Shown here: piece by piece, positions 1 through 37,401 of the stretch
Layout: every line of letters starts with the position of its first letter
Position numbering within the stretch: the first letter of the stretch is position 1
Source: a virus
Virus record (IMG/VR): IMGVR_UViG_3300036768_000079
Span: 1-37,401 of that record
Length of the DNA stretch: 37,401 nt
Strand: one strand, 5' to 3'
The notes under the pieces: model-generated
Database searches by the model: none
Told to the model about the DNA's origin: nothing
Seen by the model: only the letters and a program-made list of their open reading frames with translations
Position numbers and translations under genes: made by a program

Positions 1-128
1 TGAAATACCTCGACAAGATTACGCATGACGGTTTTTGCCTCATACGTTGCAATAGCCTCGTCCTGCCAAAGTTCGCCAATCCACTTATCGGCAACTGCTA
101 CACCAGTATGATTAACTCCTAATCCCAT
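1..128 (-). CDS. Major capsid protein, N-terminal part (gene crosses the circular junction)
   Basis: The first 42 codons of the major capsid gene. The ATG lies at 126-128 and is preceded, on the minus strand, by AAGGAGA at good spacing. The N-terminus reads MGLGVNHTGVAVADKWIGEL and runs off base 1. Because bases 1-54 are identical to 37348-37401, the reading frame continues into the ORF ending at 36420. The joined protein is 351 residues, a normal size for a T7-like HK97-fold capsid protein. The scaffold gene lies immediately upstream, the usual scaffold-capsid order. Confidence in the join is high because frame and sequence agree exactly across the overlap. Confidence 0.9.
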   Translation of the reverse strand, partial: MGLGVNHTGVAVADKWIGELWQDEAIATYEAKTVMRNLVEVF

Positions 129-176
129 AATAAATCTCCTTAAATTTTATTCTGCACTGAAATTAGTACCGAATGT

Positions 177-968
177 TTACCTTACTCGACCTTCGGAATA
201 TGCAAGCATGATTTCATCTTGCATTTCATTGTATTTTTTCCTATCAGTCTGCATTAGTCTCATAATATCAGCACGTCGGAAGATTTTTTTCGAGGATTCT
301 CCAGTTCCACCTGAATCTACACCAGCAGCAGACAATGCCTTGTTCCTTGCAGCTTTTTCAACATCAGAAACCTTGCTTTGTCTTGTTGCACGTAAATCCT
401 TATATGTAGATAACAATTCATCAGCAGCTTCAACATCGTAACTATCAGCACGTTTAAACAATTCCTGCCTAATCCTGCTTTTGTTAACCCATTCAGAAAA
501 GTCACTATCTTGAATGACCTTCTGATAATCAGGATGTTTTGCCGCTAATTGTTGCTGTGCCAATAATTTACGAGCATTTTCCGCCTGCAATGCAGCAGAT
601 TGAACTACTGGATTTCGCTCAATTGCCCTCCGAATTGCCTCATCTGGATTCTCAAAAATATCTACTTCATTACTGACTTCTTGTTCCTTTTGCTTGTACA
701 GTTGTGACTTGATCAGCTCATCAGCAAGTTTACGAATTTCACCTAACTCATTGGCTTGTTTGCCCATCTGGTTTCGGTAAAAAAGTGCTTCTCTAGCAAT
801 TTCAGAAGCGCTTTTGCCTCTAAATTCTTCCGGCAAAACATCTTCTATTACACTTTTTTGTTCGTCTTTTGCTGCGCTTTCCTGCTCCTTAATTTGTTCA
901 GAAACAGTATCTAGCTCACTAACATCAGCAAATTTCTCTGCCTCTTGTACATCGCTTTGTTCTTCCAT
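177..968 (-). CDS. Capsid scaffold protein
   Basis: 263 residues, strongly acidic and predicted mostly helical, with an N-terminal Glu/Asp-rich third and a basic C-terminal end (FRRADIMRLMQTDRKKYNEM). Composition and position directly upstream of the major capsid gene fit a podovirus scaffolding protein that templates procapsid assembly and is then lost or degraded. The ATG at 966-968 follows AGGGAGATAAAG on the minus strand, a good ribosome-binding site. A 129-bp gap upstream carries two copies of a 10-bp motif (see 1039-1085), suggesting separate transcription of scaffold and capsid. No catalytic motif is visible. Confidence 0.75.
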   Translation of the reverse strand: MEEQSDVQEAEKFADVSELDTVSEQIKEQESAAKDEQKSVIEDVLPEEFRGKSASEIAREALFYRNQMGKQANELGEIRKLADELIKSQLYKQKEQEVSNEVDIFENPDEAIRRAIERNPVVQSAALQAENARKLLAQQQLAAKHPDYQKVIQDSDFSEWVNKSRIRQELFKRADSYDVEAADELLSTYKDLRATRQSKVSDVEKAARNKALSAAGVDSGGTGESSKKIFRRADIMRLMQTDRKKYNEMQDEIMLAYSEGRVR

Positions 969-1038
969 CTTTATCTCCCTTGCACGCTCTAAAACAAGCG
1001 CTATGACTTCAAATTAACATATCAAATATAAAAAAGCA

Positions 1039-1085
1039 AGTACTCACTTACATTTAGAAAAAAAATAAAAAGTTAGTACTCACTT
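1039..1085 (-). promoter_or_regulatory. Two direct copies of AGTGAGTACT upstream of scaffold-capsid genes
   Basis: On the minus strand AGTGAGTACT occurs twice, about 37 bp apart, each followed by a T-rich stretch. They lie roughly 70-115 bp before the scaffold start, in an AT-rich gap that also contains TATATTTGATATG. The same 10-mer occurs at 10738-10747 upstream of the regulator-terminase operon. I infer an activator or late-promoter element shared by the late operons; no clean sigma70 promoter is visible beside it. Confidence 0.45.
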
Positions 1086-1097
1086 CGCTTTATTCCA

Positions 1098-1352
1098 TTA
1101 TTTCAGCTTATCTCTGCCATGCTCCCTATTTTTCTTCATGGTTATACGATGGCGCTGTTCTCTGACATTTGCCCATCTCTCATAGTTACTTGGGAAACCA
1201 TCGTCTGTGCCATCAAGAATGATTGTGCCAAGACCAAGTGTTTTATGTGAATCATTTCCACAAGTATCACACTTAACAGTATTTATAGATGAATCAATGT
1301 ATCGCTCTGTAATATGCCCATCATTGCACCTATAATCCACCAACAATCTCAT
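1098..1352 (-). CDS. FmdB-like zinc-ribbon protein
   Basis: 84 residues with an N-terminal zinc ribbon: Cys9, His13, Cys28 and Cys31 in the pattern YRCxxGHxxE ... VKCDTCG. This resembles the small FmdB-type zinc-ribbon proteins often found among phage structural genes. The C-terminal half is basic (HRITMKKNREHGRDKLK). The start overlaps the stop of the preceding gene, so the two are translationally coupled. The role is unknown; zinc-ribbon folds of this type usually bind nucleic acid or protein. It is the last gene before the scaffold promoter gap. Confidence 0.6.
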   Translation of the reverse strand: MRLLVDYRCNDGHITERYIDSSINTVKCDTCGNDSHKTLGLGTIILDGTDDGFPSNYERWANVREQRHRITMKKNREHGRDKLK

Positions 1353-1606
1353 CTACTTTCCTCCTTTTGCTGTTCATAACCAACTCTTGTCATTTCCTCC
1401 AATGAGAGTATCCAATTCATGATTGAAATTTCACCACGCTTAAAGTGAAGTGTTTTTTCATCATGAATATTCATTATATTATTATTTGCATCAATCATTG
1501 ATTTAACATCCTCAATCAAATCCATCCATGCCTTAGATGCCATCATGCTTAATCTATCTTCATAATACTTGATTAACATATTCTTATCATTGTCATAATC
1601 AATCAT
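1349..1606 (-). CDS. Small conserved-type phage protein
   Basis: I place the start at the ATG 1604-1606 (MIDYDNDKNMLIKYYEDRL), which has GGAGG six bases upstream and overlaps the previous stop codon. That gives 85 residues. Two in-frame upstream starts would extend it but lie over or before the Shine-Dalgarno sequence. The protein is acidic and helical, with no catalytic motif. It sits between the QFDTL-repeat structural gene and the zinc-ribbon gene with overlaps on both sides. I cannot assign a function; a minor structural or assembly role is likely from context. Confidence 0.6.
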   Translation of the reverse strand: MIDYDNDKNMLIKYYEDRLSMMASKAWMDLIEDVKSMIDANNNIMNIHDEKTLHFKRGEISIMNWILSLEEMTRVGYEQQKEESR

Positions 1607-2111
1607 ATTCATCCTCCAACATATATGCTGCAATAAAAACCAAATCTCTTTCTATATCCTTCTTGAGTTTCAATACTTTCGCTTCTGCTATCTTATGATC
1701 TTCAAGATATTGAAGTGCTTTTATCTTGTTCAGTTCGATAGCAATAATAAGTTTTAGGCGAGTTATCTCATAATCAAATCCAAAATCATTAGCCTCAATT
1801 AGTTTTGCTCTAGCAAGTTTTAGCCTTATCTCAGCACTATGTTTTTCTTTCTTTATTTCTTCATAGCTAAGTAATTCAAATTCTTTCTTGAATTGTTTTA
1901 CAGTTTTATAGTGGATATAAGAATAGCTATCCCATCCAGTACCACTACCTTGTCTTGATTCCTGAGGTGCAAGAGTATCAAACTGTAACCAGCTTGCCCT
2001 AACATCCTTTGTAATTCCTAGCGTATCAAACTGTATCCAGCTTGCCCGAACGTCTTTTACAACCCCTAACGTATCGAACTGTAGCCAGCTAACTCTGACA
2101 TCGGTTGCCAT
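1599..2111 (-). CDS. Structural protein with N-terminal SWxQFDTL repeats
   Basis: 170 residues in two parts. The first 50 residues are three near-identical 16-residue repeats around SWLQFDTL or SWIQFDTL (tryptophan, QFDT and a following DVRAS), encoded by 48-bp direct repeats. Short W-QFDT repeats of this kind occur in phage decoration or adhesin-like proteins. The rest is a long charged helix, probably coiled coil (EIKKEKHSAEIRLKLARAKL onward). The start overlaps the stop of the TGQ-repeat gene, so they are probably co-translated. The repeated part probably forms a beta structure displayed on the particle; this is inference from repeat type and neighbours. Confidence 0.6.
   Translation of the reverse strand: MATDVRVSWLQFDTLGVVKDVRASWIQFDTLGITKDVRASWLQFDTLAPQESRQGSGTGWDSYSYIHYKTVKQFKKEFELLSYEEIKKEKHSAEIRLKLARAKLIEANDFGFDYEITRLKLIIAIELNKIKALQYLEDHKIAEAKVLKLKKDIERDLVFIAAYMLEDEYD
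1972..2105 (-). repeat. 48-bp in-frame direct repeats (three copies) in the QFDTL gene
   Basis: Three diverged copies of a 48-bp unit encode the SWxQFDTL module. Each contains GTATC(A/G)AACTGTA on the plus strand followed by CCAGCT. Differences between copies are mostly synonymous or conservative, consistent with selection on the protein. Confidence 0.75.
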
Positions 2112-3409
2112 TACAACGATTCCAGTTGAATAGCCAGCGCTGAATAATCTGTTATCGCATCACACTGGCTAGGAGTTAGTTCCCTTTGATAGGTTGTCGG
2201 AGAAGTTGGCAATGATGCATGTGTCCATGAGGCAATCTCTGTTGATCCTTGCATTAGCCTTACAGTAAGCCCATCGCTATTTGGACTCCATACTCTATAA
2301 CTCACAACCTGCCCAAAGGATGTCAATGGGTCTGCAACGGCATTCAATGCTATTTTGCAGGTACTAACGCTATTCGTATAAATGTAATCCGAATCATCTG
2401 GAGATACTTCATCTAGGGTTGCATATAGAGAAGTTCCAACACTAGGCAACCATGAGCCAACAATAGTATCTGATGATGGTCTGGCGATTGTTTTCTTCTC
2501 TACTATAGTTCCAAGAGCAATGCTTAACTGTTGTCCTGTAAGCGCTTTTGTAACATCATCACCAGCTTGAAAAACATTACCATTTGATACAACAACAGAT
2601 TGTCCAGTTAATCCGACAAATATATTTGAAGATATATTCCCCTGATGAACAGATGCCTGTTGTCCCGTAAGAGCAGAACTAACTAATGAAGATACTGACC
2701 CTCCACTTATAACAATGCTTTGCCCATTAAGCGCAAGGCCGATAGATGAAGTTAATGTTCCTTGTGATACAGAGAGACTTTGACCAGTGATTGGCTTTGT
2801 AACATCACTACTATCAGGATTTGTTACTGATCCTTGTTCTACAGAAAGTTGTTGCCCAGTTATACCAATGCTTATATCAGATAGTATTGAACCTTGTCCT
2901 AAAGATACCTCTTGCCCAGTTATTGCGTTGCTTACATCAGAAGATATAGAGCCTTGCGCTAAGGATACAGACTGGCCTGTAAGTGATTGGCTTACACTTG
3001 ATTTAACTGTTCCTTGCTGTATTGATGCAGAGTTTCCAGTTACAGAATATGTTACAGATACAGCCAGATTACCTAGATTTACAGTAATTGACTGTCCTGT
3101 AAGTGCAAGTGATACATCACCACCACCTGACGATGTTACAAACGGATCGCTTACAACAACATTTGAATCAGTAGTTCCGTCTGACCATACCAATGCAACA
3201 CGGTAACTGGTTGATGGAGTTAATCCAGTAGCTGCTACTGCAAAAGTTTCTGTGCCAGATACGGTAATCGCATACTCTGCACCGGACGCTACTGCTGGAG
3301 AACTAGTAGCATCTTGTCCTGCTTTAATCTGTGCAGCAGTCGGATCACTACCCGTAGACGGATAAATGACGTAATAGAGTAGTGGGAACTGGTTAAATAG
3401 CAGTAGCAT
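2111..3409 (-). CDS. Adhesin-like structural protein with TGQ repeats
   Basis: 432 residues in three parts. An Ig/fibronectin-like N-terminal region (residues about 15-95, ending GGGD). A central array of about ten units built on LTGQSxxVxxGxV, spaced 17-21 residues, with degenerate copies TGN and NGQ. A C-terminal globular domain of about 120 residues (from KKTIARPSSD) that may be carbohydrate-binding. TGQ repeats of this type occur in phage surface proteins and probably form stacked beta strands. It lies between portal and scaffold rather than with the tail genes, suggesting head decoration or host-surface binding. Confidence 0.6.
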   Translation of the reverse strand: MLLLFNQFPLLYYVIYPSTGSDPTAAQIKAGQDATSSPAVASGAEYAITVSGTETFAVAATGLTPSTSYRVALVWSDGTTDSNVVVSDPFVTSSGGGDVSLALTGQSITVNLGNLAVSVTYSVTGNSASIQQGTVKSSVSQSLTGQSVSLAQGSISSDVSNAITGQEVSLGQGSILSDISIGITGQQLSVEQGSVTNPDSSDVTKPITGQSLSVSQGTLTSSIGLALNGQSIVISGGSVSSLVSSALTGQQASVHQGNISSNIFVGLTGQSVVVSNGNVFQAGDDVTKALTGQQLSIALGTIVEKKTIARPSSDTIVGSWLPSVGTSLYATLDEVSPDDSDYIYTNSVSTCKIALNAVADPLTSFGQVVSYRVWSPNSDGLTVRLMQGSTEIASWTHASLPTSPTTYQRELTPSQCDAITDYSALAIQLESL

Positions 3410-3423
3410 GATTCACACTACGC

Positions 3424-4119
3424 TTATGTGTATTCTTCCCAAACAACATCAACCTGCCAGTGGTTAGTCGCTGGGTTGCCAGTTGTAGCAACACCATCAA
3501 CAACAACCAGCAAGGCTTCGTTTGCCCGCAGGATAATTGGTGAACCACTAATGATTAACTCATGCGGTAGAGATAACACCTGACCAGCTAATGTATGTAG
3601 CCTCATACTGTAATCAGCACGAAGCATTGTTCCTGCTGTTGCTGTAATTGCTGTTGCTGCACCACCATCGGAAGCAGTTGCACCACGCACGATAACTGAT
3701 GATGATGATGATTTCGTGCTATCTATTAAGCCCTTTGAAAGCACTGTCCCACCAGTAGGCAGAGCTGTCGGACGTGATAACTTAACCAATGGCATATTAG
3801 CTGTTAGCGCAGATGTTGCATCCATCTCTACGCTTATATTCTTGACGCTAACAAGAACTGTCGAACCTGCCGAATTTTCAATGGAGAATATATTTTGTAA
3901 TGCAGCGGCGTTACCTAGCGTACGAAATGTCGAGGCCATTCCTACACATGAGATTGTCCGAGTATCTGTTGTAACTGGCAGGGGATTTGTCTTGGCGACA
4001 TCGCCATCGTTAGTACCATCAATGCCGTGTATGAGCTTTACTCGCTGATACTTAGCACCACCAATATCGTCTGCTGCGACAACTGATGATGCGCCAGGTA
4101 AGGTTATATTATCTGCCAT
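3424..4119 (-). CDS. Virion structural protein
   Basis: 231 residues, beginning ADNITLPGASSVVAADDIGG and rich in Thr, Ala, Ser and Val, a composition typical of beta-rich phage structural proteins. The N-terminal pattern (LPG ... VVAxDDIGGAKYQRVKL) resembles a family seen beside portal genes in other phages. No enzymatic motif is visible. It lies in a tight same-strand run of structural genes. Exact location in the particle (head decoration or neck) cannot be read from sequence. Confidence 0.6.
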   Translation of the reverse strand: MADNITLPGASSVVAADDIGGAKYQRVKLIHGIDGTNDGDVAKTNPLPVTTDTRTISCVGMASTFRTLGNAAALQNIFSIENSAGSTVLVSVKNISVEMDATSALTANMPLVKLSRPTALPTGGTVLSKGLIDSTKSSSSSVIVRGATASDGGAATAITATAGTMLRADYSMRLHTLAGQVLSLPHELIISGSPIILRANEALLVVVDGVATTGNPATNHWQVDVVWEEYT

Positions 4120-4128
4120 GATGACTCC

Positions 4129-4926
4129 TTAGAATGTAAGCACACACTGCGGTGTTGCCGTTGTGCTTGTTATATTTACTGCTGTTGCTGCTGAGAGAAC
4201 CGGGATTTTTTTATCTACATCAGCTACCCACAACCGGCGAGGCTTGGCTTTGAAGATTTGCCATGGGTTGGCAGAAAGCGATGCAGCTTCTGCCGATGAT
4301 AATGCTCTATTGACACTACCAACTAAATAAAACTCATGGTCTGCATAGAAACTATTAATGCCAGACTGTCCTACTGAAACAGTACCATCCCCTCCAAGAA
4401 GAGTTCCAGATGATGTTGCAACAAGAATGCCGTTTTTGTATGTTGATGTAGTATTTGTAGATAAATCACTTACAGAAACTAAAATACAGTATTCATTAGC
4501 GGAGACAATACCAGCTTGTGTGAATTGAACGTTTACATTTGTTGTAACAAAAAGAATATCTGTATTATTTGTAATTCTCCACATCTCTCCGCCAGAACCA
4601 CCACTACTAAGAATAGCTCTATTCGATCCACCATTACCAACACGCAATACTGCGAACCTTGATAATGAGCCAGTACCTTTAATTTTTATATTTGACGGGC
4701 CAGAAAAATAACCGCTAGTCCCATCTGGCTTTTTGCCAAGCCCATATTTACTATAAACAGTAGATATGCCACCATTAGGAAGATTAGCAACTGTTCCCCT
4801 ACTATCGCCCTGAAATGTAGGTGTGAAAAAATAATCAATAGACCTACCAATAGGGTTGTTGGTGTCAATCTGAACCGGATATTGTGGCTGGCTAGTCCAA
4901 ATACGAGGAAGAATCAGGCTACTCAT
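4129..4926 (-). CDS. LamG/concanavalin-like structural protein
   Basis: 265 residues. The central part (residues about 60-215) has the pattern of a LamG or concanavalin-A-like jelly roll: alternating beta strands, LSRFAVLRVGNGGSNRAILS, then EYCILVSVSDLSTNT and YKNGILVATSSGTL, and a final EFYLVGSVNRALSSAEAASL. Such domains bind sugars or decorate phage heads. The C-terminus (PWQIFKAKPRRLWV) is a common ending for these proteins. Co-directional with the structural block. I infer a surface-displayed carbohydrate-binding role. Confidence 0.65.
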   Translation of the reverse strand: MSSLILPRIWTSQPQYPVQIDTNNPIGRSIDYFFTPTFQGDSRGTVANLPNGGISTVYSKYGLGKKPDGTSGYFSGPSNIKIKGTGSLSRFAVLRVGNGGSNRAILSSGGSGGEMWRITNNTDILFVTTNVNVQFTQAGIVSANEYCILVSVSDLSTNTTSTYKNGILVATSSGTLLGGDGTVSVGQSGINSFYADHEFYLVGSVNRALSSAEAASLSANPWQIFKAKPRRLWVADVDKKIPVLSAATAVNITSTTATPQCVLTF

Positions 4927-4936
4927 GGCCTAATCC

Positions 4937-5386
4937 TTACACTACAGTAGAACTGATCTCACTGGTGAACGCAGACCCACTGGTAAGTGCCACCCCCAAG
5001 TCATTCTTGATAACGATCTTAAACGCATACGGGCAATATCCCAATGCCTGTGCTACAGAGAATGTCCCAATCTGTGTTGTACCTACGCTATTCATTGGCA
5101 CAGTACCAAGCAAGCGAAGATTCGGCTCATCCGTTGTTGTAGTTCCACTTCCAGGGCCAGAGCGAAAGTTCGTGCCATCTAGTGATTCCTGTACAAATAC
5201 CACTACCTGCTTATTGCCTGCTGGTGTGTTAGTTGTCGCCACATCGACTTCAACAACAACGTCTAGCGGCTGATTCGTGTTGGCTGTGTAGATTGCCGAG
5301 CTAACATACGTTCCAGATGCAAGCATACTTAAGCCAGTAACAGTTAGACTTGTGCGTGCGCCTACTATTTGTTTTATCGTAGCCAT
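4937..5386 (-). CDS. Virion structural protein
   Basis: 149 residues, Thr/Val-rich and probably a single beta-sandwich (VVVEVDVATTNTPAGNKQVV, VFVQESLDGTNF). This pattern suggests a small decoration or neck protein. The start at 5386 overlaps the stop of the upstream gene by one base, so translation is coupled. No catalytic residues are apparent. Assigned as structural from composition and neighbours only. Confidence 0.55.
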   Translation of the reverse strand: MATIKQIVGARTSLTVTGLSMLASGTYVSSAIYTANTNQPLDVVVEVDVATTNTPAGNKQVVVFVQESLDGTNFRSGPGSGTTTTDEPNLRLLGTVPMNSVGTTQIGTFSVAQALGYCPYAFKIVIKNDLGVALTSGSAFTSEISSTVV

Positions 5387-5790
5387 TAGTAGCCCTCCAG
5401 CGCGGTTTGAACATCTTGCGGCGTTATCACATCAGGCACAATCGCCAGAGATTTAAGCGCGTCTGCTACCGACTGTGGCATAACACCCACTGAGGCAAGC
5501 GCATCCATTTGTTCCTGTGTCGCAGCCGAACCGATGTTCAGTTCACCACGATCTAGCAGTTTCAGCGCCCATTTCACGGGGCTACTGGTTGCTGCTAGTG
5601 CGGTCAGAGCATCGAGAAATGCCGCACCATCTTCTGCACCAAGAACCTCCATGACCGTACCATAGCCGATATTTCGGTCAATGAGTTTTGTGCGACCAAT
5701 AGACAGAATACGCGCCAATTCGCCACAATCTCGTGCGGCTAGGGCATCGGCACAGTCAGCACGTGCAATAATTTCGTCACGGAGTGCCAT
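5386..5790 (-). CDS. Conserved-type phage protein in structural block
   Basis: 134 residues, helical and alanine-rich, with the characteristic segment ELARILSIGRTKLIDRNIGYGTVMEVLG. Proteins with this IGRTK ... G(N/Y)GT motif occur within structural operons of proteobacterial phages; none has a function that I know. Two similar helical halves are possible (the second around SVGVMPQSVADALKSL). Base composition is somewhat more GC-rich than the neighbours. Confidence 0.55.
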   Translation of the reverse strand: MALRDEIIARADCADALAARDCGELARILSIGRTKLIDRNIGYGTVMEVLGAEDGAAFLDALTALAATSSPVKWALKLLDRGELNIGSAATQEQMDALASVGVMPQSVADALKSLAIVPDVITPQDVQTALEGY

Positions 5791-5792
5791 GA

Positions 5793-6260
5793 TTAAGAAA
5801 TCCTAAGAAGTGCATTATTCAAATCATTGGTTGGCATTGTAAGTGTGAATGTTCCACCAGTAACAGTAGTAGCACCAAAAGTATTCACTGATACAGCATT
5901 CTTACCAGACGCTGTGTTGTTATAAATCAGAACACAATCAAATGGCGTGCTGAGTGTCACTGTGCCAAATGCAAGTGAAGCAGACGGTGTCCAAAATGCT
6001 ACAACACCTGTACCACCAGCATTGGATGGGGCATTACCGTTTGTAACAGTAATTCCTCCTGCTGTATATCCGGTACCTGACACTTCACCAGTTGCAGTGT
6101 ATGCAGTCGTTGATTCATTGATTGTTGCTGTTGTAAGGTACAGAGCAGCTTTGAAAGTATCTGGTGATGTGCTTCCACGTACTACTGTTGTTCCGAAAGC
6201 ATGGATTCCATTCAGGAGATCAACACGGAAAGTTTTTGGGATAGCTTGTGTATTAGCCAT
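5793..6260 (-). CDS. Virion structural protein
   Basis: 155 residues, Thr/Gly/Ala-rich and beta-type: ALYLTTATINESTTAYTATG, then GEVSGTGYTAGG and a hydrophobic close TMPTNDLNNALLRI. The pattern resembles small phage proteins found next to portal genes and thought to be structural. The start overlaps the stop of the preceding 68-residue gene. No motif allows a more exact call. Confidence 0.55.
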   Translation of the reverse strand: MANTQAIPKTFRVDLLNGIHAFGTTVVRGSTSPDTFKAALYLTTATINESTTAYTATGEVSGTGYTAGGITVTNGNAPSNAGGTGVVAFWTPSASLAFGTVTLSTPFDCVLIYNNTASGKNAVSVNTFGATTVTGGTFTLTMPTNDLNNALLRIS

Positions 6261-6466
6261 TATATTTTCTCCAATTCAGAGTTAAGTTGTTGCCCTTGTT
6301 TTATATAAACATGCGCTGATTGTTTAACAATTTCGCCATCAAGTTTATATGTTTCAATAAATTTTATATAAGAATCTGTATCTTCCCACGAATGGGAATA
6401 TACTAAATCCTTGATAGGAAGATTACCCTTGATAGTATAAATCAATGGCTCATCAGTGTTTTGCAT
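6260..6466 (-). CDS. Small protein downstream of portal
   Basis: 68 residues (MQNTDEPLIYTIKGNLPIKD at the start), acidic, mixed alpha/beta. It sits 17 bp after the portal stop and overlaps the start of the following structural gene, so it belongs to the same transcript. Similar small genes often follow portals in podoviruses. Function unknown. Confidence 0.55.
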   Translation of the reverse strand: MQNTDEPLIYTIKGNLPIKDLVYSHSWEDTDSYIKFIETYKLDGEIVKQSAHVYIKQGQQLNSELEKI

Positions 6467-6483
6467 AATTTTCCCTATTTCTC

Positions 6484-8643
6484 CTATTGTGCTACGTATG
6501 TATCACCAGAAGGTGCAGTTATTTTAACTGCCCTGCCCTTTTTCTTAAGTTCTATGTCTTGCTTCTTCAAATCAAGTTCCTGTTTCTTCATTGCATGCTC
6601 ATCAATTCTCATAGCCATGTCAAGCTGCTTATTTTTAAGCTCATTGGCAGTATGCGCCATCTGCATTTTTGTAATATCAATCTTGCTGTTAATGTCTTTC
6701 TCCTTGAGCATTAGTTCAGCTATCTTCGCTCTGCGCTCAAAGTCCTTTTCTTCATTGTCCTCATTCAGGTTATTTGAAATTGCCGTCAGTATCTTCGCCT
6801 TAACAACATCTGGCGCAAGTTGAGCATCTACTACTGCTTTTTGTGCTTCAGCCTGAACTTTTTGTACATCAGCCTGTTTCTTCTGCATATCTAGCATGAG
6901 TGATTGCTGTTGTACTTGCATAATCTGCGGATCAGGTTGCGACTGTGCCTTCATCTGTTCAAGCATTTCCTGCTTGTTATGCAACGATGAATTTTCAATA
7001 ATTCCCTGCATCAGTATTGGTGTCAGCGGAGAATTTGCACCTAATGTCTGAATCAGGAAGGCAAGCTGTCTCTGTTCATATTCACGGGCAATGATTCCGA
7101 GTGTTGCAGTCGGTATAAACTTAACATCCAGTGCAGGATACCGTTCAGGATCAAACTGCATATACCGCCATGTAGCTTTATAGATAAATGGGATCAGGAA
7201 ATCTTCCTGAAAGTTTATCAATGTACGCTTGTACTTCTTAATCATAGTGGCTGTCGCCATATCCATGTTGCTGTCGCGTGAAACTTGCGATACCTGACCA
7301 GCAGAATCTACTGTTCCTGTCGCCATTAGCAACATGCGCTCCAATTCCTTGCTTGTTTCCATCTGAACACCGTCCATCGTGCCAAACTTGAATGGAAACA
7401 TAATTTCCTGCGGATTACCATTAACCAGAATGTTTTTGCCTGGCTGAATCTCGAACTTCATGCCACGAGGCAATCTTGTCGCATCCATTCCCATCATTGG
7501 CGCAGTTGTAAGCGCCATTGTGTCAAAGTGAGAACGAATGGATGAGTCAATTCCAGACTGTGCATTCAGTGATTTTTCAGCCGTACCACGTCCAAGTATC
7601 CTATTCGGCACTGTATCTGCCTGATAACATACAATCGGCCTGTCCTGCATCATATAGGGCGATTCTTCTGCTTTCAGGATAACACCATCATTAGCGATGA
7701 CAACAATCGCCTCGACCATATCTGCGTAATCCTCGAACTCATCACGGATCGCAGGTTCATCAGGCATAACGATTGGTTCATCTTCAATATCGCCATGTGT
7801 CAGGTATTCACGAGGAACAAGTCCGTAATACGTAAGCATCAGCACCTTATCATCACGATATTCAGTCAATTCGTTGCCACTTTCAAGCGAATTTCCCTTA
7901 TACATCGTAGAAATATCTACATCTCTGTATTTCCCGCTTTTTATGCCCTGAATGACCTTATGCATAGAGACATATTTCTCGATAGCAACGCCCATGCAAT
8001 CATCAATGGACGTTCCATTTGGGTCAAAAAGGAAGTTTTTTGGATTAACAGGGATTAACTTTACAGAAAGACGCTCTGATTCACCTATGCCATAAACTGC
8101 CATGCCATTACCAGCAGGTTGCTGCATAGGCTTGTACTGTTTCTCCATTGAAACGGTAATTTCGCCAATACCAGTTCCATAAATCTCTGCAAGAAGCGAG
8201 ATATTTTCGATGGATTTTCTTATCTTATCCTTATCGAAATCTTCTTTTAGTTGATTTTTTAGCTTCTCTACGTCAAGTTTTGTCCCATTGGCATCAACAA
8301 GATCATCCTTGATATCGAAGTATTCATTCTGTCCAAAAATCGCTTCCATAATCTCAGCATGGCGTGTTTCTATGGCCTGCTGAGTTGCTGGAGAGACAAA
8401 TTTACTGCGTTCTGACTTTCTTGTACGATCAGTTTCATCAAACTTGCCGTAAAAATTGCGCTCATACTTATTCCAGTTATCAATAAAGTTCTGATCCCTG
8501 TAATCACGCCACTGATCTATGTGTCTAATGATAAATCTTAGGAGTTCATCGTCATTTTTGGTGGGTTCATAGAACTGTTTCTGATTATCAACAAGAACAT
8601 CAACAATATGTTCATTATCAGAGTTATCTATTATTTTATCCAT
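6484..8643 (-). CDS. Portal protein
   Basis: 719 residues, the usual size of a P22-type portal, which forms the dodecameric vertex through which DNA is packaged and ejected. Visible features are an N-terminal aromatic/charged region (YRDQNFIDNWNKYERNFYGK), a portal-core pattern including SKFVSPATQQAIETRHAEIM, the segment QADTVPNRILGRGTAEKSLN that is typical of these portals, and a C-terminal 150 residues rich in Gln, Lys and Ala predicted as a coiled-coil barrel (residues about 560-700). It follows the large terminase by five bases. Family call is firm from length, order and patterns. Confidence 0.88.
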   Translation of the reverse strand: MDKIIDNSDNEHIVDVLVDNQKQFYEPTKNDDELLRFIIRHIDQWRDYRDQNFIDNWNKYERNFYGKFDETDRTRKSERSKFVSPATQQAIETRHAEIMEAIFGQNEYFDIKDDLVDANGTKLDVEKLKNQLKEDFDKDKIRKSIENISLLAEIYGTGIGEITVSMEKQYKPMQQPAGNGMAVYGIGESERLSVKLIPVNPKNFLFDPNGTSIDDCMGVAIEKYVSMHKVIQGIKSGKYRDVDISTMYKGNSLESGNELTEYRDDKVLMLTYYGLVPREYLTHGDIEDEPIVMPDEPAIRDEFEDYADMVEAIVVIANDGVILKAEESPYMMQDRPIVCYQADTVPNRILGRGTAEKSLNAQSGIDSSIRSHFDTMALTTAPMMGMDATRLPRGMKFEIQPGKNILVNGNPQEIMFPFKFGTMDGVQMETSKELERMLLMATGTVDSAGQVSQVSRDSNMDMATATMIKKYKRTLINFQEDFLIPFIYKATWRYMQFDPERYPALDVKFIPTATLGIIAREYEQRQLAFLIQTLGANSPLTPILMQGIIENSSLHNKQEMLEQMKAQSQPDPQIMQVQQQSLMLDMQKKQADVQKVQAEAQKAVVDAQLAPDVVKAKILTAISNNLNEDNEEKDFERRAKIAELMLKEKDINSKIDITKMQMAHTANELKNKQLDMAMRIDEHAMKKQELDLKKQDIELKKKGRAVKITAPSGDTYVAQ

Positions 8644-8648
8644 ACGTC

Positions 8649-9920
8649 TTAAATCCCTGTGATTGAGTCAAATGCTTCATATTCATAATTATTATATGAA
8701 CTTGACTGAAGATAGCTCGTTTTTTGCACGTGCTGTATATACGCTAGTGCATCCAACAGGTCATCATGAACTCTTTTCGATGGAAACGCCAGCATTTCCT
8801 GCTTTATTTCGTCCCAATTCTCATCTTCATTAAAAATAATGCGGCCATGTTCCATCAATCCCTGCAAAGCATACGTAATTCTGTTCTCTTTTGCAATACC
8901 ACCCGTCGAAATCGCCTCTATATGAGCAAACTGCTGATTTTTCCGCATCAAATCCTCAAGATACGGCAATATCGCCCGCATCAGTGGGCCTTTTTCTATC
9001 CCTACAGCCAGTGGTTTGTGCGACCTGATATTCAATAAAACCCTGACAACCGACTCTCTAACGTCCCATCGGCCATAATCTATCTTCTGCACCCACCATT
9101 TACCATCATCATATACCCTTACAACAGCAATAGCAAAATAATCCAGCTTGCTTTTCTTGCCTGATTCAGTGGTTACACCACTATATCCAGCTGGATCAAT
9201 CGCAATATAGGTCGAATACTCTCCATCTGGCGCTTTCCCTGTCTTGAACCACTCCAATCTGAGTATATTCGCCCCTGTGGTATCCCACGACGCCTCGTAT
9301 TCACGCAGGAACTCTGCTGTCCCCATGCGTTTTCTGGCTGATTCTATCTCTGCTCTATCAATAAACGGGTTATCCGCTGTCGTAAAGTGCCACGATTTCC
9401 AGTCTTTATCCTTGCCTGATTCACCATAATCAAACATCTTACGGAATTCTTCCGCCTCCGGCTCTGGCGTTCCTATGAACAGCGCCCCACCCTTCATATC
9501 AGTCAGCGACGGGCCTACAATATTCTCCCATGTGCCAGACTTTATGTCCTTCATCTCATCCATAACCGCGTAGTACAGCTTCTTACCACGCAATCTATCT
9601 GGCTTATCAGCACCGCGTATCTGGATTTTCACCCCATTTTTCAGCGTAATATCCCCATCGTTGATATGTGCCTTCGCAATAATCTCCTGCCCAAGATCGA
9701 GAATCAAATCCCACATCATGTCGTATGCCATCCCCTGCGTCGGCGCAACATACATCACACGCGCATCTTTCGCAGGACACTCAATCCCCTTCGTCAGCAG
9801 CATAACCGCCGACAATCGCGTTTTCCCGCAACGCCTTCCAGCAACGATTACCTTGAATCGCGTCGGATCGCTATATACAACTCTCTGCCACGGGGATAAA
9901 TCCAGCCTGATTTCAGCCAT
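8649..9920 (-). CDS. terL: Terminase large subunit
   Basis: 423 residues, the ATPase-nuclease motor that packages DNA into the procapsid. ATPase: Walker A AGRRCGKT at residues 27-34 and Walker B with YAVMDE at about 115-121, followed by the SGTW coupling region. Nuclease: YIAIDPAGYSG (about 228-238), GIEKG (about 295) and DDLLDALAY near the C-terminus supply the RNase H-type acidic residues. The gene lies between the small subunit and the portal. All motifs appear intact. Confidence 0.93.
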   Translation of the reverse strand: MAEIRLDLSPWQRVVYSDPTRFKVIVAGRRCGKTRLSAVMLLTKGIECPAKDARVMYVAPTQGMAYDMMWDLILDLGQEIIAKAHINDGDITLKNGVKIQIRGADKPDRLRGKKLYYAVMDEMKDIKSGTWENIVGPSLTDMKGGALFIGTPEPEAEEFRKMFDYGESGKDKDWKSWHFTTADNPFIDRAEIESARKRMGTAEFLREYEASWDTTGANILRLEWFKTGKAPDGEYSTYIAIDPAGYSGVTTESGKKSKLDYFAIAVVRVYDDGKWWVQKIDYGRWDVRESVVRVLLNIRSHKPLAVGIEKGPLMRAILPYLEDLMRKNQQFAHIEAISTGGIAKENRITYALQGLMEHGRIIFNEDENWDEIKQEMLAFPSKRVHDDLLDALAYIQHVQKTSYLQSSSYNNYEYEAFDSITGI

Positions 9921-9938
9921 AATTTTTCACACTCTACA

Positions 9939-10409
9939 TCAATCGCTGTGTTTCACTTCAATAAACTCGCCTTCGATAACATCAGGCTTCTCCTCCAGTT
10001 CTGGATGCGTCGAGCCAATCACAATCTTAAAACTAACATCGCCTCCCTTTACAGAACCTAATCCATCGCCCCAGGTATCCCTATCCAGCTTCGCCGCCAC
10101 CTTCATGTAGTGATCGCTCTGCAATTTCGCCACCCCAAGCGTCTCCTGATCCGCATTCATGACAACATTCATCGCCTTCCATTCCAATTCATCAGCACGC
10201 GCTTTCCGAGCAACATCAAATACCTCAGGGCAATTCTCCAAAACCCATCCTTTCAACACGGTGTAGCTAATGCCAAGATCAGCAGCAATCTTGCTCGGCT
10301 GATTACCTTCAAATAACTGAGTGATCAGATAATCATACAGCCATTCATTGCCTTTCTCAGCAACAATCGAATCCAGAATCGCATACTGCTGTCGTTTAAG
10401 TTTCCCCAT
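9939..10409 (-). CDS. terS: Terminase small subunit
   Basis: 156 residues. The N-terminal half carries a helix-turn-helix (NQPSKIAADLGISYTVLKGW, residues about 35-55) for recognition of the packaging site. It is followed by a helical oligomerisation region (ARADELEWKAMNVVMNADQE) and an acidic C-terminal tail that may contact the large subunit. It precedes terL by 18 bp and its start overlaps the stop of the upstream HTH gene. This arrangement and length are normal for phage small terminases. Confidence 0.85.
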   Translation of the reverse strand: MGKLKRQQYAILDSIVAEKGNEWLYDYLITQLFEGNQPSKIAADLGISYTVLKGWVLENCPEVFDVARKARADELEWKAMNVVMNADQETLGVAKLQSDHYMKVAAKLDRDTWGDGLGSVKGGDVSFKIVIGSTHPELEEKPDVIEGEFIEVKHSD

Positions 10410-10614
10410 GATTACTTCCTTTTGCCTGCAAGGAATTGTTATGAGACGTCAGTGAAATCGTCAACTCAAATAACTTTACCCCGCGCTCAGGTATCTTCAC
10501 TTTCCCACTCTCCCACCTCGCCCATGTCCTAGGCGATACAAGCGCATATCTCGCTGCTTGCTCTATCGTCATACGAGCATCAAGCCGCATCTGTTTCAAT
10601 TCTCTTGCGTTCAT
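10396..10614 (-). CDS. HTH (Cro/XRE-like) regulator heading the late operon
   Basis: 72 residues if started at the ATG 10612-10614 (MNARELKQMRLDARMTIEQA). A longer in-frame start at 10638 is unlikely because it would lie inside the promoter and its palindrome. Residues 1-50 form an XRE-type helix-turn-helix (MTIEQAARYALVSPRTWARW, then ESGKVKIPERG). First gene of the leftward late block, overlapping terS. The predicted transcription start is at or within a base or two of this ATG and no Shine-Dalgarno sequence is visible, so the message may be leaderless, as with lambda cI. I infer an autoregulator of late transcription. Confidence 0.65.
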   Translation of the reverse strand: MNARELKQMRLDARMTIEQAARYALVSPRTWARWESGKVKIPERGVKLFELTISLTSHNNSLQAKGSNHGET

Positions 10615-10620
10615 TGGCGT

Positions 10621-10648
10621 AGTATGACATATTGTCATTAGATGTCAA
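10621..10648 (-). promoter_or_regulatory. Leftward promoter with embedded palindromic operator
   Basis: On the minus strand TTGACA (10643-10648) is separated by 16 bp from CATACT (10621-10626, 4 of 6 matches to TATAAT). The spacer contains most of a perfect 13-bp palindrome, TGACATATTGTCA, at 10625-10637. This is a natural operator site for the HTH protein encoded just downstream. The promoter would drive regulator, terminase and probably the following structural genes. Confidence 0.55.
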
Positions 10649-10733
10649 TTGTTTTTTTATTTTTTTTATTTTTTTGTGGGAAATGGTGTTGCTAAAAATT
10701 TCAACGCGCCGACCACGCGCCTACCCCCCCCCC

Positions 10734-10747
10734 AGTGAGTACTCACT
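10734..10747. promoter_or_regulatory. 14-bp perfect palindrome AGTGAGTACTCACT
   Basis: A perfect inverted repeat about 100 bp upstream of the late regulator-terminase promoter. It includes the 10-mer AGTGAGTACT that occurs twice upstream of the scaffold-capsid genes. A dimeric regulator site is the simplest reading. Confidence 0.5.
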
Positions 10748-10871
10748 AACCAATAGCTAGCGCTCACTAACAAACGATCGATCGATGCGAAGCGGTGCGC
10801 CGCACTCCATGTGCTGCCGGTGCGCGTGATCGACTACTCGCTGGTCATCGTCTGCATCTAATGCATCCAGG

Positions 10872-10916
10872 AAATTCTGAAAAGTAATAAATTCTGAAAA
10901 TTCCGAAATTCTGAAA
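10872..10916. repeat. Three AAATTCTGAAA direct repeats at 17-bp intervals
   Basis: Exact copies of the 11-mer begin at 10872, 10889 and 10906, a constant 17-bp step, in an AT-rich stretch next to the ATGGC iterons. They could be origin or regulator-binding repeats and an easily melted element. Confidence 0.6.
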
Positions 10917-10972
10917 TTTCCGCGCCTATACCTGCAAGTCGATGGGGGGCGCTAAGTATCCTAGGTTTACTA

Positions 10973-11285
10973 ATGGCACATATGGCACTTTGTTTGTAAA
11001 CCAATCTATAAAATGGCAGATATGGCAGATTGTCAGAAACACAATCTATGAAATGGCACATATGGCGGATTGTTTTAAAAGTGATTAGCAATTATTGACT
11101 ATGGCACATATGGCAGATCATGGCGCGTTTTTGACAAACTATTTTGCGATACTCATCGAATGGCGGATTGTGGCACATTATGGCGGATTTTGACGTTTTT
11201 TGTAAACTTCTTACGCGCGGGCGCGCGCGCGGGTGTACTTTTCAAAAATGGTAAAAATGTGCCATTATCTGCCATTATCTGCCAT
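10973..11285. repeat. ATGGCRSAT iteron family, direct and inverted clusters
   Basis: Nine-base units close to ATGGCACAT, ATGGCAGAT or ATGGCGGAT. They occur as pairs 9 bp apart at 10973/10982, 11013/11022, 11053/11062 and 11101/11110 (with a third at 11120), and as triplets 10 bp apart at 11160/11170/11180. An inverted triplet lies at 11257/11267/11277. The first three pairs repeat every 40 bp. Two pairs are bracketed by CAATCT on the left and AGATTG or GGATTG on the right, so they are partly palindromic. This looks like a helically phased protein-binding array, probably initiator or master-regulator sites. Confidence 0.7.
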
Positions 11286-11362
11286 TCCTGAAGGTTTGCA
11301 TACGATAGTAATAAACTATCGAAAACAAAATTTATAATTAAAAAAAATTTCAATAAAAATAC

Positions 11363-11391
11363 TTGACAAAAGAAAAATAAATTTTTATAGT
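11363..11391 (+). promoter_or_regulatory. Strong rightward early promoter
   Basis: TTGACA at 11363-11368, a 17-bp spacer, then TATAGT at 11386-11391: a full -35 match and 5 of 6 at -10. The predicted start near 11398 gives a transcript that opens with a small hairpin. The AT-rich spacer (AAAGAAAAATAA) resembles that of the promoter at 17225. The inverted iteron triplet ends about 80 bp upstream and could regulate it. Confidence 0.75.
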
Positions 11392-11398
11392 GCGTTCA

Positions 11399-11416
11399 TG
11401 CACCAATTCAGGTGCA
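11399..11416 (+). other. 5' leader hairpin of the early transcript
   Basis: TGCACC and GGTGCA form a 6-bp stem with loop AATTCA at the predicted 5' end of the message. It may protect the transcript 5' end. The ribosome-binding site AAGGAGA follows about 10 bases later. Confidence 0.4.
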
Positions 11417-11435
11417 GGTAAACAAGGAGATAAGC

Positions 11436-11696
11436 ATGAAGTCCATTCTATTTTTCGACCTACTCACCAAAGATCGCCGGCGCATTGAGAAATCCATCGG
11501 GACGCTTGACCAGTTCGCTGGTCGCGTCTGGCGCACCATCGTGCGCGACGATGACCGCGCGCGCGAAATCATCCGCGCTGCGCATGAAGCAGCACGCGTT
11601 CCGCTCCGCTTCCTCGTCATTGACGAGGCGGAATTCGCCGCCGGCTGGGGCGTCATCACTCAATCCGCCGTCTTCGGCGGACCGTTTAGCCAATAA
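11436..11696 (+). CDS. First early gene, hairpin-rich GC-rich ORF, function unknown
   Basis: 86 residues (MKSILFFDLLTKDRRRIEKS at the start). I chose the ATG at 11436 because AAGGAGATAAGC precedes it directly; the upstream in-frame start has no such site. Charged, with many Arg and Asp in the middle (RTIVRDDDRAREI), and no known motif. The DNA is much more GC-rich than its flanks and holds several perfect stem-loops: 11508-11523 with a TTCG loop, 11531-11546, 11612-11628 and 11664-11681. As the first gene from a strong early promoter it is a candidate host-takeover protein. That role is inferred from position only. Confidence 0.6.
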   Translation: MKSILFFDLLTKDRRRIEKSIGTLDQFAGRVWRTIVRDDDRAREIIRAAHEAARVPLRFLVIDEAEFAAGWGVITQSAVFGGPFSQ

Positions 11697-12287
11697 CCTA
11701 AGGAGATAAACCATGAAAATAATAAAGCTCGGGATTGACGGCGTCGAACCGGCTATCCCCAAAAAAGCCACTCACCCCACAAGGGGTGAGTATCTACGCT
11801 TCGAACATGGCCAAGATGGTCGCGGGCGTAAGCTCGTTTTTTTCCCGCTGGGAAGCAAAGACTTTCCAGCGGAACTCGGCATGCCGGGGACGGATCAGGA
11901 ATACCGGCTTATCCCGGTATCGGAGGGCCGGGCGTACATACTCGGGCGGGAAAACCGCCCGAGTAACGATTATCTCGTGCTACTCAGTCTCAACCCCGGA
12001 TACCGGGGTGAGGCTGAGTACGAGATCGAGGGCGATGCGGTATGCATCGCCGAGGGGCGTGAAGCTCAAGGCGACGCGGGACGGATGGGCGGGGCACCAT
12101 GCCCTGTCATTCTCGTAACCGGGCCATGTACCCTGAAATGGGTACGCACGGGCCGCCTTTACGGATCGACTGCGAAATGGCGGGCCGTTTTCAACGGTCA
12201 GGCATGGACCGTCTCGCACGACGGCCCGGAAACTGATGCGGTGGAAGCCGCGTTCTGCTAAAACCCCACGCCGTCTGGCGAGACGGC
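11508..12287 (+). repeat. Dense series of perfect and near-perfect stem-loops across two ORFs
   Basis: Stems seen: 11508-11523 (6 bp, TTCG loop), 11531-11546 (6 bp), 11612-11628 (7 bp), 11664-11681 (7 bp), 11770-11791 (9 bp), 11845-11872 (10 bp with one G-T), 11877-11886 (10-bp palindrome), 11901-11920 (7 bp), 11939-11965 (11 bp), 11972-12026 (long imperfect, about 24 pairs), 12031-12051 (8 bp), 12128-12145 (6 bp), 12181-12228 (8 bp enclosing a 5-bp stem) and 12270-12287 (7 bp). They are different sequences, not copies of one element, and almost tile the region. This is far above what coding sequence normally shows. Confidence 0.75.
11713..12261 (+). CDS. Second early gene, hairpin-rich GC-rich ORF, function unknown
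   Basis: 182 residues beginning MKIIKLGIDGVEPAIPKKAT, with TAAGGAGATAAACC before the ATG. The middle reads as beta strands (EYRLIPVSEGRAYILGRENR; YLVLLSLNPGYRGEAEYEIE), so a small beta-rich domain is likely. I do not recognise a family. Its DNA is GC-rich and contains around ten stem-loops, so codon choice is constrained or shaped by folding. The symmetry also creates spurious ORFs on both strands; the plus frame is chosen for its ribosome-binding site and downstream coupling. Expressed from the early promoter, it may act in host takeover or the folded RNA/DNA may matter itself. Confidence 0.6.
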   Translation: MKIIKLGIDGVEPAIPKKATHPTRGEYLRFEHGQDGRGRKLVFFPLGSKDFPAELGMPGTDQEYRLIPVSEGRAYILGRENRPSNDYLVLLSLNPGYRGEAEYEIEGDAVCIAEGREAQGDAGRMGGAPCPVILVTGPCTLKWVRTGRLYGSTAKWRAVFNGQAWTVSHDGPETDAVEAAFC

Positions 12288-12296
12288 CCGTTTAAT
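12270..12296 (+). terminator. Weak terminator-like hairpin after the hairpin-rich genes
   Basis: GCCGTCT, loop GGCG, AGACGGC form a 7-bp stem followed by CCGTTTAATT. The T-tract is short, so it may be a partial terminator or an mRNA-stabilising hairpin rather than a full stop. Confidence 0.35.
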
Positions 12297-12341
12297 TAAG
12301 CAGTTTAACAATCAATGAAATATAAACGAGGGATAAATAAA

Positions 12342-13124
12342 ATGGAAAACTTAACAGAAAATAGAATGCAAAAATATTTAGTCGAAGCCGTAAGCAGGCC
12401 TGGCGTTTTGTCAACGGCTTACTCTGCATTTAATAACTACAGTTTAGGGAATCAAATTGCCGCATTTTGCCAGTTAACCGCGCGCGGCTTGCCTATTTCT
12501 CCCATAGCATCCTATAAGGCATGGCAAGAAAAAGGCCGCAATGTTAAAAAAGGCGAAAAGGCACTCTCGCTATGTATGCCTATTGTCGGCAAAAAAACAA
12601 ACAAAGAAACAGGCGAAGAAGAAGTGTATACATTCTTCGCTTGGAAGAATAACTGGTTCTCGCTAGATCAAACCGAAGGCGCCGATTATGTTCATGAAAT
12701 ATCAACCCCTGAATGGGATTCTGATATTGCGTTACAAGCACTAAATATCACACAAGGCAGTTTTAATCATATAGACGGAAACTGCCAAGGATACGCTAGC
12801 GGCCGTTCGATTGCCATAAACCCATTAGCAGAATTTCCGCATAAAACACGGTTTCACGAAATAGCGCATGTAGTTTTAGGCCATTGCGAGGAAGTTACTA
12901 TGTCTGATAGCGACAAAACGCCTAAAGACATTAAAGAAGTCGAAGCCGAAAGCGTAGCCTATATTTTATGCTCACTCTTAGGATTGCCGGGCCTTGAAGA
13001 ATCGCGCGGTTATATTCAGTCTTGGCTTGTCGGTAATACTATCAACGAGAAAAGCGCCCAAAAAATATTTGCCGCCGCTGATAAGATTCTCAAAGCAGGA
13101 AAACGGCAAGAGGTGACAGCATGA
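12342..13124 (+). CDS. ardC: ArdC-like anti-restriction protein (ssDNA-binding domain plus metalloprotease-like domain)
   Basis: 260 residues from the ATG at 12342, which follows GAGGGATAAATAAA; an upstream in-frame ATG at 12315 lacks a site. The N-terminal 110 residues match the ArdC/primase-TraC-like ssDNA-binding fold (YSLGNQ within the first 40 residues, then KGEKALSLCMPI). The C-terminal half has the zinc-protease motif HEIAHVVLGH (about residue 172) and a downstream EVEAESVAYIL supplying the third ligand. ArdC proteins protect incoming DNA against restriction. An early position fits that use. The stop overlaps the next tiny ORF (ATGA). Confidence 0.78.
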   Translation: MENLTENRMQKYLVEAVSRPGVLSTAYSAFNNYSLGNQIAAFCQLTARGLPISPIASYKAWQEKGRNVKKGEKALSLCMPIVGKKTNKETGEEEVYTFFAWKNNWFSLDQTEGADYVHEISTPEWDSDIALQALNITQGSFNHIDGNCQGYASGRSIAINPLAEFPHKTRFHEIAHVVLGHCEEVTMSDSDKTPKDIKEVEAESVAYILCSLLGLPGLEESRGYIQSWLVGNTINEKSAQKIFAAADKILKAGKRQEVTA

Positions 13125-13216
13125 TTTTATTACTTATTGCATGTTGTATATCCGGCGCGGTTTTGTCCGTGCCGGTTTTGAAAGTGTTTAATAAATTGAG
13201 AGGGGGAATAAAATGA
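13121..13216 (+). CDS. Tiny single-pass membrane peptide
   Basis: 31 residues: a hydrophobic stretch MILLLIACCISGAVLSVPVL, then a short basic tail. The start overlaps the ardC stop (ATGA) and its own stop overlaps the next start, so it is translationally coupled on both sides. That coupling is the main evidence for expression. Function unknown. Confidence 0.5.
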   Translation: MILLLIACCISGAVLSVPVLKVFNKLRGGIK

Positions 13217-13428
13217 AAATCAAAGGGCACCCAATAGGGAAAACACATCACAGGTACACAGTTTTTGCAGTAGACCCATTTGACCTATATATGCTTGAGG
13301 ATAGCATGGGTAGAAATATATACGTAGACGAAAAATATAAGAGAATGTTTGTTCCAGATATATTAACTCAGTTATACAGTAACGATTCGATAATTAATGC
13401 GTGCAATTCTTACCCATCGAAAGGATAA
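13213..13428 (+). CDS. Small early protein, unknown function
   Basis: 71 residues (MKIKGHPIGKTHHRYTVFAV at the start). AGGGGG precedes the start and the gene overlaps the stop of the membrane peptide upstream. Probable small alpha/beta protein with no known motif. In an early operon between ardC and other small genes, a host-modulating role is possible but unproven. Confidence 0.55.
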   Translation: MKIKGHPIGKTHHRYTVFAVDPFDLYMLEDSMGRNIYVDEKYKRMFVPDILTQLYSNDSIINACNSYPSKG

Positions 13429-13433
13429 ATAAA

Positions 13434-13634
13434 ATGAAATTTAGCGTTTTGCCAAAAGGGAAATACAAGATAGGACAAGATATAAACGTAAACGGTGTGA
13501 TTATGACCGTAGAGTCATACTCACATACTGGCCGCAATTTGGTTGCCATTTCTAAATATGACGCGGCAAAATTTGAGCGCAGACTAATAATCTTATCTAA
13601 CGAAAAGCCTATAGAAGAAATACCAGCTATTTAA
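13434..13634 (+). CDS. Small early protein, unknown function
   Basis: 66 residues from the ATG at 13434 (MKFSVLPKGKYKIGQDINVN), preceded by AAAGGATAAATAAA. An upstream in-frame start overlaps the preceding gene and lacks a ribosome-binding site. Beta-rich, possibly a small barrel; no recognised family. Confidence 0.55.
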   Translation: MKFSVLPKGKYKIGQDINVNGVIMTVESYSHTGRNLVAISKYDAAKFERRLIILSNEKPIEEIPAI

Positions 13635-13654
13635 TAAATTGAAAGGATAAAACC

Positions 13655-13819
13655 ATGACACACGATGCAAAAATTCTAGTATATGCCGCGCGGCTTGAAC
13701 ATATCATAGGCGCTTTTGCCGCTCGCAGGTATGTTGAAAAGCGGTTACTTAATCCGGCCAATATCGCCCTATGGACACAATGTCGCGTAATGGCTAGAGC
13801 GGAAAGAGCGGGATTCTAG
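13655..13819 (+). CDS. Small early protein, unknown function
   Basis: 54 residues: MTHDAKILVYAARLEHIIGA, continuing as a basic, alanine/arginine-rich helix ending RAERAGF. GAAAGGATAAAACC before the ATG is a good ribosome-binding site in the same style as its neighbours. No motif recognised. Confidence 0.5.
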   Translation: MTHDAKILVYAARLEHIIGAFAARRYVEKRLLNPANIALWTQCRVMARAERAGF

Positions 13820-13823
13820 CGAA

Positions 13824-13874
13824 GCGGGATTTCTTACAACCGATTAGTAATAGTCGGTTGTTGGGCAATCCTGC
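13824..13874 (+). other. Nested stem-loop in intergenic leader
   Basis: An inner 7-bp stem CAACCGA/TCGGTTG (13837-13860) sits inside an outer stem GCGGGATT/AATCCTGC with one G-T pair. It lies between two small genes, without a T-tract, so it is more likely an RNA structure controlling translation or stability than a terminator. Confidence 0.4.
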
Positions 13875-13896
13875 CATAAATAAACGAGGGAAAATC

Positions 13897-13956
13897 ATGA
13901 CTAAAATAATAATGAATCAATCAGCTGTAGATAATATTCAGGCTTTAGCAGCATGA
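13897..13956 (+). CDS. Very short ORF upstream of tiny membrane peptides
   Basis: 19 residues (MTKIIMNQSAVDNIQALAA) with ACGAGGGAAAATC before the ATG, the same ribosome-binding pattern as ardC. Its stop overlaps the next start (ATGA). It may be a real micropeptide or a leader that couples translation to the following ORF. Confidence 0.35.
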   Translation: MTKIIMNQSAVDNIQALAA

Positions 13957-14012
13957 TTGACGCTATTATTGCTTATTTAATAGCACTAATTGTAATTATT
14001 CTTAGGAGCTAA
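13953..14012 (+). CDS. Tiny membrane peptide
   Basis: 19 residues, MIDAIIAYLIALIVIILRS: almost entirely a single transmembrane helix with a basic end. It overlaps the previous stop (ATGA) and contains the AGGAG that serves the next ORF. Expression is inferred from this arrangement. Confidence 0.4.
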   Translation: MIDAIIAYLIALIVIILRS

Positions 14013-14014
14013 CT

Positions 14015-14074
14015 ATGCTAACCATGCTTATTATTATCGCAATTCTGCTATTTCTTATATTGCTTAATATGTAA
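14015..14074 (+). CDS. Tiny membrane peptide
   Basis: 19 residues, MLTMLIIIAILLFLILLNM: one hydrophobic helix. TTAGGAGCTAACT provides a strong ribosome-binding site at good spacing. It is the last ORF before the terminator at 14122. The function could be membrane modulation or toxin-like; nothing in the sequence decides. Confidence 0.42.
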   Translation: MLTMLIIIAILLFLILLNM

Positions 14075-14121
14075 GCAATAAAATATAATAAGTTAACCCC
14101 TCGGTGGCTAATGCCACGTTA

Positions 14122-14157
14122 ACCGCTAGTGGATTATCCATTAGCGGTATTTTTTTT
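14122..14157 (+). terminator. Rho-independent terminator ending the first early segment
   Basis: ACCGCTAGTGG and CCATTAGCGGT form an 11-bp stem with one G-T pair and loop ATTAT, followed by eight T residues. A smaller hairpin (GTGGC, TAAT, GCCAC) lies just before. It stops rightward transcripts before they meet the convergent primase operon. The last codons of the convergent small gene overlap it. Confidence 0.85.
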
Positions 14158-14349
14158 CCTATGGGCTTCGCAAGCCTCCTGAGCGGTTTTTGCATCAGGA
14201 TATATACCAATAGTCATCCTGTTAGTTTGCGGCCCGTATAGGGCCATATAACGGCTTCTTGGATACTTAATTATTAAGTACGGTTCACAACGCATTGTTA
14301 TCTTGCCGGTTCGCTTAAATTCTAGCGGTTTAGAATTTATCATTTCCAT
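14134..14349 (-). CDS. Small protein at end of primase operon
   Basis: 71 residues (MEMINSKPLEFKRTGKITMR at the start). The start overlaps the primase stop, indicating coupled translation. The middle (PYLIIKYPRSRYMALYG, then GIYPDAKTAQEACEAHRKK) looks like a small alpha/beta domain resembling short phage DNA-associated proteins, but I do not recognise a family. The C-terminus overlaps the opposing terminator. Confidence 0.6.
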   Translation of the reverse strand: MEMINSKPLEFKRTGKITMRCEPYLIIKYPRSRYMALYGPQTNRMTIGIYPDAKTAQEACEAHRKKNTANG

Positions 14350-16894
14350 ATTTCCACTCCACTACTCCAAGTTTCACAATATCAATCCCAAGAAAATACC
14401 GAGTTGTCGATGTTTTATATCGCTGAAATCCGCGCGCTTCCATCCGCTGACTAAAACGTTTTTGAGACACTACGCCCTCGCCGGCTTTTTCTACGTATGA
14501 CTTATAAGAATTATATGCTTCACTAGCACCGACTTTTAATGATGGGCTTACGGTGCAGCATTCCTCTATCCAGCGGCCAAGTGTATCTTCATCACCTAAA
14601 TAATCCATTGTTGCCGCTTTAACCGATTCAGGCCGCTGTAAGCCGATTTTTTGCCATTCAAGACATCCCTCTATAGCCCATTGCAAAATACCAGGCCATT
14701 CCTCTTTAAGAAGCTCTGGAAGATTATAAATTCTCTCTGCTTCCGGTATTGATTCAGGAAATTCTACGAAATGCATGCGGCGGAATATTTCCTCGCCGGT
14801 AGACTTGAAAGCTGGTCGGAAATTTCCGTTAACCACTAGCTTAAATTCTGGCCTAAATGTAAATTGTTTTTCATAAAGCCGTCTTGCTGACACAGTATCC
14901 CTGCCGGTAATAAGTTTAAGCATGGATTCATTCCAGCGTGCACCTTCATCCGGTTCCGATGTTCGCACCATTCGTGCACCGGCCAGACTTGCCAATTCTT
15001 CTGTATGCCTTTCTATCCTGCTCTCCATTAGCATTTCTATCTTAGCAGTTGCACAATATCCACCAATGTCTGATTTCCCGAGCATATCTCCCAGGCAATC
15101 TATGAATTTTGATTTTCCAGAATTACCAGCACCGTGAACAAAAAGAAACGCCTCCTCTCTGCAATCACCCGTTAGGATATATCCTGCCCAGCGCTGATAA
15201 TACTTTCGCATTTCTGGATCGCCTCTGGTGCATCGGTCAATAACTTTATCCCAATGCGGCGTTGGCATAGGCTTTGGCGATACGGAAGTCTGTCGAGTAA
15301 TATAATGTTCCCTAACTGGAGTCATCATCTCTCCGGTGCGAAGGTCTATAGTCCCGTCTGGCGTGCCAAGAAGAAACGGATCAGAATCGAAATCTTCTGG
15401 AAGCATTGCTATTGTTGGCAATGTAGATGCACGTTTAAGCACTCTTGCCGACTTATCTACTCCACCAAGACTACGCCTATCCTTATATGATAATTGCCCA
15501 GCTTCACGCCACGCAGCCGCGCTATTCAGATAGTCAGATACGATATTGGTAACTGATCTTTTACGGTCAATAGCCCATCGTGATCCATCCCAGTGCATCC
15601 AGCACTCCCACCCATGGCAGTAAAGCCAATCCTTACCAGCGCTTGCTGCCCATACTTTTGCTAGGTGGTCATCGCTAAATTCGATCAATTCTGGCGATAT
15701 TGATTCAGTTATTCTTGTATGCCTTTTCGGTTTTTTATTATTAACCGCTGGAACATCTACTGTCTGTTGCGGAACGATATTTATAACCGCAGGTATATTC
15801 GGTTCAGGTTCTAGTGGCGGTAGTTCATAGATTGAAGAATCTTCATTGAAATTACGCACGTTATTAGCCTCTGAATTTCTGCTTGGTTGCTCTAATAACA
15901 TTGTTTTTTTTTGAGCATCATCACTTTGTTTTTCAATCTCTCTGCTTGTCAGTGATGTGATTCTTGGTTTCGCCCATTCCTGCAATTGCGCTGTTGTCCA
16001 TCCAGCCTCAAGTGCATCTGCCAAGTCCCATTTATCCGGTTGGTCAGACGTATCTATAATTCTCACCTTGCACCCGATGGCAAGTAAAAATCCTGCAACT
16101 CCAAGCATTGCATCATGTCCAACGCCTGATTTATCTGCATCCGGTATTAGCAGGACATCGCGGTTTGCAAGTGGCGACCAATCGACGGCTTTAATCCCAT
16201 TTGCCCCGCCAGGCCAGGCAATACAAACCATTGCTGGAAGTAATTTTCTCGCTGCATCAGCGGCTTTCTCTCCTTCGCATATAGCCACTTTCGCATCTGG
16301 TCTTGCTGATAGTAAATCAAGCCCATACAGTGGCCGCTTTCCTGCTGTCCATGTTTTAGGTTTCCATTCAGCTTTGGCATTCTCTGAGTATGAGCCGAAT
16401 GTATAGGGGCGATAGGATTTTCCACCATCAGGCTTTTCATATCGTGCAACATATCCCAAGCATCGGCCTTGCTCATCGTTGTATCTCCATATTGCAACAG
16501 GCTTGCCGTAATCCTTTGAGGTCATGTCAGGCATTTCCTCTGGTGCCACTTGGTGAATCCACTCGTTCATTGCTGGGTTGATAGGTTCTGCTGCTGTCAT
16601 TTTCTTTCCCCCGTGAAATCCATTGGCTTTTAGTCGATTGATTGCTGCTGATTCATCGCATCTTTCAAGCACCATGATGGCATCTATTACTGTACCGCCA
16701 GCACCGCAGCTTTTGCAGTGCCAGCGCATTATGCCGTCGCTCTTGCTTTCATATACCTGCATGGATGGATTCTTTTCAGTATGCGCGATGCATAACCCAT
16801 CCCACTCCGCGCCGCGTTTTTTTAGCGCGACACCATAGCTTTCTAGCAATACTACAAGATTAGTATTGCGCTTTAGTTCGTCTAGGTCGTTCAT
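14330..16894 (-). CDS. Primase-helicase (CHC2 zinc, Toprim, D5-type SF3 helicase)
   Basis: 854 residues, a full-length phage/plasmid replicative fusion. The zinc-binding primase motif uses Cys35, His38, Cys60 and Cys63. The Toprim domain shows CEGEKAAD (about 207) and IPDADKSG (about 249). A linker rich in Pro and Asn follows, then the D5/P4-type region (LLGTPDGTIDLRTGE) and an SF3 helicase with Walker A GAGNSGKS (about 585) and the downstream LVVNGNFRPAF sensor region. The C-terminus may hold a winged helix. It should lay primers and unwind DNA for the host polymerase. Second gene of a leftward operon behind the HTH gene. Confidence 0.9.
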   Translation of the reverse strand: MNDLDELKRNTNLVVLLESYGVALKKRGAEWDGLCIAHTEKNPSMQVYESKSDGIMRWHCKSCGAGGTVIDAIMVLERCDESAAINRLKANGFHGGKKMTAAEPINPAMNEWIHQVAPEEMPDMTSKDYGKPVAIWRYNDEQGRCLGYVARYEKPDGGKSYRPYTFGSYSENAKAEWKPKTWTAGKRPLYGLDLLSARPDAKVAICEGEKAADAARKLLPAMVCIAWPGGANGIKAVDWSPLANRDVLLIPDADKSGVGHDAMLGVAGFLLAIGCKVRIIDTSDQPDKWDLADALEAGWTTAQLQEWAKPRITSLTSREIEKQSDDAQKKTMLLEQPSRNSEANNVRNFNEDSSIYELPPLEPEPNIPAVINIVPQQTVDVPAVNNKKPKRHTRITESISPELIEFSDDHLAKVWAASAGKDWLYCHGWECWMHWDGSRWAIDRKRSVTNIVSDYLNSAAAWREAGQLSYKDRRSLGGVDKSARVLKRASTLPTIAMLPEDFDSDPFLLGTPDGTIDLRTGEMMTPVREHYITRQTSVSPKPMPTPHWDKVIDRCTRGDPEMRKYYQRWAGYILTGDCREEAFLFVHGAGNSGKSKFIDCLGDMLGKSDIGGYCATAKIEMLMESRIERHTEELASLAGARMVRTSEPDEGARWNESMLKLITGRDTVSARRLYEKQFTFRPEFKLVVNGNFRPAFKSTGEEIFRRMHFVEFPESIPEAERIYNLPELLKEEWPGILQWAIEGCLEWQKIGLQRPESVKAATMDYLGDEDTLGRWIEECCTVSPSLKVGASEAYNSYKSYVEKAGEGVVSQKRFSQRMEARGFQRYKTSTTRYFLGIDIVKLGVVEWKYGNDKF

Positions 16895-16903
16895 TTCGAT
16901 GAC

Positions 16904-17152
16904 CTATCTTTTCGCATTTGATAGCTTCTCTTTCGATAGCTTCTCTTTCGATAGCTTCGCCTTCGATGGCTTCGCTTTTAGTGGCTTCGCTACAAGTTTT
17001 CCATTAGTCACCGCTTCAATAATTCGCTGCGCCTTATATGGTATTGCACCCTTGTTTTCCCAATGTCTTATAGCTGGTTCCGTATAACCAATGGCCAGCG
17101 CGATAGCTAATCGGTTTCCATCATAATAATCAAGTAGTTGTTTAAGTGTCAT
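16904..17152 (-). CDS. Cro/YdaS-like HTH regulator with lysine-repeat tail
   Basis: 82 residues. Residues 1-50 match short Cro-like repressors (NRLAIALAIGYTEPAIRHWE, then NKGAIPYKAQRI). The C-terminal 27 residues are five-residue repeats rich in Lys (KAKLSKEKLSKEKLS), giving a strongly basic tail that could strengthen DNA binding. AAAGGAGAAAGTT precedes the ATG. First gene of the leftward primase operon, facing the rightward promoter at 17225, so control of that divergent region is likely. Confidence 0.7.
   Translation of the reverse strand: MTLKQLLDYYDGNRLAIALAIGYTEPAIRHWENKGAIPYKAQRIIEAVTNGKLVAKPLKAKPSKAKLSKEKLSKEKLSNAKR
16920..16994 (-). repeat. 15-bp tandem repeats encoding the lysine-rich tail
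   Basis: Units of the form GATAGCTTCTCTTTC begin at 16920, 16935, 16950, 16965 and 16980, the last two diverged. They keep the reading frame and extend the protein by five residues per copy, so copy number may vary between isolates. Confidence 0.75.
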
Positions 17153-17224
17153 AACTTTCTCCTTTTGTGAATATTGCGAATTGTGGCATACTGAAAATTA
17201 TTTTGCAAGAGGTTCAAAAAAATG

Positions 17225-17252
17225 TTGACAAAGGAAAAAAAATATGGATAAT
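17225..17252 (+). promoter_or_regulatory. Second rightward early promoter
   Basis: TTGACA (17225-17230), 16-bp purine-rich spacer, GATAAT (17247-17252) within TATGGATAAT. The spacer AAGGAAAAAAAATATGG resembles that of the promoter at 11363. It would transcribe the 60-residue gene, the 36-bp array and the recombination genes. A stray CGAGTC lies just downstream, at 17254. Confidence 0.7.
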
Positions 17253-17287
17253 TCGAGTCCCCAATAACCAAAGTGAGGATAAATTAT

Positions 17288-17470
17288 ATGAAAACGCGAA
17301 TGTATAAGGTAACAGAAAAAGCAACGGGCAATGTGAGACTTGTCGATGCATTCAATGCAGACAAGGCTATTGGATTCGTTGCAAGTGACAAATACGAGTG
17401 CAAGGTAGCCAAAGCTGCTGATATTGCCCAGCTTGTTGGCAGTGGTGTTAAGGTAGAGCAGGCAAGGTAA
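17288..17470 (+). CDS. Small conserved-type phage protein
   Basis: 60 residues from the ATG at 17288 (MKTRMYKVTEKATGNVRLVD), with GTGAGGATAAATTAT before it. A GTG 15 bases upstream is less likely because it overlaps that site. The pattern (ATGxVRLVDAxNxxxA ... VASDKYECKVA ... LVGSGVKVEQA) resembles small phage proteins of unknown role found in early operons. It is the first gene from the 17225 promoter and ends just before the repeat array. Confidence 0.65.
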   Translation: MKTRMYKVTEKATGNVRLVDAFNADKAIGFVASDKYECKVAKAADIAQLVGSGVKVEQAR

Positions 17471-17476
17471 ATGATT

Positions 17477-17872
17477 TTAGCCAAAAGAACAGAGAGAAAC
17501 ACATGCGTTTAGCGAGTCACTAGGGCTGAGAGAACCACTAATGCGGAACGAGTCATGGCGCAGGAGAGTACCATTCCGGTAGATCGAGTCATTGCAGAGG
17601 AGATAACCAGAACTGAGGAGCGAGCCGAAATGACAGAGAGTACCAGGGGCGTAAGCGAGTCAAGCGGGCATAGAGCACCATTTCGTGCGAGCGAGTCACA
17701 TGTAGGGATAGCACCAAGGGGAATGAACGAGTCATGGTGTGGGAGAGTACCAGTGTCAGGGAACGAGTCACTAAGAAATAGAGCACCAGTTGAGATGAAC
17801 GAGTCACGAGGATGGAGAGTACCAGATTAGGTTAGCGAGTCACGATGAATGAGAGAACCAAGTCCGGCGAGC
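17477..17872 (+). repeat. 36-bp two-block repeat array with variable segments (10 units plus 1 decayed)
   Basis: Units start at 17513, 17549, 17585, 17621, 17656, 17692, 17728, 17764, 17800 and 17836. Each is CGAGTCAY, 7 variable bases, GAGAGTACCA (variants with A or C for the T, or TAGAGCACCA), then 11 variable bases; unit 4 is one base shorter. A decayed unit (17477-17512) keeps GAGAGAAACA in register. No two variable segments are alike. The blocks are conserved at all codon positions and the 35-bp unit shifts frame, so conservation is at DNA or RNA level. It lies 5' of the IS110-like gene and downstream of the 17225 promoter, so it is probably transcribed. It lacks the long repeats of CRISPR. 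Confidence 0.85.
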
Positions 17873-17905
17873 GTTATATCAATTAACCAACGAAAGGAAC
17901 ATTAA

Positions 17906-18718
17906 ATGGAACTGAACACAATCGAAAGAATCGGTAGGGACATCATTAAATCTGCTGAGACACTATCTGATGATGAGGCAAGATACCTAGTCGACGCCTA
18001 CTATATTATGCAGGATGACCGGAAGCGGGCATATAACCAATGCCGCGCGGTTGAGCAAAAAGCAGATGAATCACATTCTGCCAGCGATAACAAAATTATC
18101 CAGTGGCTTGCTGCACAATCTGAGATTCTTGAGAATCAAATCAAGCGTGCGCTGGACAAATATACTGAATCTCACCCGATGGGGTCATGGATGCGAAAAA
18201 TTGTTGGCATTGGCCCTGTTATATCTGCTGGACTTCTTGCCCATATTGATATTGAGAAAGCGCCTACAGTTGGGCATATATGGCGGTATGCTGGCCTTGA
18301 TCCTACAGTTAAATGGGAAAAGGGACAAAGGCGCCCGTGGAATGCTACTCTGAAAACATTGTGCTGGAAGGCTGGTCAATCGTTTATGAAATTTTCAGGT
18401 AGGTATGATTGCTACTACGGACAGGTATATCGCAAGCGTAAAGAATTCGAGATCGAGCGCAATGACCGTGGCGATAACAAGGAAGTAGCATCGGAGATTA
18501 TCAAGAAAGTTGGCAAAACGACAGAAGCCTATAAGCATTTGATGGAAGGGAAACTTCCGCCAGGCCAAATAGATGCACGTGCCCGCAGGTACGCCGTAAA
18601 GCTGTTTTTATCTCACATGCATGGTGAATGGTATTTCCGCCACTTCGGAGTCGAAGCGCCGCTTCCCTATCCGATTGCACTTCTTGGGCACGCTCACTTC
18701 ATTGATAGACCTAGATAA
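17906..18718 (+). CDS. IS110-type transposase C-terminal-domain protein lacking the RuvC-like domain
   Basis: 270 residues, with AAAGGAACATTAA before the ATG. Residues 1-95 are helical and probably coiled coil. Residues about 98-170 match the Transposase_20 (IS116/IS110/IS902) domain: VGIGPVISAGLLAHID (helix-hairpin-helix) and IWRYAGLDP (AGL at 129-131). Full IS110 recombinases have an N-terminal DEDD RuvC-like domain, coiled coil, then this domain with a catalytic serine. Here the DEDD part is absent and no serine occurs between residues 129 and 158, where it is expected. The remainder is basic (YRKRKEFEIERNDRG). No IS ends are visible. A domesticated nucleic-acid-binding protein is likely, possibly serving the adjacent array. 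Confidence 0.75.
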   Translation: MELNTIERIGRDIIKSAETLSDDEARYLVDAYYIMQDDRKRAYNQCRAVEQKADESHSASDNKIIQWLAAQSEILENQIKRALDKYTESHPMGSWMRKIVGIGPVISAGLLAHIDIEKAPTVGHIWRYAGLDPTVKWEKGQRRPWNATLKTLCWKAGQSFMKFSGRYDCYYGQVYRKRKEFEIERNDRGDNKEVASEIIKKVGKTTEAYKHLMEGKLPPGQIDARARRYAVKLFLSHMHGEWYFRHFGVEAPLPYPIALLGHAHFIDRPR

Positions 18719-18752
18719 TTTATAAAAATGATTATTAAAGGAGACAATACGA

Positions 18753-19532
18753 ATGAACATATTACGTATTAAAGCCGACGAGTATCACGCAATTGAAGCT
18801 GTATCTAATTCTTTGATTAGTAAGATACTCAAATCACCAGCACATGCCCGTGCCTATCTTGATAAACAGCCAGTGGCGACTAAGGCAATGGAATTCGGGA
18901 CTGCATTTCATGTAGCTATTCTTGAGCCAAAGAAATTCGCAGAGCAATATGTAGTATTCAACGGAGATAGGAGGACTAAGGAAGGGAAGGCCACTTATGA
19001 GGAATTAACATGTTCAGGAAAACAAATTCTTTCAACAGAAGATATGGAAGATATACATGGTATGCAGTTATCTGTATTCTCGCACAATGCAGCTAAGAAA
19101 TTGATAGAAGAAGGACATGCCGAGTTATCGGTAACGTGGGATGATTACGACACTATGGTGAAGTGCAAGTGCCGTCCAGACTGGTGGAATGGTGACGTTT
19201 TGGTCGATATTAAAACCACTGATGACGCATCGCCGGAAGGCTTCATGCGCGCGATTGTGAAGTATGGCTATCACAGGCAAGCAGCATGGTATTTACGAGG
19301 AACGGAAGCAAAGAAATTTATATTTATTGCTGTAGAGAAACAAGATCCATACGCTGTTGGCGTGTATGAACTTGACGCGCTATCGCTATCACAAGGCAGT
19401 TACGAATGCGATAGAGCTTTGCAGATATGGGCAAATGCAAATGCTACTGGAGAGTTTCGAGCCTATTCAGATGAATGTGAGTTGCTTTCCTTACCCGACT
19501 GGAAATTTGATGAACAGGAGATTACTGTATGA
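18753..19532 (+). CDS. RecE-like PD-(D/E)XK exonuclease
   Basis: 259 residues with AAAGGAGACAATACG before the ATG. The N-terminal region (YHAIEAVSNSLISKILKSPA, then FGTAFHVAILEP) and the nuclease core (CRPDWWNGDVLVDIKTT, about 139-156, then YHRQAAWYLRG) match phage exonuclease VIII / DUF3799-type proteins. These degrade one strand from double-stranded ends to start recombination. Catalytic Asp and Lys (DIKT) are present. Its stop overlaps the start of the next gene (ATGA), the usual place for an annealing partner. Confidence 0.82.
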   Translation: MNILRIKADEYHAIEAVSNSLISKILKSPAHARAYLDKQPVATKAMEFGTAFHVAILEPKKFAEQYVVFNGDRRTKEGKATYEELTCSGKQILSTEDMEDIHGMQLSVFSHNAAKKLIEEGHAELSVTWDDYDTMVKCKCRPDWWNGDVLVDIKTTDDASPEGFMRAIVKYGYHRQAAWYLRGTEAKKFIFIAVEKQDPYAVGVYELDALSLSQGSYECDRALQIWANANATGEFRAYSDECELLSLPDWKFDEQEITV

Positions 19533-20281
19533 ACGAAAAAACTATTGAATCTTTGCGAGATACTATCACGCCTAAGTCAGATCAACTAAATGCTGATGAC
19601 CTTCTAGCAGGACCGATTATTGTCAAAATCATGGCAGTCAAGCGAGGGTCAAATGCAGATCAACCTATTGACATTATCATTGACGGTGGAAGACAGCCAT
19701 ATAAGCCATGCAAATCCATGAGGAGAGTAATGATTGCTGCATGGGGCGACGATGGGCGTGAATGGGTTGGTCGCAGTATGAAACTCTACTGTGATCCAAA
19801 TGTAAAGTTTGGTGGCGTAAAGGTCGGCGGAATCCGTATCAGCCACATGAGCGGTATTGACACCAGATTATCTGTAATGTTGACTACGACACGCAGCAAG
19901 CGCAGCGAATACATCGTTGAGCCATTGCAGACACCAACCCCTATGCCAGCAAAGGTTAAGCAAGCAGTATCCGCTATTCAGAAACCAAAAAATACTGCTG
20001 CAAATGATACGATTACTGGTGATCCAATGGAGGGCGATTTAACTGGTATTGGCGGAGACTATCCAATAACAGATAGTGTCAAGAAAAAAATTCTTGATGG
20101 ATTCGCTGCCATTGGTTTTGACCAAACTTCACTTGAAATTGAATACGGCAAACCTATGAGTGAATGGATGGAGTCTGATATTCCAGAACTACGTGAAGTC
20201 CTTAAGGCCAAGAAGATTGAGCAAGCGCAGCAAGCGCAGCAAGCGCAGGCTGAACAGTATGACAATCAAGGTGAAATTTAA
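19529..20281 (+). CDS. Putative recombination partner of the exonuclease
   Basis: 250 residues, starting MNEKTIESLRDTITPKSDQL and overlapping the exonuclease stop. The first 130 residues look like a conserved phage domain (GPIIVKIMAVKRGSNADQPI; MRRVMIAAWGDDGREWVGRS). The C-terminus ends in a Gln/Ala repeat (QAQQAQQAQAEQ), probably a flexible tail. I do not recognise RecT or Erf motifs, so an annealing role is inferred from the gene pair alone. Confidence 0.6.
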   Translation: MNEKTIESLRDTITPKSDQLNADDLLAGPIIVKIMAVKRGSNADQPIDIIIDGGRQPYKPCKSMRRVMIAAWGDDGREWVGRSMKLYCDPNVKFGGVKVGGIRISHMSGIDTRLSVMLTTTRSKRSEYIVEPLQTPTPMPAKVKQAVSAIQKPKNTAANDTITGDPMEGDLTGIGGDYPITDSVKKKILDGFAAIGFDQTSLEIEYGKPMSEWMESDIPELREVLKAKKIEQAQQAQQAQAEQYDNQGEI

Positions 20282-20296
20282 CTAAAGGAGAAAACC

Positions 20297-20611
20297 ATGT
20301 TTGATTTAAGAATAGAACCGTCGATCAACCCACCTTCGCTAACCGAAGCGGAGGAACGTTCTATAGAAAGACTCCAAGCCAAGAAAGAGGCTTGGATTGA
20401 AGAAGCGGTATCAGACCGCATGTGCGATCCAGACTGGGTTATTGATGCTATTGTTTCTCAAGTATCTGATAATCCTTATACTCAGAAATGCTTGGCAGAC
20501 CTGATTATGGGGCATGGGGATAAAAGTATCCTTATTGGAAATTTGAAACTCGACTGCATGGATTGGATCCGTGCACAAGCAAAGAAAGAAGCAGAAAGGG
20601 GGATGGTATGA
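20297..20611 (+). CDS. Small protein in recombination operon
   Basis: 104 residues (MFDLRIEPSINPPSLTEAEE at the start), acidic and helical, with AAAGGAGAAAACC before the ATG. No catalytic motif. It follows the recombination genes and overlaps the start of a tiny membrane peptide. Function unknown. Confidence 0.55.
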   Translation: MFDLRIEPSINPPSLTEAEERSIERLQAKKEAWIEEAVSDRMCDPDWVIDAIVSQVSDNPYTQKCLADLIMGHGDKSILIGNLKLDCMDWIRAQAKKEAERGMV

Positions 20612-20676
20612 CAGACAAAATTGTGTTTTTTGTTGTAGTAATCGGCTATGCTGTTTCTTTGATTTTTGGAGTATGA
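20608..20676 (+). CDS. Tiny membrane peptide
   Basis: 22 residues, MTDKIVFFVVVIGYAVSLIF plus two, a single hydrophobic helix. It overlaps the preceding stop (ATGA) and is preceded by AAGGGGGATGGT. Another of the tiny membrane ORFs in this genome; expression inferred from coupling. Confidence 0.42.
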   Translation: MTDKIVFFVVVIGYAVSLIFGV

Positions 20677-20679
20677 ACC

Positions 20680-20850
20680 ATGAAAACCTACGGAACTTAT
20701 ACACCAAAACAATTCTATGACCCTAAATGCAACTGCGCACGCTGCGAAGAAGCCAGACGTGCTGAGCAGTTGGAAGCTGTTAAACGTGCGATAGAGGGGT
20801 TTGCCAACAGCGAAGATAAGAATAAAGAATTTAAGTTTCTAAGGAGCTAA
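20680..20850 (+). CDS. Small cysteine-motif protein
   Basis: 56 residues. Cys17, Cys19 and Cys22 (DPKCNCARC) suggest a partial metal-binding knuckle, followed by a charged helix. The start is three bases after the previous stop and the gene's last codons contain AAGGAG for the next gene, showing tight coupling. Function unknown. Confidence 0.5.
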   Translation: MKTYGTYTPKQFYDPKCNCARCEEARRAEQLEAVKRAIEGFANSEDKNKEFKFLRS

Positions 20851-20851
20851 C

Positions 20852-21196
20852 ATGGAACACAAGAAATTTGCCCCACAAAAATTAACAATGGACAAGATAG
20901 AAAAAATCATACAGATCGACCCGAGAACTGCGGAAGATATTTCTATTCGTCTTGGTGTATCTACAACTACTGTTAGGAACTTGCTTGGGAAACTTCGGAA
21001 GGAACGACGTGCGTACATATTAAAGTACAGAATCAGCAAGTACAACATGGCTGCTATATGGGCGGCAGGCGACCACGAAGATGCAAAAGTCCCGCCGAAT
21101 TGCAAGTGGGCAAATAAAAAGAAAGTGTCTGAGATGGTAGAGGAATTTGACTATAGGAAGCCCGTGAAGTGCTACGGGATATGGGGGTTGCAATAA
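20852..21196 (+). CDS. Winged-helix-type DNA-binding protein
   Basis: 114 residues. Residues about 22-55 form a helix-turn-helix (PRTAEDISIRLGVSTTTVRN, followed by LLGKLRKERRAYI). AAGGAGCTAAC precedes the ATG. The C-terminus is basic and aromatic. A likely phage transcriptional regulator, possibly for middle or late genes; the target cannot be read from sequence. Confidence 0.65.
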   Translation: MEHKKFAPQKLTMDKIEKIIQIDPRTAEDISIRLGVSTTTVRNLLGKLRKERRAYILKYRISKYNMAAIWAAGDHEDAKVPPNCKWANKKKVSEMVEEFDYRKPVKCYGIWGLQ

Positions 21197-21201
21197 GCTA
21201 C

Positions 21202-21255
21202 ATGCTTATAGAAAAAACCTTTGATGAAAGATATCTACGAAGGTTATTGCGATGA
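21202..21255 (+). CDS. Possible 17-residue leader peptide
   Basis: MLIEKTFDERYLRRLLR, stop overlapping the next start (GATGAG). There is no strong ribosome-binding site. Its only support is the overlap with the next start. Confidence 0.25.
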   Translation: MLIEKTFDERYLRRLLR

Positions 21256-21731
21256 GCAGAAGCGGTTACAAAGAAGATAACGATGACCCGTTGGCGTATG
21301 GACGCTGGCGGCATGCTGTGAATCGCTCAATTAAAGGTAGGCAAGGACAGGCAATGCTTCGTGAACTGGTGGAAGCACTGGACGCCATGCCTGACAAACG
21401 CCTTTATTCTGGCAGCTTTGCCACAGATGAAGGCAAGTTTTGTGCTCTCGGCGTATTGGGTAAGAAACGCGGCATAAAGATGGACGACCTTGTTGACGAG
21501 TACAACTGCGACATCGAAAATGTTGCTCAGCGCTTCGGTATTGCACCAGCGATGGCGGCAGAAATTATGTACATAAACGATGAATATGCTGTAGATGAGT
21601 GGAAGTTGGTGGACGTGGATGGTAGCAACACCAAGAGCGTTAGAGTTTACAACGATAACCATCCACAAGAGCGTTGGCAGTATGTTCGTGAATGGGCAGT
21701 GGCTAACCTAAAAACTCCTATCGTGAAATAA
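21252..21731 (+). CDS. Conserved-type phage protein, unknown function
   Basis: 159 residues. The recognisable part is KFCALGVLGKKRGIKMDDL with VAQRFGIAPAMAAEIMYIND downstream, a pattern I associate with phage proteins of unknown role. The C-terminus (ERWQYVREWAV) is aromatic. No catalytic residues stand out. Plus-strand early operon. Confidence 0.6.
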   Translation: MSRSGYKEDNDDPLAYGRWRHAVNRSIKGRQGQAMLRELVEALDAMPDKRLYSGSFATDEGKFCALGVLGKKRGIKMDDLVDEYNCDIENVAQRFGIAPAMAAEIMYINDEYAVDEWKLVDVDGSNTKSVRVYNDNHPQERWQYVREWAVANLKTPIVK

Positions 21732-21755
21732 CAACCAAACAACCAGAAAGGAATA

Positions 21756-21977
21756 ATGATGACCGATATACTAGAAGCAACACACGTAGCACCTAAAACA
21801 ACAACGGAGGTTTTTGTGGTGATGAACCGCTACGGCGACGATTACTGGAGCGCCTGCACGACATGGAAGACGCTAGAAGACGCGCAGCGATCAGTGGGCT
21901 TGAATACATCCATCCAAGCGTGGAAGATCGTGAAGGTTTCCGGCCTGCCGGTGAATATACATGCTGGCGAAGCATAG
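21756..21977 (+). CDS. Small early protein, unknown function
   Basis: 73 residues (starts at 21756 or the adjacent ATG 21759) with AAAGGAATA upstream. The pattern FVVMNRYGDDYWSACTTW suggests a small alpha/beta protein. No recognised family; co-directional with the early operon. Confidence 0.5.
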   Translation: MMTDILEATHVAPKTTTEVFVVMNRYGDDYWSACTTWKTLEDAQRSVGLNTSIQAWKIVKVSGLPVNIHAGEA

Positions 21978-22018
21978 ACACTAAACGTAAATTAAACACT
22001 ACTATAAAGGAAATGTAA

Positions 22019-22162
22019 ATGAAATATATTGAAGTAGCTCTAACATTAGTTAACCTAGCTCTAATAATAGTTTGCATTTTCCAACTATACGATCAATTTA
22101 TAACAATAAGTAAATTGGTGGAAAGATTAAGAAACTGGGAAATGAAAAGAAATAGCTGGTAA
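22019..22162 (+). CDS. Small single-pass membrane protein
   Basis: 47 residues. An N-terminal helix (YIEVALTLVNLALIIVCIF) spans the membrane and a basic cytoplasmic tail follows (RLRNWEMKRNSW). AAAGGAAATGTAA precedes the ATG. Unknown role. Confidence 0.5.
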   Translation: MKYIEVALTLVNLALIIVCIFQLYDQFITISKLVERLRNWEMKRNSW

Positions 22163-22187
22163 ACATTAACATTAACTAGATCAAACC

Positions 22188-22685
22188 ATGAAAACTAAAA
22201 AAACATTAAGAGACATTACAGCAGAAAACTATAAAGCAGAAAAGGCATGGGCGATTGCCTATGGCGTTAAAGTAAGAGACGATCTTGAGACAGTTCATGA
22301 AAAGCGTACACACACCAAGCAGATGAGCGACAACGACCGTGAGGATGCAGTATTGCGTGAAGTAGGGCAACTATTAGCAGTGCATCCCAAGATACTATTC
22401 GCAGTTAGGCAAAATTCAGGCATGGCCTACAACGACTCCAGAGCGCCGATTTATTTCTACAGATGGCTGCGAAGCGAAGTTAAAATGCGTATCTCTGACT
22501 TTTGGGGAATGCTTACCGATGGGCGTATGTTTGCAATTGAATGCAAGAATAGAGCATGGAATAAACCATCAGGTGCGCGTGAATTAGAACAGAAGGCGTT
22601 TATTGATACTGTTAAACATGCAGGTGGTGTAGCAGGATTTGTAACAAGCGCGGAACAAGCACAAAGGATAATTGATAATGGCTGA
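22188..22685 (+). CDS. VRR-NUC domain nuclease
   Basis: 165 residues. The second half matches phage VRR-NUC (PD-(D/E)XK) proteins: RQNSGMAYND (about 72), MRISDFWGMLTDGRMFAIEC (about 105-123) with the acidic residue and Lys124, then FIDTVKHAGGVAGFVTS. This family includes Holliday-junction or replication-fork nucleases and may trim recombination intermediates. The ribosome-binding site is weak. The end overlaps the methyltransferase start. Confidence 0.75.
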   Translation: MKTKKTLRDITAENYKAEKAWAIAYGVKVRDDLETVHEKRTHTKQMSDNDREDAVLREVGQLLAVHPKILFAVRQNSGMAYNDSRAPIYFYRWLRSEVKMRISDFWGMLTDGRMFAIECKNRAWNKPSGARELEQKAFIDTVKHAGGVAGFVTSAEQAQRIIDNG

Positions 22686-23487
22686 GAAAGTGATTATCGG
22701 TGGTTGCGAAATATGGCATGGGGATTGTAGGGAAGTGTTGCCTATATTGCCACAAGTCGACCTAATTTTCACTTCACCGCCTTACAACATGAACCTGCGA
22801 ATTAGTGGTGGAGAATACTGTTCTCGCCAAATTGTTGATGAATTTTCTACGAAGTACGAAGGCTATGCTGATAACCTGCCAATTGATGACTATGAGGCAC
22901 TGCTTCGGGAAACGATAGCCATGTCTTTGAATGTTTCACCTTTGGTTTTTTGGAACATCCAGTTTTTAACTGGAAACAAGCGACCAATGCTTAAGCTAAT
23001 TGGCGAGTACGCAGACTATATTAAAGAATTTATTGTTTGGGACAAGATGGCTGCTCAACCTGCAATGGCAGATGGTGTTATGAATAGCCGGTGGGAAGCT
23101 ATACTTGTTTTCGATAGGAGGAATGCAATAACTCGTAGGTTTGATGCTGCATTTAAGCGAGGAACACTAGACAACCTTTGGCAAATAGGCAAAGAGAGGT
23201 CTGTTTCAGATTCTCATGGGGCAACATTCCCGCTCGCGCTACCGTCAAAAGCAATTGATGCTTTTACTTTCAATGGGCAAACCGTGTGTGATCCATTTCT
23301 AGGAACTGGAACTACTGGCGTTGCCTGCGTAAATCTTGGCCGTAAGTTTATTGGCATTGAACGTGAGCGCAAATACTTTGACATCGCATGCCACAGAATC
23401 GAGCAAGCATACGCACAGCGTCGTTTATTTGATGACGAAAAACTCGCTACTGGCAACACGCCAGTTCAGACAGAAATTATTACCTAA
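22678..23487 (+). CDS. DNA methyltransferase (N4-cytosine/N6-adenine, beta class)
   Basis: 269 residues from the ATG at 22678; a TTG six bases upstream is less likely. Motif IV TSPPYN at 32-37 comes before the AdoMet-binding motif DPFLGTGTTGVAC (about 205), the beta-class order. TSPPYN fits N4-cytosine or N6-adenine methylation. It could shield phage DNA from host restriction, complementing ArdC. No cognate restriction enzyme is present. The gene overlaps the nuclease stop. Target sequence cannot be predicted. Confidence 0.85.
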   Translation: MAEKVIIGGCEIWHGDCREVLPILPQVDLIFTSPPYNMNLRISGGEYCSRQIVDEFSTKYEGYADNLPIDDYEALLRETIAMSLNVSPLVFWNIQFLTGNKRPMLKLIGEYADYIKEFIVWDKMAAQPAMADGVMNSRWEAILVFDRRNAITRRFDAAFKRGTLDNLWQIGKERSVSDSHGATFPLALPSKAIDAFTFNGQTVCDPFLGTGTTGVACVNLGRKFIGIERERKYFDIACHRIEQAYAQRRLFDDEKLATGNTPVQTEIIT

Positions 23488-23525
23488 TGATCTAAACTTT
23501 ATCTACAACTAAAGGAGTAAATAGA

Positions 23526-23807
23526 ATGGCAGATGATATTGAGTTTGTAAATGGACTAATCGTTAAGGAACCACACATTAACGCACCTGATTTTGTCAAG
23601 TGTTCAATCAGCATCAAGGTATCTGATTTTACAGAGTGGCTATCTGAGCGAAGCGATGAATGGGTGAATATCGACGTTAAGGAAGCAAAGAGTGGGAGAT
23701 GGTACGCTTCTGTTAATAATTTCAAGCCGAAGAATAAGGATAGACAAGAGAATAAGCCTGGTGCTAATGTTCCTGCTGCTGAGTATGAGGATGATATCCC
23801 ATTCTGA
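23526..23807 (+). CDS. SSB-like protein with acidic DDIPF tail
   Basis: 93 residues. The C-terminus EYEDDIPF matches the acidic tip of bacterial single-strand-binding proteins, which docks replication and repair partners. The N-terminal 65 residues (VNGLIVKEPHINAPDFVKCS onward, then WVNIDVKEAKSGRWYASVNN) resemble small phage ssDNA-binding proteins. AAAGGAGTAAATAG precedes the ATG. Together with the primase-helicase and RecE-like genes it completes a replication-recombination module. Confidence 0.7.
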   Translation: MADDIEFVNGLIVKEPHINAPDFVKCSISIKVSDFTEWLSERSDEWVNIDVKEAKSGRWYASVNNFKPKNKDRQENKPGANVPAAEYEDDIPF

Positions 23808-23823
23808 TACTTAGGAGAATAAT

Positions 23824-24054
23824 GTGAAATTTGAAGAATGGTGGGGTCAAATAAATCAGGAAAAGTTTGGAGAGTTCAAACGTCTATTTGAGGACTGCTG
23901 GAATACATCGGCTTTTAATTGTATTGATATTTGTACCAGAAAATCAGAAGATATTACATACGATTCAGGTATTTCTACGAATAGAATAATCCATAATATA
24001 TGTAAGGATATTTATAGTGAACTTGTTTCATACGAAGCAAAAAAATATATATAA
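23824..24054 (+). CDS. Last rightward gene, unknown function
   Basis: 76 residues (MKFEEWWGQINQEKFGEFKR at the start), preceded by TTAGGAGAATA and starting with GTG. It contains four cysteines scattered in the middle (FEDCWN, FNCIDICT, HNICKD). It ends almost against the convergent late gene at 24056 with no visible terminator between. No family recognised. Confidence 0.5.
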   Translation: MKFEEWWGQINQEKFGEFKRLFEDCWNTSAFNCIDICTRKSEDITYDSGISTNRIIHNICKDIYSELVSYEAKKYI

Positions 24055-24055
24055 A

Positions 24056-24271
24056 TCAATAACAACCGCTAATTCGTTTTATCTTTTTTTCAGATTCCCA
24101 ATCCTCTCTGCATTCTGTATCGCAAAACAACTGGCTTGCCTTAACCGGACTATCGCACCAATGGCAGTAACCAATAGGGAGCAACGATGATGTTGCTTTC
24201 CTATGATGTTCGATAGCAGATTCACGATCACGATCTTCGCGCTCGGATGCTTCATCGAAGATGTCTGTCAT
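24056..24271 (-). CDS. Small zinc-finger protein at end of late block
   Basis: 71 residues, with Cys36, Cys39, Cys50 and Cys54 (YCHWCDSP ... FCDTECREDWE), a four-cysteine zinc knuckle common in short phage proteins near lysis genes. The start overlaps the Rz stop. It is the last late gene. Role unknown. Confidence 0.6.
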   Translation of the reverse strand: MTDIFDEASEREDRDRESAIEHHRKATSSLLPIGYCHWCDSPVKASQLFCDTECREDWESEKKIKRISGCY

Positions 24272-24702
24272 TTCACTGTCCCATCGAAGGCGGCATAACA
24301 GGCTTCGAGTCCTGCCCTGATAGCATCTGCTCTGGCAGCTTCCCTTGCAAGAAATTCTGCATCCTCTCTTGAAAGCTCTCGCCCACTGGCACCCTCACAC
24401 TCAACTCCGGGCGTGTCGGACAAGGTGGCGGAGCGCTTTGGACGGTCGCGCAGGCTGATAATAGCAACGTCAAGATGATGCTGCACTTCTGCCAATTTCT
24501 CGGCTTGATTTTTTGTGACTTCACTTACTCTCTCCTGCCATTGGATTTCGGTATCTCTAGCCTTCTGTAATGCCTGAGCGCGTTCGCTTTCCAGCTTCGC
24601 TACCATCCGATTGTGTTCAGCATTACTACCGCGGGCGTTCCAATAGAATCCATTGAGGACAAATGCGACGAGCAAAACAAGCAACGCCCACGGGTTGAAC
24701 AT
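24268..24702 (-). CDS. Rz: Rz-type inner-membrane spanin
   Basis: 144 residues. The N-terminal transmembrane segment (WALLVLLVAFVLNGFYWNA) is followed by a long periplasmic coiled coil (HNRMVAKLESERAQALQKAR) and a charged C-terminus. It pairs with the outer-membrane lipoprotein encoded inside it (24273-24524) to fuse the two membranes at lysis of a Gram-negative cell. Immediately follows the small holin-like gene. Confidence 0.85.
   Translation of the reverse strand: MFNPWALLVLLVAFVLNGFYWNARGSNAEHNRMVAKLESERAQALQKARDTEIQWQERVSEVTKNQAEKLAEVQHHLDVAIISLRDRPKRSATLSDTPGVECEGASGRELSREDAEFLAREAARADAIRAGLEACYAAFDGTVK
24273..24524 (-). CDS. Rz1: Rz1-type outer-membrane spanin lipoprotein, nested in Rz
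   Basis: 83 residues in a different frame inside Rz. A short hydrophobic signal with lipobox LSAC (Cys25) is followed by a proline-rich mature start (CATVQSAPPPCP). The nested arrangement and lipobox are diagnostic. It would be lipid-anchored in the outer membrane and bind Rz across the periplasm. Confidence 0.85.
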   Translation of the reverse strand: MKSQKIKPRNWQKCSIILTLLLSACATVQSAPPPCPTRPELSVRVPVGESFQERMQNFLQGKLPEQMLSGQDSKPVMPPSMGQ

Positions 24703-24704
24703 AA

Positions 24705-24893
24705 TTAGCCAATCCTTTTTGTTGCACGAATGCGGCCATAGATTGCCATTACGCCACCGATGACGCCAACAACGGATTCTGCAAGACCATCGGTGTTACC
24801 AATGTCAAATCCCGCTGCACGTGCAACTGAAGCGAGAATCGAAATAACTGCACCCCAAATGGTGACAGATGTTAATGCGCTTTTTGTATCCAT
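24705..24893 (-). CDS. Small membrane protein, possible holin component
   Basis: 62 residues, two hydrophobic segments (ALTSVTIWGAVISILASVAR and SVVGVIGGVMAIYGRI) and a basic tail. Similar proteins lie beside endolysins in other phages and are often called holins. AAGGAGACTCTTATGG supplies the start. It sits between endolysin and Rz. Confidence 0.6.
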   Translation of the reverse strand: MDTKSALTSVTIWGAVISILASVARAAGFDIGNTDGLAESVVGVIGGVMAIYGRIRATKRIG

Positions 24894-24903
24894 AAGAGTC
24901 TCC

Positions 24904-25320
24904 TTAAATAATAGTTTTGCCAGAATTGGCCTCAGCCAAAGTTAATCCTCCGCGATACTGGCAATGCGCGGTTTCTTTCAAACTTCCAGACCAGCGTCCA
25001 GCCCATTCAAGGCCGACGCTTTCCGCAATAGCACCACATTTCGCATAGAGTTTTTTGTCAGCCCATTGCGGCTTTCCATTGAGCATTGGTACAAAGTCAA
25101 ACGCTGCATGGAAGTTGTGCCAGCTTTGGCCACCACGGGCATTTGTAACGATCTTGCCTGGTAAGGTGCGCCCTATCTTGTATAACTCATCCTGTTCTGC
25201 TGGTGAGCGATAGGTGCAGTAGATAAGCACGTCAATACAAGCAGACTCACACTCAGATAAGAAAGCCTCTGCTCTCTCACGTACTGGCAGAACTAAATCA
25301 AGCAGGCTTCTTGAACTCAT
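24904..25320 (-). CDS. Endolysin, M15/VanY-type peptidase
   Basis: 138 residues from the ATG at 25320, with AGAAGGAG upstream and overlapping the preceding stop. It has the zinc-peptidase motif SWHNFHAAFD (Ser66, His68, Asp75; the usual Gly is His71) and a later His119 in TAHC, as in L-alanyl-D-glutamate or D-Ala-D-Ala peptidases used by phages to cut peptidoglycan cross-links. No signal peptide, so a holin should release it. Confidence 0.85.
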   Translation of the reverse strand: MSSRSLLDLVLPVRERAEAFLSECESACIDVLIYCTYRSPAEQDELYKIGRTLPGKIVTNARGGQSWHNFHAAFDFVPMLNGKPQWADKKLYAKCGAIAESVGLEWAGRWSGSLKETAHCQYRGGLTLAEANSGKTII

Positions 25321-25595
25321 CACCGACTCCTTCTATCGAACAAAATCATCCCTGCGTTACCGGCAAGAAATGCCCAAATTGAAATATTGCTATAGGTAGC
25401 ATTGCCGGTTATCAGATAAATCAGCGCACTGGCCGCAGCCGCACCAAAGGCGACATAGCTGTAGCCAAATCCTGCAAAATGAATCGCGCCTTTTTTATGG
25501 TCTTTGTAATAAGACTGGTAAACCACACAAATAGAGCGAACCATGATGACGCCAGCCAGCGCGCAGGCGATAAAAATCGGCACCATGTCATTCAT
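25320..25595 (-). CDS. Candidate holin, three-TM protein
   Basis: 91 residues from the ATG at 25595 (GGGAGGG upstream; a longer in-frame start overlaps the previous gene). Three hydrophobic segments: MVPIFIACALAGVIMVRSI, YSYVAFGAAAASALIYLI and SIWAFLAGNAGMILF. The pattern HFAGFGYSYV ... LAGNAGMILFDRR resembles phage holins found directly before endolysins. It probably controls lysis timing. Confidence 0.6.
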   Translation of the reverse strand: MNDMVPIFIACALAGVIMVRSICVVYQSYYKDHKKGAIHFAGFGYSYVAFGAAAASALIYLITGNATYSNISIWAFLAGNAGMILFDRRSR

Positions 25596-25969
25596 TTGTC
25601 TGCCCTCCCCGCGAACCACTTTCGTGCCCACGGCAAGTGCACACCACCACCAATGGCGGCAGAAACGGCAAGGCGCAGCGCGTCTGGATCAACGGTTTTC
25701 GCCCAATCGAAATACCCAACCATTGCCGCCGATGCGATAGGAGAGAATATGCCTGACAGGAATGCACTACCTGCTACAAGTGCAAATATGCGCAGCGGCG
25801 TTCGCTGAGTCGGCTTAGGCGGCACATGCAGCAGCGCGACCAGTCCGGCGACGAAACCGATCAGCATCGCGTCTGGATACATGCCTAGAAATATCCCAGC
25901 AGCTGTTGCTGCCGATGCTGCGGATACGCCTGTTGTTGTCGATGATGTCAGCATGTCAAAATGGCTCAT
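25592..25969 (-). CDS. Multi-TM membrane protein, possible holin or antiholin
   Basis: About 125 residues if started at 25969 (MSHFDMLTSSTTTGVSAASA); in-frame starts at 25954 and 26047 are possible and none has a strong ribosome-binding site. Several hydrophobic segments: AGIFLGMYPDAMLIGFVAGL, PLRIFALVAGSAFLSGIF and VSAAIGGGVHLPW. The C-terminus is basic. Its place in the lysis cassette suggests an accessory holin. The start is uncertain. Confidence 0.5.
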   Translation of the reverse strand: MSHFDMLTSSTTTGVSAASAATAAGIFLGMYPDAMLIGFVAGLVALLHVPPKPTQRTPLRIFALVAGSAFLSGIFSPIASAAMVGYFDWAKTVDPDALRLAVSAAIGGGVHLPWARKWFAGRADK

Positions 25970-26204
25970 TTGGTTTTGAGTATTTAGCGGAAATATAGCT
26001 TGTGAAGCAGTGGTCAGGATCGCCAATTTTGTCAAAAATCCAGTCAATCACTGGGCGTGAGATTCGCCCAACCCATCTGCCTTTTTGCTCCATTCGGTAA
26101 GATGCACTGGATATAGTATCGAACTCTGATCCATAGCCTAGAGTAATAATCTGATATACCAGCTTGTCAAACGCAATAAGGATTTTAAGGATTCTATTCT
26201 TCAT
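25956..26204 (-). CDS. Conserved-type small phage protein near lysis genes
   Basis: 82 residues. The middle, EFDTISSASYRMEQKGRWVG followed by RPVIDWIFDKI and DHCFTSY, resembles a family of small proteins found near lysis genes in many phages (pattern ETxSSRAxRxxxxGRxWGxI). Function unknown. The start overlaps the stop of the 35-residue membrane peptide. Confidence 0.55.
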   Translation of the reverse strand: MKNRILKILIAFDKLVYQIITLGYGSEFDTISSASYRMEQKGRWVGRISRPVIDWIFDKIGDPDHCFTSYISAKYSKPNEPF

Positions 26205-26308
26205 TCCATCCCCATTCCTTTCCGTATGTCACTCAGAATTTTAGCAATTAGCCTTGATACCAAGTGTGCCAATAGAAACCCAAAAATCACACCGCATAGG
26301 AACTCCAT
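26201..26308 (-). CDS. Small membrane peptide
   Basis: 35 residues: MEFLCGVIFGFLLAHLVSRL then a basic tail. The start is 3 bases before the end of the preceding ORF and its own stop overlaps the next start (ATGA), so it is embedded in a coupled cassette of small membrane genes. Confidence 0.45.
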   Translation of the reverse strand: MEFLCGVIFGFLLAHLVSRLIAKILSDIRKGMGME

Positions 26309-26311
26309 GAA

Positions 26312-26476
26312 TCATCTTATTGCCGCCATTCTGAATATACCACCAAGCATGTGCAGCGTTGGTGTCAATACATATTCGATTAATGCCCACCATATCAGGC
26401 CAGTGGCGATGCAGAGCAATATCCAGTCCAAAACTAGCCTCCAGCCTGTAAGACGTGATTCATCAATGCGGTCCAT
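26312..26476 (-). CDS. Small membrane protein
   Basis: 54 residues from the ATG at 26476, preceded by GAGGATTTAACT; a longer frame starts at 26500. One strong hydrophobic stretch (LVLDWILLCIATGLIWWALI) gives a single-pass topology. Lysis-cassette context; function unknown. Confidence 0.5.
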   Translation of the reverse strand: MDRIDESRLTGWRLVLDWILLCIATGLIWWALIEYVLTPTLHMLGGIFRMAAIR

Positions 26477-26861
26477 AGTTAAATCCTCGGGCTTGCCCAA
26501 TATTTTGTCCTGTTACACCTCTAGCACTGGTTTCATCTGATTGAACACGTAAAAGTATTCCTAATCGTCCATTCAGTTTCCAGCCAATGCCTGTTTGTAA
26601 TATTGCTTTAGCTGTCTCTGATGAACTCCAACGCACAGAGATAAATACCCCAAAAGGAAGCGAGAAGCGTACAAAGAATACCGAATTAAAAAACAAACTC
26701 TGCTGTCCGGTGATTCTTGGTTTGAAATTCCACTTCCCATTCTCTTTGAATAGCCATGCTATGCCTATTGATTTGATGTACTTATCGTCTATAGCTGTAG
26801 CATTACCTAGCCAGTAAAGCCAGAACGGTTCGCCTTTGTGTTGAATTTCTGTGATTTTCAT
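26463..26861 (-). CDS. Protein downstream of tail genes, possibly membrane-associated
   Basis: 132 residues from the ATG at 26861 (MKITEIQHKGEPFWLYWLGN), with GGAG seven bases upstream. Aromatic and basic, with a hydrophobic stretch FFNSVFFVRFSLPFGVFISV. No recognised family. It lies between the last tail protein and the lysis genes. Confidence 0.5.
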   Translation of the reverse strand: MKITEIQHKGEPFWLYWLGNATAIDDKYIKSIGIAWLFKENGKWNFKPRITGQQSLFFNSVFFVRFSLPFGVFISVRWSSSETAKAILQTGIGWKLNGRLGILLRVQSDETSARGVTGQNIGQARGFNYGPH

Positions 26862-26862
26862 A

Positions 26863-27651
26863 TTATCCAACTCCAAAAGACGCTACAGCAAGAGCACCTG
26901 CATCTGTACCACCAGAATTTGATGCCGATATTGATTGTGAAGTAACAGATGATGCGTAAGAGGCAGATGCACTACCGAATCTCTGAGCTGCATTCACCAC
27001 ATCGTAATTCTGGCTAACTCCTGCTGACCATACTGTGCTTGCGGAAGCACTATTTACTGAATTACAAGCTATGACAAACCCTGGTCCGGGAATGTTTATT
27101 GTAGTATTGTATGGGGAAACTGAGGAAACACCAGCAGTAGCATAAGCTGATGCTGTTGTTCTGCCTGTGATTCGATAGACGCTTATTGCACATCCATATT
27201 GATTCTGGCTGAAATTAACCACTACATCGCCTGTAGTGCCAGATGGAACCATCGCCGCATATATTGTCGCAAGTTGATAATGACCTGAAACTGTCGAAAC
27301 TTGTTCTTTTATTTTTGTTGCTGATACACCGCCTATCGTACAAGATGATATAGCAGTAACAGTTGCCGTCGCCATAACTGCGACCACAATCATACGTGAT
27401 GAATCTACTGCACCAAAATTCTGTGATGTATAGGTATAGACAGTCTGTTGTAAGTTGATATTTGATGATTGTAAATAAGAGCCATTAAAATAGCTCTTTC
27501 CATACCCGTCACTCATTGAAATAGCGCCAGATGGAACTCCAAATAGAGTACGAACCGCCGAATCATTCAAACTGATTATTGCAGTAGAAGAAAGATTTAG
27601 CTCTGTATTAACCTGGCTCATGCTGATTTGGCCAGAAGCAGGGAGAGTCAT
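26863..27651 (-). CDS. Tail protein
   Basis: 262 residues. The N-terminal module TLPASGQISMSQVNTELNLS with SGAISMSDGYGKS is a short tail-attachment pattern seen in phage tail or fibre proteins. The rest is Ser/Thr/Ala-rich and beta-type. It follows the S74 fibre with a 4-bp overlap, so both probably form the distal tail; this one may be a receptor-binding protein. Confidence 0.6.
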   Translation of the reverse strand: MTLPASGQISMSQVNTELNLSSTAIISLNDSAVRTLFGVPSGAISMSDGYGKSYFNGSYLQSSNINLQQTVYTYTSQNFGAVDSSRMIVVAVMATATVTAISSCTIGGVSATKIKEQVSTVSGHYQLATIYAAMVPSGTTGDVVVNFSQNQYGCAISVYRITGRTTASAYATAGVSSVSPYNTTINIPGPGFVIACNSVNSASASTVWSAGVSQNYDVVNAAQRFGSASASYASSVTSQSISASNSGGTDAGALAVASFGVG

Positions 27652-28421
27652 TTATTAGCCTCCAATGCTGCTACACGTTCCCGAAGCATTACCACTTCCT
27701 TAGCAAGTTCAATACAAGCTGAAAGAGCCGCATTACCATAGGCTATACCTAACTTTCCATCAGATGAAGCAACAACTGCTTCAGGCATGACTTCTTGCAA
27801 TGACTGAGCAGAAACACCCACCTGAGTCATTTTTTCATCTGTACGGTCATAAACACCAGATTTGACATTAGCCAAACGTTGCACAAAGTTGTAGCACAAG
27901 CCTCTCCAATTTGTTTTTACTCGCTCATCAGAGTAAGCAGTAATATTTCCGCTAGAATAGATTGGTCCTGAAAAGTTAAATGTTGCTGAATCCCAATAGA
28001 TGTAGCGAGTATTAGTGTTACCAAACCATATTGCTCCTGTGGTTGGAGTACTTGTACGAATGGTAAATATGTCATCAAATGTGACTGTTTGATTCCTAAG
28101 TGCATAGTTTGCGGCAGCTACACCACCTAATTGTGATGCGTTTGTTGCGTTCGTAGCGTTCGTGGCGTTTGTAGCGTTAGTGGCGTTAGTTGCGTTAATA
28201 GCATTACCCGCAGTAAGCCCAGTAGCAGTACCAGTCAGGTTAGTAGCTACCCCTGATGACGGCGTGCCAAGTGCGCCGTTAATATCTACCTTTGTGGCAA
28301 TAGCCGTAGAAATCGCATTAAATTCATTATCTAGTCCAGTGCCGGTAATAATTTTGTTCGGGTTGCCATGCAATAGCGCATCCTTAGCAGCAAAATCAGT
28401 GATTTTTGTATAGTTACTCAT
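27648..28421 (-). CDS. Tail fibre/spike with C-terminal S74 chaperone domain
   Basis: 257 residues. N-terminal part binds the particle (YTKITDFAAKDALLHGNPNK). A run of Asn-Ala-Thr triplets (about residues 80-97) encoded by 9-bp repeats forms a collar-like linker. The C-terminus carries an intramolecular chaperone (Peptidase_S74): SDERVKTNWRG near residue 158 and GVSAQSLQEVMPEAV, then an end coiled coil. This domain trimerises the fibre and usually cleaves itself before the SD motif. Probable host-recognition protein. Confidence 0.8.
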   Translation of the reverse strand: MSNYTKITDFAAKDALLHGNPNKIITGTGLDNEFNAISTAIATKVDINGALGTPSSGVATNLTGTATGLTAGNAINATNATNATNATNATNATNASQLGGVAAANYALRNQTVTFDDIFTIRTSTPTTGAIWFGNTNTRYIYWDSATFNFSGPIYSSGNITAYSDERVKTNWRGLCYNFVQRLANVKSGVYDRTDEKMTQVGVSAQSLQEVMPEAVVASSDGKLGIAYGNAALSACIELAKEVVMLRERVAALEANK

Positions 28422-29962
28422 CTTAATTTCCCGTCTTTGGTGAATAAATCAATCTTCTGAATTGAAAAACTATATCCAGATATTTCAACTTCAAGTCCGA
28501 ATTGCAGAACTTTCCCTGATTTTGTACCATTGACTGATACAGTGCTTATATCTGTACCACCTGAGTATTCATCAATTCCATATTCTGCAATGCCATACTC
28601 TGCAATAGTAAATCCACTTTGAACTGTTGTCGATTGAGAACTATAAATGCTTGAAAAATCATAAGCCCATTTTACAACAATTGGCTGTGATGAAAGGCCA
28701 ATCAATGTAAGTATGATTTTTTTTAGAATTGATGTTTGAATAGGATTGCCAAAATCAATCCATGTTGTAAAGTACGATAGTCGATATGTCGATGTGTTGT
28801 CTAAATATCCAGAATACTTCGCCAGATTACCTGGCTCTCCAAGATACAAAGTTCCACTTTTCGATTCACAAAATGCCTTCGGATTGATCCCATTCCATAT
28901 TGTTGCTCTTGACGAACCATCCTGCAATGGATGGCGCATATCGAAGCAATAAGTAACGCTTGAAGCTGGAAATGTAAGCAGATAAAACTGATTGCTTCGA
29001 GAATAAATAGATTTGACATTATCCAGATTATCGAATCTCGAATATGCGATAACGTCATCATTGACATTCTTGCTTATGTTCCGAATTGGTGATGATTTTT
29101 CCTGAATAGTTCTCATTAACGACCTTACACCATCATTCGACAGGAAAATAACATCCTCTCCAGTATTCTGCACAGAATCTCTCGCAATGCACCCAATGCC
29201 ATTGATGCTATCGCTTAATGTCATTGTCGATGGTGTAGTAGCACCAGAATAAATAAGTATCTGCTTGCGACCAAAGATAATCAGGAAATTATTGTGTGCC
29301 GCAAGTGCTACGATCTCATCCCCACCATCAGGCCATACACCTAGCAGGTTCAAACTACCAGATGAGCCACCACTCCATACTTGCGGCGTAATAACATCGC
29401 TCCACTTAACCGTATTCTTATCTGTAATCGTATCGGCAACCCATATTCGACCGTAGGCACTTATTCCTACATTTGCCTGTGGGATTGTTCCTGTATAACT
29501 TGAATGTTCTGACATTCGCCTGAATGTCGTTGTGGAAACAGCAGGGTTATATATCAGCGGATCATAGCCACGCTGAAAGAAAATCCCGATCCCGTTTAGC
29601 TGTGTAAATGTCCAGTTGTTAGCAGAGATTGTTGGTGCGACTCCGCCACCACCATAAGTCAATGTGGTTAGTGTATTGCCAGATAGCTTGAACAGAAACC
29701 CATTACCAGCAGCAAGAATGGTTGATGTTCCGTCATTCTCTATTAGTTCGCCAATGCAGGTAATGTTCGCATTACCTAAATTGGCATTTGCGCTATGGAT
29801 TGTTGCCCACCCGTTGCGAGCGGCGATACGCCCTGCTTTGTCGATAATACAATTCGTTGCTTCAAGGGCGAAGTTAGGCGACAGGTCAACAGGTGCATCC
29901 TGCTTGTTTATACCCATGAATCCTGGGGCAGATATTGAAAATGGTGTTATCGTCTGAGCCAT
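28418..29962 (-). CDS. Tail nozzle/stabilisation protein (P22 gp10-like)
   Basis: 514 residues from the ATG at 29962, which overlaps the stop of the adaptor gene (TAATG); an upstream in-frame start is not needed. The start APGFMGINKQDAPVDLSPNF and the repeated beta-propeller-like strands (FFQRGYDPLIYNPAVSTTTF, YGRIWVADTITDKNTVKWSD) are typical of podovirus nozzle proteins that close the short tail. A small tandem AEYGIAEYGIDEY near the C-terminus is unusual. Confidence 0.7.
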   Translation of the reverse strand: MAQTITPFSISAPGFMGINKQDAPVDLSPNFALEATNCIIDKAGRIAARNGWATIHSANANLGNANITCIGELIENDGTSTILAAGNGFLFKLSGNTLTTLTYGGGGVAPTISANNWTFTQLNGIGIFFQRGYDPLIYNPAVSTTTFRRMSEHSSYTGTIPQANVGISAYGRIWVADTITDKNTVKWSDVITPQVWSGGSSGSLNLLGVWPDGGDEIVALAAHNNFLIIFGRKQILIYSGATTPSTMTLSDSINGIGCIARDSVQNTGEDVIFLSNDGVRSLMRTIQEKSSPIRNISKNVNDDVIAYSRFDNLDNVKSIYSRSNQFYLLTFPASSVTYCFDMRHPLQDGSSRATIWNGINPKAFCESKSGTLYLGEPGNLAKYSGYLDNTSTYRLSYFTTWIDFGNPIQTSILKKIILTLIGLSSQPIVVKWAYDFSSIYSSQSTTVQSGFTIAEYGIAEYGIDEYSGGTDISTVSVNGTKSGKVLQFGLEVEISGYSFSIQKIDLFTKDGKLR

Positions 29963-30606
29963 TAAACAGGTACCCAAACATCGTTTTCAACAAACCGCGA
30001 TGCCTCAAGCGCAATCTGATCTGCAAGTATTCCCTTGTAAAGCCCATAGGCTTCAGAGCTTGATAATCCACCATCCTCACCACGCTCTACCAATGCACGG
30101 GCATACGCACCCATTTCTATAGCTTCACTTGGCAGGATAAGAACATCAGAATCATTTACTAATTCAGGTTGCTGTACATACAGATTAAACTTCAACGAGT
30201 ATGCACCATTTGGCGTAGGGAATAGCTCTACTTTGCTATCCGTACCGTCATTACCGTTCCATGCGTAATAGTTTGGAGGCGAATTGCTCACCGATGCCAA
30301 CTGTTGTTGATCGAATATCCACTTTATCGGGACGTTATATAGTGGATTTTTATTGGTTATATTGTTAGCTGATATATGCTTTGGTTTTAATCCTGAACCT
30401 GTAAGGACATAGGTAGATACGCCAACAGCCGTTGTCAATGGAAGCGTTTTAGACATGGCATCCCATTTCCACGCATCTTCTACCTGTCGTTTGGCGTCAT
30501 TCACAAACTTGCCAATAAGCCGAGAATAATCAGTGGCAGATACGGAAGTTACTTGATCCTCACGCAGCCTAGCTAATACTGAGTTAACAATCTGTAGATA
30601 CGTCAT
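29962..30606 (-). CDS. Head-tail adaptor (P22 gp4 / tail tubular A type)
   Basis: 214 residues, beginning MTYLQIVNSVLARLREDQVT, with KFVNDAKRQVEDAWKWDAM and a C-terminal ALVERGEDGGLSSSEAYGLY. The pattern matches the adaptor that joins portal and tail in short-tailed phages. It overlaps genes on both sides. Good support from position next to the nozzle. Confidence 0.72.
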   Translation of the reverse strand: MTYLQIVNSVLARLREDQVTSVSATDYSRLIGKFVNDAKRQVEDAWKWDAMSKTLPLTTAVGVSTYVLTGSGLKPKHISANNITNKNPLYNVPIKWIFDQQQLASVSNSPPNYYAWNGNDGTDSKVELFPTPNGAYSLKFNLYVQQPELVNDSDVLILPSEAIEMGAYARALVERGEDGGLSSSEAYGLYKGILADQIALEASRFVENDVWVPV

Positions 30607-32486
30607 TGCTGTGCTCCCATTAGCATTCCTTGGATTACACCGCCTTGGTTTCTTGTTATATCACCAAGCATTCCTTGCGGCCTATTTATTCCTGCTTGCA
30701 TCAGTTCGGCTAGTCTAAGCTGATTACCTGGCATACCAAGTTCTGCCAATCTAGTTTCTATACGCTTTCCACCAACCCCTTCCAATCTATTTAAGAGGTT
30801 ATTTATTAGGGAAACTTTATAGTTCACAAGATTTGGTGCGCGTATCTCTTTATTCTCGGATGCACGAATTGCATCCAGTGCTCCATGCATACCTTCCTGA
30901 TTTCGCGCAGAAAGTTCCATACCTGATTTTAGGTCGTTAGCTATAGCGTTAACGACTGCCATTTGTTGAGGACTTAATACTTTACTAAGGTCTCCAGATT
31001 CATACCTTGGGTATCCTGTTGATCTCTTTAGCAACGCATTCTCACCGCGACCCAAAACATTTAAGAAAGCATTAACACGCTCTCCGCCACCGGGCTTTTC
31101 GAGGATAGACGCCATTTCTTTAATTACATTTGCTTGATTGACTGGCTTTGATAGTTCAGAGTACAACTTTCGTGCTATGCGATATGCTGGGACTCTTTCT
31201 TCAAAAGCATTTATAAAATCGGATAAAACTTCCCTTGCTGCTGCTTGTGAATCACGACCAATCCCTTTCGCTGGGTCTGCTGCATTAGCTATGTCAGATA
31301 ATGCACGTTTTATGTAATGCAAAGATTCTCCAGTTATCTTTGCTTGTTGAGCAGGAGCATCTGTCATTATCATTTTCCCACTAGCGTCTAAAACTCCAGA
31401 AGGAACCTGACCTCCTGGAATACTCTGCCCAATAATGAATGGTCTACCTTCTATCTTTGCTATTCTTGCGGCTGCCTCCATCGTCCCTGGAGGCATACGA
31501 TCAAACAGATTTGCTAGTTCTTGGTCTATATCAACAACAGTTTTTGATGCCTTATCGTAATACTTTCCACTCAATGCAGTACGACGTGCTTCTGCTGCCG
31601 CTAAATCAGGAGATATTGCTTTCAATGCAGCCAGACGTGCTTCCTCTTGTGCACGAGATAGATTCCCATATTCAGAACCTTTATTGCCTTTCATTAAATC
31701 CATTAAAGCAGAAAATTCAGAGCTTTTTGCTGGAAGCGCTGTTACAGCAGCAATATCATTTGTGCTACCTGTATTTAGTGCATTAACAACATCTTGCGCC
31801 CTTTTTCCAGCGGCTTTTACAGCAAGTTTTCCAGCAGAAGAATCAGTAGCTCTTTTTGAAATAATAGGCGCAACTATATTCCCTAGACCTTGAGCAACAC
31901 TTCCGATTACTGGAGTTAAAAGTCCTCCAGTAGCCATACCTATTCCAGTATTCAGTACATGTTGCTGTGCACCTTCCTCTCCTGATATTCCTGTAGGAGA
32001 AGTTAATCCAGCTATTCCACCAATTACAGTGCCTTGCTTCATTAAGCCGCCAGCAGTTTTAGCGGATGGAAGAAGTTTTCCTAATTTTAGGAATGCAGGA
32101 GAAAGCACCGTCCCACCAAATTCAGCTAAATCTCCAACTGCATTTGTAGCGTCAGATTGTTTTTCTTTCCCTTGTTTAACCAATTCTGACATTGTTTTAT
32201 TGTTTTTCGCAAAATAGTCTCCTATGACACCCGGTATCATCTCCATTGCTCCCAATACCGGAGAAGCAGCACCAGTAGCGAACCTTATCAGTGGATTCGC
32301 AGCGAGACGGTCAGGGTCATACCAATTAGATTTATCTTGCTCTGGAGCAGGACTCTCTTGTAGAATTTCAGGATGTTCATTTACAAACGATTCTACCAAT
32401 GATTTCGCTTGCTCTGGCGTAGTTCCATCTGGAACATTAAATCTCCCAATACGACCATCCGGCATCCGAAATTTAGCGATAGGCAT
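30603..32486 (-). CDS. Internal virion / DNA ejection protein
   Basis: 627 residues. A short N-terminal beta-grasp-like segment (PIAKFRMPDGRIGRFNVPDG, then TTPEQAKSLVESFV) is common in phage ejection-type proteins. Hydrophobic Gly/Ala stretches follow (GGIAGLTSPTGISGEE; IGMATGGLLTPVIGSVAQGL), which may insert into the cell envelope, then a long helical region. It lies in the series of three large proteins between capsid and tail genes, like podovirus core proteins. Confidence 0.6.
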   Translation of the reverse strand: MPIAKFRMPDGRIGRFNVPDGTTPEQAKSLVESFVNEHPEILQESPAPEQDKSNWYDPDRLAANPLIRFATGAASPVLGAMEMIPGVIGDYFAKNNKTMSELVKQGKEKQSDATNAVGDLAEFGGTVLSPAFLKLGKLLPSAKTAGGLMKQGTVIGGIAGLTSPTGISGEEGAQQHVLNTGIGMATGGLLTPVIGSVAQGLGNIVAPIISKRATDSSAGKLAVKAAGKRAQDVVNALNTGSTNDIAAVTALPAKSSEFSALMDLMKGNKGSEYGNLSRAQEEARLAALKAISPDLAAAEARRTALSGKYYDKASKTVVDIDQELANLFDRMPPGTMEAAARIAKIEGRPFIIGQSIPGGQVPSGVLDASGKMIMTDAPAQQAKITGESLHYIKRALSDIANAADPAKGIGRDSQAAAREVLSDFINAFEERVPAYRIARKLYSELSKPVNQANVIKEMASILEKPGGGERVNAFLNVLGRGENALLKRSTGYPRYESGDLSKVLSPQQMAVVNAIANDLKSGMELSARNQEGMHGALDAIRASENKEIRAPNLVNYKVSLINNLLNRLEGVGGKRIETRLAELGMPGNQLRLAELMQAGINRPQGMLGDITRNQGGVIQGMLMGAQQ

Positions 32487-33772
32487 TATTCAATCCCCAA
32501 GAACTCTACACTACCTTTATTTTGCATTACTGGTGCAGTTTTAGATGATTCTCCCATTGCAGCACTTAATATATTGCGCTTTGTTTTTATAAAATTTTTT
32601 ACATATCTCATTGCACTAGCTGCTGCTGATGGACTTAGACCACGTCTCAATGATGTTAATTGTTGAGTGAATTTATCCCACTCTTGAACCTGCATTGAGC
32701 CGAATGATTGCCCAACTCTTTCCTTTGCGTCAGCTAGGTTTGCCATCATCACTTGGTTAGTAAGAGATTCAAGCGCGGCATTAGCATCAACAGTATCCTG
32801 CTTCATTGCAATTACTGGTCTAAACTGGTTATACTTCCCGAATAAAGGTTCGGCAGCACTTTTAAGTTTTCCAGTTCTTTCGTCATAGAGTTTGTTAATG
32901 TTATCTTCTACCGCCTTAAACCCTAGTTCAGCAAGATTAGCAGCGGCTAATTTTTCTGCTCTAAGTTTAGCACCCGGAGTTGCCGCCATAGAGGAATCAT
33001 AAGTCTGTTGATCTATCATTCCATTTTCCAGTTCCCACTTTAATCTCGCTTCTCTTGTTAGGTTTTTAGGCGGAGCGCCTCCACCAGCAGCACCCCCCAT
33101 ACTTAATCTTATACCAGCAGGAATTTCATAAGGCGCACTAACTGGAATTGCTGGTGCATTCGGATTCTTTTTATCAATTAAAACTTTCTGACGCCAAGCG
33201 GGTTTACCTTGTACGCCAGCTTCAACTACCTCCATATTTGGGTTTTCAGCAACAACAAGCACTGATGGGTCTTTCATTCCGCCATCTACGTATTTTTTTA
33301 TAGACTCTGGTGTAAATTTAGATACATCAATCTTGGCTAATGGGCTTGCCTCTGAATTAGCCTTATGGATATTTGCTAGTATTTGAGATTTCTCAAGTGC
33401 AGCTTTAACTTGTTCAGCTTCAATGCTATTTGCAAGCAAACTAAGCTGAGCCTTCATTTTCGGGTCTTGAATTTGCAATGCTCTCTGACGAATTGATTCT
33501 GGATCACTCATGTCTACACCCTGTAGCATTGCTTCCTGATTCCTCGCTGCTACTACTGATGCAGGTTCTATCCCCATTAAACCTGTGCCAAGCCCTACAG
33601 CCCCAGTTCCCATATTTGCATAGGCTTGCGCCATAAGCTGTCCGGGTGTTCCAGCGGCATTGTTAAACGCTTGCTGCGCAATAGCATCCTGTTTTTGATA
33701 TTGCTGTTGCCATGCCTGTTGTGGAGTTAATCCAAACAAGCCAGCTACTAAACTATTAGTTGTATCTGCCAT
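32486..33772 (-). CDS. Internal virion / DNA ejection protein
   Basis: 428 residues, Gln/Ala-rich and mainly helical; N-terminal AWQQQYQKQDAIAQQAFNNA and Gly-rich QAYANMGTGAVGLGTGLMGI. C-terminal helices (QVMMANLADAKERVGQSFGS, LRRGLSPSAAASAMRYVKNF). The stop and start overlap neighbours. Size and place fit the second ejection protein of a podovirus core, but sequence families here diverge quickly. Confidence 0.55.
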   Translation of the reverse strand: MADTTNSLVAGLFGLTPQQAWQQQYQKQDAIAQQAFNNAAGTPGQLMAQAYANMGTGAVGLGTGLMGIEPASVVAARNQEAMLQGVDMSDPESIRQRALQIQDPKMKAQLSLLANSIEAEQVKAALEKSQILANIHKANSEASPLAKIDVSKFTPESIKKYVDGGMKDPSVLVVAENPNMEVVEAGVQGKPAWRQKVLIDKKNPNAPAIPVSAPYEIPAGIRLSMGGAAGGGAPPKNLTREARLKWELENGMIDQQTYDSSMAATPGAKLRAEKLAAANLAELGFKAVEDNINKLYDERTGKLKSAAEPLFGKYNQFRPVIAMKQDTVDANAALESLTNQVMMANLADAKERVGQSFGSMQVQEWDKFTQQLTSLRRGLSPSAAASAMRYVKNFIKTKRNILSAAMGESSKTAPVMQNKGSVEFLGIE

Positions 33773-33774
33773 AA

Positions 33775-35331
33775 TTAGCTCCCAAATGGCACAAGTCTAA
33801 ATTGAGTTGGGTCATAGGTTGGCTTACCGTAGTTTGGATTAAGATAATCACTTAACATCTTATAACCAGACTGTAGAGCAGTTCCAAGTGGACTTATCTT
33901 ATTAACATCCTCCATAGTGCGTGCTGCATTAGTCAATCCATTAGCCAAAAACAATCCAGACTGAGCATTTGATGCTGTTCCCTTAGCACCAATGTTAATG
34001 CCTGCATCCATTGCATTCTGGCCTAATTTCTCAATATCTACTGCTCCACCAAGTGCAGTGTTATATGGGTTGAATGCAGCTGATTGTGTTCCATACATGC
34101 TATTCAGCATATTACCGCCAGCATTTACCATATCCCTACCAAACCTAGCGTAATCCATTCCTGCTTGAGTGGCTCTTGCGGCTAAATCCAAGTCTTGCTG
34201 TCTCAGTGCATTGTAATAAGCTGCATATTCTGGATTCGTAGCCATTTCTCCATCACCGCCTCCTATTGCCAATCCGCCACGTCCCAGTGCATTCAATCTC
34301 TCACGTATATCTGCAAGCTGATTGGCTCTTGACGAAGCAAGTAATGCTTGTTGTTCCTCCATGTACTTCTGTGCTTGTTGCTGCGGAGTGGTCGATAGGT
34401 AACTATTACCAAGTGCCATCATTGTATTTGCAGCCTGCCCCATCGGCGCTGTAGCAGTTTGTGCATTCTGATACTGATTAAGCAGATTTCCGGTCATGCC
34501 CATCAGTTGATTTTGTTGTGCTTTGAGTTGCGGATTCAGTGAATAGCCAGCAGATATGAGATTGCCATTCTGGTCGTATCCAAATTGGGATGCTCCGAAA
34601 TTGGTCGTTATTCCTACTGGACGGAACTTGGCAGCATCAGCGGCAATTCTTGCCGCTTCAATCTGTGCCTGTGCACTAGTTGCAGCAGCGTCTTGAGCAG
34701 CCCGTCCTTGCAGGTACCCACCAGCTAGATTCGCTGCTGATGCTAGGATATTTGTGCCATATTTTGACATCAGGTTTCCAACGGTATCAGTGATACCACC
34801 AGATGTTGCGGTAGAACCGTATGCAGTAGGGAATCTGGATGCTAATTCTTGTTGCGTGAATAATCCACCGCCAAGACTGGCAAGCTCATCCTCGGTAAAT
34901 GCATTTGGGAATGTTGTTGCAAGTTGTGCTGCTGAATATAACGGTTGTCCAGAAGCTGATAAACCTACAGATGATAATGCTGTCGGATTTTCTACTCTTA
35001 TCCCACTTCCACTATAGTCAGGTGATAGTCCGCCTGCTGATGGATTTACTCCACTACCGCTATAAACTGCGCCAGGTGAAGTAAACAGCCCACCAGGATT
35101 GGTTAATTTTGAGATATCAAATCCAGCAGGAGTAAATCCACCACCTGCTCCATAAGCCCCAACACCAGCAGCAATAGCACCTAATACATTACCATGAACC
35201 GCATTATCAACAGCAGTTGCAGCTAGGGCAGGAACTTGCCACCATCCAGGTACTACAGAAGCTATCTGAGCAACTGGCCTAGCTACAGCACCAACAGCCT
35301 TTTGTATTTTTGATACAAAGCTACATCCCAT
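33775..35331 (-). CDS. Internal virion / DNA ejection protein
   Basis: 518 residues. N-terminal hydrophobic Ala/Gly stretches (VPALAATAVDNAVHGNVLGA) could cross membranes, followed by a Gly/Ser-rich low-complexity part and helical regions (ADIRERLNALGRGGLAIGGG, QDLDLAARATQAGMDYARFG). The motif NPEYAAYYNALRQQD is typical of phage ejection-type proteins. The start overlaps the GNAT gene stop. It may be the channel-forming member of the set. Confidence 0.58.
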   Translation of the reverse strand: MGCSFVSKIQKAVGAVARPVAQIASVVPGWWQVPALAATAVDNAVHGNVLGAIAAGVGAYGAGGGFTPAGFDISKLTNPGGLFTSPGAVYSGSGVNPSAGGLSPDYSGSGIRVENPTALSSVGLSASGQPLYSAAQLATTFPNAFTEDELASLGGGLFTQQELASRFPTAYGSTATSGGITDTVGNLMSKYGTNILASAANLAGGYLQGRAAQDAAATSAQAQIEAARIAADAAKFRPVGITTNFGASQFGYDQNGNLISAGYSLNPQLKAQQNQLMGMTGNLLNQYQNAQTATAPMGQAANTMMALGNSYLSTTPQQQAQKYMEEQQALLASSRANQLADIRERLNALGRGGLAIGGGDGEMATNPEYAAYYNALRQQDLDLAARATQAGMDYARFGRDMVNAGGNMLNSMYGTQSAAFNPYNTALGGAVDIEKLGQNAMDAGINIGAKGTASNAQSGLFLANGLTNAARTMEDVNKISPLGTALQSGYKMLSDYLNPNYGKPTYDPTQFRLVPFGS

Positions 35332-35698
35332 GATTTTTGCTCCTATAGACTAGCCAGTAGTCATTTTCATCTTCGTCATACTGTTCATATCCAACTTTAA
35401 GCAATATGTCCCTAATCCTTACGTCATGGGTAGAAGCATAAAGTCCGATTCCTTTGAATTCATTTGTTACTTTCTTTATTGCAGTTACTACGCCCTTAGT
35501 GAATTTATCAAACAGCAGCCATCCTCTTACATTACCTTCAAATCCGAATTTCTCAAGAACAATAATGGCATCTTTAAATTCATGAACATCAGCACCATTA
35601 GATGTCATCTCAAGAAAATCATTTACGTGCTTCTGTAGCGTATCTCCTTCATAAAACTTTGATCTACGCTTTACTAACCATTCTTTAAGATTACTCAA
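35321..35698 (-). CDS. GNAT-fold phage protein
   Basis: 125 residues with the pattern of podovirus GNAT-like proteins (similar to the T7 gp13 neighbourhood): GWLLFDKFTKGVVTAIKKVT and LYASTHDVRIRDILLKVGYE with a final DYWLVYR. The fold binds acyl-CoA in the wider family; in phages activity is unproven and it may be a small virion or assembly factor. Overlaps both neighbours. Confidence 0.6.
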   Translation of the reverse strand: MSNLKEWLVKRRSKFYEGDTLQKHVNDFLEMTSNGADVHEFKDAIIVLEKFGFEGNVRGWLLFDKFTKGVVTAIKKVTNEFKGIGLYASTHDVRIRDILLKVGYEQYDEDENDYWLVYRSKNHGM

Positions 35699-35993
35699 CT
35701 TTCCCCATTTGCCTTAATTGATCGATTATTTCCTTTGTCGGCTCAATGACCTTGCCATCTATAATTACAGCGACAAGACCGCCATTTTTATCGCCAACAA
35801 GCATTCCATCATCGCTAACAAAGTAGACATCACCGCCAACCTGTGCAATGCCATTTCTTACAACAATCGGACCTTCATCTGATTGAACAACGCCATTAAA
35901 ACGAGTTCCAGAGAGCTGTTCTAATTGCTCCATAGGCGTATATGCAACCTGATTAGGTACAGGTTGCATCATCCCTTGCATTGGTGTATCCAT
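35691..35993 (-). CDS. Small structural-region protein
   Basis: 100 residues; Met/Pro/Gln-rich N-terminus (MDTPMQGMMQPVPNQVAYTP) and a beta-rich core (NGIAQVGGDVYFVSDDGMLV). Overlaps the GNAT gene and the upstream gene. Probably a small virion protein; function unknown. Confidence 0.55.
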   Translation of the reverse strand: MDTPMQGMMQPVPNQVAYTPMEQLEQLSGTRFNGVVQSDEGPIVVRNGIAQVGGDVYFVSDDGMLVGDKNGGLVAVIIDGKVIEPTKEIIDQLRQMGKVE

Positions 35994-36217
35994 TACAACT
36001 CTCCAATAGCAGCGCTAGTATCCACTTTTGCTGGTTTGCCACGCTTCTTTAGCACTTCTTGCCCGGCTTCTTGGTTGGCATTTTCATTGGCATTGGTTTC
36101 TTGTACTTCATCTTTAATCTCCTCATAGTGCGTTTCTTCACGCATAGATTTAATATCGGTCGGATCGCTGAATGAAACTGTATTGCCAGATTGCTTACAG
36201 CGGAAAGTTACTTTCAT
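35993..36217 (-). CDS. Small structural-region protein
   Basis: 74 residues: a short beta N-terminus (MKVTFRCKQSGNTVSFSDPT), an acidic low-complexity middle (ETNANENANQEAGQE) and a basic end. The start overlaps the stop of the 49-residue gene (ATGA). Possibly a capsid-associated protein; no family recognised. Confidence 0.55.
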   Translation of the reverse strand: MKVTFRCKQSGNTVSFSDPTDIKSMREETHYEEIKDEVQETNANENANQEAGQEVLKKRGKPAKVDTSAAIGEL

Positions 36218-36363
36218 TTTCCACGTACCTTCTTAAGATTCGGATTCTTGCGCTTTGCTGATGGACTTGCATTACGCGAAGCATTGGCAAGAATTGCACC
36301 AGCACTCTTCAAAGATATACCTTCTTTCTTTGCGATGCTCCTTTGCACAGATTTAAAGCTCAT
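36214..36363 (-). CDS. Short basic protein after the capsid gene
   Basis: 49 residues starting MSFKSVQRSIAKKEGISLKS and ending NPNLKKVRGK, strongly basic. TTGGAGTAAAT precedes the ATG and the stop overlaps the next gene. Short basic proteins of this pattern (SVxRSIAKKxGIS ... ASPxAKxKNPxLxKV) occur after capsid genes in related phages; a DNA-binding or virion role is plausible. Confidence 0.6.
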   Translation of the reverse strand: MSFKSVQRSIAKKEGISLKSAGAILANASRNASPSAKRKNPNLKKVRGK

Positions 36364-36380
36364 ATTTACTCCAAATGTTA

Positions 36381-36400
36381 ACCCCCGCCGAAGCGGGGGT
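36381..36400 (-). terminator. GC-rich hairpin after the major capsid gene
   Basis: On the minus strand ACCCCCGC, loop TTCG, GCGGGGGT: an 8-bp stem closed by the very stable UUCG loop, followed by TAACATTTGG. The T-tract is poor, so it may be a partial terminator that keeps capsid mRNA abundant relative to downstream genes, or an mRNA 3' stabiliser. Confidence 0.6.
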
Positions 36401-36419
36401 GGTTATTCAGATTACACTA

Positions 36420-37401
36420 TTATGCAGGCACAACGATTGCCATTGAAGCATAATCGCGCAGTTCAGCAGTACCAAAGATACAATCAGAAGTCACCAGATA
36501 ACCAAGATATTCCTGCTTGTATTGCTGTTGAGTACGAACTGATTGTGCTTCGGCAAGTACCATCGCATCAGGATGAACCATCAGGCAAGCGCGATACTTG
36601 GTATCAGAACCACTTGTCCAGTTAGTCGTTAGACCGAAATCATCTACGAAAGCTGCACCTGTTGGCGCAGCAGAGGCTTGTACCGTATCATCAGTAATAA
36701 CACGACCTGCTTGAAGGCCAGTCGCACTGTTAACGTGAATCCACGGACACACACTGGAAGAATAAACCTCTACACCATACAGATTACCAATACGGCCAGT
36801 TCTAATGGCCTTGCCATCACCAATAAATGCTTGCTCAGTGAATCTAGCAATACCACGTAGAGTTTTGATGACAGTAGGAGGAACAACTAAGGCGCATTCG
36901 CCAGTATTTACATCAGCATCCTCAAGTTTTTGCATAACTTGACGTAAGCCAGCATCAGTCAATGCTGTTCCATTGCCCGTATTAGTATTAGCTGTGCCAG
37001 AGAACAATGTTGAGCCATCTCCGCCAATTACGGCATTCTCATACAAAGTTGCAGCAGATATTGTTCCACCTTGAGCTTGTGCTCCAAGCATGTGAAGTTC
37101 AGCATCTATCCGTTTTGCCAGAGCATAACCTGCATCTTTGGTATAAAACTGGCGCATACCATTCAAAGCAAGAAGATCAGCAATATCCTCAAATAATTTG
37201 GAATACTCATAGTGCTTGTTAATGCTGATAAGGATTTCGCCTGCATTATCAGCAATCAGATTAACCTGAGTATTAACGAGTTTTGCCGATGCGCTCCCAC
37301 GACCAGGTTTCGGTCGATGGATGACATCGCCTTTATTCTTCTGGTGCTGAAATACCTCGACAAGATTACGCATGACGGTTTTTGCCTCATACGTTGCAAT
37401 A
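36420..37401 (-). CDS. Major capsid protein, C-terminal part (gene crosses the circular junction)
   Basis: The remainder of the capsid gene. It includes the N-terminal helix region (EVFQHQKNKGDVIHRPKPGR) and a central part resembling T7-like podovirus major capsid proteins (ADNAGEILISINKHYEYSKL, KRIDAELHMLGAQAQG). It should form the icosahedral shell around the scaffold. In the linear window an ATG inside the gene could be mistaken for the start; the true start is at 128 after circularisation, which adds 34 residues. Bases 37348-37401 duplicate 1-54 and should be counted once. Family assignment rests on recognisable residue patterns and on position after the scaffold. Confidence 0.85.
   Translation of the reverse strand, partial: IATYEAKTVMRNLVEVFQHQKNKGDVIHRPKPGRGSASAKLVNTQVNLIADNAGEILISINKHYEYSKLFEDIADLLALNGMRQFYTKDAGYALAKRIDAELHMLGAQAQGGTISAATLYENAVIGGDGSTLFSGTANTNTGNGTALTDAGLRQVMQKLEDADVNTGECALVVPPTVIKTLRGIARFTEQAFIGDGKAIRTGRIGNLYGVEVYSSSVCPWIHVNSATGLQAGRVITDDTVQASAAPTGAAFVDDFGLTTNWTSGSDTKYRACLMVHPDAMVLAEAQSVRTQQQYKQEYLGYLVTSDCIFGTAELRDYASMAIVVPA
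37348..37401. repeat. 54-bp terminal duplication of bases 1-54
   Basis: Identical to the first 54 bases of the window. It falls inside the capsid gene in frame, so it is most simply the overlap of a circular assembly. The unique genome length is 37,347 bp. Confidence 0.9.

Follow-up and report, generated by a model that had tools for sequence, protein, structure and literature searches.

Palindromes in mitochondrial coding genes of Nematomorpha reach 284 bp, occur in many genes, are perfectly matched and are biased in codon phase (PMC6649704). A bias towards local folding in the middle of coding sequences is an average tendency across the genes of most species (PMC7063772), and in staphylococcal phages an RNA from the terS-terL region, the cabRNA, triggers CBASS via CdnE cyclases (PMC10686824). 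Here, we describe a viral gene, ORF2, that shares traits with each of these systems and differs from each. As in Nematomorpha, functional coding genes contain perfect inverted repeats that differ between relatives and are gained and lost; unlike there, the stems of the ORF2 family are mostly 7-15 bp long, contain some mismatches and G-U pairs, are found in one gene family and have no clear phase bias, and perfect repeats of tens to hundreds of bp were found neither in the window (the whole 37.4-kb virus record analysed) nor in its relative L021. As in the mid-coding-sequence bias, local folding within the ORF2 coding sequence exceeds that of codon-preserving shuffles, but it is confined to one gene and raises the folding energy of the hairpin-tiled members of the family by roughly 20-60%. 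The predicted hairpin-bearing RNA resembles the cabRNA in that it would derive from phage coding genes and is unrelated in sequence between phages; unlike the cabRNA region, the ORF2 gene lies outside terS-terL, in a separate unit that is divergent from the terminase in the window and in the related contig L046. Pam2_165 of the Pseudanabaena phage Pam2 and its counterpart in phage PA-SR01 belong to the same family (28% identical in alignment) and have the motifs GRGRxL, AEGRxAQGxAGxMG and GRLYG in common with ORF2, but their genes are not hairpin-tiled.

The hairpin-tiled gene and its setting

The window encodes a terminase, a portal protein, a D5-like primase-helicase and an ArdC-like anti-restriction protein. 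The nearest relatives of its terminase (61%) are on a small number of contigs from uncultured viruses, and a terminase that is 49% like it is on a contig of an uncultured beta-proteobacterium. ORF1 and ORF2 follow a strong promoter (Table 1), and TTGACA promoters are found at a similar distance upstream of the family members L021, L023, L030 and L050, which makes five copies including the window. Good ribosome-binding sites had been noted for both frames in the first-pass annotation, and each indeed has a AAGGAGATAA site; Shine-Dalgarno sites are strong in most family copies. The GC richness noted at the same time is also real, with 59-60% in ORF1 and ORF2 versus 43% in the remainder of the window. 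The ArdC-like gene that comes next is not rich in hairpins (folding z 0.2, synonymous shuffles).

Table 1 Features of the ORF1/ORF2 region, in window coordinates
Feature	Position	Strand	Remarks
Sigma-70-type promoter, strong	11363..11391	+	TTGACA-17-TATAGT; 11/12 consensus matches; upstream of ORF1 and ORF2
ORF1, 86 aa	11436..11696	+	GC 60%; mildly hairpin-rich only
Hairpin in ORF1	11612..11628	+	8 bp (CCTCGTCA/TGACGAGG)
Hairpin in ORF1	11664..11681	+	7 bp, loop TCTT
ORF2 (P0001), 182 aa	11713..12261	+	Hairpin-tiled; motifs GRGRxL, AEGRxAQGxAGxMG, GRLYG
Hairpin in ORF2	11770..11791	+	9 perfect pairs, codons THPTRGEY
Hairpin in ORF2	11845..11872	+	10-11 pairs, codons PLGSKDFPAE
Hairpin in ORF2	11901..11920	+	7 pairs
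Hairpin in ORF2	11939..11965	+	11 perfect pairs, loop GAAAA
Hairpin in ORF2	11972..12026	+	Nested, 24 pairs
Hairpin in ORF2	12031..12051	+	8 perfect pairs
Hairpin in ORF2	12088..12108	+	Over conserved GGAPCPV codons; in L021 too
Hairpin in ORF2	12127..12146	+	7 pairs
Hairpin at ORF2 end	12235..12254	+	L021 and L023 have hairpins near the same end
Terminator-like hairpin, 3' of ORF2	12270..12287	+	
N-terminal ArdC-like (anti-restriction) protein	12315..13124	+	Next gene after ORF2; Pfam ArdcN E 1.9e-7; PHROG 7245 anti-restriction E 4e-15

With the span limited to 70 nt, 64% of the bases of ORF2 are paired. The perfect 9-bp and 11-bp stems and the imperfect hairpin of about 24 pairs that had been described before were all recovered, the last one as a nested structure. 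Of the tight TTCG- and GAAAA-type loops reported with them, the GAAAA loop is present and the canonical UUCG is not; the ORF1 hairpin at 11664-11681 closes on TCTT. No family of Rfam 15 reached its gathering score in the window; matches to ALIL and MIR2646, obtained with permissive settings in the region of the gene or at related loci, were sub-threshold, had low scores and look like chance. A large non-coding RNA of the GOLLD or ROOL type was ruled out by the ribosome-binding sites on both ORFs and by the conservation of the ORF2 protein.

Folding strength was judged against a null in which synonymous codons are exchanged within the gene, so that the protein and the codon counts stay unchanged. 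The mean folding energy of ORF2 in 60-nt windows was -23.3 kcal/mol versus -17.5 kcal/mol in these shuffles (z -7.1). Altogether, ORF2 folds about one third more strongly than shuffles with the same protein and codon usage (z about -8), with z from -7.1 to -10.5 across repeated runs and -9.8 against shuffles of codon order, and thus decisively passes the check by codon-preserving shuffles that had been proposed for it. For the remaining large genes of the window, z with synonymous shuffles lay between +0.9 and -3.7, and a dinucleotide-shuffle profile of the window peaks at 11700-12300. The coverage of ORF2 with perfect stems tops that of all 225 ORFs of lambda, Pam2, hairong, B1VFA and SSU5, and the same is true of L021. 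Both ORFs had been described as almost tiled with stems; this holds for ORF2, whereas the excess in ORF1 is weak (z -2.9 to -3.4 with synonymous shuffles; -2.5 and -0.5 in the dinucleotide-shuffle profile) and not clearly beyond that of ordinary genes (controls: mean -1.0, sd 1.6).

An undescribed protein family and its folding

Single-protein searches with P0001 and P0002 gave no relatives, and none were found for ORF1. Relatives of P0001 surfaced only after it had been aligned with weak cyanophage matches, that is, with a hypothetical protein of the Pseudanabaena phages Pam2 and PA-SR01. Alignment-based scans then gave about 18 members from viral contigs and the two Pseudanabaena phages, most of the loci being fragments of uncultured viruses. 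L021 (61% identical to P0001), L023 (64%), L022, L025, L026, L027, L029 and L030 belong to the family, as do L032, L045, L046, L048, L049, L050 and L051; the last contig has two tandem, diverged copies (3921-4502 and 4628-5221). In the alignments, the members have the three motifs of Table 1 and a length of about 180-260 aa. A match in L004 was discarded as a tandem-repeat artefact that contains a stop. About 800 bacterial genomes from two phyla yielded no full-length member and one marginal match of 68 residues. No model in Pfam, PHROG, NCBIfam or PADLOC covers the members scanned, nor did these collections provide a known defence or anti-defence homologue. An AlphaFold2 model of P0001 is all-beta and of low confidence (pLDDT 57, pTM 0.60); a fold search with it gave no usable match, the best viral hit having an E value of 0.02. 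ORF2 does encode a protein, one of a so far undescribed accessory family of phages.

Strong folding recurs in diverged members of this family. With synonymous shuffles, six are tiled, i.e. the window, L021, L023, L025, L032 and L046, with z from -5 to -14. L046 is the strongest (z -12 to -14.5; GC 50% amid surroundings of 38%), and values of -7 to -10 were obtained for L021, -7.7 to -11.3 for L025, -6.6 to -9.7 for L032 and -5.2 to -7.2 for L023. The excess is moderate in L026, L027 and L051 and weak in L029, L030, L045, L048 and L049; L022, L050 and the two cyanophage members are not tiled, and L050 and the cyanophage members fold in an essentially ordinary way.

As controls we used 266 ORFs no shorter than 150 aa, taken from the contigs that carry the family and from the phages lambda, Pam2, hairong, B1VFA and SSU5, a small phage sample with mechanically called ORFs. 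The family differed from them with a Mann-Whitney p of 7e-8, or 8e-5 with one member per clade, and 6 of the 18 members but only 7 of the 266 controls had a z below -5.5 (p 4e-5); these p-values are optimistic, since the members are related. Among the 225 control ORFs, lambda O was the most extreme in energy ratio; this gene harbours the replication origin, so the measure is able to pick up real elements within coding sequence. The comparison with the 266 controls largely refutes the idea that ORF2 is a GC-rich transferred gene whose codon usage folds by chance and which was picked among many genes, to our mind the least probable of the explanations. It is true that ORF1, also GC-rich, gives impressive-looking stems at only z about -3, and that z values of -6 to -8 also occur in some ORFs outside the family (lambda FI, L027 3392-3886, hairong 3794-4495). 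Against this, GC and codon usage are held constant by the codon-preserving null, and chance would have to be repeated, each time with different stems, in three or more diverged clades (window/L021/L023; L032/L046; L025). A high GC content by itself does not explain the excess, which is seen in L025 at 43% GC and in L021 at 68%. In 11 of the 18 copies ranked (window, L021, L023, L025, L027, L030, L032, Pam2, PA-SR01, L046 and L050), no other stretch of that length in the fetched DNA is richer in GC than the gene; L022, L026, L029, L045, L048, L049 and L051 are the exceptions.

Some control ORFs deserve mention in their own right. Lambda FI (L039 7163-7600) was the second strongest energy-ratio outlier among the controls (z -8.4), and we know of no element there. 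The unrelated ORFs L027 3392-3886 and L045 7751-8491 have a folding excess comparable to that of tiled members; the former overlaps another frame and lies directly 3' of the family gene.

Turnover of the stems and the level at which they may act

Covariation in homologues had been suggested as a check, and by eye it was convincing at first; the synonymous null overturned this. Between the window and L021, six pairs had changed on both sides versus 7.9 expected, so compensatory double changes are not above the null, and the covariation term of RNAalifold was unfavourable (+6.9). The RNAalifold z of -7.1 for the window, L021 and L023 was obtained against a synonymous null that also removes the codons they share. 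Stems are gained and lost between these three sequences or shift their register. The codons homologous to the hairpin at 11770-11791 are also covered by a hairpin in L023 and, shifted, in L021; over the PLGSKDFPAE codons (codons 45-54) L021 has a perfect hairpin of 14 bp with the register moved by about 4 nt; no perfect stem in L021 is longer, and in the window none exceeds 11 bp. The null level of changes on both sides, together with the shifted hairpin at codons 45-54, indicates that it is the property that recurs and not a structure: the recurrent trait is local fullness with hairpins.

Turnover of this kind would also be expected if the hairpins arose and were maintained at the level of DNA, either because template switching at replication perfects imperfect inverted repeats or because the hairpins have a role in phage DNA while it is single-stranded. 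The gene would tolerate or collect them, a behaviour also proposed for hairworm mitochondrial palindromes. This is the main rival explanation, a possible though rather doubtful one. Template switching is able to create RNA hairpins (PMC8794818), and the coding palindromes of hairworms undergo similar gain and loss (PMC6649704). The paired excess is nearly all Watson-Crick (831 versus 290 expected), with few G-U pairs, fewer than selection on RNA alone would lead one to expect. Moreover, the codon phases of 41 stems, counted by hand, were about even (16/10/15), whereas a bias against one phase is expected if only synonymous sites are tuned, and the antisense strand, too, folds in excess over shuffles. 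A mutational process should, however, hit the neighbours of the gene as well, and in the window, L021 and L025 the structure is limited to the gene, starting and stopping near its borders; in L032 structure extends over upstream sequence, and the surroundings are also structured in L023. The arms lack the one-sided divergence that template switching would leave, and the stems contain mismatches and G-U pairs. G-U outnumbered A-C among the mismatch types (29 versus 14, p 0.03), but not significantly in the six strong members alone (18 versus 10, p 0.18). Relative to shuffles, the sense strand folds better than the antisense strand over 19 copies (Stouffer -3.8, related copies not being independent); the difference is clear in the window, L021 and one of the L051 copies (L051b) and small elsewhere, with no clear difference in L025, L027, L032 and L046. 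Taken together, the evidence tilts to RNA rather than deciding for it.

We favour the view, raised as a possibility in the first-pass annotation, that the folded RNA or single-stranded DNA may itself be functional; nuclease resistance, sequestration of a host RNA-binding protein, ribosome pausing and priming had been named there as candidate roles. More specifically, and tentatively, the coding sequence of ORF2 may have been selected to be full of short-range hairpins, with a role at the level of the mRNA that would most likely be protection from single-strand cleavage or guide binding. The message would be transcribed from a strong promoter of host type and would fold in the cell such that hardly any long stretch stays single-stranded. 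Its hairpins could resist RNases specific for single strands, whether these serve host RNA decay or defence, or alternatively block the binding of guide RNAs, while an open ribosome-binding site would still permit translation of the folded message. Any set of hairpins would serve, which would explain why relatives have different stems and why these show no covariation. Homologues with the protein but none of the stems had been named beforehand as evidence against a functional fold, and this applies in part: L022, L050, L030 and the cyanophage members, PA-SR01 among them, keep the protein and are not tiled, and they speak against selection on the mRNA; the tiled diverged relatives are of the opposite kind. 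If the folding is selected, what is conserved in this DNA phage gene would be a physical state of its message and no particular RNA structure.

Two further roles of a folded message have to be weighed. Structure in the mRNA could slow ribosomes for the folding of a beta-rich protein, or tune translation in some other way, as an extreme form of the mid-coding-sequence bias. Coding sequence in mid-gene generally folds more strongly than shuffles (PMC7063772), the low-confidence model of P0001 is all-beta, and predicted turns are covered by some stems (codons 20-27 and 76-85); several others lie inside predicted strands of this poorly resolved model, the size of the effect is far above that of control genes, and the stem-free members share the conserved motifs and presumably the same fold. 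We regard such tuning as distinctly unlikely. Phage messages with hairpins that are recognised by proteins are classical, and the hairpins of ORF2 might likewise be binding sites by which the message captures its own gene product (autoregulation), a host RNA-binding protein or RNase III. By eye, no loop or stem motif was common to the hairpins compared, within or between members, which argues against sequence-specific sequestration; the protein, moreover, has no similarity to known families or solved structures. CBASS cyclases can sense structured phage transcripts (PMC10686824), but such sensing would disfavour this kind of RNA rather than favour it. Binding sites are a very improbable explanation.

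Defence-related neighbours and adjacent sequences

Defence-related genes were found near the family gene in 3 of about 14 contexts, i.e. an ArdC-like gene in the window, a B116/DUF1874-like gene in L023 and a type IV Cas7 gene in L032; the other contexts examined had none. This neighbourhood is a lead only. In a bolder reading, the family would harden its own message, an arbitrary chain of hairpins letting an early, probably anti-defence, protein appear despite RNA-cutting or RNA-guided defences; we consider this extended reading unlikely. If the folding is selected, the tiled and untiled members of this unnamed protein family offer a clean system for asking whether structure shields transcripts from RNases or RNA-guided immunity, and the family is worth testing for anti-defence activity.

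The gene in L023 (4565-4882) lies directly 3' of the ORF2 homologue and is like STIV B116, of the ring nuclease/AcrIII-1 family; that in L032 (2218-3051) encodes a type IV CRISPR Cas7 (Csf2) on a viral contig (PADLOC E 2e-81), 1.2 kb from the family member. Upstream of ORF1 in the window, the terminase unit opens, divergently from ORF1 and ORF2, with a gene for a small HTH protein (10396-10638, minus strand) that has Pfam matches to Aca2/YdiL and HTH_31. Aca proteins are regulators of anti-CRISPR units. Between this unit and the ORF1 promoter, at 10970-11285, words of the ATGGCACATATGGCAGATTGT type are repeated near a sign change of the GC skew; they are iteron-like and may mark a replication origin. 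L046 has similar leaders before the family gene (3930-3990) and before the next gene (about 4680-4735), neither with a match in Rfam. The loops of their hairpins (CCTGTGT and CCTGTGC) are complementary to ACACAGG and GCACAGG, respectively, just 5' of the ribosome-binding site, and judged from these complementary sequences the leaders are possible covarying pseudoknots.

What the first reader, a model, noticed from the sequence alone, without database searches (positions are those of the whole stretch)
17477..17872. 36-bp two-block array with unit-specific 7-nt and 11-nt segments, 5' of an IS110-like gene
Seen: ten units on a 36-bp period (one of 35) plus a decayed leading unit. Each has CGAGTCAY, 7 variable bases, GAGAGTACCA, then 11 variable bases. 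The blocks keep every codon position, the 35-bp unit shifts frame, and no two variable segments match, so selection acts on DNA or RNA, not protein. Established: IS110-family recombinases use a bridge RNA with two guide loops, encoded 5' of the gene in the IS110 group. Inference: this may be an array of short guide-like RNAs with two variable guides each, read by the downstream IS110-like protein. Alternatives are an RNA sponge for a host factor or a phased protein-binding array. I know of no described system with this layout.
Basis: partly seen in the sequence, partly recalled or inferred. Interest (0 to 1): 0.93.

Follow-up and report, generated by a model that had tools for sequence, protein, structure and literature searches.

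The report
Phage TIGR-Tas guide-RNA array (TasA type)
The repeats are a phage-borne array of eleven two-part guide RNAs beside the gene of the protein that should carry them, a member of the TIGR-Tas family of RNA-guided DNA-binding systems published in 2025; the array is real, the kind is known, and what it targets is not known.

Summary
The array is real. Window 17474-17873 holds eleven 36-nt units (one degenerate at the 5' end, one a base short), against 0.11 hits expected by chance. The adjacent gene (17906-18718) is not an IS110 recombinase. It passes NCBI's TIGR-Tas model (E 7e-68), its closest solved structures are TasH and TasR, and its model matches TasH at Z 19.6. The geometry equals that of Salicola phage CGphi29, the experimentally studied TasH locus. 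It lacks the HNH and RuvC domains, so it is TasA. Added here: an array lies beside the gene in all 28 first-round relatives; edge and loop repeats covary across 71 arrays; retained spacers change more slowly than synonymous sites of tas; no target above chance was found in 3 Mb of phage DNA. The natural target stays unknown.

The parts
17225..17252 (+). Promoter-like site TTGACA-16-GATAAT, divergent from a P22-Cro-like regulator gene (16904-17152, minus strand)
   Evidence: Consensus scan, 11 of 12 matches; Pfam PF14549 for the regulator. Similar site counts occur in shuffles, so only suggestive.
17288..17470 (+). Small ORF (60 aa from ATG), no known family, between the putative promoter and the array
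17474..17509 (+). Degenerate leading tigRNA unit: partial edge ATTTTAGCCA, spacer A AAAGAACA, loop GAGAGAAACA, spacer B CATGCGTT
   Evidence: Sequence in register 36 bp before the first clean unit; [quoted passage not shown]
17510..17868 (+). Ten tigRNA units: edge GARCGAGTCA (10), spacer A (8), loop GAGAGNACCA (10), spacer B (8); the unit starting at 17618 is 35 bp
   Evidence: same 10+8+10+8 geometry in 71 arrays with 1595 units and in Salicola phage CGphi29
17869..17873 (+). 3'-truncated edge repeat GAGCG closing the array
   Evidence: tail; matches the described array ending
17906..18718 (+). tasA: 270-aa solo Nop-domain Tas protein, no HNH or RuvC nuclease domain; expected to dimerise and bind tigRNA
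   Evidence: NCBIfam NF052498 TIGR_Tas_endo 228.8 bits, E 7e-68, cut-off 100; phmmer vs PDB TasH E 2.6e-13, TasR 6e-13; AF2 model pLDDT 85.7 aligned to TasH Z 19.6 and TasR Z 17.5

Best explanation
This is a TIGR-Tas locus of the TasA type. The array is transcribed, probably with tasA from one early promoter (inferred). The precursor is cut within the edge repeats into 36-nt tigRNAs (shown for relatives, inferred here). A TasA dimer holds each tigRNA through the edge repeat on one protomer and the loop repeat on the other. Spacers A and B pair with opposite strands of one double-stranded DNA site, about 16 bp, with no adjacent motif needed (shown for TasR and TasH, inferred here). Because the protein lacks a nuclease, the likely outcome is sequence-specific binding and sharp bending of target DNA. 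That could block transcription or replication of a rival element or regulate a host or phage gene; the target is unknown.
For: NCBIfam TIGR_Tas model far above its cut-off. Best PDB sequence hits are TasH and TasR, before IS621. The predicted structure matches TasH Z 19.6 over 226 residues and TasR Z 17.5, with IS621 at 13.1 and unrelated chains at or below 7.0. tblastn finds Salicola phage CGphi29, the published TasH phage, whose array is edge 10, spacer 8, loop 10, spacer 8. All 28 relatives of the first protein search carry such arrays. Searching by array pattern alone gave 11 arrays, all in records with a Tas gene. Edge and loop repeats covary between loci: last base A/A 55, G/G 10, C/C 2, one mismatch; second base A/A 68, C/C 2, as expected if both bind the same site of a symmetric dimer. 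Among close relatives (tas nucleotide divergence about 0.02-0.13) retained spacers diverge mostly 0-18% where tas four-fold sites diverge about 4-38%.
Against: No expression, processing or binding data for this phage. No target found: no excess of self matches, and 1436 spacer pairs against 3.05 Mb of phage DNA gave 10 exact and 364 one-mismatch sites versus 7.6 and 334 for mispartnered spacers. The loop positions are looser than the edge, and one edge repeat is damaged (17618), so not every unit need be active.
Confidence: 0.96

Rival explanations
1. The array is an RNA sponge that titrates a host RNA-binding factor such as a post-transcriptional regulator; the variable segments are mere linkers.
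For: Short conserved blocks on a fixed period resemble multi-site sponges (sequence). Covariation of the two blocks could arise with any symmetric protein.
Against: Arrays found by pattern alone always lie in a record with a Tas gene, and Tas proteins are known to bind such RNAs (PMC12045711). Linkers should drift, but retained spacers change more slowly than synonymous sites of tas.
Confidence: 0.02
2. The array is a phased set of double-stranded DNA sites (iterons or operators) for a replication or regulatory protein.
For: It lies in an early regulatory region between a Cro-like gene and recombination genes.
Against: Box C-like and box D-like ends covary between the two blocks of one array and change together between loci, as Tas binding predicts. 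The array lies 3' of tas in most relatives and 5' in others, so no fixed origin or operator position.
Confidence: 0.015
3. It is an IS110-type element: the gene is a recombinase and the array a row of bridge RNAs.
For: Pfam Transposase_20 (E 1.4e-4); fold of the IS621 RNA-binding part (Z 13.1).
Against: IS110 model 28.3 bits against a cut-off of 140; no DEDD domain, since the model aligns to IS621 only from residue 125 on. Bridge RNAs are single two-stem RNAs, not 36-nt tandem units (PMC12045711).
Confidence: 0.005

Closest known systems
TIGR-TasH of Salicola phage CGphi29 (SpTIGR; PDB TasH entries 9w04, 9vzx, 21kl)
   Same: Phage locus, same 10+8+10+8 unit of 36 nt, edge AAGCGAGYCA similar to GARCGAGTCA, loop ending ACCA, Nop fold
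   Different: TasH has an N-terminal HNH nuclease (residues 1 to about 63) that this protein lacks; 26-29% protein identity; its array is 3' of the gene, here 5'
TIGR-TasA (Flavonifractor plautii FpTasA and other solo-Nop Tas; PMC12045711)
   Same: Solo Nop protein with a dual-repeat array; FpTasA was shown to bind 36-nt RNAs
TIGR-TasR (PDB 9mty)
   Same: Nop fold, Z 17.5; two-spacer guides
   Different: TasR has a RuvC nuclease, 9-nt spacers, and UG/CCA boxes where this array has GA and TCA/CCA
IS110 recombinases (IS621, ISCro4)
   Same: Shared RNA-binding domain, Z 13.1
   Different: No DEDD domain, no bridge RNA, guide array instead

Membership tests
TIGR-Tas | Nop-domain Tas protein | tested here: met
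   NCBIfam NF052498 228.8 bits, cut-off 100; TasH Z 19.6, TasR Z 17.5; PDB phmmer TasH E 2.6e-13
TIGR-Tas | Array of two alternating 8-12-nt repeats separated by two short spacers, next to the tas gene | tested here: met
   10+8+10+8 units ending about 33 bp upstream of tasA
TIGR-Tas | Truncated edge repeats at both array ends (typical, not strictly defining) | tested here: met
   TTAGCCA-like first edge within 17474-17483 and GAGCG at 17869-17873
[quoted passage not shown]
   71 related arrays: last base A/A 55, G/G 10, C/C 2, one discordant, three with an undecided loop base; base 2 A/A 68, C/C 2, one undecided
TIGR-Tas | Rho-independent terminator after the array (typical, not strictly defining) | tested here: not met
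   No terminator-like site between array and tasA. The source says 'typically'; here the array is 5' of the gene, so read-through into tasA is expected. Not treated as a defining feature.
TIGR-Tas | Processing into 36-nt tigRNAs bound by Tas; RNA-guided binding of both DNA strands | not testable with these tools
   Needs RNA sequencing and biochemistry
TIGR-TasA subtype | No nuclease domain fused to Nop | tested here: met
   Model residues 18-270 align to TasH 64-304, leaving no HNH counterpart; no nuclease family in Pfam
IS110 recombinase | DEDD catalytic domain and full-length IS110 model score | tested here: not met
   28.3 bits against 140; alignment to IS621 starts at residue 125

The most novel reading that the evidence does not exclude
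A nuclease-free TIGR-TasA whose spacers are kept by selection because each guides the dimer to a stable DNA site outside these phages (host or rival element), making it a multiplex RNA-guided repressor or DNA-bending system of phages rather than a cutter.
Probability: 0.45. Interest if true: 0.65.

Novelty: new member of a known kind. Interest (0 to 1): 0.33.

Why it matters
TIGR-Tas systems are recent, and the role and natural targets of the nuclease-free TasA form are open (PMC12045711). This locus adds a compact phage example, and the comparison of 71 related arrays gives two usable facts: whole units are gained and lost between relatives, while retained spacers look constrained. That makes the target question testable in phages with known hosts.

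Tried and rejected
Coding repeat: rejected, stops in all frames of relatives' arrays. Known RNA family: no Rfam match up to E 1. Known defence protein: no PADLOC match for TasA. Close sequenced phage: no megablast match for 14001-22500. Self-targeting: 0 exact and 2 one-mismatch self hits over 41 records, same as mispartnered controls. Targets in other phages: an apparent excess in the first set (103 against 84 +/- 10) did not hold in a second set (39 against 44 +/- 8) or in the pooled test. Codon-phase signal of spacer changes, which would point to coding targets: weak trend with 81 families (p about 0.05), not convincing with 130-168 families. The array pattern in cellular genomes gave only isolated single matches without an array detected.

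Full report
What was checked. The window is a 37,401-bp IMG/VR virus record. Ten clean or nearly clean units start at 17510 with a 36-bp period, one being 35 bp. A loose pattern hits ten times in the window, all in the array, against 0.11 expected. A degenerate unit precedes them in register at 17474-17509, and a cut edge repeat follows at 17869-17873.

Register. Column conservation shows four blocks: edge repeat GARCGAGTCA (10), spacer A (8), loop repeat GAGAGNACCA (10), spacer B (8). The 8+8 reading is confirmed by relatives, where exactly those columns are free.

The gene. NCBIfam has a model for the right family: TIGR_Tas, E 7e-68, 228.8 bits against a cut-off of 100, while the IS110 model gives 28.3 against 140. 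The best solved-structure sequences are TasH (E 2.6e-13) and TasR (6e-13), far ahead of IS621 (0.031). A structure predicted from 27 aligned relatives (pLDDT 85.7) matches TasH with Z 19.6 over 226 residues, TasR 17.5 and IS621 13.1; the next, unrelated, chains are at 7.0. The match starts at TasH residue 64, so the HNH nuclease has no counterpart. The protein is a solo Nop protein, TasA.

The literature. Faure et al. [quoted passage not shown] One of their loci is Salicola phage CGphi29 with 16 nt of spacer per unit. That phage is a tblastn hit of this window's protein, and its array has the same 10+8+10+8 geometry. They also report TasA proteins without nuclease, with unknown role.

Relatives. 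A first search of viral contigs with the protein gave 28 loci at 46-75% identity, all with the array beside the gene. Searching with the repeat pattern alone gave 11 arrays, all in records that encode a Tas, so the link holds in both directions. Two more protein searches gave 52 further loci; one gave a GAGTCA-type array in the scan (two with poor consensus), and several of the rest have arrays with other repeats. Over 71 arrays (1595 units) the ends of edge and loop repeats change together: final A with A, G with G, C with C, and GA with GA, GC with GC at the start. That is the covariation described by Faure et al. and is expected if both repeats bind identical sites of a dimer.

Evolution of the array. 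Among close relatives of the family (not of this exact array, which shares no spacer pair with any other), units keep their order but many are gained or lost whole. For pairs whose tas genes differ by up to about 13% in nucleotides, spacers of retained units diverge mostly 0-18%, generally well below the four-fold sites of tas (about 4-38%). More distant pairs share too few units to judge. Because units were matched by spacer similarity, the spacer figure is biased low to some degree. Changes fall less often in spacer positions 1-4 than 5-8 (61 against 112, p 1e-4; 172 against 237 with looser families, p 0.0015). Columns were treated as independent. Both facts suggest that the spacers are used.

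Targets. From the published cut geometry I derived that a target strand reads A, a gap of 0-2, then the reverse complement of B (inference). With mispartnered spacers as control there is no excess in the phages' own records nor in 3.05 Mb of related phage DNA. An early excess was not reproduced. The host is unknown and was not searched, so targets in the host or in unrelated elements remain possible.

Setting. The array lies 33 bp upstream of tasA and downstream of a good promoter-like site at 17225-17252 that faces away from a P22-Cro-like gene; an exonuclease VIII-like gene follows tasA. No terminator-like site separates array and gene, so they are probably one early transcript (inferred).

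Verdict. New member of a known kind. The open point is what a nuclease-free TasA and its constrained spacers do.

Noticed in passing
L104 17629-19176 (same contig as L041): A Tas protein of about 515 aa with roughly 135 extra residues inserted in the middle of the Nop domain; Pfam finds only Transposase_20.
   Followed up: partly
L027, L028, L029 (Tas genes from 4001): Tas relatives with cysteine-rich inserts (perhaps a zinc ribbon) after the position equal to about residue 114 of the window protein; L028 and L029 have several separate arrays.
   Followed up: partly
L040 8821-9597, minus strand: A Tas reading frame broken by three TGA and one TAA codons beside long arrays with 43 units; decay or frameshifts.
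   Followed up: no
Spacer columns over the related arrays: In orthologous units, spacer positions 1-4 vary less than 5-8 (61 against 112 variable columns, p 1e-4), a possible seed next to box C.
   Followed up: partly
window:17906-18718: NCBIfam names this family 'RNA-guided endonuclease' although this protein lacks a nuclease domain; automatic annotation will mislabel TasA.
   Followed up: no
window:12315-13124 and 22672-23487: An ArdC-N antirestriction-like protein and an N4/N6 DNA methyltransferase, likely counter-restriction genes of the phage.
   Followed up: no

What the first reader, a model, noticed from the sequence alone, without database searches (positions are those of the whole stretch)
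17906..18718. Stripped-down IS110 recombinase: coiled coil plus Tnp domain, no RuvC-like domain, no expected catalytic serine
Seen: the GIGPVISAGLL and AGLDP signatures at residues 98-131, a helical 95-residue N-terminus, and no serine between residues 129 and 158. No inverted repeats or IS boundaries flank it and it sits in a phage operon. Established: IS110 enzymes need a DEDD domain and a catalytic serine. Inference: it is domesticated for nucleic-acid binding rather than transposition, perhaps recombination, exclusion or guide binding.
Basis: partly seen in the sequence, partly recalled or inferred. Interest (0 to 1): 0.78.

Follow-up and report, generated by a model that had tools for sequence, protein, structure and literature searches.

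The report
Phage RNA-guided TIGR-TasA locus
The "stripped-down transposase" is TasA, the RNA-holding protein of a phage-borne TIGR system; an overlooked array of 11 guide units lies just upstream of it, and guides of its relatives precisely match the DNA-replication genes of a different phage family, which suggests such phages use short RNAs to interfere with rivals.

Summary
The ORF is real, with no RuvC/DEDD domain and no serine at 129-158. It is not a domesticated IS110: it is TasA of a TIGR-Tas system (Faure 2025, PMC12045711). TasH/TasR are its nearest solved relatives (E ~1e-13, Z 17-19); IS621 is distant (E 0.03, Z 12.7). Only one other window gene occurs in the TasA-bearing records, so the cassette moves on its own. 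Going further, I searched for natural targets, an open question in that paper. Nine distinct guides from relatives match one other phage family at 0-1 mismatch, essentially only in the predicted geometry (spacer B + reverse complement of spacer A, no gap; null mean 0.5, max 3), clustered at the start of its Sak4/SSB/exonuclease/helicase/primase operon. Some guides are swapped versions of one another, implying dsDNA targets. Most likely TasA is an RNA-guided, non-cutting block against rival phages. The window's own targets were not found, and a second guide scan gave no coherent target.

The parts
17225..17252 (+). sigma70-like promoter TTGACA-16-GATAAT (11/12 matches), probable early rightward promoter for ORF 17273, the array and tasA; diverges from the Cro-like gene 16904-17152(-)
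   Evidence: pattern counts in the region are not above shuffles, so suggestive only
17273..17470 (+). small ORF (65 aa, GTG start) between promoter and array; function unknown
17479..17873 (+). TIGR array, 11 units (10 of 36 nt, one of 35): edge GARCGAGYCA / spacer A 8 nt / loop GAGAGNACCA / spacer B 8 nt; begins with a 5'-truncated edge (AGCCA) and ends with a 3'-truncated edge (GAGCG)
   Evidence: at most 3 units in 200 shuffles; 0 on the opposite strand of the loci
17479..17514 (+). predicted tigRNA 1: A=AAAGAACA, B=CATGCGTT (loop GAGAGAAACA, degenerate)
17515..17550 (+). predicted tigRNA 2: A=CTAGGGCT, B=CTAATGCG; predicted target CTAATGCGAGCCCTAG
17551..17586 (+). predicted tigRNA 3: A=TGGCGCAG, B=TTCCGGTA; predicted target TTCCGGTACTGCGCCA
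17587..17622 (+). predicted tigRNA 4: A=TTGCAGAG, B=GAACTGAG
17623..17657 (+). predicted tigRNA 5 (35 nt, degenerate edge GAGCGAGCCG): A=AAATGACA, B=GGGGCGT
17658..17693 (+). predicted tigRNA 6: A=AGCGGGCA, B=TTTCGTGC
17694..17729 (+). predicted tigRNA 7: A=CATGTAGG, B=AGGGGAAT
17730..17765 (+). predicted tigRNA 8: A=TGGTGTGG, B=GTGTCAGG
17766..17801 (+). predicted tigRNA 9: A=CTAAGAAA, B=GTTGAGAT
17802..17837 (+). predicted tigRNA 10: A=CGAGGATG, B=GATTAGGT; predicted target GATTAGGTCATCCTCG
17838..17873 (+). predicted tigRNA 11: A=CGATGAAT, B=AGTCCGGC; predicted target AGTCCGGCATTCATCG
17906..18718 (+). tasA: solo Nop-domain protein, 270 aa (PF02371 fragment; phrog_4285)
17969..18172 (+). 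long helical hairpin (residues 22-89), within the part that aligns with TasH/TasR where TasR has its coiled-coil dimerisation region
   Evidence: coiled-coil role from PMC12045711
18194..18313 (+). Transposase_20/Nop signature GIGPVISAGLL...AGLDP (residues 97-136); no serine from 129 to 158
18753..19532 (+). DUF3799 PDDEXK, RecE/exonuclease VIII-like; next gene in the operon (neighbour, not part of TIGR-Tas)

Best explanation
17479-18718 is a complete TIGR-TasA system in a tailed phage. The array is transcribed, probably from the early promoter at 17225, and cut within the edge repeats into 36-nt tigRNAs, each with two 8-nt spacers. A TasA dimer binds one tigRNA through the Nop domains. Spacer B and spacer A pair with opposite strands of a contiguous 16-bp target reading 5'-B-rc(A)-3'. 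TasA has no nuclease domain, so the complex probably stays on the DNA and bends it, acting as an RNA-guided roadblock. In this TasA family at least one natural target is the start of the early recombination/replication operon of a different, integrase-bearing phage family, so the most likely role is interference between phages (CRISPRi-like). Shown here: the array, family membership, target geometry and target locus for relatives. Shown by others for relatives: 36-nt processing, dual-strand pairing, dimer structure. Inferred: expression, DNA binding and the blocking effect in this phage.
For: Array of 11 units next to tasA; arrays beside all 28 viral homologs and L030 by the same parser, and beside L031 with a different loop. 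Nearly the same edge repeat, repeat length and 8-nt spacers as the published, biochemically tested Salicola phage CGphi29 array (AAGCGAGCCA / AAGACAACCA). PDB: TasH 2.6e-13, TasR 6e-13; folds TasH Z 18.9, TasR Z 17.2, IS110 enzymes Z 12.5-13. Published processing, targeting and structure (PMC12045711). Targets: excluding the scanning guide, 9 distinct guides hit 14 contigs of one phage family at <=1 mismatch as B+rc(A) with no gap (null mean 0.5, max 3 of 40 shuffles; every other geometry 0-1, one of them 3), including two further exact 16/16 matches. Swapped A/B guides, 8 comparisons against 0-1 by chance, fit a symmetric dsDNA target. The targeted genes have no homolog in the TasA records and open an operon with Sak4, SSB, Cas4-type exonuclease, helicase and primase.
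Against: No RNA or binding data exist for this locus. Four of the window's 11 guides have exact 16-mers in IMG/VR, but only at counts compatible with chance, and no contig is convincingly hit by two window guides. A second conserved guide of relatives gave no coherent target. The target evidence rests on one phage family, and its 14 contigs are close relatives, so it is one locus and not 14 independent ones. The roadblock effect is inferred from the missing nuclease and the operon-start location. Other uses (help to integrase, partition with the ParB-like neighbour in relatives, regulation of host genes) are not excluded.
Confidence: 0.65

Rival explanations
1. TIGR-TasA as above, but the targets are host or self DNA: TasA-tigRNAs bend or mark DNA to help phage integration, recombination, partition or gene control rather than to fight other phages.
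For: tasA sits in the phage recombination/replication region: next to an exonuclease VIII-like gene here, SSAP and Gam-like in L030, Erf/exonuclease in the L010 group, Sak4 and polymerase in L022, helicases in L025/L027/L028. A ParB-like gene follows the array in L001, L002 and L004-L011, and ParB association is in PMC12045711.
Against: No exact target of any array in the TasA-bearing records, own record included, in the B-rc(A) geometry. The one target locus found is in phages whose targeted genes have no homolog in the TasA records. No ParB-like gene was recognised near tasA in the window.
Confidence: 0.22
2. A domesticated or degenerate IS110 recombinase that lost its DEDD domain.
For: PF02371 match at residues 97-136 and shared fold with IS621/ISCro4 at Z about 13.
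Against: Clearly closer to Tas proteins than to IS110; TIGR arrays next to every relative examined; conserved in unrelated phages with some 80 invariant positions, not decayed; no IS ends.
Confidence: 0.03
3. The repeats at 17479-17873 are unrelated to the gene (replication origin iterons or a repetitive small protein, ORF 17555-17830), and the gene is an orphan.
For: Iteron-like repeats near phage replication genes are common (general knowledge); part of the array is an open frame.
Against: The frame is broken by stops and a 35-nt unit; the repeats track tasA in unrelated phages, upstream or downstream, always on the same strand; spacers vary while repeats are constant; spacer pairs of relatives match targets in one geometry.
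Confidence: 0.02

Closest known systems
TIGR-Tas, TasA type with dual-repeat array (Faure et al. 2025, PMC12045711)
   Same: Solo Nop protein without nuclease; alternating edge and loop repeats with two short spacers, 36-nt period; truncated edge at both array ends; array next to the gene; phage-borne.
   Different: Array lies in front of tasA with no separate terminator seen; spacers 8 nt (as SpTIGR) rather than 9 nt; no ParB-like neighbour, unlike the sister group.
SpTIGR / TasH of Salicola phage CGphi29 (PDB 21kl, 9vzx, 9w04)
   Same: Edge repeat AAGCGAGCCA against GARCGAGYCA, 10-nt repeats, 8-nt spacers; fold Z 18.9 over 230 residues.
   Different: TasH carries an N-terminal HNH nuclease; the window protein has only about 17 residues before the aligned part.
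IS110 bridge-RNA recombinases (IS621 PDB 8wt6, ISCro4 PDB 9t56)
   Same: Shared coiled-coil/Nop-type fold at Z about 13; GIG...AGL signature.
   Different: No DEDD domain, no catalytic serine, no bridge RNA, no element ends; sequence match marginal.
Box C/D snoRNP protein Nop5
   Same: Same Nop domain class and dual-guide logic according to PMC12045711.
   Different: No relation tested directly here; no K-turn RNA, fibrillarin or L7 partner; targets RNA rather than DNA.
Type IV and V-M CRISPR systems
   Same: Works like: array-encoded guides on mobile elements that interfere without cutting (comparison made in PMC12045711).
   Different: Unrelated effector, two short split spacers on opposite strands, no PAM, no adaptation genes.

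Membership tests
TIGR-Tas (TasA) | Nop-domain protein of the Tas family | tested here: met
   TasH E 2.6e-13, TasR E 6e-13; profile 7e-16 to TasR; Z 17-19
TIGR-Tas (TasA) | Adjacent array of alternating edge and loop repeats (8-12 nt) with short (8-12 nt) spacers | tested here: met
   11 units at 17479-17873; at most 3 in 200 shuffles
TIGR-Tas (TasA) | Array starts and ends with truncated edge repeats | tested here: met
   AGCCA at 17479 and GAGCG at 17869-17873
TIGR-Tas (TasA) | No nuclease domain (distinguishes TasA from TasH and TasR) | tested here: met
   Pfam only PF02371 above cutoff; residues 18-270 align with TasH 64-304 and leave no room for HNH or RuvC
TIGR-Tas (TasA) | Rho-independent terminator after the array (typical, not defining) | tested here: not met
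   None found between array and tasA on the + strand; expected to be absent when the array precedes tasA in one transcript
TIGR-Tas (TasA) | Processing into 36-nt tigRNAs bound by TasA | not testable with these tools
   needs RNA sequencing
TIGR-Tas (TasA) | Tandem targeting of opposite strands by spacers A and B | tested here: inconclusive
   Supported for guides of relatives; not shown for the window's own guides
IS110 recombinase | N-terminal DEDD/RuvC-like domain | tested here: not met
   No PF01548 match; about 18 residues where IS621 has 124
IS110 recombinase | Catalytic serine after the AGLTP-type motif | tested here: not met
   No S at residues 129-158; in the profile alignment the IS621 Ser241 position (known from memory) falls near V135/K136; S135 in some relatives is not conserved
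IS110 recombinase | Element ends and bridge RNA in the flanks | tested here: not met
   No relevant inverted repeats, no Rfam match; the flanking array is TIGR-type

The most novel reading that the evidence does not exclude
Phages of this TasA family carry TIGR arrays as a guide library against rival phages: independent arrays converge on the same sites, in both orientations, at the start of a rival temperate phage's early recombination/replication operon, and TasA silences that operon without cutting. This would be the first natural target and biological role for TIGR systems known to me, and would mean guides are acquired or selected from double-stranded rival DNA.
Probability: 0.55. Interest if true: 0.88.

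Novelty: new member of a known kind. Interest (0 to 1): 0.66.

Why it matters
TIGR-Tas was described in 2025 with its natural targets, spacer origin and the role of nuclease-free TasA listed as open. The window adds a clean, compact member with the array in front of tasA. The comparison it prompted gives a concrete answer candidate: guides of this TasA family match a different phage family's early operon, in the predicted 16-bp geometry, with swapped and variant-matched guides. That makes the open question directly testable with a defined guide-target set.

Tried and rejected
Rfam: no match. Exact targets of 397 spacer pairs in 0.94 Mb of TasA-bearing records: none in B-rc(A) geometry at gaps 0-3. 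An apparent excess at gap 2 (18 against 8 at <=1 mismatch) was rejected, because gap 9 gave 17 and the convincing signal later proved to be at gap 0 in other phages. A conserved virion-gene site in G002/G003 (NYTKPG motif) was taken for a target and rejected after the IMG/VR scan. Within that scan gap 2 was not enriched, while its gap-0 hits led to the target family. The contigs fetched by that scan were unusable as a neutral control because one guide selected them. Four window guides and guide TCGAACAA/AAACCATA gave no coherent targets. Iteron, coding-repeat and degenerate-IS110 readings rejected as listed. Sister phages of the window by terminase: 11 loci, at most 61% identical. The window's DUF3799 gene was not found in the other TasA records.

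Full report
WHAT IS THERE. The ORF at 17906-18718 is as described: 270 aa, GIGPVISAGLL at 101-111, AGLDP at 129-133, no serine at 129-158, only a partial Transposase_20 match (22.6 bits, cutoff 21.3) and no DEDD domain. PHROGs places it nearly full length in phrog_4285, labelled 'transposase' (8e-50), which is probably a misleading label. The AlphaFold2 model (15 sequences, pLDDT 84, pTM 0.80) is all-helical, with a long helical hairpin (residues 22-89) followed by the Nop-type C-terminal part.

THE MISSED PART. Between 17479 and 17873, ending 32 nt before the ATG, lie eleven units of edge repeat GARCGAGYCA, 8-nt variable spacer, loop repeat GAGAGNACCA, 8-nt variable spacer; ten units are 36 nt and one is 35. 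The array opens with a 5'-truncated edge (AGCCA) and closes with a 3'-truncated edge (GAGCG), as reported for TIGR arrays. Shuffles of the region give at most 3 units, and the opposite strand of the loci gives none. The frame is broken by stops and the 35-nt unit, so ORF 17555-17830 is probably spurious. A good promoter-like site (TTGACA-16-GATAAT, 17225-17252) precedes the array, though such sites are not enriched in the region.

IDENTITY. The arrangement matches TIGR-Tas (Faure et al. 2025, PMC12045711, read), in which Nop-domain Tas proteins use 36-nt tigRNAs whose two spacers pair with opposite strands of a DNA target. By sequence the window protein matches TasH (2.6e-13) and TasR (6e-13) but IS621 only at 0.031; a profile of its family gives TasR 7e-16, TasH 4e-11 and IS621 0.001. 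By fold: TasH Z 18.9 over 230 residues, TasR 17.2 over 195, ISCro4 and IS621 about 13. An IS110 transposase from the same Propionivibrio genome that holds the closest relative is not matched. The published Salicola phage CGphi29 array, fetched here, has edge AAGCGAGCCA, loop AAGACAACCA and 8-nt spacers, nearly the window's. With no nuclease domain the protein is TasA.

RELATIVES. 28 viral loci at 46-75% identity and two genomic loci all have arrays: 6-42 units by one parser in 29 of them, and a variant with loop GATGTTCA in the Woesearchaeota MAG L031. The array is usually downstream; upstream in the window, L030 and L023; on both sides in a few. The nearest relative (79%, support 99/99) lies at a contig end in Candidatus Propionivibrio aalborgensis, beside SSAP and Gam-like phage genes. 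Apart from tasA, only one window gene (5793-6260) has a match in the viral TasA records and one (the methylase) a weak one in the Propionivibrio contig, so the tasA-array cassette travels between otherwise unrelated phages. It tends to sit in the recombination/replication region. A sister group has a ParB-like gene after the array, as in the paper; none was recognised near tasA in the window.

ARRAY EVOLUTION. Among sister phages spacer pairs are mostly kept as pairs, with point changes and internal gains and losses rather than growth at one end (119 identical aligned units over 12 array comparisons, 41 with small changes in one spacer, 4 with spacer A replaced). Eight pair comparisons are swapped copies (A of one is B of the other) against 0-1 in shuffles, and none are reverse-complement copies. 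A swapped guide addresses the same double-stranded site read from the other strand, and the paper found swapped tigRNAs functional.

NATURAL TARGETS. Searching TasA-bearing records with 397 spacer pairs gave nothing firm. One IMG/VR scan with a conserved guide (GCCAGGCT/AAGTACAC, all gaps 0-8) brought in a set of related contigs that turned out to be hit by other guides as well. After removing the scanning guide and its variant, nine distinct guides, found in arrays of L001, L004, L006, L008, L009, L011-L020 and L024, match 14 contigs of this family at 0-1 mismatch as B + rc(A) with no gap; shuffled pairs give mean 0.5 and at most 3; every other geometry tried gives 0-1, one of them 3. Two of the nine are exact over 16 bp: TTCTTGAA|GGTTCTTA and TACCACGA|AGGCTTCC in L100. 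Guide variants follow target variants: TGGATTGC/GTTCACAT fits L112 and L122, and TGGATCGC/GTTCGCAT fits L128 and L172. One site is addressed by guides in both orientations and, two bases away, by another guide (L014). The five main sites lie within 0.9 kb (L100 9129-10040), at and just before the first genes after a sigma-factor-like gene, followed by a Sak4-like SSAP, SSB, Cas4-type exonuclease, helicase and primase; another contig of the family has an integrase. The targeted genes have no homolog in the TasA records at E 1e-4. In two cases a TasA contig and a target contig bear the same metagenome number (L016/L107 in 3300032116, L014/L149 in 3300023179).

LIMITS. The target evidence concerns relatives, one target family, and contigs that are close kin of each other. 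The window's own guides were tested at 16 bp for four units; 4, 22, 5 and 15 contigs carry the exact 16-mer, which is compatible with chance, and no contig is convincingly hit by two window guides. Another conserved guide of the relatives gave no coherent target.

MECHANISM. Shown by others for relatives: processing, dual-strand pairing, dimer structure and strong DNA bending (PMC12045711). Shown here: anatomy, membership, and for relatives the target geometry and a non-self target locus. Inferred: because TasA has no nuclease, the complex acts by occupancy, and guides near an operon start suggest a transcription or replication block. Alternatives (help to integration, recombination or partition; host regulation) remain open.

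VERDICT. The window feature is a new member of a known kind, TIGR-TasA. The wider result, candidate natural targets for this TasA family, addresses a question the discovery paper left open and raises the interest of the locus.

Noticed in passing
L100 9129-10040 and 13 related contigs (L090, L093, L107, L112, L113, L119, L122, L128, L131, L138, L149, L169, L172): Start of the Sak4/SSB/exonuclease/helicase/primase operon of an integrase-bearing phage family is matched by at least nine distinct TIGR guides from other phages.
   Followed up: yes
arrays of L004, L006, L008, L012, L002, L016: Swapped spacer pairs (A and B exchanged) in unrelated arrays, 8 comparisons against 0-1 expected.
   Followed up: yes
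L002/L004, L007/L009, L006/L008, L012/L017 arrays: Sister TIGR arrays differ by internal unit gains and losses and point changes rather than by growth at one end as in CRISPR.
   Followed up: partly
L192 2390-3447 (Microcystis phage Mvi-JY20, PP438412.1): A named Microcystis phage carries a Tas-like gene followed by a dual-repeat array (ATGCGAGCC / ACGAAACCC): a possible model system.
   Followed up: partly
L193 2291-3274 (Mycobacterium phage Rich gp50, KY224000.1): Tas-like Nop protein in a mycobacteriophage; no dual-repeat array found in L193 1000-4000 (a stem-loop array was not looked for).
   Followed up: no
L031 4840-5940: Woesearchaeota MAG contig with a TasA at 44% identity and a TIGR array with a different loop repeat (GATGTTCA).
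   Followed up: partly
window 12315-13124: ArdC-like antirestriction protein in the same phage; a D5-type primase/helicase gene at 14330-16894 lies on the opposite strand.
   Followed up: no
window 17555-17830: Open frame inside the array (repeats like NES..R.P) that automatic annotation would call a protein; probably spurious.
   Followed up: yes
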